Source of the DNA: Sediminibacter sp. Hel_I_10
Lineage (GTDB): Bacteria; Bacteroidota; Bacteroidia; Flavobacteriales; Flavobacteriaceae
DNA: 64,000 bases
Direction: 5' to 3'
Assembly (NCBI RefSeq): GCF_000688335.1
Contig: NZ_JHZX01000001.1
Coordinates: 992,001 to 1,056,000, forward strand
The position numbers and the translations under genes are program-made. Under the pieces are notes generated by a model that did not search any database, was not told the DNA's origin, and saw only the letters and a list, made by a program, of their open reading frames with translations. Below, one piece after another: positions 1 to 64,000 of this stretch; positions within the stretch are counted from its first letter, which is position 1, and each line of letters opens with the position of its first letter.

Positions 1-248
1 TGCTTTCTGGGCTTAGCGGAAATCAAATGGAAGTCATGGCAGGAAAATTGTATCGTGTAAAATTATCAAACACCATCTATTTTGCACCTATGGAAACCCT
101 ACTCACTAATTTGCACCAAATGAATGATGCCTTCGGGACCTCATTAGATGGGGTCTTGGGCTATGAATTTTTTAGACAACAACGAACCATCATTAACTAT
201 AAAAAAGAGCAACTGTATTTTATTGCTTTTCCTATAAACAAACATTGA
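1..248 (+). CDS. Aspartyl protease family protein, C-terminal end (partial)
   Basis: The reading frame is open from the first base of the window, so only the last roughly 80 residues are present. The segment ending DGVLGYEFFRQQRTIINY followed by a short beta strand resembles the C-terminal half of retropepsin-like bacterial aspartyl proteases, where a 'DGhlGhdfL' motif precedes a final strand. The catalytic Asp-Thr/Ser-Gly motif would lie upstream of the window and cannot be checked. Its stop codon overlaps the TTG start of the next gene by four bases, which suggests translational coupling. The family call is moderate because so little is visible. Confidence 0.6.
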   Translation, partial: LSGLSGNQMEVMAGKLYRVKLSNTIYFAPMETLLTNLHQMNDAFGTSLDGVLGYEFFRQQRTIINYKKEQLYFIAFPINKH

Positions 249-1216
249 ACTATTCATTAACATATCGCTTCTTTCTGGTTCTGGTCATAGCCATAAGCTC
301 AACCTTTGCCCAAAACCCAACTACAAAGGGGTATAGCATTGATGGTAATGACATTGTATTTACCTTTCATCGGGATGATTATCAGGTGTATTCTGATGAT
401 GCCCTTGGAGGCCGTATTCCATTTGATGAACTCGATGTCAATAACGTGGTCGTATCGGGAGAGTTCAACGATTGGTCTAAATACCGATGGAAAATGGAGA
501 AGATTGATAAGAATACGTATCAATTACGAAAACCCATTAGCAATTTTAATAATGCTTTTTCTTGGGAGTTCAAGTTTATTGTGAATAATCAATATTGGGC
601 AGAGCCTACCAACAATGATGTCAATATCGCTCAAGCTACCGAAGAAGGACGGCCGTTGCATGTCTTTAATCTCAACATGTTCACCAATGCCTACCCTAGT
701 CCAAAAGGTAATGTGCGTTTTAGATTGAGAGGTTATGAAGATGCAGAGAACGTCATCTTAGCCGGGTCTTTTAATAAATGGAACGAAGGACTTTTTAAAT
801 TATACAAAATTGAAAATGGTTGGGAATTGCTGTTGCAAATGACACCTGGCGATTATCAATATCGATTTATTGTTGATGGTCAATGGATGGAAGACCCCAG
901 CAATCCAGACAGAATCCCTAATGAGTTTGGAGAATACAACTCTCACATTAATATTGGAAAACACGTTACCTTTCTATTGAAAGGTCATCAAGATGCCAAA
1001 ACGGTGATTCTAGCTGGTTCTTTTAATGATTGGAATGAGAATGAGCTATCCATGCAAAAAACAGAGAGCGGCTATTGGTCTTACCGACTACCGCTTTCCG
1101 CAGGAAAACACCATTACAAGTTTATTGTGGATGGTGAGTGGCTTCTAGATCCTTCAAATCCTGTTAAGGAACGTGACGGCATGGGCCACGTCAACTCCGT
1201 ACATATGGTCAAATAA
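245..1216 (+). CDS. Secreted protein with three glycogen-binding (CBM48/AMPK-type) modules
   Basis: 323 residues. An N-terminal signal peptide (roughly residues 1-22, ending before QNP) is followed by three tandem early-set/CBM48-like modules at about 35-125, 155-235 and 240-320. Each has an (S/A)G(E/S)FN(D/K)W motif (71-77, 173-179, 257-263) and a later (K/R)FIV(D/N) strand, with DPSNP after it in modules 2 and 3. There is no glycoside hydrolase or kinase domain, so a carbohydrate-binding or scaffold role is inferred. TTG is taken as the start because no ATG lies near the signal peptide; it overlaps the stop of the preceding gene. The protein is probably periplasmic or surface-exposed. Confidence 0.8.
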   Translation: MNYSLTYRFFLVLVIAISSTFAQNPTTKGYSIDGNDIVFTFHRDDYQVYSDDALGGRIPFDELDVNNVVVSGEFNDWSKYRWKMEKIDKNTYQLRKPISNFNNAFSWEFKFIVNNQYWAEPTNNDVNIAQATEEGRPLHVFNLNMFTNAYPSPKGNVRFRLRGYEDAENVILAGSFNKWNEGLFKLYKIENGWELLLQMTPGDYQYRFIVDGQWMEDPSNPDRIPNEFGEYNSHINIGKHVTFLLKGHQDAKTVILAGSFNDWNENELSMQKTESGYWSYRLPLSAGKHHYKFIVDGEWLLDPSNPVKERDGMGHVNSVHMVK

Positions 1217-1240
1217 TTGGCCTCATCTAAACGGCTCTAC

Positions 1241-2041
1241 TTACTTTTGTTTTCTATATTCCATAAACTTCACAAACGGGTTTGTATCTCTATTCATAAA
1301 CCCATGAACCCCAGAACTCGTAATTAAAATAACGGCTAACGCCACTGCAGAATACACAATACTATCATGTATTTCAGAATTGGCATAAGCGATGGCAATC
1401 AAAGCCCAAGCCCCTACTAAAGCAAATTCCCGCATGTTTCTTTGCCATGTTACTGCAAGATTAATCACTGTAGCCACAACCATCATGATGATGGTCCATT
1501 TTACTTCGGAAATTCCAAAACCATCCCATCCCGTTTTTACTAAAAAAGACGACACGTTTGCGATAACAGCTACGGTAACCCAACCACTATAAAACACAAA
1601 AGGCCACCACAAAAATGAGATTACCGAAATTGGCGCATCCCAGAGTTCCATACTATTATCTATCACAATTTTAAGTAAAGATAACAACAGCAATACTATA
1701 AAAACGCAGGATAGACCGGTATAACCATATAGCCAGCAAAACACCCAGGCACTATTTGCCAAACATGAAATCACAAAAGACCAGCCAATTCTTAATACAA
1801 AATCATCGTTTCTCACTTTAACAAATAAGCTTCTCCCTTGATACACAATAAAGCCCAATAAGAGTAAATAAATAAAGCCCCAAATAGAGAAGGCATATCC
1901 CGCAGGTGTAAAAAGTGAATTTAAGCCATCAGAAACCTCACCAATGGTTGTGTTATTAAGCTTTCCTGTATTTGACAAGTAATTTATAATAATGGTAGAC
2001 ACTAAAGCAACGCCATTGGCGACTTGTAATATTTTTTTCAT
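1241..2041 (-). CDS. TspO/MBR-related tryptophan-rich membrane protein
   Basis: 266 residues with about seven hydrophobic segments. Residues 44-68 (FTPAGYAFSIWGFIYLLLLG and following) match the first conserved stretch of TspO-related 'tryptophan-rich sensory proteins' of Bacteroidota. Tryptophans are frequent in the membrane segments. The protein is longer than classical TspO (about 160 residues), as is usual for this flavobacterial branch. Ligand (porphyrin or other) and role are unknown. It stands alone and converges with the glycogen-binding-module gene, 24 bp away. Confidence 0.75.
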   Translation of the reverse strand: MKKILQVANGVALVSTIIINYLSNTGKLNNTTIGEVSDGLNSLFTPAGYAFSIWGFIYLLLLGFIVYQGRSLFVKVRNDDFVLRIGWSFVISCLANSAWVFCWLYGYTGLSCVFIVLLLLSLLKIVIDNSMELWDAPISVISFLWWPFVFYSGWVTVAVIANVSSFLVKTGWDGFGISEVKWTIIMMVVATVINLAVTWQRNMREFALVGAWALIAIAYANSEIHDSIVYSAVALAVILITSSGVHGFMNRDTNPFVKFMEYRKQK

Positions 2042-2226
2042 TTTTTCTATAATTATCGGTTATGGAAGATAAAGAATTTGAACCCAAAGACGATTCTTAT
2101 TCAATGAAAGTTAAACTTTATTACCTTTGAAATTAACGGCTGAATAGAACAACCCCATATAACTATGGCTAGTTCTTCTCTTGCCAGTAAGCACTTTAGT
2201 GACTCCTATATTATAATAAATAGCTC

Positions 2227-2955
2227 TTATAAATAGTCTTGATATTGCATGACCCTAAAATCAAAGGTGTTGAAATCTGGATTATTAGCTTTTAGTTGTT
2301 GATATAAGGGCGACCGACTGATAGAGATATTTGCTGCTCCTGAGCTTGAAGTGAGAGAGACTGTTTTGATTGTTCTCGATTGCAATATTGATTTGTTTGA
2401 CGCAATGTCTATTTCAAATTCGTGAATTTTTGGAGCTTCTTTCGATACTAATTTTAATTTTAAACCATGTTCGCGAAGCTGTTTTCTAAAGAAGTATTCG
2501 GGGCCGTTTTTACTATTTCCACCAATAAATACGAGCATTTCTATGTTGGGATAATGTTTTAAGATCCCGATAAGGTCACGAAGTTTCACTTCTTTCATCC
2601 CAAGGTCTGAGGCATCTATCTTATCTCGTTTAGCACTCTCTACAATATCGCACACACCAATGCAATGCTCCGTCAAAAAAGATTTACGTTGATTTACGGC
2701 TGCTTCAGAATTATCATATCTCAAATTTAAGTTATAAATGGCATCAATAAATTTCCAAAGTGAATTGTGATAACTTCCGTAGCAAAAATCAACATCTTTT
2801 TCTAATAGCTCTCCAGTAGTAAATCGAGGTGGCGGTAAGGTACCAACAATCAACTTTGTGCTGTTATCTTTAATAAATGGCGGATAAGGATGTTTGTGAA
2901 AGAACATATCATTAGGTTGATAGTTATTGCCTATTTTCGTAACTTCAATTTTCAC
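2227..2955 (-). CDS. Uracil-DNA glycosylase superfamily protein
   Basis: 242 residues. LIVGTLPPPRF (35-45) resembles the 'GxxPG/GSFPP' substrate-pocket motif of Mug and DNA-deoxyinosine-glycosylase branches of the uracil-DNA glycosylase superfamily. FCYGSYHNSLW (57-67) matches the 'YGxxxNxFW' motif, and SLTSSSGAAN near residue 205 sits where these enzymes have the 'LPSPS' DNA-intercalation loop. The likely role is base-excision of a damaged or mismatched base, but substrate cannot be assigned and a non-catalytic relative is possible. The gene is divergent from the bTHX gene; their start codons are only 17 bp apart. Confidence 0.65.
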   Translation of the reverse strand: MKIEVTKIGNNYQPNDMFFHKHPYPPFIKDNSTKLIVGTLPPPRFTTGELLEKDVDFCYGSYHNSLWKFIDAIYNLNLRYDNSEAAVNQRKSFLTEHCIGVCDIVESAKRDKIDASDLGMKEVKLRDLIGILKHYPNIEMLVFIGGNSKNGPEYFFRKQLREHGLKLKLVSKEAPKIHEFEIDIASNKSILQSRTIKTVSLTSSSGAANISISRSPLYQQLKANNPDFNTFDFRVMQYQDYL

Positions 2956-2972
2956 TATAAAATATCATACAC

Positions 2973-3098
2973 TTGGGAAAAGGCGATAAAAAATCGAAAC
3001 GAGGAAAAATCAACAGAGGCAGCTTTGGCGTAAGACGTCCGCGTATCAAAAAACGACCTAAAACTGAAGATAAAATCAATCCGAATAAAAAGGCCTAG
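2973..3098 (+). CDS. 30S ribosomal protein bTHX (S31-type), 41 residues
   Basis: A TTG start at 2973 opens a 41-codon frame ending in TAG at 3096-3098. The product begins MGKGDKKSKRGKINRGSFGV and continues RRPRIKKRPK, which is characteristic of the Thx family of small basic 30S proteins found in Thermus and Bacteroidota. No ATG lies in frame between the upstream stop (2958-2960) and this point, and TTG gives exactly the canonical N-terminus. It is easily missed because of its length. It lies between the divergent glycosylase gene and the convergent yaaA gene, whose stop is 3 bp away. Confidence 0.9.
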   Translation: MGKGDKKSKRGKINRGSFGVRRPRIKKRPKTEDKINPNKKA

Positions 3099-3101
3099 CC
3101 G

Positions 3102-3860
3102 TTATCTCGTAAAGACCAATTCGTTTTCTGACGATAATTTTTCGGTAAAACGGTAGTTGTCCAAATCAAATCCTTTGAGATCTTCTGCTGTTTTAGCATC
3201 TGTATTTACGATGTATCGAGACATAAGCCCTCTTGCTAATTTTGAATAGATGGCGATAGTTTTATAATCACCATTTTTTAATTCCTGAAACTTAATGTCC
3301 AGGACAGGTACTTTCAAGGTTTTAGTATCTACTGCTTTAAAATATTCATTACTCGCCAGGTTCACAAACAGCTCATCGGTAAATAACTCCTTATTTAAGG
3401 CCTCGGTAATGCTTTGGCTCCAAAATTCATATAAGTTTTTATGTTTTCCCACGGGAAATTTAGTGCCCATTTCCAGACGGTAAGGCTGAATCAAATCCAA
3501 AGGTTTTAATACACCATAAAGACCAGACAATATCCTCACCGTATCCTGTAGTTTATTGATCTTCTCATTCTCAATCGTATAAGCATCTAAACCACGGTAA
3601 ACATCCCCACTAAAAGCATAAATTGCTGGCCTAGCGTTGTTAGTATCAAATGGCACTTTAAATTCTTGATTGCGCTCATAATTAAGATCTGCCAAATTAT
3701 CGGAAATACTCATAAGCTTTGACAGCTGTTTTCGAGATTTCTCTTTAAGCAAACTATTGATCTTTTCAGCTTCATTTAAAAATTGAGGCTCGGTGTGTTT
3801 TGAAGTTGGTAACTTACTATCGTAATCTAAGGATTTTGCAGGGGATAATACTAGTTTCAT
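3102..3860 (-). CDS. yaaA: Peroxide stress protein YaaA (UPF0246/DUF328)
   Basis: 252 residues, the normal family length. The N-terminus MKLVLSPAKSLDY, the FSGDVYRGLDA segment around residue 85 and RILSGLYGVLKPLDLI around residue 110 are hallmarks of YaaA. In E. coli YaaA limits intracellular free iron and DNA damage during peroxide stress; the activity here is inferred from family. The gene is monocistronic by position, downstream of a 297-bp gap that holds a possible structured RNA. Confidence 0.92.
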   Translation of the reverse strand: MKLVLSPAKSLDYDSKLPTSKHTEPQFLNEAEKINSLLKEKSRKQLSKLMSISDNLADLNYERNQEFKVPFDTNNARPAIYAFSGDVYRGLDAYTIENEKINKLQDTVRILSGLYGVLKPLDLIQPYRLEMGTKFPVGKHKNLYEFWSQSITEALNKELFTDELFVNLASNEYFKAVDTKTLKVPVLDIKFQELKNGDYKTIAIYSKLARGLMSRYIVNTDAKTAEDLKGFDLDNYRFTEKLSSENELVFTR

Positions 3861-4025
3861 ATGTTGGTCCTGTAACTCAGGAATGGATTTTAATTAATAT
3901 ACTATTTCTAATTTTTATAAAAATACCATCCAAATCGCGTTCTTCCAACCAATTTGTTTTCTTATTACCAATCCTAAGATAGATTTTGATAATTGTAAAA
4001 ATAATCACTCTAATTATCGATCTCT

Positions 4026-4141
4026 GCGTTAAGGATAGAAGCGGCATCCTTTTTTCTAGAACAAAGTCAATGCAATACTCTCATTATAACATTGAAAAAA
4101 GATACAGCGGACAGCCTGACCACGCCAAAGCGTGGTAACGC
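4026..4141 (+). ncRNA. Candidate structured RNA between rluD and yaaA (strand uncertain)
   Basis: The 297-bp gap between two minus-strand genes contains three compatible helices: AAGGAT/ATCCTT (4031-4036 with 4046-4051, followed by a T-run), ACCACGC/GCGTGGT closed by a CAAA tetraloop (4119-4125 with 4130-4136), and an outer closing pair GCGTT/AACGC (4026-4030 with 4137-4141). No plausible protein frame covers it. The layout looks like a small multibranch RNA. The symmetry is equal on both strands, so orientation is a guess. I have an impression of similar sequences in other flavobacterial genomes (possibly the Flavo-1 motif) but cannot verify it. Confidence 0.4.
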
Positions 4142-4157
4142 CCAAGACAGTAAATAT

Positions 4158-5195
4158 TTACTCCTCAATATGTGTGGCGTAATTACGCCATTTGTCTATA
4201 CACTGCTGCATGTCTTCTGGCACAGGAGAATCAAAGCTGAGGTGCTCTCCAGTAACTGGATGCACAAAGCCTAAAGTTTTGGCGTGAAGTGCCTGTCTCG
4301 GTAATACCTTAAAGCAATTATCTACAAATTGTTTGTACTTGCTAAATGTGGTTCCTTTTAAAATACGTTCTCCACCATAACGTTCATCATTAAATAAGGT
4401 ATGGCCAATATGCTTCATGTGTACACGAATTTGATGGGTACGCCCTGTCTCCAACTTACAAGACACTAGGGTTACATATCCTAAACGTTCTATAACTTTA
4501 TAATGTGTTACTGCAGGCTTGCCTTTATCGGCATCGTCGCCCTCAAAAACGGTATTTTGCAGACGATTTTTAGGATGGCGACCTATATTGCCCTCAACCG
4601 TTCCCTCATCTTCAACCATATTGCCCCAAACAATTGCGACGTACTCGCGCTCACTGGTTTTATTAAAAAACTGCTTAGAGAGATGGGTCATGGCCTGCTC
4701 GGTTTTGGCAATAACCAATAAACCACTCGTGTCTTTATCAATACGATGCACCAAACCTGGGCGATCACTCGAGTTATTGGGTAAATTGTCAAAATGAAAC
4801 ACCAAAGCATTGATCAGTGTACCAGAGTAATTACCATGGCCAGGATGTACCACCATCCCAGGTTGTTTATTAACCACTAAAAGCACATCATCTTCGTAGA
4901 CGATATCTAACGGGATGTCTTCTGGAGTTAAAAGAAATTCATAAGGCGGATGCTCTAAAAGCACGCGTATTTGATCTAAAGGTTTAACCTTATAGTTTGA
5001 TTTTACGGGTGTATCATTTACATAAATACTCCCATCTTTTGCTGCGGCTTGTATCTTATTACGTGTGGCATTTTCAATGCGGTTCATCAAATATTTATCG
5101 ATACGTAAAGGATTTTGCCCCTTATCTACCGAAAAAGCGTGATGTTCGAACAACTCATCGTCTTGCTCGTCTGTGGAAGTATCTACAGTAGTCAT
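4158..5195 (-). CDS. rluD: RluA/RluD-family 23S rRNA pseudouridine synthase
   Basis: 345 residues. An N-terminal S4 RNA-binding domain spans about 28-75 (RIDKYLMNRI). The catalytic pseudouridine synthase domain follows, with HRIDKDTSGLL at 150-160; Asp153 is the predicted nucleophile. GRTHQIRVHMKHIGH is the second conserved motif. RluD modifies uridines of 23S rRNA helix 69; the exact target site here is inferred from family resemblance. The start lies 14 bp downstream of the PASTA gene's stop on the same strand, so the two probably form an operon, an arrangement I expect in flavobacteria. Confidence 0.9.
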   Translation of the reverse strand: MTTVDTSTDEQDDELFEHHAFSVDKGQNPLRIDKYLMNRIENATRNKIQAAAKDGSIYVNDTPVKSNYKVKPLDQIRVLLEHPPYEFLLTPEDIPLDIVYEDDVLLVVNKQPGMVVHPGHGNYSGTLINALVFHFDNLPNNSSDRPGLVHRIDKDTSGLLVIAKTEQAMTHLSKQFFNKTSEREYVAIVWGNMVEDEGTVEGNIGRHPKNRLQNTVFEGDDADKGKPAVTHYKVIERLGYVTLVSCKLETGRTHQIRVHMKHIGHTLFNDERYGGERILKGTTFSKYKQFVDNCFKVLPRQALHAKTLGFVHPVTGEHLSFDSPVPEDMQQCIDKWRNYATHIEE

Positions 5196-5209
5196 ATGTA
5201 TGTTTTAGT

Positions 5210-5761
5210 TTAGCGGTTACCGTTGCCTAAAACGATATCTATTTTTGAAGTCAGAGGTAGTAAATCGCCTTCCTCTATGGTCTTGCCTTTATGCTTAATG
5301 GCAATCACCTCATCTTTACCAATATCATCTAAATAGGTGATTTTACCAATTTCAAAACCTAAGGTTTCTAAGGTAGGTTTGGCTTGACGAAAGGTGCGAC
5401 GCACTACTTTAGGGATTTCTACCTTACGGTATCCCGAAGGATTTAATGTCAAATATATTTTTCGATTTTCCTTTACTTGTGTTCCAGCTTCAGGATATTG
5501 CTCTATCACTGAGAACTTAGGATATTCTGGATTGAAATTTGCGGAATCTTGAATTTCCATGGCCAAATCATTATCATTCAGCTCAATCTCAACAGTACCC
5601 AAACTTTTACCCGTTAAATCGGGTACGGTTATAAATTCACCATGATTTGTAGTACTGCTCAACCATTGCATGGTTAAAAAGATAATGACCACTAGAGCAA
5701 CAATGGCCAAGGCCAATTGCTTTAAAAAAACCTTACTTTTAAGAAACGAAATAAAACTCAT
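5210..5761 (-). CDS. PASTA-domain membrane protein
   Basis: 183 residues. One transmembrane helix (about 12-30) is followed by PASTA-type repeats at about 40-110 and 112-180, with the motifs VPDLTGKSLGTVE, VIEQYPEAGTQV and IPKVVRRTFRQAK. PASTA domains bind peptidoglycan fragments, usually on penicillin-binding proteins or Ser/Thr kinases; here there is no kinase or transpeptidase domain. The protein is probably anchored in the inner membrane with the PASTA part in the periplasm. It is first in the operon with rluD and divergent from ddl (144 bp apart), which makes a cell-wall role plausible. Confidence 0.85.
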   Translation of the reverse strand: MSFISFLKSKVFLKQLALAIVALVVIIFLTMQWLSSTTNHGEFITVPDLTGKSLGTVEIELNDNDLAMEIQDSANFNPEYPKFSVIEQYPEAGTQVKENRKIYLTLNPSGYRKVEIPKVVRRTFRQAKPTLETLGFEIGKITYLDDIGKDEVIAIKHKGKTIEEGDLLPLTSKIDIVLGNGNR

Positions 5762-5905
5762 GCTCAGTATTCATTAAGCCACAAAGATATAAAAACCAAC
5801 GGGTTTTTGTTGGGCGTTTATTTGGTATTTTAGCATAACTAAATTCTTTAGGTTTTAGTATTTTGCACTCTCAAATTTGAAATTCCTCCATTAAGGGAAA
5901 CAACT

Positions 5906-6883
5906 ATGAAAAAAAACATTGCCATCATTATGGGCGGATTCTCAAGCGAATTTGAGATTTCCTTAAAGAGCGGCCAAGTGGTCTTTGACACTTTAGACCG
6001 CGAAGCATACAATGTGTACCGCATTCATATCTTAAAGCATAAATGGGTTTTTGTTAATGAAACCAATGAAGAGTTCCCCATCGATAAAAATGATTTTTCG
6101 GTAAAGGTCAATGAGACCAAAATCTTATTTGATTGCGTTTTTAATGCCATTCACGGCTCCCCAGGAGAAGATGGTTTTATGCAAGGCTATTTAGAGCTAT
6201 TGAAAATACCCCATACCAGCTGCAACATGTATCAAGCGGCTTTAACGTTTAATAAACGCGACTGTTTGAGTGTTTTAAAGCCTTATGGCATTAAAACTGC
6301 AGCATCTTATTTTGTGAATTTAGGAGATGCCATTGATGAGACTGCTATTGTTGAAAAAGTAGGATTGCCTTGTTTTGTAAAAGCCAATAAAGCAGGCAGT
6401 AGCTACGGAATTTCTAAGGTCTACAAAAAAGAAGATTTACAACAGGCTCTGGAGGTTGCTTTTGCCGAAGATGACGAAGTCATTATAGAATCTTATTTAG
6501 ATGGCACAGAAGTTTCGGTTGGCGTGATTTCTTACAAAGGAGAAGTGACCGTTTTGCCTATAACTGAAATTGTATCAGACAATGATTTTTTTGACTACAA
6601 GGCAAAATACCTTGGGCAATCTCAAGAAATTACCCCTGCAAGAATTTCACCAGAACTTTCTGAGAAAGTAACGAGTACCGCAAAAAGGATCTACGAAATT
6701 TTAAAATTGAAAGGTTTTAGCCGAAGTGAGTTTATTTTTAAGGACGGAGAACCGCATTTGTTAGAAGTAAATACCGTTCCAGGATTAACCGCAGCCAGCA
6801 TTTTACCGCAACAAGCAAAAGAAGCTGGCATTAGCATGAAAGATTTGTTTGGCAATGCTATTGAATCTGCCCTTAAGGGATAA
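5906..6883 (+). CDS. ddl: D-alanine--D-alanine ligase
   Basis: 325 residues. The N-terminal IAIIMGGFSSEFEISLKSG is the Ddl nucleotide/substrate loop, NAIHGSPGEDGFMQGYLELL carries the HGxxGEDG motif, and the ATP-grasp domain ends with LLEVNTVPGLTAASILPQQA. It ligates two D-alanines with ATP for peptidoglycan precursor synthesis in the cytoplasm. The ATG follows an A/G-rich stretch. It stands upstream of coaD on the same strand with a 130-bp gap and is divergent from the PASTA/rluD pair. Confidence 0.95.
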   Translation: MKKNIAIIMGGFSSEFEISLKSGQVVFDTLDREAYNVYRIHILKHKWVFVNETNEEFPIDKNDFSVKVNETKILFDCVFNAIHGSPGEDGFMQGYLELLKIPHTSCNMYQAALTFNKRDCLSVLKPYGIKTAASYFVNLGDAIDETAIVEKVGLPCFVKANKAGSSYGISKVYKKEDLQQALEVAFAEDDEVIIESYLDGTEVSVGVISYKGEVTVLPITEIVSDNDFFDYKAKYLGQSQEITPARISPELSEKVTSTAKRIYEILKLKGFSRSEFIFKDGEPHLLEVNTVPGLTAASILPQQAKEAGISMKDLFGNAIESALKG

Positions 6884-7013
6884 GGCAGGAATGTGTCTCA
6901 GATTTTTTTTTAAACTGAGATACTATTGTAACTTTAAAGTCACTTTTATTTCTTGAACCATCAATAAAATGCCTATTACTCCTTTTTGAGCATAGGACAT
7001 AGGAAAAATACAT

Positions 7014-7469
7014 ATGAAACGAGCACTATTTCCAGGATCCTTTGACCCCATCACCAACGGGCATTACGACATCATTAAAAGAGGTGTTAAATTATTTGAT
7101 GAAGTCATTATTGCCATTGGTGTTAATGCCGATAAAAAATATATGTTCTCTTTAGAAGAGCGCCAGCATTTTATTGAAGAGGCTTTTAAAGGGCACAAAC
7201 AAATCAAAGTGATGACCTACGAAGGGCTCACAACCGACTTTTGTAAAGAAGTAAAAGCTCAATTTATTTTAAGAGGTTTGAGAAATCCTGCCGACTTTGA
7301 ATTTGAAAAGGCCATTGCGCATACCAATAGAAAATTGTCTAAAATTGAGACCGTCTTTCTACTGACCGCAGCACGCACCTCATTTATATCGTCTTCAATT
7401 GTTAGGGACGTCATTCGTAACCATGGGGATTATGCACAATTAGTACCCAAAAGCGTACGCGTTAAATAA
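7014..7469 (+). CDS. coaD: Phosphopantetheine adenylyltransferase
   Basis: 151 residues, the usual CoaD length. GSFDPITNGHYDII (8-21) holds the nucleotidyl-transferase T/HxGH motif (His17), and the C-terminal SFISSSIVRDVI is the conserved ISSSxVR element. The enzyme converts 4'-phosphopantetheine and ATP to dephospho-CoA in coenzyme A synthesis. Its 3' end overlaps the convergent response-regulator gene by 8 bp. Confidence 0.97.
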   Translation: MKRALFPGSFDPITNGHYDIIKRGVKLFDEVIIAIGVNADKKYMFSLEERQHFIEEAFKGHKQIKVMTYEGLTTDFCKEVKAQFILRGLRNPADFEFEKAIAHTNRKLSKIETVFLLTAARTSFISSSIVRDVIRNHGDYAQLVPKSVRVK

Positions 7470-8112
7470 GATTGTTCTTTTTAGCCTTGTGCACCGCCTC
7501 TAGTTTATTGTGTACCTGCAGTTTTCTGTAAATATTTTCAATGTGCTTTCTTACGGTGCCTTTCGAAATGATCAAATTATCTGAGATCTGAATATAGTTC
7601 AGCCCCTTACTCAACTGCTCTAAGACTTCTGTTTCTCTATTGGATAATTTGATATCTTCTTTATCCGTCTCATTTTCAATACACAATGGATTACGGAGTA
7701 ATTTTAAGGTTTTCATGGCAATGGAAGGGTTCATTGCCGCACCGCCATCTAAGGTTTCTAAAATACCGTCATGAAGATCTTTTGCATTGATTTCTTTTAA
7801 CAAGTACCCATCGGCCCCAGCTTTTATGGCATTAAATATATGTTCATCATTGTCAAAAACCGTGAGCATGATAATTTTAATATGAGGGTATTTTTGTTTG
7901 ACAATCGCTGTAGTCTCAATGCCATTAAGAACAGGCATTTCAATATCCATTAAAATAAGATCCAAATGATGGTTATCGTCCAAAGCAGTGAGTAAGTCAG
8001 ACCCATTGGTCGCAGTGATTTTTACACTAAATGCTTCAAAAAAAGATAATTTTTCTTTTACAGTGTGAATCAAAAACGAATTATCATCCACTATGGCAAT
8101 TTTGACATTCAT
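7462..8112 (-). CDS. NarL/FixJ-type response regulator
   Basis: 216 residues from the preferred ATG at 8112; an earlier ATG at 8121 would leave almost no leader behind the proposed promoter. The receiver domain (about 1-120) has the acidic pair in IVDDN, the phosphoacceptor Asp in LILMDIEMP (Asp56) and LLKE near 106. A LuxR-type helix-turn-helix follows (about 150-210; LSNRETEVLEQLSKGLNY). The partner is very likely the histidine kinase directly upstream. A palindrome ATACG-N8-CGTAT precedes the gene and recurs before the nearby lipoprotein operon, suggesting autoregulation. Confidence 0.93.
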   Translation of the reverse strand: MNVKIAIVDDNSFLIHTVKEKLSFFEAFSVKITATNGSDLLTALDDNHHLDLILMDIEMPVLNGIETTAIVKQKYPHIKIIMLTVFDNDEHIFNAIKAGADGYLLKEINAKDLHDGILETLDGGAAMNPSIAMKTLKLLRNPLCIENETDKEDIKLSNRETEVLEQLSKGLNYIQISDNLIISKGTVRKHIENIYRKLQVHNKLEAVHKAKKNNLI

Positions 8113-8132
8113 AAACCTCATTTTAACAACTA

Positions 8133-8180
8133 AAAAGATACGTCAAAAAACGATGATCAACCATACGCTATTTGTCGTAT
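8133..8180 (-). promoter_or_regulatory. Candidate response-regulator operator plus -7 element
   Basis: ATACG-N8-CGTAT occupies 8163-8180, directly after the kinase stop codon. On the minus strand TATCTTTT (8133-8140; 7 of 8 to TAnnTTTG) is centred 35 bp downstream. The same pair with the same spacing occurs before the lipoprotein gene. No TTG -33 box is evident, which fits an activator-dependent promoter. Transcription would start about 8127. Confidence 0.5.
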
Positions 8181-10127
8181 TTAACCGTTCTTCATTTTTA
8201 GGATAATCTCTGTTCCTTGATCACTGGAATACAGATCAATCGTAGCTCCCAAATCATAAGCTCTTTTTTTCATGTTATTAATACCATTACCTGTTGGGCT
8301 TGTCTTTAAATTAAAGCCTTTACCGTCATCTGCAATTTTGAATATAAAATGATCATTTTCCGAAGTAAAATGTACCGTTATCCGTTTTGCTTCAGCATAT
8401 TTTAAAGCATTATTGATGCTTTCTTGAATAATGCGATAAATATTCATCCCTTCTACAGATGAGAATTTACGCTTTTCGATAGTTGCCGTATGATTATTAA
8501 ACTCAAACGATACGCCATGTGATGCGGCATCTGCTTTCTCTATAAAATTTGAAATTCTCAATTGTAAATCCTCTAGTTGGATTTCAGGCTTGTTCATTGC
8601 CCAAATCGTATCACGCAATTCATAAATGGTTGCCGAGGTAAATTGACTGATCATGTCTAATTTGGTGGTGAGCTTCTCATCCTTAAGGTCAAAGCCATAT
8701 TTTAAATTGTCTATAGAAGAAATGATAAAGGTCAATTGCGCGCCAATATTATCGTGGAGGTCTCGACTAATTCTTAAACGTTGCTCCTGCAATCTATTTT
8801 GGGTTTCTATTTTAATCAAGGCATCTTTAAGTTCGTTTTCTTTTCGAAGCTGTTTGTTTTTGAGTTTTTGCTGATTATAGAACAGATATCCCAAAAGTGC
8901 TAATATGAAAGCAAAGGCCAACAATCCATAGAGTTGAAAGTTCTTTTTTTGAATCGTCAATTTCTGTTCTGCTAATTCTGCTCTTTGGATAAAGAGTTCT
9001 CTCTCCTTTTTTTCGGTTTCATATTTAACCTCTAAATCTGCGATAGATTCGGCATTTTGTTTAGAAAAAACAGAATCCTTAAGTACGATAAATTGTTGCT
9101 TATGTAGGCGCGCGTTTTTAAAATCCCTGAGCATATAATAACTCTCGGCACTTGTGAGATATAATTCGGAACCAACAAGTTCTTTTTCCGGGAATTTTTT
9201 AAGCAAATCAAAACCTTTATTGGCATAATTTAGTGCCAGTTTAGGCGCATTGGTTTCATTGTATAGCGCGGCGATATTATTTAAAAGCGAAAACATACCT
9301 TTTTCATCTCCCTCAAAACCTTCTGGACGATCTAAAGCCTTTAAATAATTTTGGAGTGCCAATTCAAGTTCACCATTGACGTGATAAGCATTGGCCAGGT
9401 TATCTAATAATCTAAAGTACTCAATTTGATTATTTTTGCGCTGTGCGAGTTCTAACGCTTTTTTAAACGTAGATATGGCTTCATCAATTCGGTTTAAATC
9501 CTTTAAATTGATTCCTATGTTGTTTAAAGAGGCAATCTGATCCTGTTCTAGATTGTATTTCTCTCTTACTTTTAAAGCACGCCTATGATATTCTAGAGCC
9601 TTCTGGTTTAAGTTCATTTCTTGATAAATGAGCCCTATATTATTTAGACAATTGCCTGTACCAGCTTCATCGTGGTTGAGCTCGTTCATTTTTAAGGATT
9701 GAAAGAAGAAATCCAAGGCCTCTTGGTAGTGTCCTTTATTCCAATTGAACATCCCTAGATTGTTGATGCATTTAGCTTCTAATCCTTTAAAGCCATACTC
9801 TTGACTTAGCCGATAGGCCTCTTCAAAATAATAGTTTGCAGAGTCCGATTTACCTGCAACATCCATGTAAATGCCATAGGTATTAGTTAACTCGGTGAGG
9901 CTAAATTTGAAATTGTTTTTTTTAGCTAATTGAATGCCCTCTTCAAGAATGTGCTGAGCTTTCTTGGTGTTGTTAAAAATATAGCCAAATCCAATTTTAT
10001 TAAACATTCTTAGTTTAATAGAATCGTCTTTAGTAGCTCTAGCAACCTGATATAAACTGTCTAGGTTTTGAGAAAAGCCAACAGAAACTATTAAAAAAAA
10101 CAGCAAATAAAGCGTTCTATTTTTCAT
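8181..10127 (-). CDS. TPR-containing sensor histidine kinase (HisKA_3 type)
   Basis: 648 residues from ATG 10127; an earlier ATG at 10148 adds seven residues before an evident signal sequence (MKNRTLYLLFFLIVSVGFSQ) and is not preferred. The periplasmic part has six or more tetratricopeptide repeats (about 35-330), then a coiled coil, one transmembrane helix (about 400-420), a HisKA_3 dimerization domain with the phosphoacceptor His in ISRDLHDNIGAQ, and an HATPase_c domain (INNALKY, DDGKGFN, GNGINNMKKRA). It probably senses a periplasmic signal through the TPR array and phosphorylates the adjacent LuxR-type regulator. Confidence 0.92.
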   Translation of the reverse strand: MKNRTLYLLFFLIVSVGFSQNLDSLYQVARATKDDSIKLRMFNKIGFGYIFNNTKKAQHILEEGIQLAKKNNFKFSLTELTNTYGIYMDVAGKSDSANYYFEEAYRLSQEYGFKGLEAKCINNLGMFNWNKGHYQEALDFFFQSLKMNELNHDEAGTGNCLNNIGLIYQEMNLNQKALEYHRRALKVREKYNLEQDQIASLNNIGINLKDLNRIDEAISTFKKALELAQRKNNQIEYFRLLDNLANAYHVNGELELALQNYLKALDRPEGFEGDEKGMFSLLNNIAALYNETNAPKLALNYANKGFDLLKKFPEKELVGSELYLTSAESYYMLRDFKNARLHKQQFIVLKDSVFSKQNAESIADLEVKYETEKKERELFIQRAELAEQKLTIQKKNFQLYGLLAFAFILALLGYLFYNQQKLKNKQLRKENELKDALIKIETQNRLQEQRLRISRDLHDNIGAQLTFIISSIDNLKYGFDLKDEKLTTKLDMISQFTSATIYELRDTIWAMNKPEIQLEDLQLRISNFIEKADAASHGVSFEFNNHTATIEKRKFSSVEGMNIYRIIQESINNALKYAEAKRITVHFTSENDHFIFKIADDGKGFNLKTSPTGNGINNMKKRAYDLGATIDLYSSDQGTEIILKMKNG

Positions 10128-10330
10128 TACAGCGCATAAAAAAAGCATCAGATCATAGCGGTCTTGGGGACAACTACACTTACTGACGCTTTATTAAAAA
10201 TCGATTAATAGCATACCAAATATATTAATATTTCAAACTTTTGTAGGATTTTTTCGTCAATCCGCATTTAAAAAAGATTAAGCGCAATCTTATAAAAAAT
10301 CACGCCTAATCATAATCTCAACAACAAGAT

Positions 10331-12238
10331 TTAATTATTAAGATTGTAAGCATAAATGGTTTTATCGTTGGCCTTGTAATAGAGATAACCACCATATTCG
10401 TCCACTTGATACTCTGGTTTTTTATCTTTTAAAATAATCTCCTTATCCACCTTACCGGTATCTTTATTCACTTTTACCAAACCAACACCATCTTCTAATT
10501 TTGTGAGTATAAATTGTGCATTCTCTGTTGCAGAACTTGCTTTAAAACGTTTGGATAATACTTTAAAAGAAGCGCCTGCAATGTTTGAAAACATTTCGGC
10601 CGTACGCAAATTCTCTTTACCGTATTCGTTATAATTTCTTAAACTATTACCGTAACCCATTTTATTCATTTGAGCTTTTGCTGAGTAAGCCACAGACATC
10701 GTTATTGAAGCTGCTGCTGTAATACCAGCTGCAATCTTCATGAAACCACTTTTAGATGGCGACTTGTAATATTCATGATATATTTTCTGGCCATTTTCCT
10801 CTAATAACATGAGATTTTGTGATGAATTTAAAAATAAATTTCCATCTCTCACTTGTATATTTGTTGGCGATTCTTTCTCTTCAAAATCAACTTCAGCAAT
10901 TTCAGAGATCTCACTAGAATTAGCATCTATGGCATAAATGGTCTCGTTAGCTGAAATTAAATACCTGCTGTTGGCCTGGTCAAATGTTGATGCCACACGT
11001 TCAGCACTTTTGTATTTCAAAGGTTTTTTCCAAACCTGTTCACCATTTTCAAGATTCACAATATTGGCGTCTTCGCTGGTAATGTAGATCAACCCATTTG
11101 GTGTATGTGCCATGATCATGATATTTTCTCCAGTTTTGAGCGGTTTTTTAAACAAAGGCTCACCTTCAAAAGAAATTTTGTTGATACCACCAGATTGAAT
11201 TCCAAATAAAATACCATCTTCCATAATATAGAAATGCTGTACGTAACCTTTCGTTTTTGGAGCTTTTTCCCATAGATCTTCTCCTGAAACGGCACTTAAA
11301 AATGCGATTTCAGATTCACTTTTTGTAGAGAAAGCGCCGCCGTCACTACCGTCACCTTTATTACTTACAACAGCAAGTCCGTTGGGTAGAATTTCAAAAT
11401 TTGTGATCACGCCTTTTATTTTTCTATCGTCTTCCCACAGTTCTATACCATCTTTACCAATTTTATGAATTCTAGTATTTTTACCATTTCCTGTTGATTC
11501 AAAACCGTAAATTTCAGTTTCTGTCTCATCTGAAACCATCCAGCCGATATTTTTTATTTTAGTTTCCCAAAGGTCTTCACCCGTATGCGATTTAGCTATT
11601 AAGCCTTGAGCCGTTGGAATAATAAGGAATTCTTTAAGTAAAAGCGGAATGCCGGTAACGTTAAAATCTTTAGACAAGCCCACACGACCTGGTTTATCTA
11701 AAAAGAAACTGTAATCAAGCGTATTAGAAGCTAAATCGTAAACCGCGACTTTTGGTGTCATTTTCTCAAATTTATCACCTTCCTTTTGAATGCCACTTAC
11801 GATGAGTTTATTTTCCGGAAGTACAACGTCACAAGTGTAAATTTGATTCCAATTGTCATTTTCAGAGTTGAAAATAACCTGTCCGCTCAAATAATTTATT
11901 ACTGCTCTCTTCGTTTTTGTCAATCCTGCAAACCTAGAGTCTCCACCTTGTGAAACAACAATATAGGGAGAGTTTGGTATAAATTCCGTTTCTTCAGCTT
12001 TGAGTTTGCCAAAATCGTTAAAAACGAATATTGGCTCACTTTGATCTGGCTTAATACCCGCTAATCCATCATTGGTGGCTACCACCAACACACCGCCAAC
12101 AGTAAGGGTCATTTCATTTATATTGGCACCTAAATCATATTTTTGATTGGGCTGCTCTGCTTTTTGAGCTTGCATTGGTACTGCACTCAATAGGAGAGCA
12201 AGAATCCATAGAGACTTTAAGTAAAGTAATGTCTTCAT
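10331..12238 (-). CDS. Secreted PQQ-like beta-propeller protein
   Basis: 635 residues. Signal peptide about 1-24 (ending MQAQ). From about 30 to 490 there are repeated short beta-strand units such as GLIAKSHTGEDLWETKI, FLSAVSGEDLWEKAP and NIVNLENGEQVWKKPL, the pattern of PQQ-like/quinoprotein-type propeller blades. A hydrophobic stretch near 505-525 precedes a last blade-like region. No catalytic residues are recognisable, so a binding or structural role is possible. It follows the lipoprotein gene by 9 bp in an apparent operon beside the two-component system. Confidence 0.7.
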   Translation of the reverse strand: MKTLLYLKSLWILALLLSAVPMQAQKAEQPNQKYDLGANINEMTLTVGGVLVVATNDGLAGIKPDQSEPIFVFNDFGKLKAEETEFIPNSPYIVVSQGGDSRFAGLTKTKRAVINYLSGQVIFNSENDNWNQIYTCDVVLPENKLIVSGIQKEGDKFEKMTPKVAVYDLASNTLDYSFFLDKPGRVGLSKDFNVTGIPLLLKEFLIIPTAQGLIAKSHTGEDLWETKIKNIGWMVSDETETEIYGFESTGNGKNTRIHKIGKDGIELWEDDRKIKGVITNFEILPNGLAVVSNKGDGSDGGAFSTKSESEIAFLSAVSGEDLWEKAPKTKGYVQHFYIMEDGILFGIQSGGINKISFEGEPLFKKPLKTGENIMIMAHTPNGLIYITSEDANIVNLENGEQVWKKPLKYKSAERVASTFDQANSRYLISANETIYAIDANSSEISEIAEVDFEEKESPTNIQVRDGNLFLNSSQNLMLLEENGQKIYHEYYKSPSKSGFMKIAAGITAAASITMSVAYSAKAQMNKMGYGNSLRNYNEYGKENLRTAEMFSNIAGASFKVLSKRFKASSATENAQFILTKLEDGVGLVKVNKDTGKVDKEIILKDKKPEYQVDEYGGYLYYKANDKTIYAYNLNN

Positions 12239-12247
12239 AACTGACGG

Positions 12248-12790
12248 TTATTGTACTTGTTTTTCAAGATTAAATGAGCCATCTGTAATGTTCTTGACAG
12301 AATTATCACCGTTTAAATTCTTACACGTAAACTCAAAGGTTCCTAGAATTTTGGTATCTGTTTCTTCAGAAATACTAATGGATCCTACAGATAGATTCTC
12401 ATAAGGCGCTTGCCAAAGTTCTGTGGTAGACGCTTGTGGATTGCTTAAGTTCACATCCGTTTCACTATAAGAAGCTACATTTACGCCCGTTAACACATCT
12501 CCGTCAATCATATAGGTTCCAACACCTTCATAATTAAATATGTTAAATGAAAATGCTTTGCCGTCACTATTAGTAGCGATAATTAACAAAGTTTGAGCAG
12601 ATCCAGAGTTAGCAATAGTTGCAGAAGATGAGATCTCCAAAGATTGGTAAGATGCCCCATCAACCTTGGCAGATAGCGTTCCTGATGCTGCGTTTCCTGA
12701 AGATCCGCCGTCATCATCACTAGAACATGATGTTAAACTCATTACTGATCCTATCAGTAAAAAAACAATTAGTTGGTTTAATTTTCTCAT
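12248..12790 (-). CDS. Small lipoprotein (DUF6252-like)
   Basis: 180 residues. The N-terminus has a lipoprotein signal with lipobox SLTSC (Cys about 22) followed by SSDDDGGSSG, an acidic/Gly-rich linker typical of surface-exposed Bacteroidota lipoproteins. The rest is a beta-rich domain (SAKVDGASYQSLE, FNIFNYEGVGTYMID) resembling flavobacterial DUF6252-type lipoproteins. Function unknown. It is first in an operon with the beta-propeller protein; a candidate response-regulator site lies upstream. Confidence 0.75.
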   Translation of the reverse strand: MRKLNQLIVFLLIGSVMSLTSCSSDDDGGSSGNAASGTLSAKVDGASYQSLEISSSATIANSGSAQTLLIIATNSDGKAFSFNIFNYEGVGTYMIDGDVLTGVNVASYSETDVNLSNPQASTTELWQAPYENLSVGSISISEETDTKILGTFEFTCKNLNGDNSVKNITDGSFNLEKQVQ

Positions 12791-12820
12791 TGTTGATATT
12801 TTTAATGGTTACTAATGAGA

Positions 12821-12868
12821 CAAATATGTAGTAAAACGAAACCTTATGCAATACGGCAAATGACGTAT
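12821..12868 (-). promoter_or_regulatory. Candidate response-regulator operator plus -7 element
   Basis: ATACG-N8-CGTAT at 12851-12868. On the minus strand CATATTTG (12821-12828; 7 of 8 to TAnnTTTG) is centred 35 bp downstream, identical to the geometry before the response-regulator gene. Read on the transcribed strand the two spacers share the central ATTTG. Transcription would begin about 12815, giving a 25-nt leader before the lipoprotein. Confidence 0.5.
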
Positions 12869-12916
12869 ATTTACATAACTAATTGAAATTAAGTTGTTTA
12901 AATTCTAAGTAATCAA

Positions 12917-13879
12917 TTAAAACTGAATGTGTGGAAACTGTGCGGTCAAGGCCTCTTGCTTTTTCTTGAGTTGGGCTAAAAATGTTTGATGCGCTGCCGA
13001 AATGGGATTCACGGGACGATGCGCTAATCCTTTTTGAATCGTCGCAACGCTTTCCATAACGGCTGTAGTTTCTTCGGAAATGTAAACCTCTTGAAAACGC
13101 TCCCAGATATAATCAATAGCCGTCGTATTTGGGTGGAGCATGTCTTCCTTGTAAAAACGATAATCTCTAAGCTCGTCCATCATGATTTCATAAGAAGGAA
13201 AATAGAAAGCGGAATGTTTTATTGAAGGTGACCCATTAAGAAAACCATGAATTGCTGAAATCAAATGCGACTTACTTTGCGTATTTTCTATAAAACCATC
13301 TTTGAGATGTCGTACGGGAGACACCGTAAAAATAAAGCCCACGTTGGGATTGATGCTCGAAATCATGCTTGTTATGGCATCCAACGATTCTGAAATGGTT
13401 GCTACGGAAAGTAACTCCTTTAAAAATTTCTTTTGGGGCACTTTATGGCAATTGGCAACATAGGTATCGGTCTCAATAAAGCGATAGGCCCATGCCGTTC
13501 CCAAAGTGATGATGACATGTGAGGCCGACTTTAGAAATTGATGCGTTTTTTCAATCTGAGTATTTAGTTGCTCAAGTAAATCTAATTTAGATGGATGACT
13601 GAGACGAGAATGCGCATCATAGCAATGCCACTGCTCGTTTAGCTGAAAAACATCTTCCTCAGCATAGACGTCTTTATTGATTGCCTTAGTTACAAAGTTT
13701 TCTATGGCCAAGGGATGAAATAAGATCCCAAAGGGGTTGCTTAAGCCTTGAAATTTATAATAGTCAAACTTGTCTCCAATGTGCTCAGAAAAACAAGATC
13801 CTAAAAGCAAGACTTTTGATTCATAATGTATTGAACCAGAAGCATTTTGATGTAAAGGTAGTTTTGTTTGAAGCTTCAT
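12917..13879 (-). CDS. GSCFA-domain protein
   Basis: 320 residues. VLLLGSCFSEHIG (about 24-36) carries the name-giving GSCFA/GSCFS motif, and LSNPFGILFHPLAIE and VTLGTAWAY-type segments follow. GSCFA proteins are SGNH-hydrolase-like and found mostly in Bacteroidota; the substrate is unknown. No signal peptide is seen, so it is probably cytoplasmic. It lies between alaS (87 bp upstream on the same strand) and the lipoprotein operon. Confidence 0.88.
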   Translation of the reverse strand: MKLQTKLPLHQNASGSIHYESKVLLLGSCFSEHIGDKFDYYKFQGLSNPFGILFHPLAIENFVTKAINKDVYAEEDVFQLNEQWHCYDAHSRLSHPSKLDLLEQLNTQIEKTHQFLKSASHVIITLGTAWAYRFIETDTYVANCHKVPQKKFLKELLSVATISESLDAITSMISSINPNVGFIFTVSPVRHLKDGFIENTQSKSHLISAIHGFLNGSPSIKHSAFYFPSYEIMMDELRDYRFYKEDMLHPNTTAIDYIWERFQEVYISEETTAVMESVATIQKGLAHRPVNPISAAHQTFLAQLKKKQEALTAQFPHIQF

Positions 13880-13966
13880 CTATTATGTATATCAATTAGC
13901 CTATAAGTAGTACCTAAACTTATAAAAGGCCATTCTTTAGTTCAAATTCGAGCTGGCAACAACAAA

Positions 13967-16606
13967 TCATAAATAGCCTTCAGCGGCCTTCAAAGCCTCA
14001 GCAATTCCTGCGGGATGCTTGCCTCCTGCCGTTGCAAAAAAGGGCTGACCTCCGCCACCGCCTTGAATGTGTTTCCCAAGTTCTCTTACAATCTGGCCCG
14101 CATTTAGATTTTTGTTAGCTACAAGATCTTTTGAAATGTAACAAGATAGAATTGCCTTACCATTATCTTCCGCAGCAAATAATAAGAACAGATTATCAAA
14201 TTGGCTTCCCAATTCAAAGCAAACATCCTTAATACCCGAAGCGTCCAAATCTAATTTTTTAGCTAAAAACTGAACCCCATTGATCGTTTTCAATTCATTT
14301 TTAAGATCCGATTTAATGCTGCTCGCTTTCTCCTTCATCAAACTTTCCACTTGCTTTTTAAGCGTGGAATTTTCCTCTTGAAGTTGTTGCAATGCTTTGA
14401 TGGGCTCCTTAACGTTATTGAGCAAATCTTTCATTTCAAAATAAGCGCGATTGTTTTCAAAGTAAAACTCTTTTACAGCGTCGCTTGTTATGGCCTCTAT
14501 TCGTCTTATTCCTGCGGCCACAGCTCCTTCTGATACAATCTTAAAATGCCAAATATCGCCTGTATTATCTACATGAGTTCCTCCACAAAGCTCTATGGAT
14601 TTTCCGAATCTTACGGCTCTTACCGTATCACCATACTTCTCCCCAAAAAGGGCCATTGCGCCTTGATTGATTGCTTGTTCCATCGGGATATTACGCTCCT
14701 CTTGTAAAGGCAACTTCCCTGCAATTCTAGCATTTACAAAGTCTTCTACTTCATTTAATTCATCCACCGTTAATTTGGCGAAATGAGAAAAGTCAAATCG
14801 TAAATATTTGGAATGCACTGCAGAGCCTTTTTGCTCAACATGTGTGCCTAAAATTTCTCTTAAGGCTTGATGCAACAAATGGGTTGCGGTATGATTACAT
14901 TCGGTACGATAGCGCTGTTTGGCATCTACACTTGCCTTAAAGCTAGAGTTGAGATCCTTTGGTAAATTCTTAGCGAAATGAACAATGACATTATTCTCTT
15001 TTTTGGTATCTAAGATATACACCACATCGCCATGAACATCTTCTAAATACCCTTTATCCCCAACTTGACCACCACCTTCTGCGTAAAAAGGCGTGAGATT
15101 GAAAACCAATTGATACAGTTCTCCATCTTTTTTAGAGGTTACTTTTCGATAGCGCGTGAGTTTTACCTGAGCCTCTAAAGTATCATAACCTACAAATTCC
15201 TGCTCTTGGTCCTCCACCAAAACCGTCCAGTCATCAGATTTGAGTTCTGATGCTTGCTTGCCACGGTCTTGTTGGGCTTTTAGCTTTTGTTTAAAGTCGG
15301 CCTCATTATAAGTATAGCCTTGTTCCCTTAAGATTAACTCGGTCAAATCTTCAGGAAAACCATACGTGTCTTTAAGCTCAAAAACTTTAGCTCCTGAAAT
15401 TTCCTTAGAAGTAGCCCCTTTTATGATGCCATCTAAAAGCACCAAACCTTGATCCAATGTTCTTAAAAAAGAGGCCTCCTCTTCCTTGATGACATTTTCT
15501 ATTAACTGCCGCTGCTCCTTTAATTCAGGAAAGGCTTGCCCCATTTTTTTAATAAGTACATCTACCAAACGGTAAATAAAGGGTTCGTTTTGATCTAAAA
15601 AGGTAAACCCGTACCGTACCGCACGGCGTAAAATTCGTCTAATCACATAACCAGCACCAGTGTTACTTGGCAATTGACCATCTACAATAGAAAAAGCTAC
15701 CGCTCTTACATGGTCTGAAATGACCCTAATGGCAATATTCACTTTGTCTTCAACTTCGGTAAGCTTTTGACCTGGTTTTTGAACGCTATAGGTTTTATCG
15801 GTTATGGTTTCTATTTCCCTTATGATGGGTGTAAATACATCGGTATCATAATTAGATTGTACACCTTGCAATACCATGCATAAACGTTCAAACCCCATCC
15901 CGGTATCAATGTGTTTATCAGGAAGGTTTTCTAAGCTACCATTGGCTTTGCGATTGTATTGCATGAATACCAAATTCCAAATTTCAACGACCTGCGGATG
16001 ATCTTGATTAACCAAGGATTTCCCGTCTACCTTCGCTTTTTCTTCTTCAGAACGGATATCGACATGAATCTCACTACAGGGTCCACAAGGACCCTGATCT
16101 CCCATTTCCCAGAAATTATCCTTTTTATTACCCATCAAAATCCGGTCTTCGGGCACTAAGGTTTTCCAAATATCATAAGCTTCTTGATCCATAGGGATAT
16201 TGTCGCCTTCATCACCTTCAAAAACCGACACGTAGAGTATGTCTTTATCAATCTCAAATTTTTCGGTCAACAGTTCCCAAGCCCAAGCTATCGCTTCTTC
16301 CTTGAAATAATCTCCAAAGCTCCAATTGCCCAACATTTCAAAAAGTGTATGGTGATAGGTATCATACCCCACCTCTTCCAAATCGTTGTGCTTTCCAGAT
16401 ACCCGGAGGCACTTTTGTGAATCGGTTAAACGGTTGTTCTTTGGCTTTGCATTTCCGAGGAAATATTCTTTAAAAGGTGCCATCCCTGAGTTGACAAACA
16501 TCAAGGTGGGATCATCTTTCAAAACCATTGGCGCTGAGGGCACAATACTGTGATTTTTATCCTTAAAAAAATTTAAAAAAGTATTTCGAATATCTTGAGA
16601 CTTCAT
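13967..16606 (-). CDS. alaS: Alanyl-tRNA synthetase
   Basis: 879 residues, normal length. The class II catalytic core starts [19 protein letters not shown]. The editing domain has [11 protein letters not shown] and the distal CGGTH zinc motif, and the C-terminal DHHA1 region has [14 protein letters not shown]. It charges tRNA-Ala and clears mischarged Ser/Gly. It is divergent from the M23 peptidase gene. Confidence 0.98.
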
Positions 16607-16661
16607 AATCAGTTTATAACACGATGTTTCTTAGATATTACTTTAAATAAGAAACAATTTA

Positions 16662-16669
16662 TATATTTG
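16662..16669 (+). promoter_or_regulatory. Perfect -7 element (TATATTTG) before the M23 peptidase gene
   Basis: TATATTTG matches TAnnTTTG exactly. Transcription would begin about 16676, downstream of a possible GTG start at 16669, which supports the ATG at 16711 as the real start. I could not find a convincing TTG -33 box. Confidence 0.45.
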
Positions 16670-16710
16670 TGAAACGTTCTGTTCCCTGCAAAAATAGAAC
16701 TTTTATAGCT

Positions 16711-17682
16711 ATGGCTAAAGTAAAATATTATTACGATCCAGATACGCTGTCCTATCGAAAGATAGAGCGTAAAAAACGCACCACAATAAAGTTTGCTTCT
16801 ATATTTATATTGGCGGCGGCATTGTTTGGGTTTCTGTTCGTATTTATGGCCAGTCAATTTGTGGAGTCGCCCAGAGAACGCGCTTTAAAGCGTGAACTCG
16901 TCAATTTACAATTACAATACGAAATTTTAAATGAAAGTGTTGATGAGGCCTTTGCTGCGTTGCAAAATGTTGAAGAACGTGACAATGCCATTTACAGGCT
17001 GTACTTTGAAGCCAATCCCATTCCAGAAGAACAACGCCGTGCCGGTTTTGGTGGGGTTAATCGGTATAAAAAATACGAGGGTTTTGACAACTCTAAATTG
17101 ATTATAGAAAGTAATAAACGTTTAGATCAATTACAAAAAGCCGTCGTTGTACAATCACGCTCACTTGATGAAATTGCAAAATTAGCAGAAGATAAAGAGA
17201 AATTTTTATCTGCAATCCCTGCCATTCAGCCCGTTAGAAATGAAGATATGAAATATGTAGCTTCAGGATATGGTTACCGAACAGACCCGTTTACTAAGGT
17301 TAGAAAATTTCATTTTGGGATGGACTTTACTGCCCCTCGAGGAACGCCGATCTTCGCAACCGGTGATGGTGTGATTGCTCGAGCAGATAATAAATCAACC
17401 GGTTATGGCAACCACATTAGGATTGACCACGGTTATGGTTACATTTCCTTATATGCCCATTTATATAAATATAATGTGAAGCCCAATCAAAAGGTGAAAC
17501 GCGGCGATCTTATAGGTTATGTCGGCAGTACGGGCCGATCTGAAGCCCCACACCTTCATTACGAAGTATGGAAAGATGAGGACCGCATTAATCCAATTAA
17601 TTTTTACTACGGAAACTTGACTGCAGAAGAATATGCTCTAATGCTTAAGAAAGCATCCCTAGAAAACCAATCTCTAGATTGA
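16711..17682 (+). CDS. M23-family peptidoglycan endopeptidase
   Basis: 323 residues from ATG 16711 (MAKVKYYYDP), chosen over GTG 16669. One transmembrane helix (about 30-50) is followed by a coiled-coil region (about 58-170) and a LytM/M23 domain (about 195-305) with the zinc ligands in HFGMDFTAP and the HxH motif in APHLHYEVW. The full ligand set is present, so it should be active. It probably cleaves peptidoglycan cross-links in the periplasm during growth or division. It is followed by merR after 4 bp. Confidence 0.92.
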   Translation: MAKVKYYYDPDTLSYRKIERKKRTTIKFASIFILAAALFGFLFVFMASQFVESPRERALKRELVNLQLQYEILNESVDEAFAALQNVEERDNAIYRLYFEANPIPEEQRRAGFGGVNRYKKYEGFDNSKLIIESNKRLDQLQKAVVVQSRSLDEIAKLAEDKEKFLSAIPAIQPVRNEDMKYVASGYGYRTDPFTKVRKFHFGMDFTAPRGTPIFATGDGVIARADNKSTGYGNHIRIDHGYGYISLYAHLYKYNVKPNQKVKRGDLIGYVGSTGRSEAPHLHYEVWKDEDRINPINFYYGNLTAEEYALMLKKASLENQSLD

Positions 17683-17686
17683 TGCC

Positions 17687-18016
17687 ATGCACATAGACCT
17701 TCCTGAAAAACGCTATTACGGTATTGGCGAAGTCGCCAAGGCTTTTGACGTGAACACCTCTCTCATTCGGTTTTGGGAAAAGGAGTTTGACGTTCTCAAA
17801 CCTAAAAAGAATGCCAAAGGCAATCGAAAATTCACACCTGAAGACATCAAAAACCTTAAGTTCATTTACCATTTGGTAAAAGAACGCGGGTTTACTTTAG
17901 ACGGTGCTAAAACACATCTCAAAGAAGAAAAGCAACAGGCGCTCAACACCTTTGAGATTATTGATAAATTAGAGGGCATCAAGGCCCAACTCGTTAAAAT
18001 AAAATCACAACTCTAA
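17687..18016 (+). CDS. MerR-family transcriptional regulator
   Basis: 109 residues. The N-terminal winged helix-turn-helix (KRYYGIGEVAKAFDVNTSLI, then RFWEKEFDVL) is typical of the short flavobacterial MerR proteins linked to M23 peptidase genes. The C-terminus is a helical dimerization segment without obvious metal-binding cysteines. It is co-directional with and 4 bp after the peptidase, and 11 bp before lemA, so likely part of the same transcript. Target unknown. Confidence 0.88.
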   Translation: MHIDLPEKRYYGIGEVAKAFDVNTSLIRFWEKEFDVLKPKKNAKGNRKFTPEDIKNLKFIYHLVKERGFTLDGAKTHLKEEKQQALNTFEIIDKLEGIKAQLVKIKSQL

Positions 18017-18027
18017 AACCAACTATC

Positions 18028-18630
18028 ATGAAAAAATGGCTTATTCCCGTAATTATAATTGGCCTTTTGGTCGTAGCACTTTACTCTTGGGGCAAAGGAT
18101 TCAACAATACCGCTGTGGAGCTTAATGAAAATGTAAGCGAGGCATGGGGTAATGTGCAAACGTCTTATCAAAGAAGAAATGATCTTATCGGTAACTTGGT
18201 TAATACGGTAAAGGGAGCAGCAGATTTTGAGAGAACTACCTTGACCGATGTTATTGAAGCCCGTGCAAAAGCAACGCAAACTACCATTGATCCTTCTAAT
18301 ATTACGCCAGAACAGTTAAAACAATTCAACGAAGCACAAGGTGGCTTGAGCAGCGCCCTTTCTCGTTTATTGGTTACTGTTGAGCGCTATCCTGAATTAA
18401 AGGCCAATCAGAACTTTTTAAAACTACAAGACGAATTAACTAGTACAGAAAACACGATACAAACTGCTAGAACCCGCTATAATGAAGCCATTAAACCTTA
18501 TAATAACCACGTTAAGAAATTCCCGAATTCTATTTTAGCAGGACTCTTTGGTTTTGAAGGCAAGGCTTATTTTGATGCAGAAGCAGGTGCAGAAAAGCCA
18601 GTCGATGTTGAGTTTGATTTTAATAATTAA
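18028..18630 (+). CDS. lemA: LemA family protein
   Basis: 200 residues. A single N-terminal membrane helix (about 3-22) is followed by the LemA helical domain, with NEAWGNVQ-type and QRRNDLIGNLVNTVKGAADFE segments and a C-terminal FPNSILAGLFGF motif. LemA proteins are membrane-anchored with a soluble helical part; molecular role uncertain. It forms a cluster with the two TPM-domain genes that follow, a common association. Confidence 0.95.
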   Translation: MKKWLIPVIIIGLLVVALYSWGKGFNNTAVELNENVSEAWGNVQTSYQRRNDLIGNLVNTVKGAADFERTTLTDVIEARAKATQTTIDPSNITPEQLKQFNEAQGGLSSALSRLLVTVERYPELKANQNFLKLQDELTSTENTIQTARTRYNEAIKPYNNHVKKFPNSILAGLFGFEGKAYFDAEAGAEKPVDVEFDFNN

Positions 18631-18641
18631 TTCCTACGGAA

Positions 18642-19079
18642 ATGTCTAAAATTGAAACATTCTTAAGTACTGAAGATGAGGCAGAAATCGTTGAAGCCAT
18701 TAGAACAGCTGAAAACCGAACCTCTGGAGAAATTAGGGTTCATATTGAAGCAAGCTCTAAAATGGATACGTTTGAGCGTGCGATGGAAATATTTCATTAT
18801 CTCAAAATGGACAATACCCAACAACAGAATGGCGTATTAATTTACGTTGCTGTAGAAGATAAAGATTTTGTGATTTATGGAGATAAGGGCATTAATGACG
18901 TTGTACCAAATGATTTTTGGGAAAGTACCAAAGACATTATTTTAGCCGAATTTAAAAAAGGCGATTTTAAGACAGGGCTTATAAAAGGCATCCTAAAAGC
19001 AGGAGAGCAATTAGAGCGTCATTTCCCTGGGTTACACGGCGATGTTAATGAGCTAAGTGACGATATTAGTAAAGGATAG
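18642..19079 (+). CDS. TPM-domain protein, short cytosolic form
   Basis: 145 residues, no signal peptide or membrane segment. The TPM (TLP18.3/Psb32/MOLO-1) fold covers most of the protein (EDEAEIVEAIRTAENRTSGE, then IRVHIE; GVLIYVAVEDKDFVIYGDKG). It starts 11 bp after lemA. In other bacteria TPM proteins pair with LemA; no enzymatic role is established with confidence. Confidence 0.9.
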   Translation: MSKIETFLSTEDEAEIVEAIRTAENRTSGEIRVHIEASSKMDTFERAMEIFHYLKMDNTQQQNGVLIYVAVEDKDFVIYGDKGINDVVPNDFWESTKDIILAEFKKGDFKTGLIKGILKAGEQLERHFPGLHGDVNELSDDISKG

Positions 19080-19108
19080 TATTACATTATATAAAGCAAC
19101 ATACAATT

Positions 19109-19972
19109 ATGATTAGAAACACCAACAAGATACTCTCAAACGCAATTTCAAAACAACGAATTTTTGGAGGCTTGTTATGTTTTCTAATGCTTATCTCAAC
19201 TAATAATGTCTTTGCACAGTTTGATATCCCAGCAATACCTGAGAAACAGACCAGTGTTTACGATTATGTCAATTTACTTTCTGCTTCAGAAAAGACAAAT
19301 CTGGAAGAAAAACTCGTTCGGTATTCAGATACCACCTCTACTCAAATTGTAGTTGCCATTATCGCAACGACCAAAGGAGAAAATATTGGTTTGCTCGCTC
19401 CCAAGTGGGCTCAAAAATGGGGCATTGGTCAAGCTAAAGAAGATAATGGTGTCTTTGTGCTTTTGGCTCGAGATGATCGAAAGATTTGGATCTCCCCAGG
19501 ATATGGCGTTGAAGATAGACTTACTGCAGGTATTACTGGTGAACTCACAAGAACTGTAATTATTCCCGAATTTAAACGTGGGGATTATTACCAAGGACTC
19601 AACAAGGGTGCTGATGCTATTTTTGAAGTCTTAACCGGTAAATATCAAGCTACTCGAAAAGCAAATGGAAAAAACAGCGGATCGCCTGCTGGCTTTCTGT
19701 TTTTTATATTCATCATCTTTATAATTATCATTATCGTTTTATCTAAAAAGAGAGGTGGCGGTAATGGAAGCGGCGGTAGAGGAAACCGACGAGGCCCGAG
19801 CATTTTGGATGCTATTATCTTGAGCAATCTAGGACGCGGCAGTTACGGAGGATCTTCGTCTGGAGGCGGCATTTTTGGAGGTGGTTCTTCAGGAGGTGGT
19901 TTTGGCGGTGGATTCGGTGGCGGCTTTGGCGGCGGCGGATTCTCTGGCGGTGGCGCAGGAGGTAGTTGGTAA
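19109..19972 (+). CDS. TPM-domain membrane protein with Gly-rich tail
   Basis: 287 residues. Signal peptide about 1-37, TPM domain about 45-175 (VYDYVNLLSASEKTNLEEKL, GVFVLLARDDRKIWISPGYG), a transmembrane helix (about 190-211) and a low-complexity tail of Gly/Ser/Phe repeats ending in GAGGSW. This is the usual architecture of 'YgcG-like' TPM proteins. The TPM domain would face the periplasm. Third gene of the lemA cluster. Confidence 0.92.
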   Translation: MIRNTNKILSNAISKQRIFGGLLCFLMLISTNNVFAQFDIPAIPEKQTSVYDYVNLLSASEKTNLEEKLVRYSDTTSTQIVVAIIATTKGENIGLLAPKWAQKWGIGQAKEDNGVFVLLARDDRKIWISPGYGVEDRLTAGITGELTRTVIIPEFKRGDYYQGLNKGADAIFEVLTGKYQATRKANGKNSGSPAGFLFFIFIIFIIIIIVLSKKRGGGNGSGGRGNRRGPSILDAIILSNLGRGSYGGSSSGGGIFGGGSSGGGFGGGFGGGFGGGGFSGGGAGGSW

Positions 19973-20107
19973 ATTACTTAGCAACAACTTTAAGACAAAG
20001 AACGTAAACTAAAATAAAGACGTTCTATACTCCATTTCCAATGGTGTTTTCTCTAAAACAGTTATCGAATATTTTCGTTTCAAAGCCTATCATTCGCCAA
20101 TGCTTGA

Positions 20108-22885
20108 TTAATCAGAAAAATAGAAATTATTATCATTTGTCTCTCCCTTTGAACCTAAGCTATTAAATTTCCAACTAAAACTCAACATGAAATACTGCTG
20201 CAATACGGTACTTTGTGAATCTTGTATGTAATTATCTGTCGCTACTCTTTGAGCATTGGTGTTCTGATTAAGCAAATCAAATACTTTTAAGGTCAGCGTC
20301 CCTTGATCTTTCAGCATGGAATAGGCCAAAGTAGAATTCCAAAACCAGGCACTCTTTTGAAAACCTGCCGCCACATTAGGGTTGTAACTAAAATCAACGT
20401 CATTACGCCATTCAAATTTCTTGGGCAAATAGGTAGTCAAGCGTAAGTCTAAGTTATGTCTTAAAAAATCTATATTCTCAAAGGATGGAATGCTATAAGT
20501 GTTCTGCGTAAAACTAGGGCGATATCTAGGTCTAAACTCCATAACCTCTTTCCAAGTGAATCGCAAGCCAACACTAGGCGTTAAAGCAGTGACGTTACTT
20601 TCATATTGAACCTCATTATTAAAATTGATATTTCTACTCAATCTAGTCCCCATACCAACATCATATTTAAGATCTATTAGCGAGTCCAACTTAATGGTTT
20701 TACTAAGGTTTACATCTCCATAAATATCATAACCTCCATTGACGTTAGCGTAGGTGGTTGTTCGTTTCAAGGTTTCTGGGTCAACAGTTGTTCTTGTCAC
20801 CACTTGGTTATTGACAATATTAACGCTGGCATAACTATAGAAACCACTCTTTGTTTGCCAATCGAACGCATTATAACCCGCATAGATGCGATGATTATTG
20901 GTGGGTTCAAGTTCAGGATTTCCCGTTACCGTGTTTAATGGATCTGATACATCTTGAAAAGGTTGTAGTTGATTTAAACTAGGCGGATTATTACTCAAAG
21001 AGTATCCACTATAAATGGAAGCCTTATCACTAAAACGATAATTAAAATAACTTCTAAGTTCTAAAGCCTCAAAGTCACGTTTCAAACTAAGCTCTGGCCT
21101 TAAAAAATCTTTATTCTCCAAAGTTCTAAAAACATACTTCCCTTCTGCGGAAACGGACCAGTCTTTTTTTCGATACACGAGTCTTAACGACGGCGTATGA
21201 GCTGTATTGAAATATTCAAAATCTGTACTTAAAGCCAAATTGAAATCATCAAAGCCATTGGTAATTTCATTACGATCAAAAGTACTTCTTAAACTGGTGC
21301 GCTTATCGTCTTGAAAAACATATTGAAAATCCATAAAAAAGACCTTGGCAATTAACGGCAGTCTATAAGTTGCTGACGTCCTTAAACTTCTAAATTCGGT
21401 TTCAGAATCTGTAAATTGATCTCTTATGATATCTTCATTGGCCTGCGTAAAAAAGTTGGTTTCAGAATTAAGAAAATCTTCGCCCTCGGTAGTATTTAAA
21501 TCTACATTAGCTGCTAGCTTTAAGAATGCACCAGCGCTACCAAAACGTTTGGTCACATTGATATCATTACCAAAATTCTTAGCTAAATTTTCTACATAAG
21601 ATGCCGTTGTAGATTGGTTGGTGAGTGCATCTTCTTCATTACGCGTTTCTTCATCTCTTGAAAAGGTAGTTTCAGATTTAGAAAGTCTAAAGGACGGACT
21701 GATATTGATTAGAAGTGTAGAATCTACCTCAATATCAAAGCCCATATTCGCGCTGTGATTTTGACTATCATTTTCCGATCGCGATCTAGAGTTGGTAAAA
21801 AATCGAGAGTCTGGTAAAATATTTTCTCTCTCGGTCAGTGTTTCATTTATTGAATTACTACCAGAATAAAAATAATCGGCATCTGCTTCTACTTGTTCGC
21901 TCAACACATCGGCATAGTTGGCACCAACGTTTCTTGAAGTGGTAATGCCTTGTCCGCCACCAAAACTGCGCCCACCAATTCCAAAAGATCCGTTACTATT
22001 CACGTACATACTCCCGCCGCCAAACATTTTTTGAATTTCACCAAAACTAAACCCTGGTGAATTTGTATTGTTTCCTCCTGCCAAAACGCTAACCCGACGA
22101 TCATTATCAAAAAAGTTAACCATCCCAGCGTACTCATAGCGTTTGTCGGTTCCCGCTCCTGCGGCAACACGCCCAAATACCCCTTTATTATTTTCTTCCT
22201 TAATAGTAAGGTTGATGGTCTTATTTTCTTTGTCTCCCTCCTCACCCGAAAATGCTTCAGATTTGGTTTTGGTATCAACAATCTGAACTTTCTCAATAAG
22301 ATCTTTGGTTAAGTTGCGGGTAGTTATCGTGGGGTCATCACCAAAAAACGGCTTTCCATTAACCAAAATCTTACTCACATCCTTACCATTAATGGTAATT
22401 TTACCTGCTTCGTCTACCTCTACTCCTGGCAACTGCTTGAGTAAATCTTCAACGCTTGCATCTTTTTTTGTCTTAAACGATTTTACATTAAATTCTAAGG
22501 TGTCTTTTTTAATGGTAATGGGCGCTCTAGATTTTATAACGACCTCGTCTAAGGAGCTTGTACTAATTGCCAAATTAATGGGATCTAAGACAACTGTTTC
22601 TTTGTCAATTGAAATTTGTTTAACATAGGTTTGATACCCAACAAAAGTCACATAAAGATTTAGGCGCTTCTCGTTACTGTCATTAACAAGAGAGAACTTC
22701 CCGTCCTTATCTGAAATGGTGTAACTCACCAAACTACTGTCTTGAACACGTTCTAAATAAATGGTGGCCGACTCAAGCGGCGATTTATCATCTTCGGAAA
22801 TAATAGTACCAGAAACTGTAGGATTTTGGGCAAAAACAAAAGCGTAGCACCCCAATAATAGGGTTGTAAGAAGAGTTCTCTTCAT
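20108..22885 (-). CDS. TonB-dependent receptor-like outer-membrane protein
   Basis: 925 residues from ATG 22885 (MKRTLLTTLLLG signal peptide); an ATG at 22915 would begin inside a 10-bp inverted repeat and is not preferred. Domains: carboxypeptidase-regulatory-like domain (about 20-105), plug-like domain (about 125-220; VEDLLKQLPGVEVDEAGKIT, ILVNGKPFFGDDP) and a large outer-membrane beta-barrel of the OMP_b-brl_3 type to the C-terminus. Substrate unknown; the absence of a SusD-like neighbour argues against a polysaccharide locus. Confidence 0.88.
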   Translation of the reverse strand: MKRTLLTTLLLGCYAFVFAQNPTVSGTIISEDDKSPLESATIYLERVQDSSLVSYTISDKDGKFSLVNDSNEKRLNLYVTFVGYQTYVKQISIDKETVVLDPINLAISTSSLDEVVIKSRAPITIKKDTLEFNVKSFKTKKDASVEDLLKQLPGVEVDEAGKITINGKDVSKILVNGKPFFGDDPTITTRNLTKDLIEKVQIVDTKTKSEAFSGEEGDKENKTINLTIKEENNKGVFGRVAAGAGTDKRYEYAGMVNFFDNDRRVSVLAGGNNTNSPGFSFGEIQKMFGGGSMYVNSNGSFGIGGRSFGGGQGITTSRNVGANYADVLSEQVEADADYFYSGSNSINETLTERENILPDSRFFTNSRSRSENDSQNHSANMGFDIEVDSTLLINISPSFRLSKSETTFSRDEETRNEEDALTNQSTTASYVENLAKNFGNDINVTKRFGSAGAFLKLAANVDLNTTEGEDFLNSETNFFTQANEDIIRDQFTDSETEFRSLRTSATYRLPLIAKVFFMDFQYVFQDDKRTSLRSTFDRNEITNGFDDFNLALSTDFEYFNTAHTPSLRLVYRKKDWSVSAEGKYVFRTLENKDFLRPELSLKRDFEALELRSYFNYRFSDKASIYSGYSLSNNPPSLNQLQPFQDVSDPLNTVTGNPELEPTNNHRIYAGYNAFDWQTKSGFYSYASVNIVNNQVVTRTTVDPETLKRTTTYANVNGGYDIYGDVNLSKTIKLDSLIDLKYDVGMGTRLSRNINFNNEVQYESNVTALTPSVGLRFTWKEVMEFRPRYRPSFTQNTYSIPSFENIDFLRHNLDLRLTTYLPKKFEWRNDVDFSYNPNVAAGFQKSAWFWNSTLAYSMLKDQGTLTLKVFDLLNQNTNAQRVATDNYIQDSQSTVLQQYFMLSFSWKFNSLGSKGETNDNNFYFSD

Positions 22886-22903
22886 GTTAGTTAGGGTAAT
22901 GTA

Positions 22904-22930
22904 TTCAAAAAACAAAACGTGTTTTTTGAA
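22904..22930. promoter_or_regulatory. 10-bp perfect inverted repeat before the TonB-dependent receptor gene
   Basis: TTCAAAAAAC (22904-22913) and GTTTTTTGAA (22921-22930) are perfect complements around a 7-bp centre. They lie 19-45 bp before the receptor ATG. This could be an operator or an mRNA hairpin in the leader; there is no T-run placed as in a terminator. Confidence 0.4.
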
Positions 22931-23016
22931 CTGATTGATTGATGATTATAACTTTGAAAACGAAAATAGAAAAGAAATCGTATGATTTTTCTTAATAAAA
23001 GTTAAAACATAAATTT

Positions 23017-25458
23017 TTAACGTTTCAAGGTAAAGTGTCCTTGAAAGTTACGGCCATCTTGAAGTGTGGCTGAAAACCAGTAATCACTCGTAGGTAAGGC
23101 AAAGCCATTAAAGGTACCGTCCCAAACATCTGTCGCAGAATTTAAGGTGTATAGTAATTTGCCATGGCGATCAAAAATAAAGACTTTGCTGTTGGACTGA
23201 AATTGCTCAGACACACCACGCAATTGCCAAAACTCGTTGACATTATCCCCATTTGGAGTAAAAAATTTGGGATAACCTACCACCGAAACCTCAACAGAGA
23301 CTACGCCACAATCATTTTTTACATCCTTGATAAATACCGTATAAATCCCTGCCTCTACATTTGTAAATACATTAGAGGTTTGCCAAAAGCCATTGGCATC
23401 GTCAAGTGCAAACTCATAGGTACCATCTCCTGTAACCTCAACAGTAATGCTATTACTATCTCTTAAATCATTAACAGTCACTTGATCAATTGATGCAACG
23501 TTGGATGGAGAAACGGTTATGGTTCTTGTTTTTGGACAGCCATCAACTGGTGTTACCTCAACCGTATAGACGCCAGGCTCATTGACTTCAATGTTAATCG
23601 TAGTCTCGCCAGTTGACCAATTGTAATAGAAGTTATTTGGAATACCTTCAACAACACCTCCATTTAACACTATAGGCTCTGGAAAAGAATTCAGACAATA
23701 AAACACCTCTGCATCAGGAGCTAAAACGGGAAGCTCGATAACTTCTAGGTTGACTTGACCGATACTATAACAAGAGCCATTATCATCAACTCTTGAAAAA
23801 ACAGTTTGATTGTATGGTACTATATTGGTATAACTTATAGGTAATGGATTGGACTGAAAAAGCGCATCAGTATATGTTAGGTAATAAGTCACTTCAAAAT
23901 CTTGGGGAAGATTTGCCAAGACTTGATCATTGGCAAGAGACAGATCAAAAGATGTAAGCCCGTCTTCTTGCTGACTATCACATTGTTCTAAAAATGCGGT
24001 ATTGGTGTTAGACGTACTCGTCTGTAAAAGGACTTCAGAAGAATTTGAACAGCCACTTTGGGTATCAATCACTTCTGCGTAAATAGTTTGAGGATTAGAG
24101 AGGCTATTATACATTTCTGGATCAATGGAAATTGTAAAAGCGGCGTCTTCATAAAAGTTGACCTCCCTATTATTGACAATATTATCTGTAATGGCATCTT
24201 CATAAGCATTGAGTCCAAAAATGGCAAGACCATCTTGAACTTCATCATCACACTGTGTAATAGCGATATCAATAGCCGCTGGAATGGGAAAAACAGTAAC
24301 CGTTAAAGGTTCACGCGTTCCGGTGTTACACCCATTAAACAGCGGCACTACCCAGAATGTTGTTGTTTCGCTAATAGTAACATCATAGGTAAACCCGTCA
24401 TTAATTGGTATAGTAGACGTTTCAGTCTCATACCATAAAACTCGTGGTGTGTTGGCGCTAACGCTTAATTGGGACGTACTATTTCCGCAGGCAGATGTGC
24501 CATCTAAGCTTATTCTTGGGGTAATAATCGACGTACTTGCAGACAAATTAATTTCTGGATCTCCTGGCATGCCACCATATTCCACAAAATATCCTTTTGG
24601 GTAATACGGACTGCTAGGACTAGGATCACCAGCATTGGGAAGATCATTCCAAGAACCAATGTTACCTACACTCGGATCGGTAATGTGGGCATAATCTTCA
24701 TCGCCGTTGAAATTATTGGGCTCACCAACATTCCAAAACGAAAAAGCTCCATTTTGTGGTGTACCATTATTTTGGCCTATCCAAAATACCTCGCCCGCTT
24801 CTGGCCCAGTAACCCATTGCCAAGTACCATCATTTTGGGCATCTGTGGCGCCGATCCATCCCGTTCCCGGACTTTGTTCTCCAGCCAACTGAGATTCTTC
24901 CGCAGAGGTCAATGTTGCGAGATAGCCTTGTATTCCGAAGAACACTTGACTTTCGGCAGCCGCTTCCGCTTCAACCCAAGAAATGCCCAAATCTGGAACA
25001 TACACATAATAATGCCCTGTGGATGGCAAGTAATTTGCTGATGACAGGTTAATGGAGATAAATTTATCTTCATTAAAAATGGTTTGAGTGGTTTCAAACA
25101 CCACATTGCTAATGGCTACTTCAAATTCATTAAAAGTAGCAGGACCATTTAAGGTAAGCGTACCTTGAGCGTTAGACCAAGTAGCACTTATATTTGGAAA
25201 TGTACCATCTAAAGACAGTAAGTCTTGATTAATTTGATAGCCTTCTGAAATCTGAATAAAGACGTTCTCCAAGGTATTATCACCAACATCATCATCTCCA
25301 ATAATCACACTGGTTACAATATTAGTTGGTGCATCTGCGCAATATCCCAAATCACCGGTGACCTCTATTTGAGGTGGGGAATCTTGAGCATTTAGGTTTA
25401 GGACAGACAGTAGCGCAATTAAACCACTTAAAAAATTCAATCTTACCATCCTAAACAT
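23017..25458 (-). CDS. Secreted C-type-lectin protein with type IX sorting domain
   Basis: 813 residues (a start at 25449 is equally possible). Signal peptide ends near LNLNAQ. A C-type-lectin-like domain lies at about 145-290 (ISWVEAEAAAESQVFFGIQG, FWNVGEPNNFNGDEDYAHI), followed by an Ig-like unit and several cysteine-containing beta-sandwich repeats. The C-terminus (YPKFFTPNGDNVNEFW to GHFTLKR) is the gliding-motility-type (type B) signal for secretion by the type IX system. A surface or secreted adhesin is inferred. It begins 10 bp after der on the same strand. Confidence 0.9.
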   Translation of the reverse strand: MFRMVRLNFLSGLIALLSVLNLNAQDSPPQIEVTGDLGYCADAPTNIVTSVIIGDDDVGDNTLENVFIQISEGYQINQDLLSLDGTFPNISATWSNAQGTLTLNGPATFNEFEVAISNVVFETTQTIFNEDKFISINLSSANYLPSTGHYYVYVPDLGISWVEAEAAAESQVFFGIQGYLATLTSAEESQLAGEQSPGTGWIGATDAQNDGTWQWVTGPEAGEVFWIGQNNGTPQNGAFSFWNVGEPNNFNGDEDYAHITDPSVGNIGSWNDLPNAGDPSPSSPYYPKGYFVEYGGMPGDPEINLSASTSIITPRISLDGTSACGNSTSQLSVSANTPRVLWYETETSTIPINDGFTYDVTISETTTFWVVPLFNGCNTGTREPLTVTVFPIPAAIDIAITQCDDEVQDGLAIFGLNAYEDAITDNIVNNREVNFYEDAAFTISIDPEMYNSLSNPQTIYAEVIDTQSGCSNSSEVLLQTSTSNTNTAFLEQCDSQQEDGLTSFDLSLANDQVLANLPQDFEVTYYLTYTDALFQSNPLPISYTNIVPYNQTVFSRVDDNGSCYSIGQVNLEVIELPVLAPDAEVFYCLNSFPEPIVLNGGVVEGIPNNFYYNWSTGETTINIEVNEPGVYTVEVTPVDGCPKTRTITVSPSNVASIDQVTVNDLRDSNSITVEVTGDGTYEFALDDANGFWQTSNVFTNVEAGIYTVFIKDVKNDCGVVSVEVSVVGYPKFFTPNGDNVNEFWQLRGVSEQFQSNSKVFIFDRHGKLLYTLNSATDVWDGTFNGFALPTSDYWFSATLQDGRNFQGHFTLKR

Positions 25459-25468
25459 AAACTTTTTT

Positions 25469-26776
25469 TTATTTTTTTCTCATGTAAACACTTACAGGCA
25501 CACCGTTAAAATCAAATTCTTCCCGTAGTTTATTTTCTAGATAACGCTTATAGGGCTCTCTAACGTATTGTGGTAAGTTACAAAAAAATGCAAACTGAGG
25601 TTGCGGTGTTGGCAACTGCATGATGTACTTAATCTTAACAAACTTTCCTTTGTAAGCTGGTGGAGGATAGTTTTCTATGATAGGCAACATCACTTCGTTG
25701 ATCTTGCTGGTCTTAATTTTTTTAGATCTATTTTTATAGACCTCAACCGCAGTCTCTATGGCCTTGTAAATACGTTGTTTATTGACTACGGAAATGAATA
25801 CAATTGGCACATCTGTAAACGGTTCAATTTCTTTTCTAATTGAACGCTCAATATCACGCATGGTCATGGTCTCTTTTTCTACCAAATCCCACTTATTCAC
25901 CAAGATCACAATTCCTTTTCTGTTGCGTTCTGCTAGCCAAAATATATTCTGTACTTGTCCGTCAAAACCACGAGTAGCATCTAATACCAATAGGCAAACG
26001 TCACACTGCTCAATTGCTCGAACACTTCGCATGACCGAGTAAAACTCTAAATCTTCCTTGACTTTAGATTTCCTACGAATACCCGCAGTATCTACCAGAT
26101 TGAATTCAAAACCAAATCGATTGTATTTTGTGTCAATAGCATCTCTTGTAGTTCCTGCAACATCGGTAACAATGTAGCGCTCCTCTCCAATCAAAGCATT
26201 TATAAAAGATGATTTTCCTGCGTTAGGTCTACCAACTACGGCAAATCTTGGCAATTGATCTTCTTCGCTCTCTTCTTCGGCATCTGGTAATGCTTCTATT
26301 ACAGCATCCAACAAATCTCCTGTACCACTCCCATTAATACTGGCAATGGTAAAATATTCTCCTAACCCTAGTGCATAGAATTCTACCGCATCTTGAGCTC
26401 GTTTATTATTATCTACTTTGTTGACCACAAGAAACACGGGCTTCTTCACCTTTCTAAGTAGATTGGCAACATCCTCATCCATCCCGGTAACTCCAGATTC
26501 TACGTCTACCATAAAGATAATCGCATCTGCTTCTGCAATAGCCAATTCAACCTGACGGTCAATTTCTGCTTCAAAAACATCATCGCTACCTTTAACGTAT
26601 CCTCCTGTATCTATTAACGAAAATTCCTTTCCGTTCCATTCACTTTTTCCGTAATGGCGATCACGAGTAACGCCGCTTACGGCGTCAACAATAGCTTCAC
26701 GCCTTCTAATCAACCTATTAAAAAAGGTAGACTTCCCAACGTTTGGTCGTCCCACTATAGCAACAATACTGCTCAT
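25469..26776 (-). CDS. der: Ribosome biogenesis GTPase Der (EngA)
   Basis: 435 residues from ATG 26776 ([16 protein letters not shown]); an upstream ATG at 26839 lies before the predicted promoter and would add 21 unrelated residues. Two tandem GTPase domains each show G1 ([18 protein letters not shown]), G3 (DTGG, DTAG) and G4 (NKVD, NKWD), followed by a C-terminal KH-like domain. It assists 50S subunit maturation in the cytoplasm. Confidence 0.97.
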
Positions 26777-26795
26777 TTGTTCAAAATTAAGTGTA

Positions 26796-26829
26796 CAAAG
26801 ATAGTACATAGATGCTAGTTTGCAGACAA
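26796..26829 (-). promoter_or_regulatory. Promoter of der
   Basis: On the minus strand TATCTTTG (26796-26803) matches TAnnTTTG perfectly, with a TTG -33 box (26827-26829) separated by 23 bp. The predicted start about 26790 leaves a 14-nt leader before ATG 26776. Confidence 0.6.
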
Positions 26830-27007
26830 GTGTTATCACTTTTAAAATTGTTTTAAATTATCCCTAAGTCGCAGGCGTCTAAAACAAAACCAAAATTCAT
26901 CGAAGCATTGTTAATATCCTGTTGATAACAACTATTCGCATCAAAACATATCGGTTATTTTTTAGTAATTTTATAAACTGATTAATCCTTACTAAATATT
27001 TGTTATA

Positions 27008-29464
27008 ATGGGACGATTTCTTTGTCTTGTCTTTTGCTGTATCATATGTTCATACTGTAGCTTAGCACAGCAAAACACCATTGAACATACTATAAAAAAA
27101 GGACAAACTGTTTATAGCATATCAAGGGATTATGGTGTATCTGTTCAATCCATTTTTGATCTCAATCCAGGATCCAGAGATATCATTTATGCGGGTGGCA
27201 CGTTGATTATTCCAAAAACTACCAAATCATCAAAACCCATAACATCAAGCAACAATGATGACATTATAAATTATACCGTTGTTCGCGGTGACACCAAACT
27301 GAGTTTATCTAAAAAATTTGGTATTAGTATTTGCTCATTGGAGCTACAAAACCCGAAGATTGTTGATATGCTCCAAGCTGGACATAACTTAAAGATTGAT
27401 CCTAATTTTACAGGAGAAAAAATTTCTACTGAAATTATTGAACATCGTGTTGATAAAGGAGAGACGCTTTGGGGAATTGCTAAAGACAATAGCATTTGTC
27501 TTAATGCGTTGATCGCGGCAAACAAAGACAGATTATCAGACGTATTGATGGCTGGGCAAAAGCTTAGAATTCCTGGGAAAAATTGCAGTTTTACAATTAA
27601 GGGCCTATATATCGTACAAAAAGGAGATACAAAATTTGGCCTAGCTAAACTTTTCAATACAGATATTGCTAGTTTAGAAGCCAATAATCCGCAAATCAAG
27701 GATATGCTAATGGCAGGCCATCGCATCAAAATTGATGGTGAGGCTTCCAATAACGATGCTACAACCGTCGCAACTACTTCAGAAAACAACCCAGAAATTG
27801 AAACAGAACAAAGTGAAACCGCTGTAGCTGAAGTTAAAACTGAAGAAGTTGAAACAGTTACTGAATCAGAAACCGAACCCCTAAATAAACCCGAACCCCA
27901 GATTGAAACTGAAACTGAAGCTGGAGTTGAATCTGAAACTGACGTCATTGTTGAAACACCAATTGAAGAAGAGGTTGTGCAAGAAGAAGAAGAAGAAGAA
28001 GAAGAAGAAGAAGCAATAGTGGAAGAAGAAGTGATAATAGAAGATAAAAAAGAAAACGTCGCTGAGGCACAAGAACCAGAAAAATTCGACATAATAGAAG
28101 AAAACGAAAATACAGAGACCGTTTCTGAAGACATCATCGAAGACACTTCTCCAGAAACACCTTTACCAAATACACAAGAGACCACTACAGATGATGACCT
28201 GTACATGGATTATATCATTCAACCAAATGAAACGTTATTTGGACTTTCGAGAAAAGCAGGACTCAGCATGGACCAATTCATGGATCTCAATCCAGAATTG
28301 AAAAATGGAGTGATTGAAGGGGCATTAATTAAAATGCCTAAAAATCCCATTGCCTCAAGAAACCAGAGCGACGGATCTGGAGATTCAAACAATGCTCTAG
28401 GCAATAATAATTTGGTATCTAATATTAATCCCACAAAATCCATTGAACTGTATTTTTATCTTCCTTTTTCACAGAGGGAGTTTAATGAGAGAACGATAGA
28501 TTCAACAAATACAGCTTCTCCTGATTCCGCCAAAAGAGCTTTAGAGTTTTATGAAGGGGCAACTATAGCCCTGGATTCTGCTAGAGCCTTAGGGATCAGT
28601 TTTGACGTTGCCTTAATAAACAGTCATGAGGCCAGTGAAATTAAAATGGATCGCCCAGGCGAACGTAGTTCAGTTATAATGCCTTTTTTTCAGGGTGACA
28701 ATTATCCTAAAATTATTTCAGACGGACCAACTTCAATAATAAACATTAGTTCAAATTATCCTGCCACTAATGGTAATGCCGTTTACGAGGCTTTGCCTTC
28801 AGAACGAGATCAACAGCTAAAAATGTTGAATCACATTAATAGCGTAGATAGTAATGTTGTGGTTGTGAGTGACCTTGAAGGAACAGATAACCTTAATTTG
28901 GTCTCTAAGATTATTCCAACAGCTACATCCTTAAAAGTTGACAACGCTGGTTTCTTCGAGGATGACGTTCTTGAAGCAGCTCTAGATAAGGACCGACTCA
29001 ATTATATTATACTAGATACGGATAAAACCATTGTATTCTTAAATACCACCACAACACTTATGGGTAAACTTTCCCGTTACAATATACAATTGGCCTTATT
29101 GGGAATGTCAAGATTACCATCAGAAGGTCAGGTCTCTAAAATTAGATTTCGAATTCTTAAACTTACATATCCTTCTATTCTTACTTCTGAAACCTCTAAA
29201 AACCTAATCACTTTTAACACTAATTACGAAAGGCTTTTTAATAAGGAAGCATCAGAAACTGCAATTTCTGGCTTTGATACTACTTTTGATATCTTACTAA
29301 GAATGTCACAAAATGATTCATTGGAATCTACCATAAAGCAAACTTCTACAGAGCATCTACGCATGCGATTTGATTATCAAAAAACCACAGAACGCAGCTA
29401 TCAAAACAACGGCATCTATATATTACAATATAACGCAGATGATACCATAATAGAAATTGATTAA
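27008..29464 (+). CDS. LysM protein with C-terminal periplasmic-binding-like domain
   Basis: 818 residues. Signal peptide about 1-20 (ending SLAQ). Five LysM modules: about 25-68, 88-131, 146-190, 201-243 and 401-445 (for example HTIKKGQTVYSISRDYGVSV, YIIQPNETLFGLSRKAGLSM). Between modules 4 and 5 is a highly acidic Glu/Thr-rich linker (about 245-395) encoded partly by ten tandem GAA codons. The C-terminal 360 residues resemble a type 1 periplasmic-binding fold. It probably binds peptidoglycan in the periplasm; the ligand of the C-terminal domain is unknown. Confidence 0.85.
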   Translation: MGRFLCLVFCCIICSYCSLAQQNTIEHTIKKGQTVYSISRDYGVSVQSIFDLNPGSRDIIYAGGTLIIPKTTKSSKPITSSNNDDIINYTVVRGDTKLSLSKKFGISICSLELQNPKIVDMLQAGHNLKIDPNFTGEKISTEIIEHRVDKGETLWGIAKDNSICLNALIAANKDRLSDVLMAGQKLRIPGKNCSFTIKGLYIVQKGDTKFGLAKLFNTDIASLEANNPQIKDMLMAGHRIKIDGEASNNDATTVATTSENNPEIETEQSETAVAEVKTEEVETVTESETEPLNKPEPQIETETEAGVESETDVIVETPIEEEVVQEEEEEEEEEEAIVEEEVIIEDKKENVAEAQEPEKFDIIEENENTETVSEDIIEDTSPETPLPNTQETTTDDDLYMDYIIQPNETLFGLSRKAGLSMDQFMDLNPELKNGVIEGALIKMPKNPIASRNQSDGSGDSNNALGNNNLVSNINPTKSIELYFYLPFSQREFNERTIDSTNTASPDSAKRALEFYEGATIALDSARALGISFDVALINSHEASEIKMDRPGERSSVIMPFFQGDNYPKIISDGPTSIINISSNYPATNGNAVYEALPSERDQQLKMLNHINSVDSNVVVVSDLEGTDNLNLVSKIIPTATSLKVDNAGFFEDDVLEAALDKDRLNYIILDTDKTIVFLNTTTTLMGKLSRYNIQLALLGMSRLPSEGQVSKIRFRILKLTYPSILTSETSKNLITFNTNYERLFNKEASETAISGFDTTFDILLRMSQNDSLESTIKQTSTEHLRMRFDYQKTTERSYQNNGIYILQYNADDTIIEID
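27983..28012 (+). repeat. (GAA)10 trinucleotide microsatellite inside the LysM gene
   Basis: Ten consecutive in-frame GAA codons encode a decaglutamate run in the acidic linker, with more GAA-rich sequence nearby. Slippage here would change linker length without breaking the frame. Confidence 0.9.
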
Positions 29465-29472
29465 AAACGGAA

Positions 29473-29503
29473 TTGCTATATTAGGACTGTTTACATATAT
29501 TTG
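29473..29503 (+). promoter_or_regulatory. Promoter of the adhesin-porP-ompA operon
   Basis: TTG (29473-29475), 20-bp spacer, then a perfect -7 element TATATTTG (29496-29503). Predicted transcription start about 29510, giving a leader of roughly 76 nt before ATG 29586. Confidence 0.6.
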
Positions 29504-29585
29504 CTTACCCTCAAGAGCGTTTTAGTTTTTGAAATTGCTGTCACTAATCCACGTCATTAATTTCATTTAGCCTATAGCCATTTTA

Positions 29586-32500
29586 ATGAAAGTCAAACCA
29601 TTTTTTTTTAATTCCTTGAAGGTGAAATTTCTATTTTTAGCATCATTTACTTTCTTCGGATTTTCTATTAGTTCAGCACAGTGCCCCACAGTCGATACTC
29701 CAATTCAAACCTTTTGTGATTTGGAATCGGTTTTGGTGGGAGACTTGATGGCAATAGATAATGGTAACGGTGTGGTTTGGTATGATACGCCTACCTCAAC
29801 AACTCCCATTAATAATGCCGCTGGTCTCAATAATGGGGAAGATTATTATGCAGATGACAACTCAGGAAGTTGTGGCTCCCGCCAGCGTGTGGACGTCGTA
29901 ATTGTTGGTCCTCCATCAGGTCAAAATTTTCAAGGGGTTTGTTTAGATGATCCAACAAATGCTACAGTTGGCGATTTAGTTGCCAACGGAAATGATGTGC
30001 AATGGTATTTGGCGCCCACTGGCGGTACAGCTTTAAGTGATTCTACCGTTTTAAATGACGACACCCTCTACTATGCAGATCAGGAAAATCCTGAAACAGG
30101 CTGTCGCACCTCTAGACTTTCGGTACTGGTAAATGTCGGGTCGACCCCTGTTCCCGAAGGTGATACTGAACAAGAGTTTTGCATTACAGATTCCTTTAAT
30201 GCTACCGTTGCTGATCTTGAAGCGAGCGGACTCAATAATTGGTATTCTACCTTATTTTCGGCAGTACCTTTAGCTTTAGAGACACCATTGGTTAATGGGC
30301 AAACCTATTACGCTACCACGTTAGACCCACCCTGCGAGAGCACCGGAAGGCTGGCTGTTTTTGTAATACTTTCCAGTAGCCCTAATGCTGGTACAGGTGC
30401 CTCATTAGATATTTGCCAAAATAGCGAGTCCATAGATTTATTCACTGTTTTAGGAGGGTCTCCTGATACGGGAGGAACCTGGTCTCCAGCGCTTTCTAGC
30501 GGAACTGGGGTTTACAATCCTGAACTGGACCCTCCAGGAGATTACACCTATACCATTATTGCTACAGAACCTTGTGAAGATGTCTCTGCCACAGTGAGCG
30601 TAAATATTCAAGTAGCACCAATTGCTGGTACCGATAGTACTTTAGACCTTTGCAGCAATAGTGATAGTGTAGATTTATTCGAGATTTTGGGAGGTTCGCC
30701 TCAAACTGGAGGTACTTGGTCGCCTGCCTTAACAAGTGGCTCAGGCCTGTTTGATCCTTCCATTGACCCAGAAGGCGTCTATTTTTATACCTTACCAGGC
30801 ACTGGACCATGTGATGATGTCTCAGCTGCTGTAACGGTTTCTGTATCTACATTACCAGTTGCTGGAATAGATGCTTCGGAAGAGATTTGTGATAATATCA
30901 CACCATTTAATTTATTTGATACCCTTGGCGGAAATCCTGATCCTGGCGGTACATGGTCACCGTCATTAAGTAGTGGTTCTGGTATTTTTAATCCAACCTT
31001 AGACCCAGCTGGAACTTATACGTATACTGTTTTTGGCAGCAACCCTTGTCCTGATGATTCTGCTACTGTTACAATTATTATTACGGAATTTCCAGATGCT
31101 GGCACCGACGGCTCAATCGACCTATGCTCTAACAATCCTTCGGTTAATTTGTTCAACAGCTTAGGAGGAACACCAGAAGCAGGTGGCACTTGGTCTCCAG
31201 CATTAAGCAGTGGTACAGGCATTTTTAATCCTGCGATAGATCCACCAGGTGTTTATACCTATACTTTAGTAGGAACTCCTCCTTGTCCAAATGCCACTGC
31301 ATCGGTTACGGTGAATGTGGAGACTGCACCAAATGCAGGTACAGATGGTTCTTTAGACGTTTGCAGCGATGCTGGAGTGATCAATTTATTTAACAGCCTT
31401 GGCGGCAATCCAGATCCAGGTGGTGCTTGGTCTCCAACATTAAATAGTGGTACTGGAGTTTTTGACCCTTCAATAGATCCAGAAGGCACTTATACCTATA
31501 CCATTTTTGGTACATCAATTTGCAGTGGAGATACTGCAAATGTTACTGTTGTAATCGTACCATTTTTAGATGCAGGGTTAGACGGATCCGTTAATTTATG
31601 TAGTAACGACACCGCCGTCAATCTTTTTGACAGTCTCGGAGGTATGCCACAATCTGGTGGCGTTTGGACCCCAACACTTAATAGTGGTACTGGCATTTTC
31701 GATCCTAATGTTGATGCACCTGGAATTTATACCTATACCTTATCTGGAACAGCTTCTTGTTCGGATTCTTCGGCAGAAGTAACGGTGTCTATAGAAGTAG
31801 TACCTGAAGCAGGTCTTAATGGTTCGCTAAATATATGTAGTAATAGCGACCCCATTAATTTATTTGACAGTTTGGGGGGCACTCCTGAGCTTGGTGGTAC
31901 ATGGTCTCCTAACCTTAATAGCGGCACAGGTGTTTTTGATCCAAATATCGATTCGGCAGGCACATACACTTATACACAGCTATCCAATACCCCTTCTTGC
32001 GAAAATGATACCGCAACCGTAACGGTAACAGTATCAGAATTAGCCAATGCTGGAAATAATGGCGCTATTGACCTATGTAGCAATAGCGGAATTGTTGACT
32101 TATTTGATAGTCTTGGCGGTAGTCCAGAGACTGGAGGCAGTTGGTCTCCTGTGCTATCCAGCGGTACAGGACTTTTTGACCCCGCTATTGATCCAGAAGG
32201 CATTTATACTTATACCATTGCAAGCACTACTCCTTGCCCAGATGTTTCGGCGACCGTAGCTGTTGGAATAGAAACTGTTCCTGAAGCAGGTTTAGACGGC
32301 TCCATTGATTTATGTTCAATTGATGCGCCAGTAAATCTTTTTGATAGCCTTGGAGGAACTCCTGATGTAGGTGGCACATGGTCCCCTGCACTTAGTAGCG
32401 GTACAGGAATTTTTGATCCTTCCTTAGATAGTGCTGGAAACTATACCTATACCATTAGCGGAAGTACAGGAGTTTGCCCTGATAATACGGCGATCGTTAA

Positions 32501-33836
32501 CGTAACTGTCAGCCAAATACCCAATCCTGGCATTGACGCTGATTTGAACGTTTGTAGTAATGATGGACCGATAGATTTATTTGATGTGTTAGGAGGCACG
32601 CCACAACCAGGTGGGGCATGGTCGCCTCCGCTCATAAGTGGACCAGGTATATTTAACCCGAGTATTGATGCTGCAGGAGTTTACACCTATTCAGTAATAG
32701 GGGCTGGCAGCTGTCCAGATGCATCTGCTGCGGTTAATGTAAGTATTGAACCAGAACCAAATGCAGGTGAGGATGGTACAGCGGAAATTTGTGACGATAA
32801 CCCTGTTAATTTATTTAATTTTATTGGTGGCACTCCTGATGCTACAGGGTTTTGGTCACCTCCATTATTAAGTGGAAATGGTATTTTTGATCCTGCAATA
32901 GATATAGAAGGCACTTATACTTATAGCGTATTTTCTTCAGAATGTGATCTTCTAGATGAAGCTTCTGTGATAGTCACTCTAGGTGAGAGCCCTGATTTAT
33001 CAAATGTCGTGATATCCTCAGACTCTAATTTTTGTATTGGTTCTAGTATTGTGGTCACTATTTCTGGGGCTAACACACTAGCCGATGGAACTTATGATAT
33101 CACTTACCAACTTTTTGGCGCTAATAATTCTGTAAATAGTACTACGGTTAACTTAGTCTCTGGAATTTCATTTTTCAATATCTCTGGAAATATTTTAGAA
33201 AATCCAGGATTAACAACCATTACCATCACTGAATTTTTCTTTTCAGGCAGTACCTGTTCTGGAGATACACAAGCCATACAACCCATTCAGGTCACTATTG
33301 AAAATATTGAGACCCCTGAACTGGTAGAAGAAGGCGCCTCATTCTGTTTAGAAGATGAAGCAACCATAACTAGTTTAACCAATAATGTCATAGGAGCTGG
33401 TACTATTGTTTGGTATGATGCTGCGGAAGGTGGTAGCATTTATGATCCCTCAGATCTTTTAGTGGATGGTCAAATTTATTACGGTGCTTTTGTATCTGAA
33501 AATGAATGCGAAAGTTCTCCAAGGTTGGAAGCCACAGTTATTATTGATACCTGTATCTTAGAACTGATCATCCCTGATGGATTTTCACCAAATGATGATG
33601 GGATCAATGATGATTTTCATATTGTAAATCTAAACGAACTTTTTCCTGAGTTTCAGTTGACCATCTTTAATCGCTATGGTAATGAATTGTACAAGGGCGA
33701 TGTCAATTCACCACGATGGAATGGTACTTCTAAAAAAGGAAATGGTATCGCTCCTGTTGGGGTCTATTTTTATATTTTAGAATTTAATGACGGCGTACGC
33801 TCACCACAGCAAGGTCGCGTATATTTAAGCAGATAA
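29586..33836 (+). CDS. Large repeat adhesin with gliding-type type IX sorting domain
   Basis: 1416 residues. Signal peptide about 1-31 (ending ISSAQ). Three Ig-like cysteine-containing units (about 32-260), then eleven tandem repeats of about 79 residues (about 266-1135), each with a GxLDLCSN-like start, LFDSLGGTPxxGGTWSPxL and SGTGxFDPxIDPxGTYTYT, then further Ig-like units. The C-terminal domain (IPDGFSPNDDGINDDFHIVN to GRVYLSR) is a gliding-motility-associated (type B) type IX signal. A cell-surface SprB-like adhesin is inferred from architecture and from the PorP/SprF gene 13 bp downstream. Confidence 0.93.
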   Translation: MKVKPFFFNSLKVKFLFLASFTFFGFSISSAQCPTVDTPIQTFCDLESVLVGDLMAIDNGNGVVWYDTPTSTTPINNAAGLNNGEDYYADDNSGSCGSRQRVDVVIVGPPSGQNFQGVCLDDPTNATVGDLVANGNDVQWYLAPTGGTALSDSTVLNDDTLYYADQENPETGCRTSRLSVLVNVGSTPVPEGDTEQEFCITDSFNATVADLEASGLNNWYSTLFSAVPLALETPLVNGQTYYATTLDPPCESTGRLAVFVILSSSPNAGTGASLDICQNSESIDLFTVLGGSPDTGGTWSPALSSGTGVYNPELDPPGDYTYTIIATEPCEDVSATVSVNIQVAPIAGTDSTLDLCSNSDSVDLFEILGGSPQTGGTWSPALTSGSGLFDPSIDPEGVYFYTLPGTGPCDDVSAAVTVSVSTLPVAGIDASEEICDNITPFNLFDTLGGNPDPGGTWSPSLSSGSGIFNPTLDPAGTYTYTVFGSNPCPDDSATVTIIITEFPDAGTDGSIDLCSNNPSVNLFNSLGGTPEAGGTWSPALSSGTGIFNPAIDPPGVYTYTLVGTPPCPNATASVTVNVETAPNAGTDGSLDVCSDAGVINLFNSLGGNPDPGGAWSPTLNSGTGVFDPSIDPEGTYTYTIFGTSICSGDTANVTVVIVPFLDAGLDGSVNLCSNDTAVNLFDSLGGMPQSGGVWTPTLNSGTGIFDPNVDAPGIYTYTLSGTASCSDSSAEVTVSIEVVPEAGLNGSLNICSNSDPINLFDSLGGTPELGGTWSPNLNSGTGVFDPNIDSAGTYTYTQLSNTPSCENDTATVTVTVSELANAGNNGAIDLCSNSGIVDLFDSLGGSPETGGSWSPVLSSGTGLFDPAIDPEGIYTYTIASTTPCPDVSATVAVGIETVPEAGLDGSIDLCSIDAPVNLFDSLGGTPDVGGTWSPALSSGTGIFDPSLDSAGNYTYTISGSTGVCPDNTAIVNVTVSQIPNPGIDADLNVCSNDGPIDLFDVLGGTPQPGGAWSPPLISGPGIFNPSIDAAGVYTYSVIGAGSCPDASAAVNVSIEPEPNAGEDGTAEICDDNPVNLFNFIGGTPDATGFWSPPLLSGNGIFDPAIDIEGTYTYSVFSSECDLLDEASVIVTLGESPDLSNVVISSDSNFCIGSSIVVTISGANTLADGTYDITYQLFGANNSVNSTTVNLVSGISFFNISGNILENPGLTTITITEFFFSGSTCSGDTQAIQPIQVTIENIETPELVEEGASFCLEDEATITSLTNNVIGAGTIVWYDAAEGGSIYDPSDLLVDGQIYYGAFVSENECESSPRLEATVIIDTCILELIIPDGFSPNDDGINDDFHIVNLNELFPEFQLTIFNRYGNELYKGDVNSPRWNGTSKKGNGIAPVGVYFYILEFNDGVRSPQQGRVYLSR
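30381..32990 (+). repeat. Eleven tandem about-237-bp coding repeats in the adhesin
   Basis: The segment encodes eleven copies of a roughly 79-residue unit with a conserved NLFDSLGG...GGTWSP core. Copies diverge in DNA sequence but keep length, so they are old rather than recent duplications. Boundaries are approximate. Confidence 0.85.
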
Positions 33837-33849
33837 TGATGACGACTAA

Positions 33850-34788
33850 ATGAGCAACGCATTTTTGACATATAAATTACTTTTGATGTTCTTAGGGCTT
33901 ACCTGTCTCATGCAAGCTCAACAAGATCCTCAGTTTACCCAATACATGTACAACATGAGTGTATTAAACCCGGCTTACTCTACGGCAGATGAAACCTCGT
34001 TAAATCTTGGGACGCTTTACCGTACGCAATGGGTTGGATCTGTCGGTGGTCCGTCTACTGGAACCTTTTTCGCACACACTAAATTTACCGATCGTCTAGA
34101 GGGGGGTATTTCTGTAATTCATGATCAAATTGGTGATGTGGTTAAAGAGACCAATGCTTATATTGATGTTGCCTATGTAATACCCGTTAACGACAAAGCA
34201 AGTGTTTCTTTTGGTATCAAAGCTGGTGCCTCATTTTTTAGTACTGATTTTAGCGGATTTATTTATTCTGATCCCTTACCCGATCCAGCGTTTGCAGAAA
34301 ACATAAGCCGTACCTTTCCCAATATAGGGGCTGGTGCTTATTATTTTACAGATCACTATTATGTGGGATTATCTGCCCCTAATTTATTAAACTCAAAACA
34401 CTTGGACGAAGACAGCGGCATTGTAACTGAAGGCGCTGAAAACATTCATCTATTTTTAACTGGTGGTTATGTTATAAATCTTAATGACCGTCTTAAATTA
34501 AAGCCAGCTTTTATGACGAAATATGTGAATGGTGCACCATTATCTATAGATATTACCGCCAATGTATTATTTAATGAAAAAATTGAGGCCGGTGTTGGGT
34601 ATCGTTTTGACGACTCTGTGAGTGGATTGATCAACTTAAGGATATTACCAAATCTTAGGGTAGGATATGCCTATGACTATACCTTGTCAAATCTAGGCCG
34701 ATTCAATTCTGGATCGCATGAGGTGTTTTTATTATTTGACATTAGTAGATTGACCAAAGGTTATGATAAATCCCCAAGATTTTTCTAA
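33850..34788 (+). CDS. PorP/SprF family type IX secretion outer-membrane protein
   Basis: 312 residues. Signal peptide ends near LMQAQ; QDPQFTQYMYNMSVLNPAYS is the family hallmark just after it. The rest is beta-barrel-like. PorP/SprF proteins work with the type IX system to place a partner adhesin on the surface, and the adhesin encoded 13 bp upstream is the obvious partner. Confidence 0.95.
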   Translation: MSNAFLTYKLLLMFLGLTCLMQAQQDPQFTQYMYNMSVLNPAYSTADETSLNLGTLYRTQWVGSVGGPSTGTFFAHTKFTDRLEGGISVIHDQIGDVVKETNAYIDVAYVIPVNDKASVSFGIKAGASFFSTDFSGFIYSDPLPDPAFAENISRTFPNIGAGAYYFTDHYYVGLSAPNLLNSKHLDEDSGIVTEGAENIHLFLTGGYVINLNDRLKLKPAFMTKYVNGAPLSIDITANVLFNEKIEAGVGYRFDDSVSGLINLRILPNLRVGYAYDYTLSNLGRFNSGSHEVFLLFDISRLTKGYDKSPRFF

Positions 34789-34798
34789 TGAGACGCCC

Positions 34799-36688
34799 AT
34801 GAAACCATTTAAAATCATAGTAATTATACATGTCCTCTTAAGCACAGGATTCTTGAGTTTTTCTCAAAACTTAAAAAAGGCGAATAAACTTTATGAAAAT
34901 CGAGCCTATATTGATGCTGCAAAAATTTATGAAACATTAGAAAAAACTCCTGAAATTTTAGTAAAACTTGGAGATTGCTATTATTTTAATATGGACATCA
35001 AAAAGGCAAACGATGCTTACTCCCAAGCATTTGATAACGGCGATAAATCTCAATTGTCTTCAGAATTTTACTTTAAATATTTTGATGCTCTAAGAAGTTC
35101 TGAAGCTTATGAAAAATCAGATTCCATCTCCTCCCACTATTTAAAAGTCCCATTACACACGGCCGTATTTCGAATTAAACTTAAAAAGATTACCCCTTTT
35201 ACCTATGCTTTAAATAATTTGACCAAACAAAATGGAACTTCAAGTTTTAGTACGGGGATTATAGGTGGCGACCATATTATTTTTGCATCCACAAGAAATC
35301 CCGAAAGTCCAGAATACCGATGGAACAATAAGCCCTATTTAGATCTCTATGAAGCTAAGGTCACAAAGGGTACTGTAGTGCGTTTAGACAGCATAACGGC
35401 TCTTCCTGAAATTATAAATACTAAGACGCAGCATGAAAGCAATGCCATAGTCACAAAAGATGGCAACACCATGTATTTTTCTCGCAATGAAAAACGTCGT
35501 GTAGAGATTGATTCTAATAAGGTTGCGGTGGTTAGTATTTTTAAAGCAGAAAAAATTAATAATGAATGGACCAATGTTGAGCGGGTATCATTTGCGAATG
35601 ACTTCTATTCTACAATGCACCCTGCCTTAAATTCAGAAGAAGATAGAATGTACTTTTCTAGTGATATGCCAAAGAGTATGGGATCCTTTGATATTTTTTA
35701 TGTCGATATATTGGAAGATGGCAGTTTTGGAAAGGTAAAAAATCTCGGTGCAGAAATCAATACCAAATACAGAGAGCAATTTCCTTTTATTACAAAGGAT
35801 AGCATTATATACTATGCCTCAAATGGAAAGCAGGGCTTTGGGGGACTTGATTTATTTTCTAGCAAATACGAGGAAGGGCATTATTTAGAGTCTCTAAATC
35901 TAGGTGAGACCATTAACAGCCCTAGAGACGATTTTGCATTTGTATTAATTGATAGTATTAACAGCGGATATTTCTCTTCAAATCGAAGCGGTACCGATCA
36001 AATCTATAACTTTGATCGTACCCCAAAAGACAGAACCTATTTTGTTGAAGGCTTGGTAAAAGATAAAGTTACGGGTGAACTTCTACCTAATACTATTGTG
36101 ACCTTATTTGATAGAAAGGGTACTATTATAGAAGAGCTTGTTGTTGGTAAAGATGGTAGTTACAGTATGGAAATTAGTCCAAATCAACATTACCAAATCG
36201 AAGGGTTTAAACCTAAATATATTCCCGAGCTCAAAACCTTTGACACCAATGATAAAGGCGATATCGAATTTAACATAGAATTGGAAATCAAGTCTTATGA
36301 TGATGCCGAAGAGATTATTACTAATCGTGATGATGGGAACACTTATATTGAACTTGAGAACATTTACTTCGATTTTTCTAAATGGGAAATTAAAGAGCAA
36401 GCCGCAAAAACATTGGATGTTTTGGTTTCGCTTCTTAAAAAATACCCACGGATGGAAATTCAACTAGGAGCTCATACCGATTCTAGAAGTTCTGCAAGTT
36501 TCAATTTGGAGCTGTCCCAAAAACGAGCTGCAGCAACACTAGAGTATTTAGTGCAAAATGGAATTAATAGAAGCCGATTGATTTCAAAAGGCTTTGGAGA
36601 ATCTCAACCTATTATCCCTTGCGGTACTAAGTGTACAGAAGCTGAACATTCCATTAACAGACGCTGCGAGTTTTTAATTCTTAAATAG
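34799..36688 (+). CDS. OmpA-family protein with TPR, PD40 and regulatory-like domains
   Basis: 629 residues from ATG 34799 (MKPFKIIV signal peptide), 10 bp after porP; the ATG at 34763 lies inside porP and is rejected. Order: TPR-like helices (about 20-105), PD40/WD-like propeller (about 140-410; MHPALNSEEDRMYFSSD, QGFGGLDLF), carboxypeptidase-regulatory-like domain (about 420-495) and OmpA peptidoglycan-binding domain (about 510-629; IYFDFSKWEI, LGAHTDSR, SRLISKGFGE). It probably links the outer-membrane complex to the cell wall, as the third gene of the adhesin operon. Confidence 0.93.
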   Translation: MKPFKIIVIIHVLLSTGFLSFSQNLKKANKLYENRAYIDAAKIYETLEKTPEILVKLGDCYYFNMDIKKANDAYSQAFDNGDKSQLSSEFYFKYFDALRSSEAYEKSDSISSHYLKVPLHTAVFRIKLKKITPFTYALNNLTKQNGTSSFSTGIIGGDHIIFASTRNPESPEYRWNNKPYLDLYEAKVTKGTVVRLDSITALPEIINTKTQHESNAIVTKDGNTMYFSRNEKRRVEIDSNKVAVVSIFKAEKINNEWTNVERVSFANDFYSTMHPALNSEEDRMYFSSDMPKSMGSFDIFYVDILEDGSFGKVKNLGAEINTKYREQFPFITKDSIIYYASNGKQGFGGLDLFSSKYEEGHYLESLNLGETINSPRDDFAFVLIDSINSGYFSSNRSGTDQIYNFDRTPKDRTYFVEGLVKDKVTGELLPNTIVTLFDRKGTIIEELVVGKDGSYSMEISPNQHYQIEGFKPKYIPELKTFDTNDKGDIEFNIELEIKSYDDAEEIITNRDDGNTYIELENIYFDFSKWEIKEQAAKTLDVLVSLLKKYPRMEIQLGAHTDSRSSASFNLELSQKRAAATLEYLVQNGINRSRLISKGFGESQPIIPCGTKCTEAEHSINRRCEFLILK

Positions 36689-36769
36689 ACCAAAACCAGT
36701 TACTATTTCAAGTGATTTAATACTCACAAATTGAAACAAAAATCAAAGACTTTAATGAATTATGACCGC

Positions 36770-36799
36770 GGTGCATTTAAAGTATATGATAAATGCACC
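36770..36799. terminator. Hairpin between convergent ompA-like gene and era
   Basis: GGTGCATTTA (36770-36779) pairs perfectly with TAAATGCACC (36790-36799) across a 10-nt loop. It lies between two convergent stop codons, so a shared terminator is likely, though no long T-run follows. Confidence 0.5.
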
Positions 36800-36803
36800 A
36801 AGC

Positions 36804-37694
36804 TTATTGATTATAACCAAAGCGTTTTAATTGCTTTTGATCGCTTCTCCAATTTTTATTGACTTTGACGTAGAGTTCTAGGTGCACCTGTTTTCCGAAG
36901 AATTTCTCTAAATCCTTTCTAGCCTCAACACCAACGCGTTTTAAAGCAGAGCCTTTATGACCAATAATAATTCCCTTTTGAGAATCACGCTCCACCATAA
37001 TTACAGATCTCATTCTGATAATGTCTTCTTCTTCAAAAAACTCTTCTGTATCGATTTCTACGGCATAAGGAATTTCCTTTTTGTAGTGCATTAAAATTTT
37101 CTCGCGTACCGTCTCATTCACGAAAAACCGTTCTGGTTTATCGGTCAATTGATCTTTTGGGTAAAACGCAGGAGATAAGGGCAAAAGCTCCACAATTCTA
37201 GAAAAAACCTCTTTTACATTAAAGCCCTCTAGAGCAGAAATTGGAAAAATTTCGGCATTGGGCACCTTTTCAGACCACAATTGTACTTGGGATTCTAACT
37301 GTTCTTGGTCTGATTTATCAATCTTATTCAACAACAAAAGCACTGGGATTTTGGAGTTGGTAATTTTATTAAAAAAGGCTTCGTCCTTGAGTTCTTGTTC
37401 GCCAATCTCAACCATATAAATTAAGACATCAGCATCATCAAAAGCAGATTTTACAAAGTCCATCATAGACGCTTGTAACTCATAGGCAGGCTTTATAATA
37501 CCTGGCGTATCGCTCAAGATCATTTGAAAGTCATCCCCGTTTACAATCCCTAAAATACGATGTCTTGTCGTTTGGGATTTTGAGGTAATAATAGATAACT
37601 TTTCGCCCACAAAAGCATTCATAAGTGTGGATTTCCCCACATTAGGATTGCCAATGATATTTACGAAACCGGCTTTATGTGCTACTTTTTCCAT
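36804..37694 (-). CDS. era: GTPase Era
   Basis: 296 residues from ATG 37694 (MEKVAHKAGFVNIIGNPNVG); the ATG at 37703 overlaps the -7 element and is rejected. G1 GNPNVGKST, G3 DTPG and G4 NKID are present, and a C-terminal KH domain ends VKVNKNWRSDQKQLKRFGYN. Era binds 16S rRNA 3' end and assists 30S assembly. The predicted transcript starts at or next to the ATG, so the message may be leaderless. Confidence 0.96.
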   Translation of the reverse strand: MEKVAHKAGFVNIIGNPNVGKSTLMNAFVGEKLSIITSKSQTTRHRILGIVNGDDFQMILSDTPGIIKPAYELQASMMDFVKSAFDDADVLIYMVEIGEQELKDEAFFNKITNSKIPVLLLLNKIDKSDQEQLESQVQLWSEKVPNAEIFPISALEGFNVKEVFSRIVELLPLSPAFYPKDQLTDKPERFFVNETVREKILMHYKKEIPYAVEIDTEEFFEEEDIIRMRSVIMVERDSQKGIIIGHKGSALKRVGVEARKDLEKFFGKQVHLELYVKVNKNWRSDQKQLKRFGYNQ

Positions 37695-37700
37695 AGAAAA

Positions 37701-37729
37701 CAAAGATAGTCCTTAAATTGTTTATACAA
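37701..37729 (-). promoter_or_regulatory. Promoter of era
   Basis: On the minus strand a perfect TATCTTTG (37701-37708) with TTG (37727-37729) and an 18-bp spacer. The expected start about 37695 directly abuts ATG 37694. Confidence 0.6.
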
Positions 37730-38105
37730 AGTGCTATTTTCAGTAAGCTTTCAATTCAAACCCTACTTTTTAAAAAACATCTGAAATTTTAGAGATTGGA
37801 TTAGATCCTATAAGCATAGTAAATGTAACCAAAACATTGCACGACGTTGATTATTACTCGCATACACGATAAAATAGAATCACGAAAACACGCTACATAT
37901 TTCTATAGAAAGCAACTATAAAAACCACAAAATAGTTGAACTCTTTGGTTAATGATGCCGCTTTAATTGTAAGCCCTAAACATGGAACAGTATCATAAAA
38001 AAACGGGAATGATGTCGTTTGAATCAATAAAATATTTTAAAAAATACAAGGTGCAATTTTATTTTTTATATAAATTTTCATGTCTTTTAGAACTTAAGTT
38101 AAACG
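37730..38105. other. Gene-free stretch between era and the porin
   Basis: About 375 bp with no credible reading frame or RNA structure that I could recognise. It is very AT-rich. The porin's regulatory palindrome and promoter lie just beyond its right end. Confidence 0.5.
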
Positions 38106-38149
38106 TGCGTTAATACGCATTACACAAAGGTTTCATCAATTTACATTTG
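38106..38149 (+). promoter_or_regulatory. Palindrome plus perfect -7 element before the small porin
   Basis: TGCGT-TAAT-ACGCA (38106-38119) is centred exactly 33 bp upstream of the perfect -7 element TACATTTG (38142-38149). There is no TTG -33 box. The spacing equals that of the Fnr-type sites elsewhere in the window, but the palindrome sequence differs, implying another activator. Predicted start about 38156, leader about 19 nt. Confidence 0.45.
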
Positions 38150-38174
38150 ACGCCAAATCAAAAAAAATCATAAC

Positions 38175-38813
38175 ATGAAAACAGTATTTTTAAGTACAGT
38201 ATTTTTAGTTTTTTCAATTGCTACAAGTTTTGGACAGGCTGACTCAAAATCGATAGATTTTGGAGTTAAAGGTGGCGTTAACTTTTCTAACATCGGTGGA
38301 GATGATTTTAGGGATGTGGATTCGAGAACAAGTTTCAATGTAGGTTTAGTATTAGAAGTTCCTATTAGTGACCGCTTCTCTTTTCAACCAGAATTACTAT
38401 ACTCAGGACAGGGATTTGATATTCGTGAAATTGACCAAGACAATGTATTTGATACCGATGATAATATCGAGTACCAATTAGATTACATCCAAGTACCTCT
38501 TTTACTAAAAGCGTATTTAGTGAAGGGATTGAGTGTAGAAGCAGGACCACAATTTGGTTTCAAAATCAACGAAGAATATGATTTTCAACCAACTGCAGAT
38601 GGTGGAGATATAGAGATTGATGATGAGGATTCTTCTATCAAAAAATTTGATACGAGTGTTGCCTTAGGGTCTTCTTATAAATTTGATAGCGGTTTTTTCT
38701 TGAGTGCGAGATACACTTTTGGACTAACAGATGTATTTGAAGATGATTCAATATTTCAAAATGTAGATGCAAAAAACAATGTTTGGCAATTTGGAGTTGG
38801 CTTCATGTTCTAA
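38175..38813 (+). CDS. Small outer-membrane beta-barrel (PorT/OMP_b-brl family)
   Basis: 212 residues. Signal peptide about 1-21 (SIATSFGQ). SIDFGVKGGVNFSNIGGDDF is the typical first strand of the outer-membrane beta-barrel family 2, followed by alternating strands and a C-terminal aromatic residue (VGFMF). An acidic loop (about 138-155) is present. Probably a small channel or structural barrel; substrate unknown. It has its own promoter and a strong terminator. Confidence 0.88.
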   Translation: MKTVFLSTVFLVFSIATSFGQADSKSIDFGVKGGVNFSNIGGDDFRDVDSRTSFNVGLVLEVPISDRFSFQPELLYSGQGFDIREIDQDNVFDTDDNIEYQLDYIQVPLLLKAYLVKGLSVEAGPQFGFKINEEYDFQPTADGGDIEIDDEDSSIKKFDTSVALGSSYKFDSGFFLSARYTFGLTDVFEDDSIFQNVDAKNNVWQFGVGFMF

Positions 38814-38878
38814 ACATAAAAGCATGTGATTTATCTTGAATAAGATATCATGAATTTTATCTATTTACTTAAGAGAGA

Positions 38879-38910
38879 AAATCCCATAACACGTTATGGG
38901 ATTTTTTATT
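38879..38910 (+). terminator. Rho-independent terminator after the porin
   Basis: AAATCCCATAAC (38879-38890) pairs with GTTATGGGATTT (38893-38904), a 12-bp perfect stem followed by a T-rich run to 38910. It ends the porin transcript. Confidence 0.85.
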
Positions 38911-39069
38911 TTTGAAAGTTTTGACTAATACATAGTTTAATTCAAAGCTTAGAAAGCACTACCTCAGTCGTATTACAAAATTGAGGTCTCTATACCTACT
39001 CCAACTTTCATTTGTAAGACTCACGTTCTCGCTTGTTCAGTAATCCTATTCAACATAAATATAAACAGA

Positions 39070-39966
39070 TCACACAAAAAACTCATTATTTTCTTGAGCA
39101 GCGATTTCAATGGCACCCGGAAGAATCTTAACTTCAATGTCTGTTTGTTCTCCAAAATATTCGCCATCAATCTGTAAGGCTATGGAATGCTTACACGTGA
39201 CATGAACAGCATCGATACTGAAATGTTCTGCGAATTCTGATTTGAGTTGATAGCCATTGGTAAACGTCTTAAGAATTTGAAAAAAGTTCAATTTTTTGAA
39301 GATGATCACTTCAAATTTTCCATCATTCATTTTCCCGTTAGGGTTTATGGTGGCTCCCATCCCAAATTTAGGCGCATTGGCTATGGCTAGCAAAATGCCT
39401 TTAAAGTTTTTACGGTTACCATCTATAGTAATTTCAAAATGATAAGGGTAATCTGCTTTAAATAAGGTTGGGATGGATTGTAAGATATAGCCCAGTTTTC
39501 CGTGGATACTAGAGCTATCATAATTCCGTATCAGCTCGGCATTCAATCCCAAGTCGGCAACATGAAGGCAATCCTCCCCATTAACCACTAGCATATCCAT
39601 AGCATAGGTAGTTTCACCAAGAGCTACTTTAATTTGATCTTCTAAAGCATCTGGCAGGTTTAAGTTGAGCGCCAAACCATTGGCGGACCCCGTAGGAATA
39701 ATCCCCATACTCACTCCAGCATCTTTTAAAACTGAAGCGGCAAGATTAATCGTACCATCGCCACCAGCCACTACAACACGATTAAAGTTTGAGCCTTTGA
39801 CCTTGTCTGCTATCCGCTTTTGATCATTGTCCCCACTGGTCTCCATGATTTCGAAAGCGAGACTGTTTTTTTCACAAACGTCCTTCACCTCATCTTTTAA
39901 TAAGTTGACATCGCTATTCCCTGCTGTGGGGTTTAGGATGAACAAAACATTGTTTTTTAGCGCCAT
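39070..39966 (-). CDS. Diacylglycerol/lipid kinase family protein (YegS/DagK-like)
   Basis: 298 residues. NPTAGNSD (about 13-20) and VVAGGDGTINLAASVL (about 69-84) carry the nucleotide-binding motifs; GIIPTGSANGLALNLNLP is the conserved substrate segment. It is predicted to phosphorylate diacylglycerol or a related lipid at the inner membrane face. It is divergent from an App1-type phosphatase gene, which makes a lipid phosphorylation/dephosphorylation pair attractive but unproven. Confidence 0.9.
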   Translation of the reverse strand: MALKNNVLFILNPTAGNSDVNLLKDEVKDVCEKNSLAFEIMETSGDNDQKRIADKVKGSNFNRVVVAGGDGTINLAASVLKDAGVSMGIIPTGSANGLALNLNLPDALEDQIKVALGETTYAMDMLVVNGEDCLHVADLGLNAELIRNYDSSSIHGKLGYILQSIPTLFKADYPYHFEITIDGNRKNFKGILLAIANAPKFGMGATINPNGKMNDGKFEVIIFKKLNFFQILKTFTNGYQLKSEFAEHFSIDAVHVTCKHSIALQIDGEYFGEQTDIEVKILPGAIEIAAQENNEFFV

Positions 39967-40030
39967 TTAAATGTGTTTCCATATAAAATTAAGTAATTTT
40001 AATGATTATGATGTTAATAAATGCCCAATA

Positions 40031-40999
40031 ATGAAGGTTGACTTAAGCATATACCGAGGCTATATCAATAATAAGGAACTGGTGATTTCCGGACATATCT
40101 TTAAGTCCTGGGCTCCAAGCCAATACAGTATACAACAGCCCTCTATCAAACATGCCATGGCTATTTTTAAAATGTTTAATATCAAACCGCTTAAAAATGT
40201 ATCCATTAGGTTTGAGTTTAAAGACTTAAGCGTCACCACAAAATCATTGGATGATGGCTATTTTAGCTTTAGAGTTCCGTTTTCCGAAGCTTTAGAAAGT
40301 GGATGGCACTCCTGTTCGGTCTCTCATAAAATTGGTGAATTTAACATTATTGCCAATAGTGAACTTCTTAAGCCATTTGACGGAACCTATGGCATTATTT
40401 CAGACATTGACGATACCTTCTTGATTTCTCATAGTTCTAATATTTTCAAGAAACTATTTGTAATGCTCACTCAAAACATCAACAAGAGAAAGATCTTTGA
40501 GGATGTTCCAGAACATTATCAAGCCTTAAGCGCTGCGGGTCAAACTAGCGAAGCCGCCGCCAATTCATTTTTCTATGTATCCAGTAGTGAGTGGAATTTG
40601 TATTCCTTTATTGTTGCCATTGCAAAAAAATACCAATTACCAAAAGCTGTGATTTTATTAAAAAAAATCAAAACAGGAATTGGCGATTTTGTATTTACCG
40701 GTGGTGGCAGTCATGACCATAAGTTTGAAAAAATTAAAGACATTATTTCCTTCTATCCAAACTTACAGTACGTGCTTCTTGGTGATGATTCACAAAAAGA
40801 CCCTTTTCTTTATGAACGCATCTGCAAAGTGTTTCCGAAGAATATCAAAGCCATTTATATAAGACAAACGCGGAAAAATCAAAAGCAAAACGTCGTAGAA
40901 ACTTTAAATAACATCAGTGATTTGGGAGTCGAAACCCTATATTTCACCAACAGTAAAAATGCCATTGTTCATTCTAAAGACATTGGAATTATAAAATAA
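40031..40999 (+). CDS. App1-like phosphatase domain protein (DUF2183)
   Basis: 322 residues from ATG 40031 (MKVDLSIYRGY); an in-frame ATG at 39971 is only 4 bp from the divergent lipid-kinase start and is less likely. The conserved DUF2183 core holds GIISDIDDTFLISHSSN, the HAD-type DxDDT nucleophile motif (about 123-128), and FVYVSSS/PKAVILLKKIKTG and VLLGDDSQKDPFLYERI segments. Yeast App1 is a phosphatidate phosphatase; the same activity is inferred. No signal peptide is seen. Confidence 0.85.
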   Translation: MKVDLSIYRGYINNKELVISGHIFKSWAPSQYSIQQPSIKHAMAIFKMFNIKPLKNVSIRFEFKDLSVTTKSLDDGYFSFRVPFSEALESGWHSCSVSHKIGEFNIIANSELLKPFDGTYGIISDIDDTFLISHSSNIFKKLFVMLTQNINKRKIFEDVPEHYQALSAAGQTSEAAANSFFYVSSSEWNLYSFIVAIAKKYQLPKAVILLKKIKTGIGDFVFTGGGSHDHKFEKIKDIISFYPNLQYVLLGDDSQKDPFLYERICKVFPKNIKAIYIRQTRKNQKQNVVETLNNISDLGVETLYFTNSKNAIVHSKDIGIIK

Positions 41000-41081
41000 A
41001 AGGGGCTCTAGAACCTACTCACCGTGTGATTAATTCAATTTCTTTCCATTGATCAAGAGCCTTTCAGATTTTTTTTCCAAC

Positions 41082-41124
41082 TGACAAAAGTCATAAAATA
41101 AGGCGATGTGCTGCCCTAAATTTG
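41082..41124 (+). promoter_or_regulatory. Fnr-type site and perfect -7 element before the small membrane protein/hemN pair
   Basis: TGAC-AAAA-GTCA (41082-41093) is centred exactly 33 bp upstream of the perfect -7 element TAAATTTG (41117-41124). The same 12-bp palindrome (on the opposite strand) precedes ccoS and ccoI at the same distance. Predicted start about 41131 leaves an 18-nt leader before ATG 41149 and rules out an upstream start at 41122. Confidence 0.7.
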
Positions 41125-41148
41125 TTGTATCATTTTAAATCAATAGTT

Positions 41149-41433
41149 ATGACAACTTTAGGAAAATTAGAAAAAGACTTTACAAAAAACATAATGGGTT
41201 ACTCTGCAATGGGCATTGTACTCTCTACGTGTTTAGGATCAATTGCTATCATGCAAATACTCACGTTTGGCTATGGATTTCTACAAATGGCTCTAGTCAT
41301 GATTTGCCTTACGATCTGTACGCTTCATAATGCGGCAATCATTTCGGTACAAAAACCGCAGTTAATTTTTAAACTCCTTGTTACTAGTGTTATTATTAAC
41401 ACGCTCGTACTTTTTATCAGCCTATTTCTATGA
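41149..41433 (+). CDS. Small membrane protein co-expressed with hemN
   Basis: 94 residues from ATG 41149. An N-terminal amphipathic stretch is followed by three hydrophobic segments (about 18-38, 41-60, 72-93). I do not recognise a family. Its stop overlaps the hemN start (ATGA), so the two are translationally coupled, and both sit behind an Fnr-type site. A role in microaerobic membrane or heme metabolism is inferred from context only. Confidence 0.75.
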   Translation: MTTLGKLEKDFTKNIMGYSAMGIVLSTCLGSIAIMQILTFGYGFLQMALVMICLTICTLHNAAIISVQKPQLIFKLLVTSVIINTLVLFISLFL

Positions 41434-42818
41434 TTGATCCCAGAACACTCATTTCAAAATATAACGTCCCTGGTCCCAGATACACAAGCTATCCCACTGT
41501 CCCTTATTGGGATGCGGATAGCTTTTCTGCTTCAACTTGGAAACAAAGCCTTAAAATAGGACTTGATATTGACAGCCATTCTAAAACAACAAACATAAAG
41601 CAAAACAGTATTAGTCTTTATATACACTTGCCTTTTTGCGAAAGCATGTGTACGTTTTGTGGCTGTAATAAGCGCATCACCAAAAATCATTTGGTAGAAA
41701 CCCCATACATCAAGGCCCTACTTAAAGAACTCTCTATGTATGTGGAGATTTTAGGCAAGCGCCCAACCATACAGCAACTGCATTTTGGAGGTGGTACGCC
41801 CACCTTTTTTTCCTCTGAAAATTTAGAGACATTATTAATCGGGATTTTTAAAATTGCTGATAAATCCAAAAATTGCGAGTTTAGCTTTGAAGGCCACCCA
41901 AACAATACTACAGCCCAGCATTTGAAGATGTTCAATCGTAACGGATTTAGCCGTGTGTGTTACGGCGTACAAGACTATAATATAACCGTACAAAAAGCCA
42001 TTAACCGGATACAACCTTTTGAAAATGTTCAACAAGCGACCATCAATGCGCGTAAAGCAGGCTTTGAGTCTGTAGGTCACGACATTATTTATGGGCTACC
42101 ATACCAAACCCAAGATCACGTTGTGCATACCATAAACCAAACCATCTCGTTAATGCCAGACCGGATTGCATTTTACAGTTATGCCCATGTACCATGGATC
42201 AAAGGGAATGGGCAACGTGGCTATAGCGAAAAGCATTTACCGTCTCCTGAGCAAAAACGATTTCAATATGAAATAGGCAAAACCATGCTTTTAAATGCGG
42301 GTTATGTAGAAATAGGAATGGATCATTTTGCCCTAAAAACCGACGCACTTTATAAAGCACAGCAAACAGGAATCTTACACCGTAATTTTATGGGTTACAA
42401 TGCATCAAAAACCGACATTATGATTGGGCTTGGCGTATCTGCTATTGGTGACAGTTGGTTTGGTTTTGCGCAAAATGTAAAAACCTTGAAATCCTATTAT
42501 CAATTGTTAAAAAATAATAGCCTCCCCGTTATGCGTGGACATATATTAAATGAGGAGGACTTGATCATTAGAAAGCACATCCTCAACTTAATGTGCAGGT
42601 TTGAAACCTCTTGGGATGAAACTCAAAAACAGATTGACATGGATAAAATTTTAGCCAAGCTCTCTGAAATGGAAGACGATGGCTTAGTTGTTATTGGTGA
42701 AAACAGTTTAAAAATCACCGCCTCTGGTAAGCCTTATGTAAGAAACGTTTGCTTACCCTTCGACCTAAGATTACAACGAAAAAAACCAGATACGAAATTG
42801 TTTTCTATGACTGTATGA
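41430..42818 (+). CDS. hemN: Oxygen-independent coproporphyrinogen III oxidase
   Basis: 462 residues. A radical-SAM core with CESMCTFCGC provides the Fe-S ligands Cys70, Cys74 and Cys77 (CxxxCxxC). PRYTSYPTVP near the N-terminus and HFGGGTPTF are HemN hallmarks. It converts coproporphyrinogen III to protoporphyrinogen IX without O2, consistent with its Fnr-type promoter and its position near the cbb3 oxidase genes. It overlaps the preceding small membrane gene by 4 bp. Confidence 0.96.
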   Translation: MIDPRTLISKYNVPGPRYTSYPTVPYWDADSFSASTWKQSLKIGLDIDSHSKTTNIKQNSISLYIHLPFCESMCTFCGCNKRITKNHLVETPYIKALLKELSMYVEILGKRPTIQQLHFGGGTPTFFSSENLETLLIGIFKIADKSKNCEFSFEGHPNNTTAQHLKMFNRNGFSRVCYGVQDYNITVQKAINRIQPFENVQQATINARKAGFESVGHDIIYGLPYQTQDHVVHTINQTISLMPDRIAFYSYAHVPWIKGNGQRGYSEKHLPSPEQKRFQYEIGKTMLLNAGYVEIGMDHFALKTDALYKAQQTGILHRNFMGYNASKTDIMIGLGVSAIGDSWFGFAQNVKTLKSYYQLLKNNSLPVMRGHILNEEDLIIRKHILNLMCRFETSWDETQKQIDMDKILAKLSEMEDDGLVVIGENSLKITASGKPYVRNVCLPFDLRLQRKKPDTKLFSMTV

Positions 42819-42840
42819 TTATAAAATTTGAGCATAATTT

Positions 42841-42875
42841 AAAAAGGGGAATTCTAAAATAGAGCTTCCCTTTTT
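42841..42875. terminator. Bidirectional terminator between hemN and safE-like gene
   Basis: AAAAAGGGGAA (42841-42851) pairs with TTCCCTTTTT (42866-42875) with one bulge, and gives T-runs on both strands. It lies between convergent genes. Confidence 0.65.
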
Positions 42876-42903
42876 CTGTAGATTAACGCAACATAAAAAG
42901 AAA

Positions 42904-43611
42904 TTAATGACAAGACTGTTTTGATGAGAGTTGCTCTACCGTTACTATTTCCGAAGGAGAAACATAAGGAATCCCTAATCCTAGCCCTCTCAAGATAAAT
43001 AAGACCCCCATAATAACAATAAAGACAGGCACAGCTTTTATTATCCGTTTTTTAAAGGTACCGTTTAAAAAGTTACCTAAATAAGTAGCCACGGTCATTA
43101 ACGGAACGGTACCCAAACCAAAAAAAATCATGTAAAATCCGCCTTGCCAAGCACTACCAGCTGCAATACTTCCAAAAACAGCCATATAAACCAACCCGCA
43201 CGGTAAAAAACCGTTTAGAAAGCCAATGGTAAAGAAGCTATCCATTGATTTGCGTTTTAACTCCGCTCCTAAAGAGCGTTTCACTTTAGCAACCCATTTA
43301 TATATAAATTTAGAGCCATTATAACGACTAAATATCTTAGAGGGCAATAGAATGACTAGAATCATCAAAACACCTATTGCTATGGAAATATACTGCTGAA
43401 ACCCGAATAAATAGAGTCGCTTTCCTAAAAAGCCAAATAATACACCAATAATGCTATAGGTCAACAACCGACCAACATGATAGATCAATACTTGAAGCAC
43501 TCGCTTTGCCGGATTATGTCTATCTACCGGAAGTAAAAATACAATAGGGCCACACATACCGATGCAATGGAAACTCCCCAATAAACCGAATATGAGCGCT
43601 GTATATAGCAT
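42904..43611 (-). CDS. Sulfite exporter TauE/SafE family-like membrane protein of the cco operon
   Basis: 235 residues with about six membrane segments. The N-terminal LGSFHCIGMCGPIVFLLP has the paired cysteines seen in the CcoI/SafE-like urease/cytochrome accessory branch. Related proteins occur in Bacteroidota cbb3 clusters, probably for copper handling or heme-protein maturation; the substrate is not established. It is the last gene of the operon, 2 bp after ccoH. Confidence 0.85.
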   Translation of the reverse strand: MLYTALIFGLLGSFHCIGMCGPIVFLLPVDRHNPAKRVLQVLIYHVGRLLTYSIIGVLFGFLGKRLYLFGFQQYISIAIGVLMILVILLPSKIFSRYNGSKFIYKWVAKVKRSLGAELKRKSMDSFFTIGFLNGFLPCGLVYMAVFGSIAAGSAWQGGFYMIFFGLGTVPLMTVATYLGNFLNGTFKKRIIKAVPVFIVIMGVLFILRGLGLGIPYVSPSEIVTVEQLSSKQSCH

Positions 43612-43613
43612 CT

Positions 43614-44063
43614 TTAATAGATGATTTGTTTTTTAAACCGATACTGTTTGCCTTCGTACTCCCAATCGATCGTAATATTCCAACGTCCATCTAATAAGCG
43701 ATGATCTGGTATGAGCACCTTTGAATCTGTTAACTTTTCAATAGGAAGATCAAAATCCAATAGTTTATTTGACGGTCTGTACAAATAGACCACTCCCTTT
43801 ATTTTATTGGACTCGTACCCCTCTGGAAATTGGAGCATATAGCCCATTTCATTTTTGAAGCTCTTAATCTGGAGCTCCATGTCTGCAGTATTTTGTTGCG
43901 CATAAATATCATCCTGTAATTCCTGCTCTTTCTGATAGTAACCCTCTGTTACCAAATCGTGATTTAGGCTATTCTCTGTACTGATTCTATAAACAAAAAA
44001 CAGAATAAAACCCATAAAAAGTGCCATTCCAATTACCAATCCTGTTCCCCAATTAATTTTCAT
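43614..44063 (-). CDS. ccoH: FixH/CcoH family protein
   Basis: 149 residues. One N-terminal membrane helix (about 6-26; GLVIGMALFMGFILFFVYRI) followed by a periplasmic domain with YYQKEQELQDDI, the conserved FixH segment. It assists cbb3 oxidase assembly. Its start overlaps the 3' end of the Cys-rich microprotein gene by 11 bp. Confidence 0.88.
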   Translation of the reverse strand: MKINWGTGLVIGMALFMGFILFFVYRISTENSLNHDLVTEGYYQKEQELQDDIYAQQNTADMELQIKSFKNEMGYMLQFPEGYESNKIKGVVYLYRPSNKLLDFDLPIEKLTDSKVLIPDHRLLDGRWNITIDWEYEGKQYRFKKQIIY

Positions 44064-44208
44064 GATGTTCTAATTTAGTCTCATTTTTTTGTACTTCTTG
44101 CGATGTCCTGAGCTTGTTTAACATCTGCTTTGCTTTGCAAGAAGGGTTTTCACCTGGATGCCCGTTTTGACAGCCTTTACAGCATTTCTTTTGGGTTTGA
44201 TCTTTCAT
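44053..44208 (-). CDS. Cysteine-rich microprotein between ccoG and ccoH, 51 residues
   Basis: ATG at 44208, stop TAA at 44053-44055. The product starts MKDQTQKKCCKGCQNGHPGE and contains SCKAKQ, giving cysteines at 9, 10, 13 and 24 with His17: a CCxxC-x10-C pattern suited to metal binding. The rest is charged and soluble, with no signal peptide. It lies 43 bp after ccoG and overlaps ccoH by 11 bp, as a genuine operon member would. I do not know a named family. A copper or zinc role is inferred only from its composition and neighbours. Confidence 0.75.
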   Translation of the reverse strand: MKDQTQKKCCKGCQNGHPGENPSCKAKQMLNKLRTSQEVQKNETKLEHHEN

Positions 44209-44251
44209 AAATCTTTTATTTTTATTAGTTTTTACGGTCTTCTAAAAAGCA

Positions 44252-45673
44252 TTAATTAAAACTTCTTGGCCCCAGAAAGGCAGTACGTGTGGTTTCAATC
44301 TGTTCATCACCACTAAACACACCTATGAGTACCTTATCTTTATCACCACTTAAGGCACTGGCATTAACTTCTATAAAAAGAGTACCCTGCACAAGTTCTC
44401 CTGCAGGAACCATTAAATTCTCATGACTCACAATTTCAATAGTCCCTTTATGAGAGAGTAGTTTAAAGCTCACGTCTTTAATATCCGTATTGGTTTTATT
44501 CACCAATTTGTAGGTATAAACATTACTGATCATGTTATCTGCTTTATGTTCGTAAAGCTGGCCCGGTAATCTTAGAATATCGGCTTCTACGTCATTTCTT
44601 AAAAAGAGCATTCCCACTAAAACCGAAATCAATATCCCTAAAACAACACTATATCCTTTAAGACGCGGCGTAAATTCAAAAGACGTTTTTTTCTCTATAT
44701 TTTCTTCGCTGGCGTAACGAATCAATCCTTTAGGAAGATCAACTGCCTCCATAATCGTATTGCAAGCGTCTATACATGCTGTACAGTTAATACATTCTAA
44801 CTGCGTACCATTGCGAATATCAATTCCCGTTGGGCATACGTTGACACATTGATAGCAATCAATACAGTCTCCTTTTCCTGTGACTTCACGATCTTCATTT
44901 TTCTTAAGTTTTGCCCGACCTTTCTCTTTTTCTCCTCGTTTATGATCATAGGCCACAACAATGGATTTATTGTCTAACAATGCACCTTGCAATCTTCCGT
45001 ATGGACAAACAATGATACAGACCTGCTCTCTAAACCAAGCAAACACAAAATAGAATACCCCTGTAAAAATGGTGAGTGAAATTAAGGTGCTCCAATGTGC
45101 TGTAGGACCATCTATGACGTAACGAATCAAACGATCGCTACCTATCAAATACGCCAAAAAGACATTGGCTATTAAAAATGAAATGATAAAAAAGATCAGC
45201 CATTTTAATGAGCGTTTTAAGATCTTCTCTTTCGTCCAACTCATTTTTGCGAGCCTTATCTGTTTCCCTCGATCACCATCTATCCAATACTCAATGCGGC
45301 GGAAGACCATTTCCATAAAAATGGTTTGCGGACAAACCCATCCGCAAAATAATCTACCAAAGGCTACTGTAAATAAGATGACAAACACCACACCCGTAAT
45401 CATCATGATTACAAAAATGTAGAAATCCTGTGGCCAAAATGGTTGTCCGAAAATATTGAATTGTCTCTCAAGCACATTAAACATCAAAAATTGATGCCCA
45501 TTAATCTTTAAAAATGGAGAGGTAAATAAAATGACTAAAAGTACATAACTCACGTACTTTCGATATTGGTACCATTTACCCTCTGGTTTTTTTGGAAAGA
45601 TCCACGCCCGTTTACCTTCTTCACTAAGCGTTCCTATACTGTCCCTAAAATTGTCCTTGCCCTGCTCTGCCAT
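44252..45673 (-). CDS. ccoG: Cytochrome cbb3 oxidase accessory protein CcoG
   Basis: 473 residues. Five or so membrane segments; a ferredoxin-like domain with CIDCYQCVNVCPTGIDI and CINCTACIDACN supplies two 4Fe-4S clusters, and an IgG-like C-terminal domain (FixG_C) follows. Family members reduce copper for cbb3 assembly. It lies 94 bp after the cupin gene, a wider gap than elsewhere in the operon. Confidence 0.95.
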   Translation of the reverse strand: MAEQGKDNFRDSIGTLSEEGKRAWIFPKKPEGKWYQYRKYVSYVLLVILFTSPFLKINGHQFLMFNVLERQFNIFGQPFWPQDFYIFVIMMITGVVFVILFTVAFGRLFCGWVCPQTIFMEMVFRRIEYWIDGDRGKQIRLAKMSWTKEKILKRSLKWLIFFIISFLIANVFLAYLIGSDRLIRYVIDGPTAHWSTLISLTIFTGVFYFVFAWFREQVCIIVCPYGRLQGALLDNKSIVVAYDHKRGEKEKGRAKLKKNEDREVTGKGDCIDCYQCVNVCPTGIDIRNGTQLECINCTACIDACNTIMEAVDLPKGLIRYASEENIEKKTSFEFTPRLKGYSVVLGILISVLVGMLFLRNDVEADILRLPGQLYEHKADNMISNVYTYKLVNKTNTDIKDVSFKLLSHKGTIEIVSHENLMVPAGELVQGTLFIEVNASALSGDKDKVLIGVFSGDEQIETTRTAFLGPRSFN

Positions 45674-45767
45674 TAATTCCTATAATTTTCAATCTTGAAA
45701 ATAATCTTCTTACAATATTCAGTCTCAACCCCTACATTGATTTAGAGATTTAAGTCAGGCATCATCT

Positions 45768-46073
45768 CTATGAAAGCTCTTGACTTAGAAACAACAAAAT
45801 GATAGCATCATCCCAAGCCATAACACTATGCTTTAGATTTAAAGGGATTTCGTAACTCTCAAAACACGCATAGCGTCTACTTTCTTTTTCTGTATTAAAA
45901 TCCACTTCGCCCTTAATCACCAATAACGTTGCTTTACAAGGAGCGACATGTTCTGTCAACTGCACGCCACGCCTCAAACCGATAGCCACAATCTTCGTTT
46001 GGTTGTAATCGTAAATTGTTTTGATAATTGGCTGATCATTACAGCTTAACTTCTCGATTACTTCTGAAAGCAT
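45768..46073 (-). CDS. Small cupin-domain protein in the cbb3 operon
   Basis: 101 residues. A single beta-barrel cupin is suggested by GVQLTEHVAPCKATLLVIKG and EIPLNLKHSVMAWDDAIIL; possible metal ligands are His42 and the His of LKHSV. No signal peptide. It lies 14 bp after ccoP, inside the oxidase operon. Function unknown; metal storage or sensing would fit the context. Confidence 0.75.
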   Translation of the reverse strand: MLSEVIEKLSCNDQPIIKTIYDYNQTKIVAIGLRRGVQLTEHVAPCKATLLVIKGEVDFNTEKESRRYACFESYEIPLNLKHSVMAWDDAIILLFLSQELS

Positions 46074-46087
46074 GACATTTTAGTGTT

Positions 46088-47059
46088 TTAATTAACTACA
46101 TCACCTGTAACGGGCTGATCTTCAATAATGACCTGGATTTCTGTACTGTCTTTTACTTTTACCTCAACCTGTTCTACAGGAGCAAGAGGATCCATCCATA
46201 GCTCACCTTCTGGCTCTTTAGGATCTGCGGGATTAGTCCCGTGCAGACTCAAAATGTAGCTGGCCACTTGCGCCATTTCAGAAGGTTTTAGATTAGATTT
46301 CCATGAGATCATTCCTTTTCCTGCCCGGCCACCTTCAGAAATGGTTTTAAAGACGTTTTTAATTCCGCCACCTAAAATCCAATAATCATCGGTGAGATTT
46401 GGACCAATTCCGCCAGCACCACCAACTTTATGACATGCCACACAGTTTCCAGAAAATATGGCTTCTCCTGCTTTAAGATCACTGGCATCTGTTAATTGCT
46501 CAACGGTATTGAAATCCACTAAATCTTTAGCTGTTCTCTTATATTCTTCAATCTCTACTTTAGCCTGAGCTACAGCAATCTCATATTCTTCGATTTGATT
46601 TACGCCTCCAAAAATTTGAAACCGGGCCATATAAACTATGGCAAATACAATGGTTGCATAAAACCCATAGACCCACCAAGGCGGCAATTTATTATCCAAC
46701 TCTCTAATGCCATCATAGTTATGATCTAAGACAATCTCACCTTCTTCTTCAAGAGGTTTACTCCCAAGCATTTTTTTGTAGGTTTCCTTGATCCATTTAA
46801 AACGTTCTGCTTTTACCAAAGCCAAACGCGCATCATATCTTGCCTGCTTTTCTTCGGAAAGTGATCTATACATCACATTACGTAAAGCTTCTAAACAAAT
46901 TTCAAAAGCAAAATGCACCAAAACAATTACTCCTACAAAGACCCAGATCCAAGTCTGTTCAATAGCGTTTGATACGCCTTCCATTGTACTTATATAATTG
47001 AGCAATAGAGATGCAAAAAGCCCAAAAACCAAAATTCTAATGAGTGCTGCTGTTTTCAT
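46088..47059 (-). CDS. ccoP: cbb3 oxidase subunit III, single-heme form
   Basis: 323 residues. Two N-terminal membrane helices (about 8-22 and 35-55), another at about 130-148, then a periplasmic cytochrome c domain with one CxxCH (CVACH, 206-210) and axial Met in GKGMISWKS. Proteobacterial CcoP carries two hemes c; only one binding motif is present here. Its start overlaps the ccoQ stop by 4 bp. Confidence 0.95.
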   Translation of the reverse strand: MKTAALIRILVFGLFASLLLNYISTMEGVSNAIEQTWIWVFVGVIVLVHFAFEICLEALRNVMYRSLSEEKQARYDARLALVKAERFKWIKETYKKMLGSKPLEEEGEIVLDHNYDGIRELDNKLPPWWVYGFYATIVFAIVYMARFQIFGGVNQIEEYEIAVAQAKVEIEEYKRTAKDLVDFNTVEQLTDASDLKAGEAIFSGNCVACHKVGGAGGIGPNLTDDYWILGGGIKNVFKTISEGGRAGKGMISWKSNLKPSEMAQVASYILSLHGTNPADPKEPEGELWMDPLAPVEQVEVKVKDSTEIQVIIEDQPVTGDVVN

Positions 47060-47244
47060 AAGTCGCCGTGTTTTGAATTGCTATCTAATGGAAGCTGACT
47101 CACTTCGTCAATATGAGCTTTGCTCGTTGTAAATACCCAATAAAAAAGTGCAACAAAAAAGAAAAAGAAAATGAGCAGTGAAATAATTGGGTAGATTTCT
47201 ACGCCATCAATATTTTCTAGATTGCCTTTTATATATTTTAACAT
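47056..47244 (-). CDS. ccoQ: CcoQ-like small subunit
   Basis: 62 residues. One strongly hydrophobic helix (about 17-38, IYPIISLLIFFFFFVALFYW), then a short charged cytoplasmic tail, the architecture of CcoQ/FixQ. It lies 2 bp after ccoNO and overlaps ccoP by 4 bp. Confidence 0.88.
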   Translation of the reverse strand: MLKYIKGNLENIDGVEIYPIISLLIFFFFFVALFYWVFTTSKAHIDEVSQLPLDSNSKHGDL

Positions 47245-47246
47245 AT

Positions 47247-49451
47247 CTATTCGTTTTTATCTGCGGTTAATTTGTCATTCGTTTTGATTTTAATGTCTGT
47301 TCCCAAGCGCTGTAGGTAAGCAATAAGCGCAACAACTTCGCGGTTTCGCATTTCTACAAAGACCTCGTTATTTTCTTTGGCATAGGCTTTGTCAGCTTCG
47401 TATGTTTTTACGAAATCCGGATCAGCATTGAGACGCTGTTCTATTTGAGTGCCTTGCTCTGTCATCCACGCTTGTGCTCGTTCTATTTCAGCTGTTGTAT
47501 AAGGCACTCCCAAAGTGACCATGGCTTCCATCTTAGCTTCGGTTTGAGATTTGTCAAGCTCATTTTTTATCAGCCATTTATAAGACGGCATTATAGAACC
47601 TGAACTTGTACTTTGTGGATCATAAAGGTGATTGAGATGCCAGTTGTCATTATATTTTCCGCCGACCCTAAAAAGATCTGGTCCTGTACGTTTACTGCCC
47701 CAAAGAAATGGATGATCATAAACATACTCTCCAGATTTTGAATACTCTCCATAGCGTTCTACCTCACTTCTAAAAGGTCTTATCATTTGCGAGTGACAAG
47801 ACACACAGCCTTCTCGAATGTAAAGATCACGGCCCTCCAACTCCAAGGGTGTGTATGGTTTTACGGTAGAAATTACAGGCACATAATCATCAACCATGAG
47901 CGATGGAATAATTTGAACCATCCCGCCTATCAAGATAGCCACGGTGGCAAAAATTGTTAATTTCACAGGACGTCTTTCTAACCAGGTATGATAACCTTCG
48001 TTTAGGGTTCTTTTTTTAGTGACGCGTTGTAGAGGCGATGATTCTGCCAATTCATCGGTAACCGTACTGCCGTTTCTAACTGTTTTAACAATGTTGTACA
48101 ACATTACAAAAGCACCAAGAATGTACAATGTTCCCCCAATGGCACGCATCCAATACATAGGGATGATCTCGTTGAGCGTCTCAAGAAAGTTTCCGTAAGT
48201 GAGCGTTCCGTCTGGATTGAATTGTTTCCACATAGAAGCTTGAACAAAACCTGCAACATACATTGGAAGCGTATACATAATGATCCCTAAGGTGCCTACC
48301 CAAAAATGCACGTTTGCCAGTTTGGTAGACCACAAGGATGTTTTAAAGAGCCTTGGTACAAGCCAATAAATCATTCCAAAAGTTAAGAATCCGTTCCAGC
48401 CTAAGGCTCCTACATGTACGTGCGCAATGATCCAATCACTAAAATGAGCAACAGCGTTAACATTTTTGAGTGATAGCATTGGACCTTCAAAAGTGGCCAT
48501 ACCATAACAGGTTATCGCTACGACCATAAATTTAAGAACAGGATCTGTTCTCACTTTATCCCACGCACCCCTTAAGGTGAGTAAACCGTTGATCATACCT
48601 CCCCAAGATGGGGCAATAAGCATGATTGAGAAGGCAACGCCTAGATTTTGAGCCCAGTCTGGTAAAGCAGAGTATAATAAGTGATGCGGGCCAGCCCAGA
48701 TATAAATAAAAATTAGAGACCAAAAATGCACAATAGACAGACGGTACGAATACACTGGTCTGTTGGCCGCTTTGGGTACAAAATAATACATCAAACCTAG
48801 AAATGGCGTGGTAAGAAAAAATGCAACAGCATTATGCCCATACCACCACTGTACCAACGCATCTTGAACACCTGCATAAGCCGAATAACTCTTTAATGCA
48901 CTAATTGGAAGTTCGATACTATTGACAATATGAAGCACAGCAACCGTCACAAATGTTGCTAGGTAGAACCAGATGGCCACATATAAGTGACGCTGTCTTC
49001 TCTTTAGAATTGTTCCTATTAAATTGGCACCAAAAGCCACCCAAATTACAGCTATTGCAATATCAAAAGGCCACTCTAATTCGGCGTATTCTTTAGAGGT
49101 TGTATAGCCTAAGGGCAATGAAATAGCGGCTCCAACAATGATGGCCTGCCACCCCCAAAAATTTAAATTACTTAACCAATCTTTCCACATCCTTGCCTTA
49201 AGCAAACGTTGTGTAGAATAATAAACGCCCGCAAAAATGGCATTTCCTACAAAGGCAAAAATAACGGCATTGGTGTGTAAGGGACGTAAACGCCCAAAAC
49301 TTAGCCATGAAATACCATCGGTGATGTTAGGAAATAAAAACATAAAGGCGAGCAAAAGCCCCACGCTCATCCCTACGATACCCCAAAAAATAGTGGCATT
49401 TACAAATTTCTTTACGATGACATTATCGTAGTAAAATTGTTCTGTTTGCAT
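47247..49451 (-). CDS. ccoNO: cbb3 oxidase fused subunits I and II (CcoN-CcoO)
   Basis: 734 residues. Residues about 1-480 form the heme-copper catalytic subunit with about twelve membrane helices and conserved histidines (HTNAVIFAF, WYGHNAVAF, IIAHVHVGALGWN). Residues about 510-734 form CcoO, with one membrane anchor and a heme c motif REGCVSCHSQM. Fusion of these two subunits is known in Bacteroidota. Reduces O2 with high affinity at the inner membrane. Confidence 0.97.
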   Translation of the reverse strand: MQTEQFYYDNVIVKKFVNATIFWGIVGMSVGLLLAFMFLFPNITDGISWLSFGRLRPLHTNAVIFAFVGNAIFAGVYYSTQRLLKARMWKDWLSNLNFWGWQAIIVGAAISLPLGYTTSKEYAELEWPFDIAIAVIWVAFGANLIGTILKRRQRHLYVAIWFYLATFVTVAVLHIVNSIELPISALKSYSAYAGVQDALVQWWYGHNAVAFFLTTPFLGLMYYFVPKAANRPVYSYRLSIVHFWSLIFIYIWAGPHHLLYSALPDWAQNLGVAFSIMLIAPSWGGMINGLLTLRGAWDKVRTDPVLKFMVVAITCYGMATFEGPMLSLKNVNAVAHFSDWIIAHVHVGALGWNGFLTFGMIYWLVPRLFKTSLWSTKLANVHFWVGTLGIIMYTLPMYVAGFVQASMWKQFNPDGTLTYGNFLETLNEIIPMYWMRAIGGTLYILGAFVMLYNIVKTVRNGSTVTDELAESSPLQRVTKKRTLNEGYHTWLERRPVKLTIFATVAILIGGMVQIIPSLMVDDYVPVISTVKPYTPLELEGRDLYIREGCVSCHSQMIRPFRSEVERYGEYSKSGEYVYDHPFLWGSKRTGPDLFRVGGKYNDNWHLNHLYDPQSTSSGSIMPSYKWLIKNELDKSQTEAKMEAMVTLGVPYTTAEIERAQAWMTEQGTQIEQRLNADPDFVKTYEADKAYAKENNEVFVEMRNREVVALIAYLQRLGTDIKIKTNDKLTADKNE

Positions 49452-49461
49452 AGTCTCTCAG

Positions 49462-49662
49462 TTACTGGTTTAAATTATCTAGTGTTGTAGTTGATTTCTT
49501 TTTGATAGGTTTATCTTTCACCAATTCATCTTCAAAAAGCATTCTTACCGATGGTGTGTAAGTGTCATCATACTGTCCCCTACTTACCGAATACACAAAT
49601 GCGATAAAGAAAATAACGGCCACAATAACACTCACGGCGAGTAATAGATAAATGATACTCAT
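49462..49662 (-). CDS. ccoS: cbb3 oxidase maturation protein CcoS
   Basis: 66 residues. One N-terminal membrane helix (MSIIYLLLAVSVIVAVIFFI), then YDDTYTPSVRMLFEDE, typical of CcoS. First gene of the operon, 10 bp before ccoNO, and directly behind an Fnr-type promoter. Confidence 0.93.
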   Translation of the reverse strand: MSIIYLLLAVSVIVAVIFFIAFVYSVSRGQYDDTYTPSVRMLFEDELVKDKPIKKKSTTTLDNLNQ

Positions 49663-49681
49663 ATCTTTTTGTATTATGGTG

Positions 49682-49724
49682 TAAAATTATTGAGATAGGG
49701 GTTCTTAAAAGATGACTTTTGTCA
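49682..49724 (-). promoter_or_regulatory. Fnr-type site and -7 element of the ccoS-ccoNO operon
   Basis: TGAC-TTTT-GTCA (49713-49724) is centred 33 bp upstream of TAATTTTA (minus strand, 49682-49689; 7 of 8 to TAnnTTTG). Predicted start about 49677 leaves a 15-nt leader before ccoS. Confidence 0.7.
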
Positions 49725-49801
49725 GTTATGGAAAATTATCCCGAAAATAATGGACATGAACTTTCAGCCCTTTGCTTTAAATTTGAAGCTTCAGTCGTTT
49801 A

Positions 49802-50041
49802 TTAAACCATGACATACATGCCAAAAATTGCGGCTTCTTTATGGAGATTGATTATGGACCGTTTTACTAATTGGCTATTGGTATAAGACAATCTTTTCAT
49901 CGATTGTAGTTTAATTTGCAAACCATAAAACGCTTCTTTCAAATTACGCTGAGTTTCAATATTCCCAATGCCTTGATTTTTATGGTAAATGGATTGCAGT
50001 GATTCTAATTGCTTTGCTAATTGTGTGATTTTCTTATTCAT
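49802..50041 (-). CDS. Small hypothetical protein after ccoI
   Basis: 79 residues, helical and Lys/Gln-rich (KITQLAKQLESLQSIYHKNQ), without signal or membrane segment. It starts 2 bp after the ccoI stop on the same strand, so it is likely translated from the same message. I recognise no family. A real gene is likely from its position, but composition alone does not prove it. Confidence 0.5.
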   Translation of the reverse strand: MNKKITQLAKQLESLQSIYHKNQGIGNIETQRNLKEAFYGLQIKLQSMKRLSYTNSQLVKRSIINLHKEAAIFGMYVMV

Positions 50042-50043
50042 TT

Positions 50044-52503
50044 TTATTTCATGTGTTTTTTGAGCTGCTTTCCTAAGAAGTAGGTGCAGATTGTTGTAAA
50101 AACCACTATGGTAATAGAACTTAGTGGCATTAAAATAGCAGCCACAACCGGTCTAAGATGGCCTGTTACAGCAAAACTCAACCCAATGAGGTTATAAATT
50201 AGAGAGCCTATAAATGCATATTTTATAATTTGAATCGACTTTCTAGAAAGCGTCATATATGTGCTCAAATCTCTTAATCTAGAGGCATCTATAATGCCAT
50301 CACAAGCGGGTGAAAACACATTGATATCTTCGGAAACCGCAAAACCAACATCACTTTGTGCCAAGGCTCCAGAATCGTTTAAGCCATCCCCCACCATCAT
50401 GACCTTTTTGCCCTGTTGCTGAAGTTTTTTAATAAATAGCAACTTGTCTTCTGGTTTCTGATTGAATTTTAATTCAGCCGATGCAGGCAGTTGTGTTTTA
50501 AGGTAAGCCTCCTCTCCATCGTTATCACCAGACAGCACCACCAAATGCGCCAATTGGCTCATTTCAGAAAAAAGCTGAGACATCCCTTCACGATAGGTAG
50601 TACTAAAAACATAAGCCCCCTTGTACTCATCATTCGCACTAATATGAACTTGAGTGTTTTGAGTTTCAAAAGCGGGATTTTCATGTGCTACAAAATTAAA
50701 ACTACCTACTCTAAGACTCGTATCACCGCTAATACCAATGATGCCTTGACCTGTTTCTTCACTAAAGTCATCCAAGGTACAAATACCATTATCCTGCAAC
50801 ACGTCATAGAGCGCACGGCTCAACGGATGGTTAGAGGCTTTTAGCGTACTTGTAAGTACGTGCTTCTCACTTTCGGTGAGCGAAATGCCTTCGTAAGTAA
50901 TCCCGTTTTCGTGATGCGTAGTAAGCGTCCCCGTTTTATCAAAAACCACCGTATCAATTTGTGCCATTTGCTCTATGACTCCGGTCTCTTTCAAGTACAA
51001 TTGACGCTTCCCATAAATGCGCAACATATTACCTAGTGTAAATGGTGCCGCAAGTGCAATGGCACAGGGGCAAGCAACGATGAGTACTGCCGTAAATACA
51101 TTAAATGCAATGGCAGGGTTGATAAAGAGCCATATGATGGTCGCGATTACTGCAACACTCAAAACGCCTATTGTGAAACGTTTGCTTATATGATTGGTGA
51201 GATTTTTAAAGTGTGTTGCTTTGTTTTTGCTGAAAATCTCATTGTTCCAAAGTTGGGTCAAATAGCTTTGATCAATAGATTTGACAACCTCAACTTCAAT
51301 AATTCCTGCTTGCTGCCTTCCGCCTGCAAAAATCTTATCGCCACATTGTTTGGTAACGGGTGCCGCTTCTCCTGTGACAAAACTATAGTCAATGACTGCG
51401 CTCCCCTTAATCAAAATCCCGTCTGTAGGAATGAGTTCATTATTCCTAATCAAAATACGATCTCCTCGCTTTAATTCATAAACAGGGGTCTGTAATTCTT
51501 TTGTTTTTAGAAGTTCATAGTTGTTATCATTATCCCTTTCGGAATAGCCGTATTTATGATCATTTTTGATGAGTTTTGTCACCGCTATGGGGAAATACGA
51601 TTTATAATCCCGTTCAAACGATAGAAAAGCATAGGTTTTTTGCTGAAAGAACTTACCCAGCAAGAGAAAAAAGACCAAACCTGCCAGACTATCAAAAAAG
51701 CCTGTCCCCCAATGCATCACGATGTCTAAGGTTGACCGAACAAAAAGCACTGTGATTCCTATCGCGATGGGTACGTCAATATTCAAGATCTTTGATCGTA
51801 ATCCCTTAAAAGCTGAGATGAAATAATCTCGACTAGAATAAAATACTACAGGAATCGAAAATGCAAACATGAGCCATCGAAACACTATTTTGAACTGATC
51901 TAACCAAAACTCCCCACCATCTGTATCGCCAACAAATGCTAAATATTCCGGAAAAGATAAAAACATGATATTTCCGAAGGCAAATCCTGCCACACCCAAT
52001 TTGTAAATTAGGCTTCTGTCTATTTGCGTTGTTTTCCTATTAAAATCTTCTAGTGAAATGTTAGGCTCATAACCAATTTTACAGAGTAAGATCACGACAT
52101 CTTTTAAGCTGATTTCCGAAGAATTGAAGGTGATTCGAATTGACTTTAGAGGAAAATTAACCTGACTGTTCTTTATTGAAGGCTGCAGTTTATTTAAGTT
52201 TTCTAGCACCCAAATACAAGAACTACAGTGCATATGAGGGATGATAAAAGATACAATTTGGGTATGCTGCGCATTAAACTCCAACAACTGATCCCTAATT
52301 TTTTGATTATCGAGAAAATCAAAACGTCCTTCAATTTTAAGAGGCGATTTACCAGGCTTATCCTGCAAACTGTAATAATAGGTGAGATCATTGTCCTCCA
52401 AGATCTCAAACACCATCTTACACCCGTTGCAACAGAACATTTTATCCTGATGTAAAATGGTCGTGTCACGGCAAGTGTCTCCACAATGATAACAGTTTTC
52501 CAT
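50044..52503 (-). CDS. ccoI: Copper-type P1B ATPase (CcoI/FixI-like)
   Basis: 819 residues. An N-terminal Cys-rich metal-binding segment (CYHCGDTC, FCCNGC) precedes a heavy-metal-associated domain with CSSC, then the ATPase: TGEAAPV actuator motif, VACPCAIALAAPF membrane motif (CPC near residue 478), DKTGTLT phosphorylation site (near 521) and VGDGLNDSGAL. It is predicted to export copper to the periplasm for cbb3 assembly. It has its own Fnr-type promoter. Confidence 0.95.
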   Translation of the reverse strand: MENCYHCGDTCRDTTILHQDKMFCCNGCKMVFEILEDNDLTYYYSLQDKPGKSPLKIEGRFDFLDNQKIRDQLLEFNAQHTQIVSFIIPHMHCSSCIWVLENLNKLQPSIKNSQVNFPLKSIRITFNSSEISLKDVVILLCKIGYEPNISLEDFNRKTTQIDRSLIYKLGVAGFAFGNIMFLSFPEYLAFVGDTDGGEFWLDQFKIVFRWLMFAFSIPVVFYSSRDYFISAFKGLRSKILNIDVPIAIGITVLFVRSTLDIVMHWGTGFFDSLAGLVFFLLLGKFFQQKTYAFLSFERDYKSYFPIAVTKLIKNDHKYGYSERDNDNNYELLKTKELQTPVYELKRGDRILIRNNELIPTDGILIKGSAVIDYSFVTGEAAPVTKQCGDKIFAGGRQQAGIIEVEVVKSIDQSYLTQLWNNEIFSKNKATHFKNLTNHISKRFTIGVLSVAVIATIIWLFINPAIAFNVFTAVLIVACPCAIALAAPFTLGNMLRIYGKRQLYLKETGVIEQMAQIDTVVFDKTGTLTTHHENGITYEGISLTESEKHVLTSTLKASNHPLSRALYDVLQDNGICTLDDFSEETGQGIIGISGDTSLRVGSFNFVAHENPAFETQNTQVHISANDEYKGAYVFSTTYREGMSQLFSEMSQLAHLVVLSGDNDGEEAYLKTQLPASAELKFNQKPEDKLLFIKKLQQQGKKVMMVGDGLNDSGALAQSDVGFAVSEDINVFSPACDGIIDASRLRDLSTYMTLSRKSIQIIKYAFIGSLIYNLIGLSFAVTGHLRPVVAAILMPLSSITIVVFTTICTYFLGKQLKKHMK

Positions 52504-52523
52504 AATCGTCTAAATTGCTTGAG

Positions 52524-52566
52524 CAAAGGTGTTAAGAACTCATTACGAAAAAAATGACTTTTGTCA
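52524..52566 (-). promoter_or_regulatory. Fnr-type site and -7 element of ccoI
   Basis: TGAC-TTTT-GTCA (52555-52566) is centred exactly 33 bp upstream of CACCTTTG (minus strand, 52524-52531; 7 of 8 to TAnnTTTG). The site also lies before the divergent small membrane protein and regulator; on that side a weaker TATTTTTA (52585-52592) is centred 28 bp away. Confidence 0.7.
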
Positions 52567-52628
52567 GCTTATCCTTTTTTATGATATTTTTAAAATGATC
52601 TATTTTATAAATTCATAATTTCATACTT

Positions 52629-52850
52629 ATGAAAATTTCAGCACTAACATTACTAAAACTAACAACTCTGGTGTTAATTACCGTGGTTATTTTTGCCGTG
52701 ATGAACATCTGGTTTGGTTGGATTTTCTTTGCGACCTGCGCTGGACAGATCTTATTCATTTATACTGTATATCGTATTTTAACAGATGATTATAAAACCG
52801 ATAAAACCTTTCGCGATTTTTATGAAGACAAAAACGATCTAGGATCATGA
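52629..52850 (+). CDS. Small two-helix membrane protein upstream of the Crp/Fnr regulator
   Basis: 73 residues with two hydrophobic helices (about 7-28 and 29-50) and an acidic C-terminal tail (DDYKTDKTFRDFYEDK). No family recognised. It is divergent from ccoI and 46 bp before the regulator gene on the same strand, so it may be expressed with it. Confidence 0.7.
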   Translation: MKISALTLLKLTTLVLITVVIFAVMNIWFGWIFFATCAGQILFIYTVYRILTDDYKTDKTFRDFYEDKNDLGS

Positions 52851-52896
52851 GCTTGATTTTTTTTTATTTCTAAGATTTCAGCTAGATTTGCCCTAT

Positions 52897-53598
52897 ATGG
52901 ATTCATTTGAACATTCTCGTTGCGAAAATTGCATTATCAGGCAAATGAATAGCTTTAAGGCTTTGACCAAAGAAGAATTAAAGCAAATGTCTGACAGTAA
53001 AGAGACCAAAACCATTAAAAAGGGCGAGTCCATCTTTAAAGAAGGAGATCGTGTTAATGGTGTTTTTTGCGTGAGAGAAGGCGTTTCAAAACTCACTAAA
53101 ATGAGTGATAACGGTCGGGATCAAATTGTGAAACTTGCCGCAAAAGGGGAAGTCTTAGGTCAACGATCTGTTATTACGTCTGAAAAAACCAATTTAAGCG
53201 CCACTGCCCTCGAGGATATGCAAGTTTGCTTCATTCCAAAAACACATATTGAAAGCAGTCTGCAAAACAATGCATTTTTTACCAACGCGGTGCTTAAGCA
53301 TATGGCGAATGATCTTAAATTTGCCGATGATACCATTAGGAATATGGCACAAAAAACGGTGCTTCAACGTCTTGCAGAAACACTGTTGTATCTAGACAAA
53401 AATTTTGGCAATGATGATGAAGGCTATCTTAAACTGGTGTTGACCCGCGCCGATATTGCCGATGTGGTTGGTACGGCTACTGAACTTCTTATTCGTACGC
53501 TTACGAAATTGAAAAAAACACAAGTCATCAGCACTGATGGTAAGCGGATAAAATTAGAAGATAAGAAAGCGCTTTACAATATGGCTGAAGGGATTTAA
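52897..53598 (+). CDS. Crp/Fnr-family transcriptional regulator
   Basis: 233 residues from ATG 52897 (MDSFEHSRCENC); a TTG at 52888 would add three residues. The N-terminal CENC pair plus later cysteines (FCVREG, VCFIP) could ligate an Fe-S cluster as in Fnr, but spacing differs and this is unproven. A cyclic-nucleotide-binding fold (about 25-140) and a winged helix follow, with recognition helix TRADIADVVGTATELLIRTL retaining the Glu and Arg (E-x3-R) that in Crp/Fnr read the TGA of TGA-N6-TCA. The TGAC-N4-GTCA sites nearby have just that core. Confidence 0.9.
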   Translation: MDSFEHSRCENCIIRQMNSFKALTKEELKQMSDSKETKTIKKGESIFKEGDRVNGVFCVREGVSKLTKMSDNGRDQIVKLAAKGEVLGQRSVITSEKTNLSATALEDMQVCFIPKTHIESSLQNNAFFTNAVLKHMANDLKFADDTIRNMAQKTVLQRLAETLLYLDKNFGNDDEGYLKLVLTRADIADVVGTATELLIRTLTKLKKTQVISTDGKRIKLEDKKALYNMAEGI

Positions 53599-53753
53599 CA
53601 TTAAGTCTTAAGGTTAAAGCTCAAAATCCTATTTGTTTTCTATTAAAATTTTTGGCTTTGCAATAAATGGAGCCCGTTTATAAAAAATTTAAATCAGGAT
53701 GTAATTGTACTGACTTTTCATCTACTTTAATTTTATGAAATGCAACTCAAAAT

Positions 53754-53794
53754 AAAAAGAGCATTCAAAATAAACTTGAATACTCTTTTTTTTT
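53754..53794. terminator. Bidirectional terminator between the regulator and DUF892 gene
   Basis: AAAAAGAG-c-ATTCAA (53754-53768) pairs with TTGAAT-a-CTCTTTTT (53776-53790) with one mismatch, followed by more T. It ends both convergent genes. The rest of the 217-bp gap holds nothing recognisable. Confidence 0.75.
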
Positions 53795-53815
53795 GATTTA
53801 TGTGTTATTCAAAGT

Positions 53816-54301
53816 TTAAGCCTTAGCCTTTTGGTTGACTCTGCTTTCAGCAAGTTTATCCAATTTATTATCGGCGTCGTATTCTTCATCCAAAGTTTGC
53901 TGTAACTTCTTTGCAATATCTACATGACCCAATTCTTTTGCAAAACGAACAGCTGTACCGTATCCTGCTATTTCATAATGCTCAACGCGCTGCGCCTCTG
54001 CAATAAGTCCAGCATCCATAACTTTATCGCCTTCGGCTTCCTCCATAAATCCAGTAGCCTCTTTAATAAGTCCTGCCATAGCCTGACATTTCTCTCCCGT
54101 AGGTTTGATCTCTAATTGCTCACAGATTTCTTCCAATCGAAGTTTTTGATTTTTGGTCTCTTCCAAATGATCTTCAAAAGCTTTCTTTAGTTTAGAGTCT
54201 GATGCCTTTTCAGCCATTTTAGGCAAGGCTGCTATAAGTTGAGATTCTGCACTATATAAATCTTTTAATTGATGCTCAAATAATCCTTTTAAATCTTTCA
54301 T
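53816..54301 (-). CDS. YciE/DUF892 ferritin-like protein
   Basis: 161 residues from ATG 54301 (MKDLKGLFEHQL), which matches the usual family start; an ATG at 54367 would add 22 unrelated residues. The four-helix DUF892 fold is indicated by LKDLYSAESQLIAALPKMAE, EHYEIAGYGTAVRFA and LDEEYDADNKL, which hold the di-metal-type Glu/His positions. Family members are induced by osmotic or oxidative stress in other bacteria; the same is inferred. Confidence 0.9.
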   Translation of the reverse strand: MKDLKGLFEHQLKDLYSAESQLIAALPKMAEKASDSKLKKAFEDHLEETKNQKLRLEEICEQLEIKPTGEKCQAMAGLIKEATGFMEEAEGDKVMDAGLIAEAQRVEHYEIAGYGTAVRFAKELGHVDIAKKLQQTLDEEYDADNKLDKLAESRVNQKAKA

Positions 54302-54542
54302 TATTATATGTTTTTTTGTTTCAGATAAAGTTACCCCGCCTATTTTCAGAAGGTTGGTTATTTTCACTTTTTAATTAACTCAAAAAGGCGATTGAGAACA
54401 TTAAGGTTTAAGTATATCGTTATAATGTTCTCTATCATCTGTTTTGAATTAACATTCTCTTTAAAAACATACCTATATCATCTTATAAAAGGATTAATTA
54501 GAGTCTCGGATGGAGGTAAAACTATTTTCTATTGAATTATAT

Positions 54543-55364
54543 ATGAAACAAGAACCCAATAATAGACTCATTAAACAAACCTGTATTGTAACCGGAGCAA
54601 GCTCTGGAATTGGAAGCGCCGTTGCTATTGCTATGGCTGCAGAAGGTGCAAACGTGGTAATAAATTACCATAGTGACAAAGAAGGTGCAGAAAAAACGGC
54701 TTCAACAATTGATAAGTTATCGAACGCAGGAAGCACAATCATAGTACAAGCCGATGTCAGCAAAGAGAAAGATGTTGAACGCTTATTCAAAAAGGCCAAA
54801 ACCCAATTTGGCACAATTGATATTTTTGTTGCTAATGCGGGTATTCAGATCGATGCCCCAATACATGAAATGAAACTTGAGGATTGGGAAAAAGTACTGT
54901 CTGTAAATTTAACGTCCCATTTTTTGTGCGCAAAATTGGCGCTTAACACATTTATGGAACAAGGCGTTAGAACAGACGTATCTCGATCTGCCGGTAAATT
55001 TATACATATGAGTTCTGTTCATGAAGTAATCCCTTGGTCTGGTCATGCCAATTATGCAGCATCAAAAGGTGGGATGGCGATGCTCATGCAAAGCATTTGC
55101 CAAGGTTACGCTAAGTATAAAATTAGATGTAATAGTATTGCGCCCGGTGCAATCAAAACAGATATTAATAAGGAAGTTTGGCAAGATGAAGAAAAATTAA
55201 AGTCTTTACATAAACTGATTCCTTACGAAGAAATGGGAGTCCCAGAACATATTGGCAATGTTGCAAGTTGGCTAGCATCGGACGCATCGGAATATATTAA
55301 TGGAACTACGATTTTTGTGGATGGCGGGATGACGTGTTATCCTGGATTTTCAATGAATGGTTAA
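54543..55364 (+). CDS. Short-chain dehydrogenase (glucose 1-dehydrogenase-like)
   Basis: 273 residues from ATG 54543 (MKQEPNN); an ATG at 54510 is less likely. Rossmann motif TGASSGIG (about 22-29), NAG, and catalytic Ser (MSSVHE) with YAASKGG. C-terminal INGTTIFVDGGMTCYPG. Sequence resembles glucose/ribitol-type SDR dehydrogenases; substrate not assignable. Second SDR gene follows 18 bp later, so likely co-transcribed. Confidence 0.88.
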   Translation: MKQEPNNRLIKQTCIVTGASSGIGSAVAIAMAAEGANVVINYHSDKEGAEKTASTIDKLSNAGSTIIVQADVSKEKDVERLFKKAKTQFGTIDIFVANAGIQIDAPIHEMKLEDWEKVLSVNLTSHFLCAKLALNTFMEQGVRTDVSRSAGKFIHMSSVHEVIPWSGHANYAASKGGMAMLMQSICQGYAKYKIRCNSIAPGAIKTDINKEVWQDEEKLKSLHKLIPYEEMGVPEHIGNVASWLASDASEYINGTTIFVDGGMTCYPGFSMNG

Positions 55365-55382
55365 TTAAATTTAAAAAAGAAA

Positions 55383-56201
55383 ATGGATTTAAATATTAAA
55401 GGAAAAACAGCGCTAATCACAGGAGGTAATTCTGGTTTAGGAATTGAGACTGCTAAATTTTTAGCTCGTGAGGGCGTTAACATCATTTTATCAGATAAGA
55501 AAAAAGGCGAGGCTCTTGAAAAAGCTAAAGCAGAAGTAGAGAAAGAAGCTGCTATGGGAGCAAAAGTGGTCACTATCGCTGCGGATATTTCTAAAAATGA
55601 AGAGGTATTGTCTTTAGCCAATCAGATTGAAACTGACTTTGGAGGTGCCCACATTGTATTTCATAGTGCAGGTGCGAGAGGAGCCGCAGATGATTTCTTA
55701 AAACTTACAGATGATGACTGGATGAAAACTATAGATGTCGATCTTATGGGAGCGGTAAGGGTTTGCCGTGCTTTTATCCCGCAAATGCAATCCTTAAATT
55801 GGGGCCGTATGATTTTGGTAGCTTCAGAAAACGCTTTTCAACCCTACGAAGAAGAGAGTCCGTACAATGCGTGCAAAGCAGCCATCATAAACTTATCTAA
55901 ATGTTTATCTAGATCCTATTCTAAAGAAAATATTCTCTTCAACTGTATTTCTCCTGCCTATATAGAAACACCAATGACAGATGCCATGATGGAAGAATTA
56001 GCAGAAGAAAAAAACATCACCATAGACGAAGCCGTAAAATGGTTTGTAAAAAACAAGAGACCACATATCGCCATGGAAAGACGAGGCAAACCTGAGGAAG
56101 TAGCCTCAATGGTGGCCTTTCTATGTTCTGAACATGCGAGCTACATCAACGGTACTAATATTAGAATTGATGGTGGATCAGTTGAGTCTGCTTTTGGATA
56201 A
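55383..56201 (+). CDS. Short-chain dehydrogenase (second, paralogous family)
   Basis: 272 residues. TGGNSGLG Rossmann motif (about 13-20), SAGARGAAD, catalytic YNACKAA and C-terminal INGTNIRIDGGSVESAFG. Differs substantially from the first SDR gene, so not a recent duplicate. Substrate unknown. It is followed by a decayed membrane-protein gene. Confidence 0.88.
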   Translation: MDLNIKGKTALITGGNSGLGIETAKFLAREGVNIILSDKKKGEALEKAKAEVEKEAAMGAKVVTIAADISKNEEVLSLANQIETDFGGAHIVFHSAGARGAADDFLKLTDDDWMKTIDVDLMGAVRVCRAFIPQMQSLNWGRMILVASENAFQPYEEESPYNACKAAIINLSKCLSRSYSKENILFNCISPAYIETPMTDAMMEELAEEKNITIDEAVKWFVKNKRPHIAMERRGKPEEVASMVAFLCSEHASYINGTNIRIDGGSVESAFG

Positions 56202-56329
56202 AATTGCTCAATTTTGTAAAGATTCGCTAAAGATGTTATTTTCGTAAAGCATTCAGAATTAAAAATCAATGCACTCAAAAATAAATTTTCTATCCTGAAA
56301 GTTGTGAAACCAAAAAATAGATAATAGGC

Positions 56330-56877
56330 ATGATTAAATTTTTCAGTAAAAACAAAAAGGCTGTTTACGGTGGTTTACTCGCAACTGCCTTTACGGGTTT
56401 AGGTGTTTTTTTGGTGAGGAGCTTGTCAGGTTAAGAGGCCAAACACCTCTTAGATGTATCCATATCAGGTTTGAATATGTTATGTAATACTATAGTTCTG
56501 GGTTCAGCAACTATTCTAACGCTTTCACTAACGGTACTAAGTGTAAGTTCTGGCTTTGGTAGTAACCTCAAGAAAAAACACTACTTACAGGTCTTAATAT
56601 TGCAAAATTTGATGTCATTCTGTTCATCTCAGCTTTAATTTTATTCCAGTTTTTTAACATTCCAATTCTAGAATCCGAACAAGTACCGATCTCGTGGTAC
56701 AATCATATTTATTGGGCCACTTTGATATCAACCTCTATAATAAGTGGAATGATGATTACGGTCATCCTCATGCTGTATAATGCGATTACAAATTTGATCT
56801 CTATAATAGGACTCGGTGAAGATCATGCGATGATTTCTAATGATGAGACCAAAGACCAAATGGAAGAAGACAAGTAA
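56330..56877 (+). pseudogene. Decayed membrane-protein gene (in-frame stop and frameshift)
   Basis: ATG at 56330 opens MIKFFSKNKKAVYGGLLATA and stops at TAA 56432-56434. The same frame then continues with a membrane-like sequence (LGSATILTLSLTVLSVSSGF). At an A6 run (56573-56578) adding one base restores a further frame with hydrophobic segments (FDVILFISALILFQFFNIPI, then YWATLISTSIISGMM) ending at TAA 56875-56877. The original would be roughly 180 residues with three or four helices. Family not recognised. Two lesions make sequencing error of both less likely, but each is at a vulnerable place. The rest of the 764-bp gap is empty. Confidence 0.6.
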
Positions 56878-56965
56878 AATTAGAGCAAAATCTCAAAGTA
56901 CAGATATTACAATCAGTATCTTTCATATGAAATGCTAGCACCATAGATGATTATTCCTGAAACGA

Positions 56966-57781
56966 TCATTTGGTTGGATTCTTAATCAAGATATTAAGCG
57001 TCAAGCCCGATACGATTAAAAAGATCCCTAAAACGCTATACAAAGAGTAGCTTTCTTGAAACCAAAACAACCCAACACCAATAGTAAACAATACCTCTAA
57101 ATATTTTAATGGAGCCACTTGGTTGGTCTCCCCCATTTGCATGGCCTTGGTCATATACATTTGACCAAAATATCCGAAAACACCTAAGCTCAAGAACACT
57201 AGCCATTCCTTTCCTAATGGTTGAACCCAATCTTCAATTGAGAGACATCCTGCAATAACTGCTGAAATGACCATAAAATAATTGACCACCACCAACGGAT
57301 GATCTTGGGTGCCTATCTTTCTAATGGATATATAAACAAGACCGGCAAACAGAGCAGAAATTAAAGCATATACTAAACCTATACTTTTAGCATTACCGTC
57401 AAAACCCTCTAAGATCAATACCCCTATAAATGCTAGCACAAAGAAAAACCACTGTATTGGTTTTATCTTTTCTTTTAATAAAAATAGGGCGAAAAACGCC
57501 GCAAATATAGGAGCAATATAACGTATGGATACCGCAGAACCCATTGGTAAATATTTTAGGGATTTAAAGAAAAACACCATAGAAATAAGCCCCACAATAC
57601 TCCTTGACACCAATAGCGTTTTCTTATTTCCTAAAGGTGAAAGCTTGAATTTATAGAGCAATGGTATGGTAAAAAACAAAGAACCAATAGACCTAAAAAA
57701 CACAATTTGATACACATCAAAACTGCGAAGTTCTTTTACAAAAGTGTTCAGCAATGTAAATGCCAGAGCACTTATGATCAT
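56966..57781 (-). CDS. EamA/DMT-family transporter
   Basis: 271 residues with about nine or ten membrane helices and two EamA-type repeats (IISALAFTLLNTFVK near the start; GLVYALISALFAGLVYISIR in the second). The first helix begins at the very N-terminus; eight in-frame codons upstream (LKSAIQY after a stop) lack ATG, so a CTG start at 57802 is possible. The minus strand has a perfect -7 element TACTTTTG at 57819-57826. Substrate unknown; metabolite export is typical. Confidence 0.85.
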   Translation of the reverse strand: MIISALAFTLLNTFVKELRSFDVYQIVFFRSIGSLFFTIPLLYKFKLSPLGNKKTLLVSRSIVGLISMVFFFKSLKYLPMGSAVSIRYIAPIFAAFFALFLLKEKIKPIQWFFFVLAFIGVLILEGFDGNAKSIGLVYALISALFAGLVYISIRKIGTQDHPLVVVNYFMVISAVIAGCLSIEDWVQPLGKEWLVFLSLGVFGYFGQMYMTKAMQMGETNQVAPLKYLEVLFTIGVGLFWFQESYSLYSVLGIFLIVSGLTLNILIKNPTK

Positions 57782-58023
57782 ATATTGAATCGCGCTTTTC
57801 AGATTTTAAGAGTTTTGGCAAAAGTAAGTTATTTAGACGCAAGACCTATTACAACTAGTATTTCCGAAGTGTAAAAAATAATCTTTGAACAACTTTACCA
57901 TCCTTCAATTTTAGAAAAGTTTAACGCCCAAACCTCAGGAATCTCCATTTTAAAGCCCAGCCCTTTCGCAAAGTTATCGTAATTTTAAATTTCGATAGAA
58001 ATAAAGTGAAATCAACATTAAAA

Positions 58024-58851
58024 ATGAATAAAACCATTGTTTTAACTGGAGCCGGTGGTGTGCTTTGTAGCACTCTAGCAGAGGCTTTAGCAAAAGAAGG
58101 ACATCATATTGCCGTATTGGATTTAAGAAAAGAAGCAGCAGATCAAGTTGCTGATACTATTAACAAAAATGGAGGTAAAGCCATTGGTGTTACTGCAAAT
58201 GTTTTAGAAAAAGACAGCCTCATTACTGCAAAAAAAGAGATCAACAATACCTTCGGAAAAGTAGATATTTTGGTGAATGGAGCTGGAGGAAACCACCCTT
58301 TGGGTACAACCTCTAATCCGTTTTTTGAAATGGAAGATCTGGATAACACGACCGAAGGCTTTAAGACCTTTTTTGATCTTGATCCCAAAGGTGTTGAATT
58401 CACATTCAATCTCAACTTTTTAGGTACGCTACTCCCTACTCAAATTTTCGCAAAAGATATGGTGGGACGAGAGGGTTGTAGCATTTTGAATATTTCTTCA
58501 ATGAATGCGTTTACACCGTTAACCAAAATCCCTGCCTACAGTGGTGCAAAAGCTGCCGTGTCTAATTTTACGCAATGGCTCGCTGTGCACTTTTCAAAAG
58601 TTGGTATTCGGGTTAATGCTTTAGCCCCTGGTTTTTTTCTAACCGATCAAAATCGATCACTGCTCACCAATGCCGATGGAAGCTTGACCCAAAGAGGGCA
58701 GCAAATTATTGACCAAACACCAATGGGACGCTACGGCAAACCAGAAGATCTCATAGGCACTACCTTATGGCTTTGTGGTGAAGGATCAAAATTTGTAACC
58801 GGCGTGGTCGTCCCTATAGATGGAGGATTTGCTGCTTATAGTGGTGTTTAA
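58024..58851 (+). CDS. SDR-family D-mannonate oxidoreductase (UxuB-like)
   Basis: 275 residues from ATG 58024 (MNKTIVLTGAGGVL); a GTG at 58006 is possible. TGAGGVLCS Rossmann motif, NGAGG and catalytic YSGAKAA. The insertion GNHPLGTTSNPFFEMEDL is typical of SDR-type fructuronate reductases in Bacteroidota. It interconverts D-fructuronate and D-mannonate. Its neighbour uxuA, 43 bp downstream, supports the call. Confidence 0.82.
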   Translation: MNKTIVLTGAGGVLCSTLAEALAKEGHHIAVLDLRKEAADQVADTINKNGGKAIGVTANVLEKDSLITAKKEINNTFGKVDILVNGAGGNHPLGTTSNPFFEMEDLDNTTEGFKTFFDLDPKGVEFTFNLNFLGTLLPTQIFAKDMVGREGCSILNISSMNAFTPLTKIPAYSGAKAAVSNFTQWLAVHFSKVGIRVNALAPGFFLTDQNRSLLTNADGSLTQRGQQIIDQTPMGRYGKPEDLIGTTLWLCGEGSKFVTGVVVPIDGGFAAYSGV

Positions 58852-58894
58852 TTTGTAATACCATCTCATTTTATTTTTCTTAAAATCTTTTTCA

Positions 58895-60091
58895 ATGCGT
58901 TTAAAACTAGAACAAACTTGGCGATGGTACGGTCCCAATGACCCCGTTTCGCTCTCAGATATCAAACAAGCTGGTGCTACAGGCGTAGTGTCTGCATTGC
59001 ATCAAATACCAAATGGAGACGTCTGGCCAATTGAGGCGATCCTGGAACGGAAAGATCACATTGAGTCCTTTGGCCTCACCTGGTCTGTTGTTGAGAGTGT
59101 ACCCATTCATGAACATATTAAAACCAGATCTGGTAATTTTAAAATCTACATCGAAAACTACAAGCAGACCCTAACCAATTTGGGGAAATGCGGAATAGAT
59201 ATTGTTTGCTACAATTTTATGCCGGTATTAGATTGGACGCGTACCAATCTCGATTATGAACTAAAAGATGGTTCGACCGCACTCCGTTTTGAGGCTGCCG
59301 CATTTGCAGCCTTTGAGCTGTTTTTACTGAAACGACCTGGAGCAGAACAGCAATACTCGGAGACAGAGAAGCAGGCGGCAAAAGATTTTATTAAACACAC
59401 TTCTAAAACTGAGCAAACACAACTCATCAACACTATTATTGCTGGCCTTCCAGGCGCCGAAGAAGGCTATACTTTAGAAGCGTTTAATCAAATATTAGCC
59501 ACGTACAAGGATATAGATGCTGCCCAATTAAAACAGCATCTCTTTTTATTTCTTTCTGAAATTATACCCACTGCCGAGAAGGCAGGCGTGCTCATGTGCA
59601 TCCACCCCGATGATCCTCCATTTCCAATTCTTGGCCTTCCAAGAGTGGTAAGTACAGAACAAGATGTTGTGGATTTGTACGACGCTGTGAAAAGCCCCAA
59701 TAACGGACTCACATTTTGCACAGGCTCCTTTGGCGTAAGAGCAGATAATGATTTGGCAGGTATGGTAGAGCGCTTGGGAGATCGCATTCATTTTATTCAC
59801 TTACGCGCTACAAAACGTGATGAGCAGGGCAACTTTCATGAAGCCGATCATTTAGATGGAGATGTAGATATGTATGACGTGATGAAGGCCTTGGTTAATG
59901 AGCAACTGAAACGTAAAAAGAATGGCAGAACAGATATAAGAATGCCTTTTAGACCTGATCATGGTCATAAAATGTTAGATGATTTAAACAAGAAAACCAA
60001 TCCCGGTTACTCGGCTATAGGTCGCTTACGGGGGCTTTCAGAATTGCGAGGTTTAGAATTAGGAATTAGGCGTTCGCTATATAATCATTGA
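58895..60091 (+). CDS. uxuA: Mannonate dehydratase
   Basis: 398 residues, normal length. [20 protein letters not shown] start, [34 protein letters not shown] and [12 protein letters not shown] are UxuA hallmarks and include the metal-binding His/Asp/Cys residues. It dehydrates D-mannonate to 2-keto-3-deoxygluconate (KDG), the substrate of KdgK below. It overlaps the convergent oxidoreductase gene by 7 bp. Confidence 0.96.
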
Positions 60092-61059
60092 GTAAATTCA
60101 TCCATAATTCGCATCACTTTCAATCCGTCTTCTACTGAGCATGGATTTTCAGAGGTTCCGAGGAAATAATTTACCGCTTGTTGAATCATCGGCTGTTGCA
60201 CATGCTTAGGATTTGTAAATTGAAAGGTTTCAGTTTTTCCGTTTTCGCATAAAGAAACATGGTCACCATAAAAGGAAAATTTAATATGTCCTTTTGTACC
60301 ATAAATGACACATTGATCCTTTTGATCTGCTTCGGAAACATTAAAACACCATATGCCTCTAAATTGAAGGCCATTTTTAAAGTGTATGATTCCATTGACA
60401 GTAGAGGACACTTGGGTTGTGTTGCCATTTTTGGTTGAGGCTCCAAATGCAGAACGCATATCTCCAAACCAATGCAGCATCAAATCAAGCTGATGTGGTG
60501 CTAAATCATGAAAATAACCACCACCTGAAATCGACGGTTTTAAGCGCCAATTGTCTTCGGTGTCAGCAATAATAGTCGAGCTCTTAGGCTGTAATATTTG
60601 AATATCTGCAAACAATACATCTCCTAGAATACGTTGTTCAATGAGTTCTTTTACTTTTAAAAAAGCGGGTAATTGTCTTCTATAATGTGCTATAGTAACT
60701 TTACTCTTGCTAGATTTTAAGGCCTCTAAAAGTTGTTGCCCTTCATGCGCATCTAGTGTCATTGGTTTTTCCAGATACACATCCTTATTTGCTTTAAGAG
60801 CCTGTAATGCATATGCTAGATGGCTAGAAGGAGGTGTTGCAATATAAATAGCATTAATCTCTGGATGTTGGATCACCTCATCAGCATTATCATAGAAAAA
60901 AGGAACCTTATGCCTCTTAGCGAAGTTTTCTGCTTTAGCTTTATCACGGCGCATGACTGCTACAAGCGAACTGTTTTCTGCAATTTGAAAAGCGGGACCA
61001 CTCTTTACCTCGGCCACATCACCACAACCAATAATACCCCAAGAAACGTGCGTTTTCAT
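60085..61059 (-). CDS. Gfo/Idh/MocA family oxidoreductase
   Basis: 324 residues. N-terminal Rossmann segment [38 protein letters not shown] (the EKP motif with the conserved Lys) and [23 protein letters not shown](P)-dependent sugar or inositol oxidoreductase family; substrate not assignable. It lies in the hexuronate region, so a role in that catabolism is possible. Confidence 0.88.
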
Positions 61060-61137
61060 AATGAACTAAATTAAAAAATATTGAATTGTTAAGCTATTGC
61101 TTAGGTATAGACTGCAAAAAAAACAATATGCTTTGAA

Positions 61138-61659
61138 CTAAAGCTGTATTAAGAACTTAAAACCAGATTGGCATAAATCCCTAATGTCATCTGGAGATTT
61201 TGAGTGGTCAATGTCCATGGCGACCAATGGAATCGAGAATGTATCGCTATAATTTATATGCTGATTTTTGGAAGCGGAAATAACAATAATACCATCAATT
61301 GAGCCGTCATTCAAGCTATTGATACAGTCTAACTCTTTGACTGTACTGCCTCCAGATTGATAAAACAGAATGCGATATCCTGCCTGCTCTGCCGATTTTT
61401 GAAGAAAACAAAGCGCATGGCTGTAACAAGCCTCTGTTATTTTGGGGAGAATGACTGCTATAGCTTCAGACTTTCTCGCCCTTAGGGAAACAGCATAATT
61501 ATTAGGAATATAATTATGCTGTTTAGCTATGGTCTTGATTGTTTCTCGAGCAGTCTTACTCACATCAAGCTTGTTATTTAAGGCTTTAGACACTGTAGAA
61601 GTAGAATAGCCTGACAAAAATGAGAGCTCTTTTATGGTGACTACAGGTGATGCTTTCAA
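61138..61659 (-). pseudogene. Truncated LacI-family regulator
   Basis: 173 residues. The N-terminal LacI helix-turn-helix (TIKELSFLSGYSTSTVSKAL) and first part of the periplasmic-binding-like effector domain are intact, then the frame ends after GFKFLIQL, where full-length members (about 340 residues) continue for another 160-170 residues. Only 78 bp separate it from the next gene and no continuation is seen in other frames. It starts 3 bp after eda. It could still bind DNA, but effector binding and dimerization should be impaired. Confidence 0.7.
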
Positions 61660-61662
61660 TGT

Positions 61663-62331
61663 TTAAGACTTTACAGAATTTATAATATCTAATGCGGCTT
61701 TGGTATCTGCTTGAATTTTAGCAAGATCATAATTGCCATCTGCATCTTTATTAATGAGTTTAGAACCCATACCCACGCAAGTTACTCCTGCTTTAAACCA
61801 AGCTTCTAAATTTTCTTTAGTTGGAGATACACCGCCAGTTGGCATAATACTCGTCCAAGGTTGTGGGCCTTTTATAGCTTTCACAAAGTTGGGCCCATAA
61901 ATATCGCCAGGGAATAGTTTCACGATTTCACAACCTAATTCTTCAGCACGACAAATTTCGGTTAACGTTCCACAACCTGGAGACCAAAGTACTTTACGTC
62001 TATTACAAACGATAGCGATATCTTCTCTAAGCACTGGTGTTACAATAAAGTTTGCACCCAAAGACATAAATCGTGATGCTGCTGCGGCATCTGTAACAGA
62101 GCCAACACCCATGATCATTCCTAGTAACTCTTTTAATACATATTTATTTAGTTCTCCAAAAACTTCGTGAGCAAAATCGCCACGTGCAGTAAATTCTAAC
62201 AAGCGTGCACCGCCATCATAACAGGCCTTGATTACTTTTTTACTGATTTCTACATCTGAATTGTAAAACAACGGAACCATTCCCGATTGCTTCATTACCT
62301 CAGCCACTTCTAATCTTGTATATTTTGCCAT
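61663..62331 (-). CDS. eda: KDPG/KHG aldolase
   Basis: 222 residues. LLEFTARGDF supplies the conserved Glu46, and EIVKLFPGDIYGP holds Lys138, the predicted Schiff-base lysine; GPQPWTSIMPTGGVSP is the phosphate site. It splits KDPG to pyruvate and glyceraldehyde-3-phosphate. It lies 82 bp after kdgK on the same strand with a hairpin between them. Confidence 0.94.
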   Translation of the reverse strand: MAKYTRLEVAEVMKQSGMVPLFYNSDVEISKKVIKACYDGGARLLEFTARGDFAHEVFGELNKYVLKELLGMIMGVGSVTDAAAASRFMSLGANFIVTPVLREDIAIVCNRRKVLWSPGCGTLTEICRAEELGCEIVKLFPGDIYGPNFVKAIKGPQPWTSIMPTGGVSPTKENLEAWFKAGVTCVGMGSKLINKDADGNYDLAKIQADTKAALDIINSVKS

Positions 62332-62345
62332 ATCCTATTTTAAAT

Positions 62346-62384
62346 CCTTCCCAAATCTTACGCTTTCAGTAAAAATTGGGAAGG
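62346..62384 (-). promoter_or_regulatory. Intergenic hairpin between kdgK and eda
   Basis: CCTTCCCAA (62346-62354) and TTGGGAAGG (62376-62384) form a perfect 9-bp stem with a 21-nt loop. On the transcribed minus strand it ends 14 nt before the eda ATG and has no T-run, so it is more likely an mRNA stability or processing element than a terminator. Confidence 0.45.
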
Positions 62385-62413
62385 TATTTCTATTTTAATT
62401 ATACTTTATTTTC

Positions 62414-63460
62414 TTAACGTGCAACACGCCCTGAAGCATCGCCACCCATAAGTTTTTCTACTTCGGAAACTGTTACCAGATTGGCATCACCTTTAATAGT
62501 GTGTTTCAAACAAGACGCTGCTACTGCAAAATCCAATGCATTTTGGTCGTCTTCAGGGTATTTTAGTAAGCCATAGATCAATCCGCCCATAAATGAATCA
62601 CCTCCTCCAACACGATCAACAATATCAGTAATTTGATATTGACGTGTTTCAAACATTTTAGTACCATCATAAAGGACACCTGCCCAAGTATTATGAGATG
62701 CAGAGATAGATCCTCTTAAGGTTGTAATTACCTTTTTAGCTCTTGGAAATTTCTCCATCATTTGCTTACATACAGATAAAAATGCTTCTGCCTTAACATC
62801 ATGACCATGCTTATGCACATCTAAACCTTCTGGGTGAATCCCAAAATGCTTTTCTGCATCTTCTTCATTACCTAAAATCACATCGCAATAAGAGGTAAGT
62901 TCGGTCATGATTTTAGTTCTTTGGGCATCATCACAAAACGTCCATAATTTTGCACGGTAATTTAAATCGGTAGAAATGGTAACGCCCATCTCACTCGCCA
63001 CTTTTACTGCTTCTAAGCAAGCGTCTGCTGCACTTTGAGAGATTGCAGGTGTAATTCCCGTCCAATGAAACCAAGCCACATCCTTAAACACAGATTTCCA
63101 ATCCACCATTCCTGGCTCTATTTCAGAAATTGCAGAATGAGCACGATCATAAACCACTTTACTTCCTCTACTCACGGCACCGGTCTCTAAAAAATAGATT
63201 CCCAAACGATCACCTCCATAAATAATCTTGTCTACGCCAACACCTCTTTTACGCATTTCCATCATGGCACATTCGCCAATATCATTCTTTGGAAGACGTG
63301 TTACAAAATCAACAGGAACGCCATAATTAGCAAGCGATACCGCTACGTTAGACTCTCCGCCTCCGTAAACCACATCAAAACTTGATGCTTGTGAAAATCT
63401 TAAAAATCCTTCTGGTGCTAGCCTTAGCATGATCTCTCCGAAAGTGACTACTTTTTTCAT
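62414..63460 (-). CDS. kdgK: 2-keto-3-deoxygluconate kinase
   Basis: 348 residues. PfkB-type carbohydrate kinase: GGGESNVAVSLA near residue 33, and the C-terminal VDRVGGGDSFMGGLIYGLLK with catalytic Asp288 and the GGGD anion hole. It phosphorylates KDG to KDPG, feeding Eda. First gene of the kdgK-eda-truncated lacI unit, with a LacI-type operator upstream. Confidence 0.92.
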   Translation of the reverse strand: MKKVVTFGEIMLRLAPEGFLRFSQASSFDVVYGGGESNVAVSLANYGVPVDFVTRLPKNDIGECAMMEMRKRGVGVDKIIYGGDRLGIYFLETGAVSRGSKVVYDRAHSAISEIEPGMVDWKSVFKDVAWFHWTGITPAISQSAADACLEAVKVASEMGVTISTDLNYRAKLWTFCDDAQRTKIMTELTSYCDVILGNEEDAEKHFGIHPEGLDVHKHGHDVKAEAFLSVCKQMMEKFPRAKKVITTLRGSISASHNTWAGVLYDGTKMFETRQYQITDIVDRVGGGDSFMGGLIYGLLKYPEDDQNALDFAVAASCLKHTIKGDANLVTVSEVEKLMGGDASGRVAR

Positions 63461-63493
63461 TCTAAAATGTATTTTATCTATTAATTATTGTTT

Positions 63494-63511
63494 TGCTTAA
63501 ACGTTTAAGCA
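63494..63511. promoter_or_regulatory. LacI-type operator O1 (perfect palindrome)
   Basis: TGCTTAAACGTTTAAGCA is an 18-bp perfect palindrome with the central CG typical of LacI/GalR sites. It lies 34 bp upstream of kdgK, just downstream of a weak minus-strand -7 element (63519-63526), where a repressor would block transcription. Confidence 0.75.
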
Positions 63512-63543
63512 GATTTACTAAAAATAAATCAAAGGGTCTAGTT

Positions 63544-63574
63544 TTGATTTGTTATGGTGAAAACCGTATTTTTG
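63544..63574 (+). promoter_or_regulatory. Promoter of the divergent lacI gene
   Basis: TTG (63544-63546), 20-bp spacer and a perfect -7 element TATTTTTG (63567-63574). The predicted start about 63581 falls inside operator O2. Confidence 0.55.
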
Positions 63575-63590
63575 CTTAATCGTTTAAGCA
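63573..63590. promoter_or_regulatory. LacI-type operator O2
   Basis: TGCTTAATCGTTTAAGCA has one mismatch from perfect symmetry and differs from O1 by one base. The two centres are 79 bp apart. It overlaps the predicted lacI start site, so autoregulation is likely. Confidence 0.75.
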
Positions 63591-63606
63591 AATATATAAA
63601 AGTTAG

Positions 63607-64000
63607 GTGAATAAAAAAAAAACAACCATAAAAGACATTGCCAATGTTTTAAATATTTCTCCTGCCGCGGTGTCAAAAGCCATGCACGACGATCCCCGAA
63701 TTAGCGCAAAGACAAAAGCTGCTGTCAAACGTGTTGCTAAAGACTTAAACTACCAACCCAACCATCTTGCCAGTGCGCTTAGAAAAGGAAAAAGTAATTT
63801 GGTAGGCGTCATTGTACCCAGAACCAATAGCAATTTCTTCTCTTCTGTAGTACAAAGCATGGAGGAAGTACTCAACAAAGCAGGGTATAACATCATCATC
63901 ACACAATCTAATGAATCTTTTAAAAAAGAGTGCAGCAATATAGACACCCTTTTGTTTACGCAAGTAGACGGCATCATTGCCTCTATGGCGAATGAAACGG
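63607..64000 (+). CDS. LacI-family regulator, 5' part (cut by window end)
   Basis: GTG start at 63607 and an open frame to the window end (131 codons). The HTH is clear (TIKDIANVLNISPAAVSKAM), followed by the hinge and the start of the effector domain (LVGVIVPRTNSNFFSSVVQS). It is divergent from kdgK with operators O1 and O2 between, so it is probably the hexuronate/KDG repressor. An AGTTAGG stretch precedes the start. Confidence 0.88.
   Translation, partial: MNKKKTTIKDIANVLNISPAAVSKAMHDDPRISAKTKAAVKRVAKDLNYQPNHLASALRKGKSNLVGVIVPRTNSNFFSSVVQSMEEVLNKAGYNIIITQSNESFKKECSNIDTLLFTQVDGIIASMANET

Follow-up and report, generated by a model that had tools for sequence, protein, structure and literature searches.

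The ligands of E. coli FNR are the three N-terminal cysteines C20, C23 and C29 together with C122, and its site has the form TTGAT-N4-ATCAA; in the class II activator position this site is centred at -41.5. FixK-type proteins are not known to have N-terminal cluster cysteines. In B. subtilis Fnr the [4Fe-4S] cluster is reported to be held by three C-terminal cysteines and an aspartate (PMC3520743). For F. psychrophilum, another study places a TAnnTTTG element at -12 to -5 and describes strong induction of the cbb3 oxidase under oxygen limitation, with induction of haem-synthesis enzymes as well (PMC9723704). A Flavobacteriales Crp/Fnr homologue, which may or may not be the protein considered here, is predicted to sense carbon in a MalR-like manner (PMC8510549). 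Our literature search, which covered few subscription papers and regulon databases, found no description of an oxygen regulator for the bacteria concerned, nor of the box and cysteine set presented below; a prior description is possible.

The DNA analysed here (the window) is a stretch of 64,000 nt from Sediminibacter sp. Hel_I_10, numbered from its first letter. An earlier note on this DNA had proposed an Fnr-type regulon defined by a repeated palindrome. The regulator encoded in the window has the Crp/Fnr fold and E-x3-R recognition helix in common with FNR. What is new, judging from the aligned sequences, is that it is without FNR's third N-terminal cysteine and has four invariant cysteines at C9, C12, C58 and C111.

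The cco-hemN locus and its promoters

The relevant features of the window are as follows.

41081-41094, + strand: predicted Fnr-type box CTGACAAAAGTCAT of the hemN unit (exact match, 33-bp spacing)
41117-41124, + strand: -7 element TAAATTTG of the hemN unit (perfect TAnnTTTG)
41149-41433, + strand: 94-aa ORF, first in the hemN unit, hydrophobic by eye
41430-42818, + strand: hemN, oxygen-independent coproporphyrinogen III oxidase (TIGR00538 above cut-off)
44252-47244, - strand: ccoQ-like ORF, ccoP, 101-aa ORF and ccoG, co-directional
47247-49451, - strand: ccoNO fusion, cbb3 oxidase subunits I/II (profile match)
49462-49662, - strand: ccoS, cbb3 oxidase assembly protein (profile match)
49682-49689, - strand: -7 element TAATTTTA of ccoS (one mismatch)
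49712-49725, - strand: predicted Fnr-type box CTGACAAAAGTCAT of ccoS (exact match, 33-bp spacing)
50044-52503, - strand: heavy-metal P-type ATPase with N-terminal metal-binding domain (domain match)
52524-52531, - strand: -7 element CACCTTTG of ccoI (one mismatch)
52554-52567, - strand: predicted Fnr-type box CTGACAAAAGTCAT of ccoI (exact match, 33-bp spacing)
52883-52890, + strand: TAGATTTG, perfect -7 match, 6 bases 5' of the fnr ATG
52897-53598, + strand: Crp/Fnr-family regulator, 233 aa (Crp/Fnr domains, E196-x3-R200)

The names ccoP and ccoG follow the usual gene order of such loci, and synteny of these genes was observed in relatives; the match of the ccoQ-like ORF to Pfam FixQ is below cut-off. 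The P-type ATPase is presumed from its position to be ccoI. In the nearest relative (locus L294, genome G306) the counterpart of the 94-aa ORF is likewise preceded by a box, and in many relatives a gene of the 52897 type adjoins ccoI, in synteny with the cco locus.

The window holds three exact matches of the 12-bp palindrome TGACNNNNGTCA (41082-41093, 49713-49724 and 52555-52566), against an expectation of 0.53; three copies were reached by 2 of 100 shuffles. The earlier note had reported these three copies, and the identity extends to one 14-mer, CTGACAAAAGTCAT, read towards hemN (+), ccoS (-) and ccoI (-). Its observation that they precede microaerobic units (hemN, ccoS-ccoNO and ccoI) holds, as does the 33-bp distance from box centre to -7 element centre, found at all three promoters, with one element perfect and two carrying one mismatch. 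Taken with the -12 to -5 position published for the element in F. psychrophilum, a distance of 33 bp to TAnnTTTG would centre the box at -41.5, as in class II promoters. A Crp/Fnr gene with the E-x3-R pattern is indeed present at 52897, and no Fnr self-site was found upstream of it, so that the window is a miss in the fnr self-site comparison below.

Scans of the Sediminibacter genome

The bare palindrome has 36 genomic copies, compared with 26 for the reversed control, and 31 of the 36 lie within ORFs of at least 130 aa; three of the remaining five are the hemN, ccoS and ccoI sites. Because of these coding and control copies the bare palindrome is not diagnostic, and a regulon scan based on it was dropped. 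The diagnostic feature is the composite of palindrome, spacer, 33-bp distance, -7 element and cco/hem position, and only this composite survives the question, raised by the earlier note, of whether the motif is as common in coding DNA. The scan which that note had proposed, for a TGAC palindrome 33 bp before TAnnTTTG, gave a weak signal in the genome itself, with 37 matches at up to two mismatches against 28 in the control. A refined composite gave two perfect sites in the same genome, and 79 matches against 39 in the control at up to two mismatches.

Conservation of the box and the predicted family-wide regulon

The pattern TGAY-N4-RTCA was sought within 120 bp upstream of gene starts in a Flavobacteriaceae-like (69%-identity) set. 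It was present before ccoS in 53 of 56 loci, ccoI in 46 of 47, fnr in 31 of 36 and hemN in 18 of 24; the 120-bp control stretches lying 180-300 bp past the same starts held none. Loci noted without a box are L030, L040 and L057 for ccoS, L057 for ccoI, and L019, L020, L036, L047 and L074 for hemN. Permuted half-sites before ccoS and ccoI gave at most two matches, leaving aside YGAT (22 and 14 respectively), a pattern that fits genuine TGAT-N4-ATCA sites as well. With the distance fixed at 33 bp, five or more of the six letters of TAnnTTTG were found at 51 of 55 ccoS sites, 38 of 48 ccoI sites and all 19 hemN sites; 36 of the 48 ccoI sites match five of the six letters, as does CACCTTTG in the window. 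The fnr self-sites of relatives often lie nearer the -7 element: 15 of 34 have a perfect match to it at a distance of 19 or 20 bp. The box is less common beyond the 69%-identity set (ccoS 8/21, ccoI 4/18, fnr 1/4, hemN 1/9), where it occurs within 120 bp of ccoNO in 10 of 24 cases.

The half-site is TGAY, often TGAT, and on this comparison across relatives TGAC was dropped as the defining half-site. The difference from the E. coli TTGAT drawn by the earlier note therefore stands for the outer base, which is T in E. coli and A or C in the sites displayed, but not for the core TGAY-N4-RTCA, in which TGAT is often shared. A further difference from the E. coli system is that the promoter here is of the Bacteroidota type.

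The full composite was found without mismatch 257 times, spread over 36 of the 41 family genomes; the reversed control gave no match. In the five box-free genomes no CcoNO match was found at E 1e-30; one of these, G320, has an Fnr orthologue, yet no perfect box and no cbb3. Eight of the 36 box-bearing genomes (G301, G314, G316, G317, G321, G325, G329 and G333) are without a close full-length four-Cys Fnr at E 1e-12, so such boxes can serve a different regulator as well. Targets were listed in the 11 genomes in which no receiver-Crp hybrid was detected (E 1e-12), as the first ORF behind 60 of 64 boxes. They comprise ccoS (8), hemN (6, plus one hemN-unit ORF), ccoI (2), genes of cytochrome c type (6) and thioredoxin type (6), NadA (3), pyridine-nucleotide oxidoreductase (3), copper nitrite-reductase-like (2), pyruvate-formate-lyase-like (2) and phosphotransacetylase (2) genes, one further unassigned family (2) and 17 singletons. 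The recurrent targets in relatives are largely microaerobic or anaerobic genes, and together with the family conservation and the composite counts they strongly support the Fnr-type regulon of the earlier note.

The regulator and its cysteines

The 52897 protein matches PF00027 and PF13545 above cut-off (a cyclic-nucleotide-binding-like domain and a Crp helix-turn-helix), and its predicted structure (pLDDT 88.3) matches the FNR structure 5e44. It scores 103.6 bits against the NCBIfam Fnr model, below the curated cut-off of 228. In the recognition helix both E196 and R200 are invariant in 33 rows; the Ser of the E. coli FNR helix is replaced by an invariant Ile (I199).

C9, C12, C58 and C111 are invariant in 36 of 36 alignment rows, which sets this family apart from FixK/FixK2 of rhizobia. 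C9 and C12 are the only N-terminal counterparts of the E. coli ligand set of three N-terminal cysteines plus C122; the third position is N, S or T in the 36 rows, by eye, and never Cys. C111 aligns with the C122-type cysteine of FNR, and the window protein has no cysteine after it. The extra cysteine, C58, falls in a sensor-domain segment predicted to be a beta-strand, which by general beta-roll topology would be adjacent to the strand of C111. A. fischeri FNR (PDB 5e44) has Ala at the position of C58, and the P. gingivalis Crp/Fnr protein 2gau carries residues other than Cys opposite both C58 and C111. As read from this alignment, the presumed oxygen sensor departs from a textbook FNR at one presumed cluster cysteine position: it is without the third N-terminal ligand, and C58 probably takes that ligand's place as a presumed [4Fe-4S] ligand.

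We surveyed the cysteines in 134 homologue rows with redundancy kept, leaving out L126 (the window copy), L177 (broken frame) and rows of 300 aa or more. Fourteen rows were flagged as having three N-terminal cysteines and 12 stand after rechecking; L129 and L263 were struck because the extra cysteine precedes the likely start, and L162 was kept. C58 is absent from nine of the 12 and present in three (L159, L162 and L181), which on their sequences are exceptions to a strict exchange of the third cysteine for C58. Some distant rows counted as two-Cys (e.g. L153, L157 and L170) carry another cysteine nine residues on, and four of the six rows from a related family, f2, have a cysteine one residue before the C111 column, scored as not C111. 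One lineage without C58 is also without the N-terminal pair and C111. The tree covered 78 of the 134 rows by a quick method, with long-branch warnings and with L129, L263 and L162 labelled two-Cys. C58 changes three times on the best tree, whose starred branches yield a single independent pair (sign test, p 1), too few events for a coupled change to be provable from the tree.

On balance we lean towards a Bacteroidota counterpart of FNR that would sense oxygen through a [4Fe-4S] cluster on C9 and C12 (C-x2-C) and the beta-roll strand cysteines C58 and C111, an exchange within the FNR family; one lineage would have lost the whole set at its own cco locus and must then sense something else. The exceptions to the C58 exchange and the distant rows with further cysteines lowered our confidence slightly. 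Fnr of B. subtilis and B. cereus provides a precedent for a rearranged [4Fe-4S] ligand set, differing in that its ligand cysteines are C-terminal, whereas here two N-terminal and two sensor-domain cysteines are presumed.

Discussion

The box, its fixed spacing, its conservation in the family, the target list, the synteny of regulator and cco genes and the four invariant cysteines are observed. From these we consider it very probable that the palindromes are operator sites of the Crp/Fnr activator encoded at 52897-53598, which at low oxygen would bind a [4Fe-4S] cluster and switch on cco, ccoI and hemN in class II fashion. The clustered protein would dimerise and bind CTGACAAAAGTCAT; with the box centred at -41.5 it would recruit the sigma-A polymerase of Bacteroidota to the -7 element (TAnnTTTG), giving expression of the cbb3 oxidase, of CcoI as its presumed copper loader, and of HemN for anaerobic haem synthesis. 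A receiver-Crp hybrid regulator of the same genome lies among similar boxes and may recognise them as well.

That so short a palindrome should recur by chance might be argued from its copies in coding DNA and in the reversed control, and from the weak TGAC composite. Conservation at orthologous promoters, the composite counts in relatives and the AAAA/TTTT spacer, which among the 36 palindrome copies is confined to the three window sites, reduce this to a negligible probability; the comparative counts rule chance out and bear out the earlier note, which had thought it improbable. Slightly more credible, and still very improbable, is that the palindromes act as a constitutive promoter element or bind a repressor. 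The fnr self-sites of relatives, often at 19 or 20 bp from the -7 element, do lie where we would expect repression, but the 33-bp spacing at ccoS, hemN and ccoI would correspond to the class II activator position. The cbb3 and haem-synthesis genes are, moreover, induced at low oxygen in F. psychrophilum (PMC9723704).

The more substantial rival, which we nevertheless judge unlikely, is that the boxes are read mainly by this receiver-Crp hybrid, encoded elsewhere in the genome, with the 52897 protein in a secondary role. The hybrid gene (G000:C1, 393-394 kb) follows a PAS histidine kinase gene and precedes universal stress protein genes; composites with one or two mismatches stand before two adjoining usp genes and nearby thioredoxin and pyridoxamine-oxidase-like genes, and its recognition helix has a matching ATExxIR pattern. 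Several family genomes, too, combine boxes and hybrids of about 350 aa with no close four-Cys Fnr. In 10 of the 11 hybrid-free genomes, however, including the nearest relative G306 and excepting G318, a box still stands before ccoS, ccoI or the hemN unit, and the 52897-type gene adjoins ccoI in many relatives.

The box and the 33-bp rule can be applied at once to predict the regulon across the family. By extension from the promoters of relatives, the box may explain the low-oxygen induction of cbb3 oxidase and haem synthesis described in F. psychrophilum. If the rearranged cysteines do hold a cluster, they would mean that an FNR-family oxygen sensor can be rebuilt with a beta-roll ligand.

Fnr-type boxes in the window and its genome

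A search of the window recovered all three palindromes at the positions reported in the earlier note, and the hemN, ccoS and ccoI boxes are a single 14-mer, CTGACAAAAGTCAT, when read towards their genes. The features concerned are:

41082-41093, box ahead of the hemN unit (a 94-aa ORF and hemN)
49713-49724, box ahead of the ccoS-ccoNO unit
52555-52566, box ahead of ccoI
52629-52850, 73-aa ORF between ccoI and fnr, hydrophobic by eye; homologue found beyond fnr in loci L022, L028, L029 and L039
52897-53598, Crp/Fnr protein (family by domain search), encoded by the gene here called fnr

The -7 element (TAnnTTTG) claimed to lie 33 bp from each box, centre to centre, was present at all three, once perfect and twice with one mismatch. 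Taken alone, the 12-bp palindrome marks such sites poorly: the 4.1-Mb genome holds 36 copies of it and 26 of the reversed control, and ORFs of at least 130 aa contain 31 of the 36. But the window's boxes make up three of the five copies that fall outside these ORFs, and none of the other 33 has an AAAA/TTTT spacer.

When box, spacing and -7 element were searched as a composite in the same genome, the TGAC version matched six places with at most one mismatch, three of them the window's boxes, and 37 places with up to two (control, 28). A refined composite gave 79 matches against 39 in the control at up to two mismatches; its two perfect matches belong to the hemN unit and an acetyl-CoA hydrolase/transferase gene, and ccoS and ccoI are among nine with one mismatch. 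This own-genome signal is weaker than that in the family genomes.

Conservation of the box and its spacing

The locus sample comprised 80 CcoNO loci and the window, divided into a Flavobacteriaceae-like set (57 at 69% CcoNO identity or above, counting the window) and the remaining 24. Loci with less than 120 bp of upstream DNA were left out gene by gene, and fnr was counted at 44% identity or more. The half-site TGAC, as claimed, is that of the window's boxes, but sites across the family fit TGAY. Within 120 bp upstream in the Flavobacteriaceae-like set, TGAYN4RTCA was found at ccoS (53/56), ccoI (46/47), fnr (31/36) and hemN (18/24), and at none of ccoNO, ccoQ-like and ccoP (0/56 each), ccoG (0/55), ccoH-like (0/53) and the 42904-type gene (0/52). 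The window itself is among the misses for hemN, since the box there precedes the small ORF ahead of that gene, and among those for fnr. In a control stretch 180-300 bp past the start there were no matches for ccoS, ccoI, fnr or hemN, one each for ccoNO (1/57) and ccoG (1/55), and three for the 42904 type (3/52). Permuted half-sites gave at most two matches for ccoS and for ccoI, except YGAT (22 and 14), a pattern that also fits real TGAT-N4-ATCA sites; the highest permutation reached 9 for fnr and 6 for hemN. Upstream counts in the remaining loci were 8/21 (ccoS), 4/18 (ccoI), 1/4 (fnr), 1/9 (hemN) and 10/24 (ccoNO).

At exactly 33 bp, at least five of the six fixed letters of TAnnTTTG were present at 51/55 ccoS, 38/48 ccoI and 19/19 hemN sites, and a perfect element at 38/55, 2/48 and 19/19. 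A box centred at -41.5 occupies the class II activator position. PMC9723704 reports the F. psychrophilum element at -12 to -5, which would put the element centre at -8.5 and the box centre at -41.5. Upstream of fnr in relatives (among the CcoNO loci), 15 perfect -7 matches among 34 sites are spaced 19 or 20 bp from the box (near -28), which suggests autorepression. No box stands at 19-20 bp from the -7 element of the window's own fnr. There a perfect -7 match, TAGATTTG (52883-52897 region), ends 6 bases ahead of the ATG, which predicts an almost leaderless transcript.

The regulator encoded at 52897-53598

The E-x3-R pattern described earlier is borne out: neither E196 nor R200 varies in a 33-row alignment, in keeping with the conserved TGA/TCA core. 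In E. coli FNR a helix Ser faces the outer T of the site; an invariant Ile, I199, takes its position here, and this would accord with the outer A/C of the present boxes.

Exactly four cysteines, C9, C12, C58 and C111, are invariant in all 36 rows of the alignment, and also in the 33-row alignment with its four distant homologues (34-40% identity). The closest solved structure is 2gau and the closest FNR that of A. fischeri, whose cysteines align with C9-x2-C12 and C111; in contrast to it, the window protein lacks the third N-terminal ligand, and C58 aligns with an Ala of FNR. Among 134 homologues shorter than 300 aa, 113 have two N-terminal cysteines with C58 and C111, and none has two without C58. 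Three N-terminal cysteines were flagged without C58 in nine and with it in five, of which L129 and L263 count a Cys preceding the likely start, leaving L159, L162 and L181 as real exceptions. The other seven, six of them from the related family f2, have one or no N-terminal Cys and no C58. This pattern fits a four-cysteine functional set with one relocated member, though it draws on about three changes of C58 on the homologue tree; a relocated ligand appears somewhat favoured, its odds slightly lowered by L162 as a third exception. The predicted model (pLDDT 88.3) places C58 on strand 55-61 and C111 on strand 108-114, presumably neighbours in the beta-roll. The putative sensor would work like FNR, yet is set apart from FNR proper because the FNR ligand set, a defining feature, was looked for and does not match.

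Members of f2 were found at:

L174, L178, L180, L182, L183 and L186, each with an Fnr-like gene roughly 3 kb away from cco genes

All six have lost the N-terminal Cys pair and C58, and none has Cys in the C111 column, four having an adjacent one. Five of the six genomes carry a box-like site near the linked cco copy, and no TAnnTTTG was seen by eye in the printed sequence at 33 bp from these sites; the box geometry near cco looks changed.

Readers and targets of the box across the family

The composite MTGAYN4RTCAK-N22-TAnnTTTG, searched without mismatch in 41 family genomes (forward and reverse summed), gave 257 matches in 36 of them, and its reversal none in all 41. At a threshold of E 1e-30, CcoNO finds no match in the five box-free genomes (G298, G304, G320, G328 and G332).

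A receiver-Crp hybrid regulator encoded elsewhere in the window's genome could be the main reader of the boxes in place of the 52897-53598 protein. It shows the same ATExxIR helix pattern and so may read similar boxes; a close full-length four-cysteine Fnr is absent from 8 of the 36 box-bearing genomes; and the weak TGAC control (37 against 28) slightly raises its odds and slightly lowers those of the Fnr-type reading. Several composites that carry one or two mismatches lie close together at 389-398 kb, near PAS kinase, hybrid and universal stress protein (usp) genes:

G000:C1 391.8-395.3 kb (L255:6787-10264), PAS histidine kinase gene, then receiver-Crp hybrid and usp genes; Fnr-like boxes before two usp genes

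Judged by coordinates, hybrid genes in the relatives G307, G321, G322, G329 and G330 are likewise no more than about 100 bp from a box. Eleven family genomes have no hybrid at E 1e-12 (no match of about 350 aa), and ten of these, G318 being the exception, keep a box before ccoS, ccoI or the hemN unit. We consider the hybrid a very improbable main reader.

In these 11 genomes 60 of 64 boxes were read, the target being the first plausible ORF downstream; targets were grouped by BLAST and one member per group scanned against Pfam. Those grouping with window proteins were ccoS (8), hemN (6), ccoI (2) and the hemN-unit ORF (1). Other groups were cytochrome c type (6), Thioredoxin_9 type (6), NadA (3), pyridine-nucleotide oxidoreductase (3), pyruvate-formate-lyase-like (2), phosphotransacetylase (2), a 113-aa family without Pfam match (2) and multicopper-oxidase plus cytochrome c proteins (2), the last nirK-like in our reading. 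Among the 17 singletons are OmpW, Rrf2, S30EA-type and universal stress proteins, along with some that have no obvious oxygen link (for example a glycoside hydrolase, MlaE and triosephosphate isomerase). The Thioredoxin_9-type protein, of about 200 aa, recurs behind the box (L298, L302, L306, L318, L322, L341); we know of no low-oxygen role for it.

The Fnr-type regulon proposed from the window is upheld by the composite matches against none for the reversal and by the box kept at ccoS, ccoI and hemN across the family. Its reading as an Fnr-type regulon of class II is well supported and highly probable.
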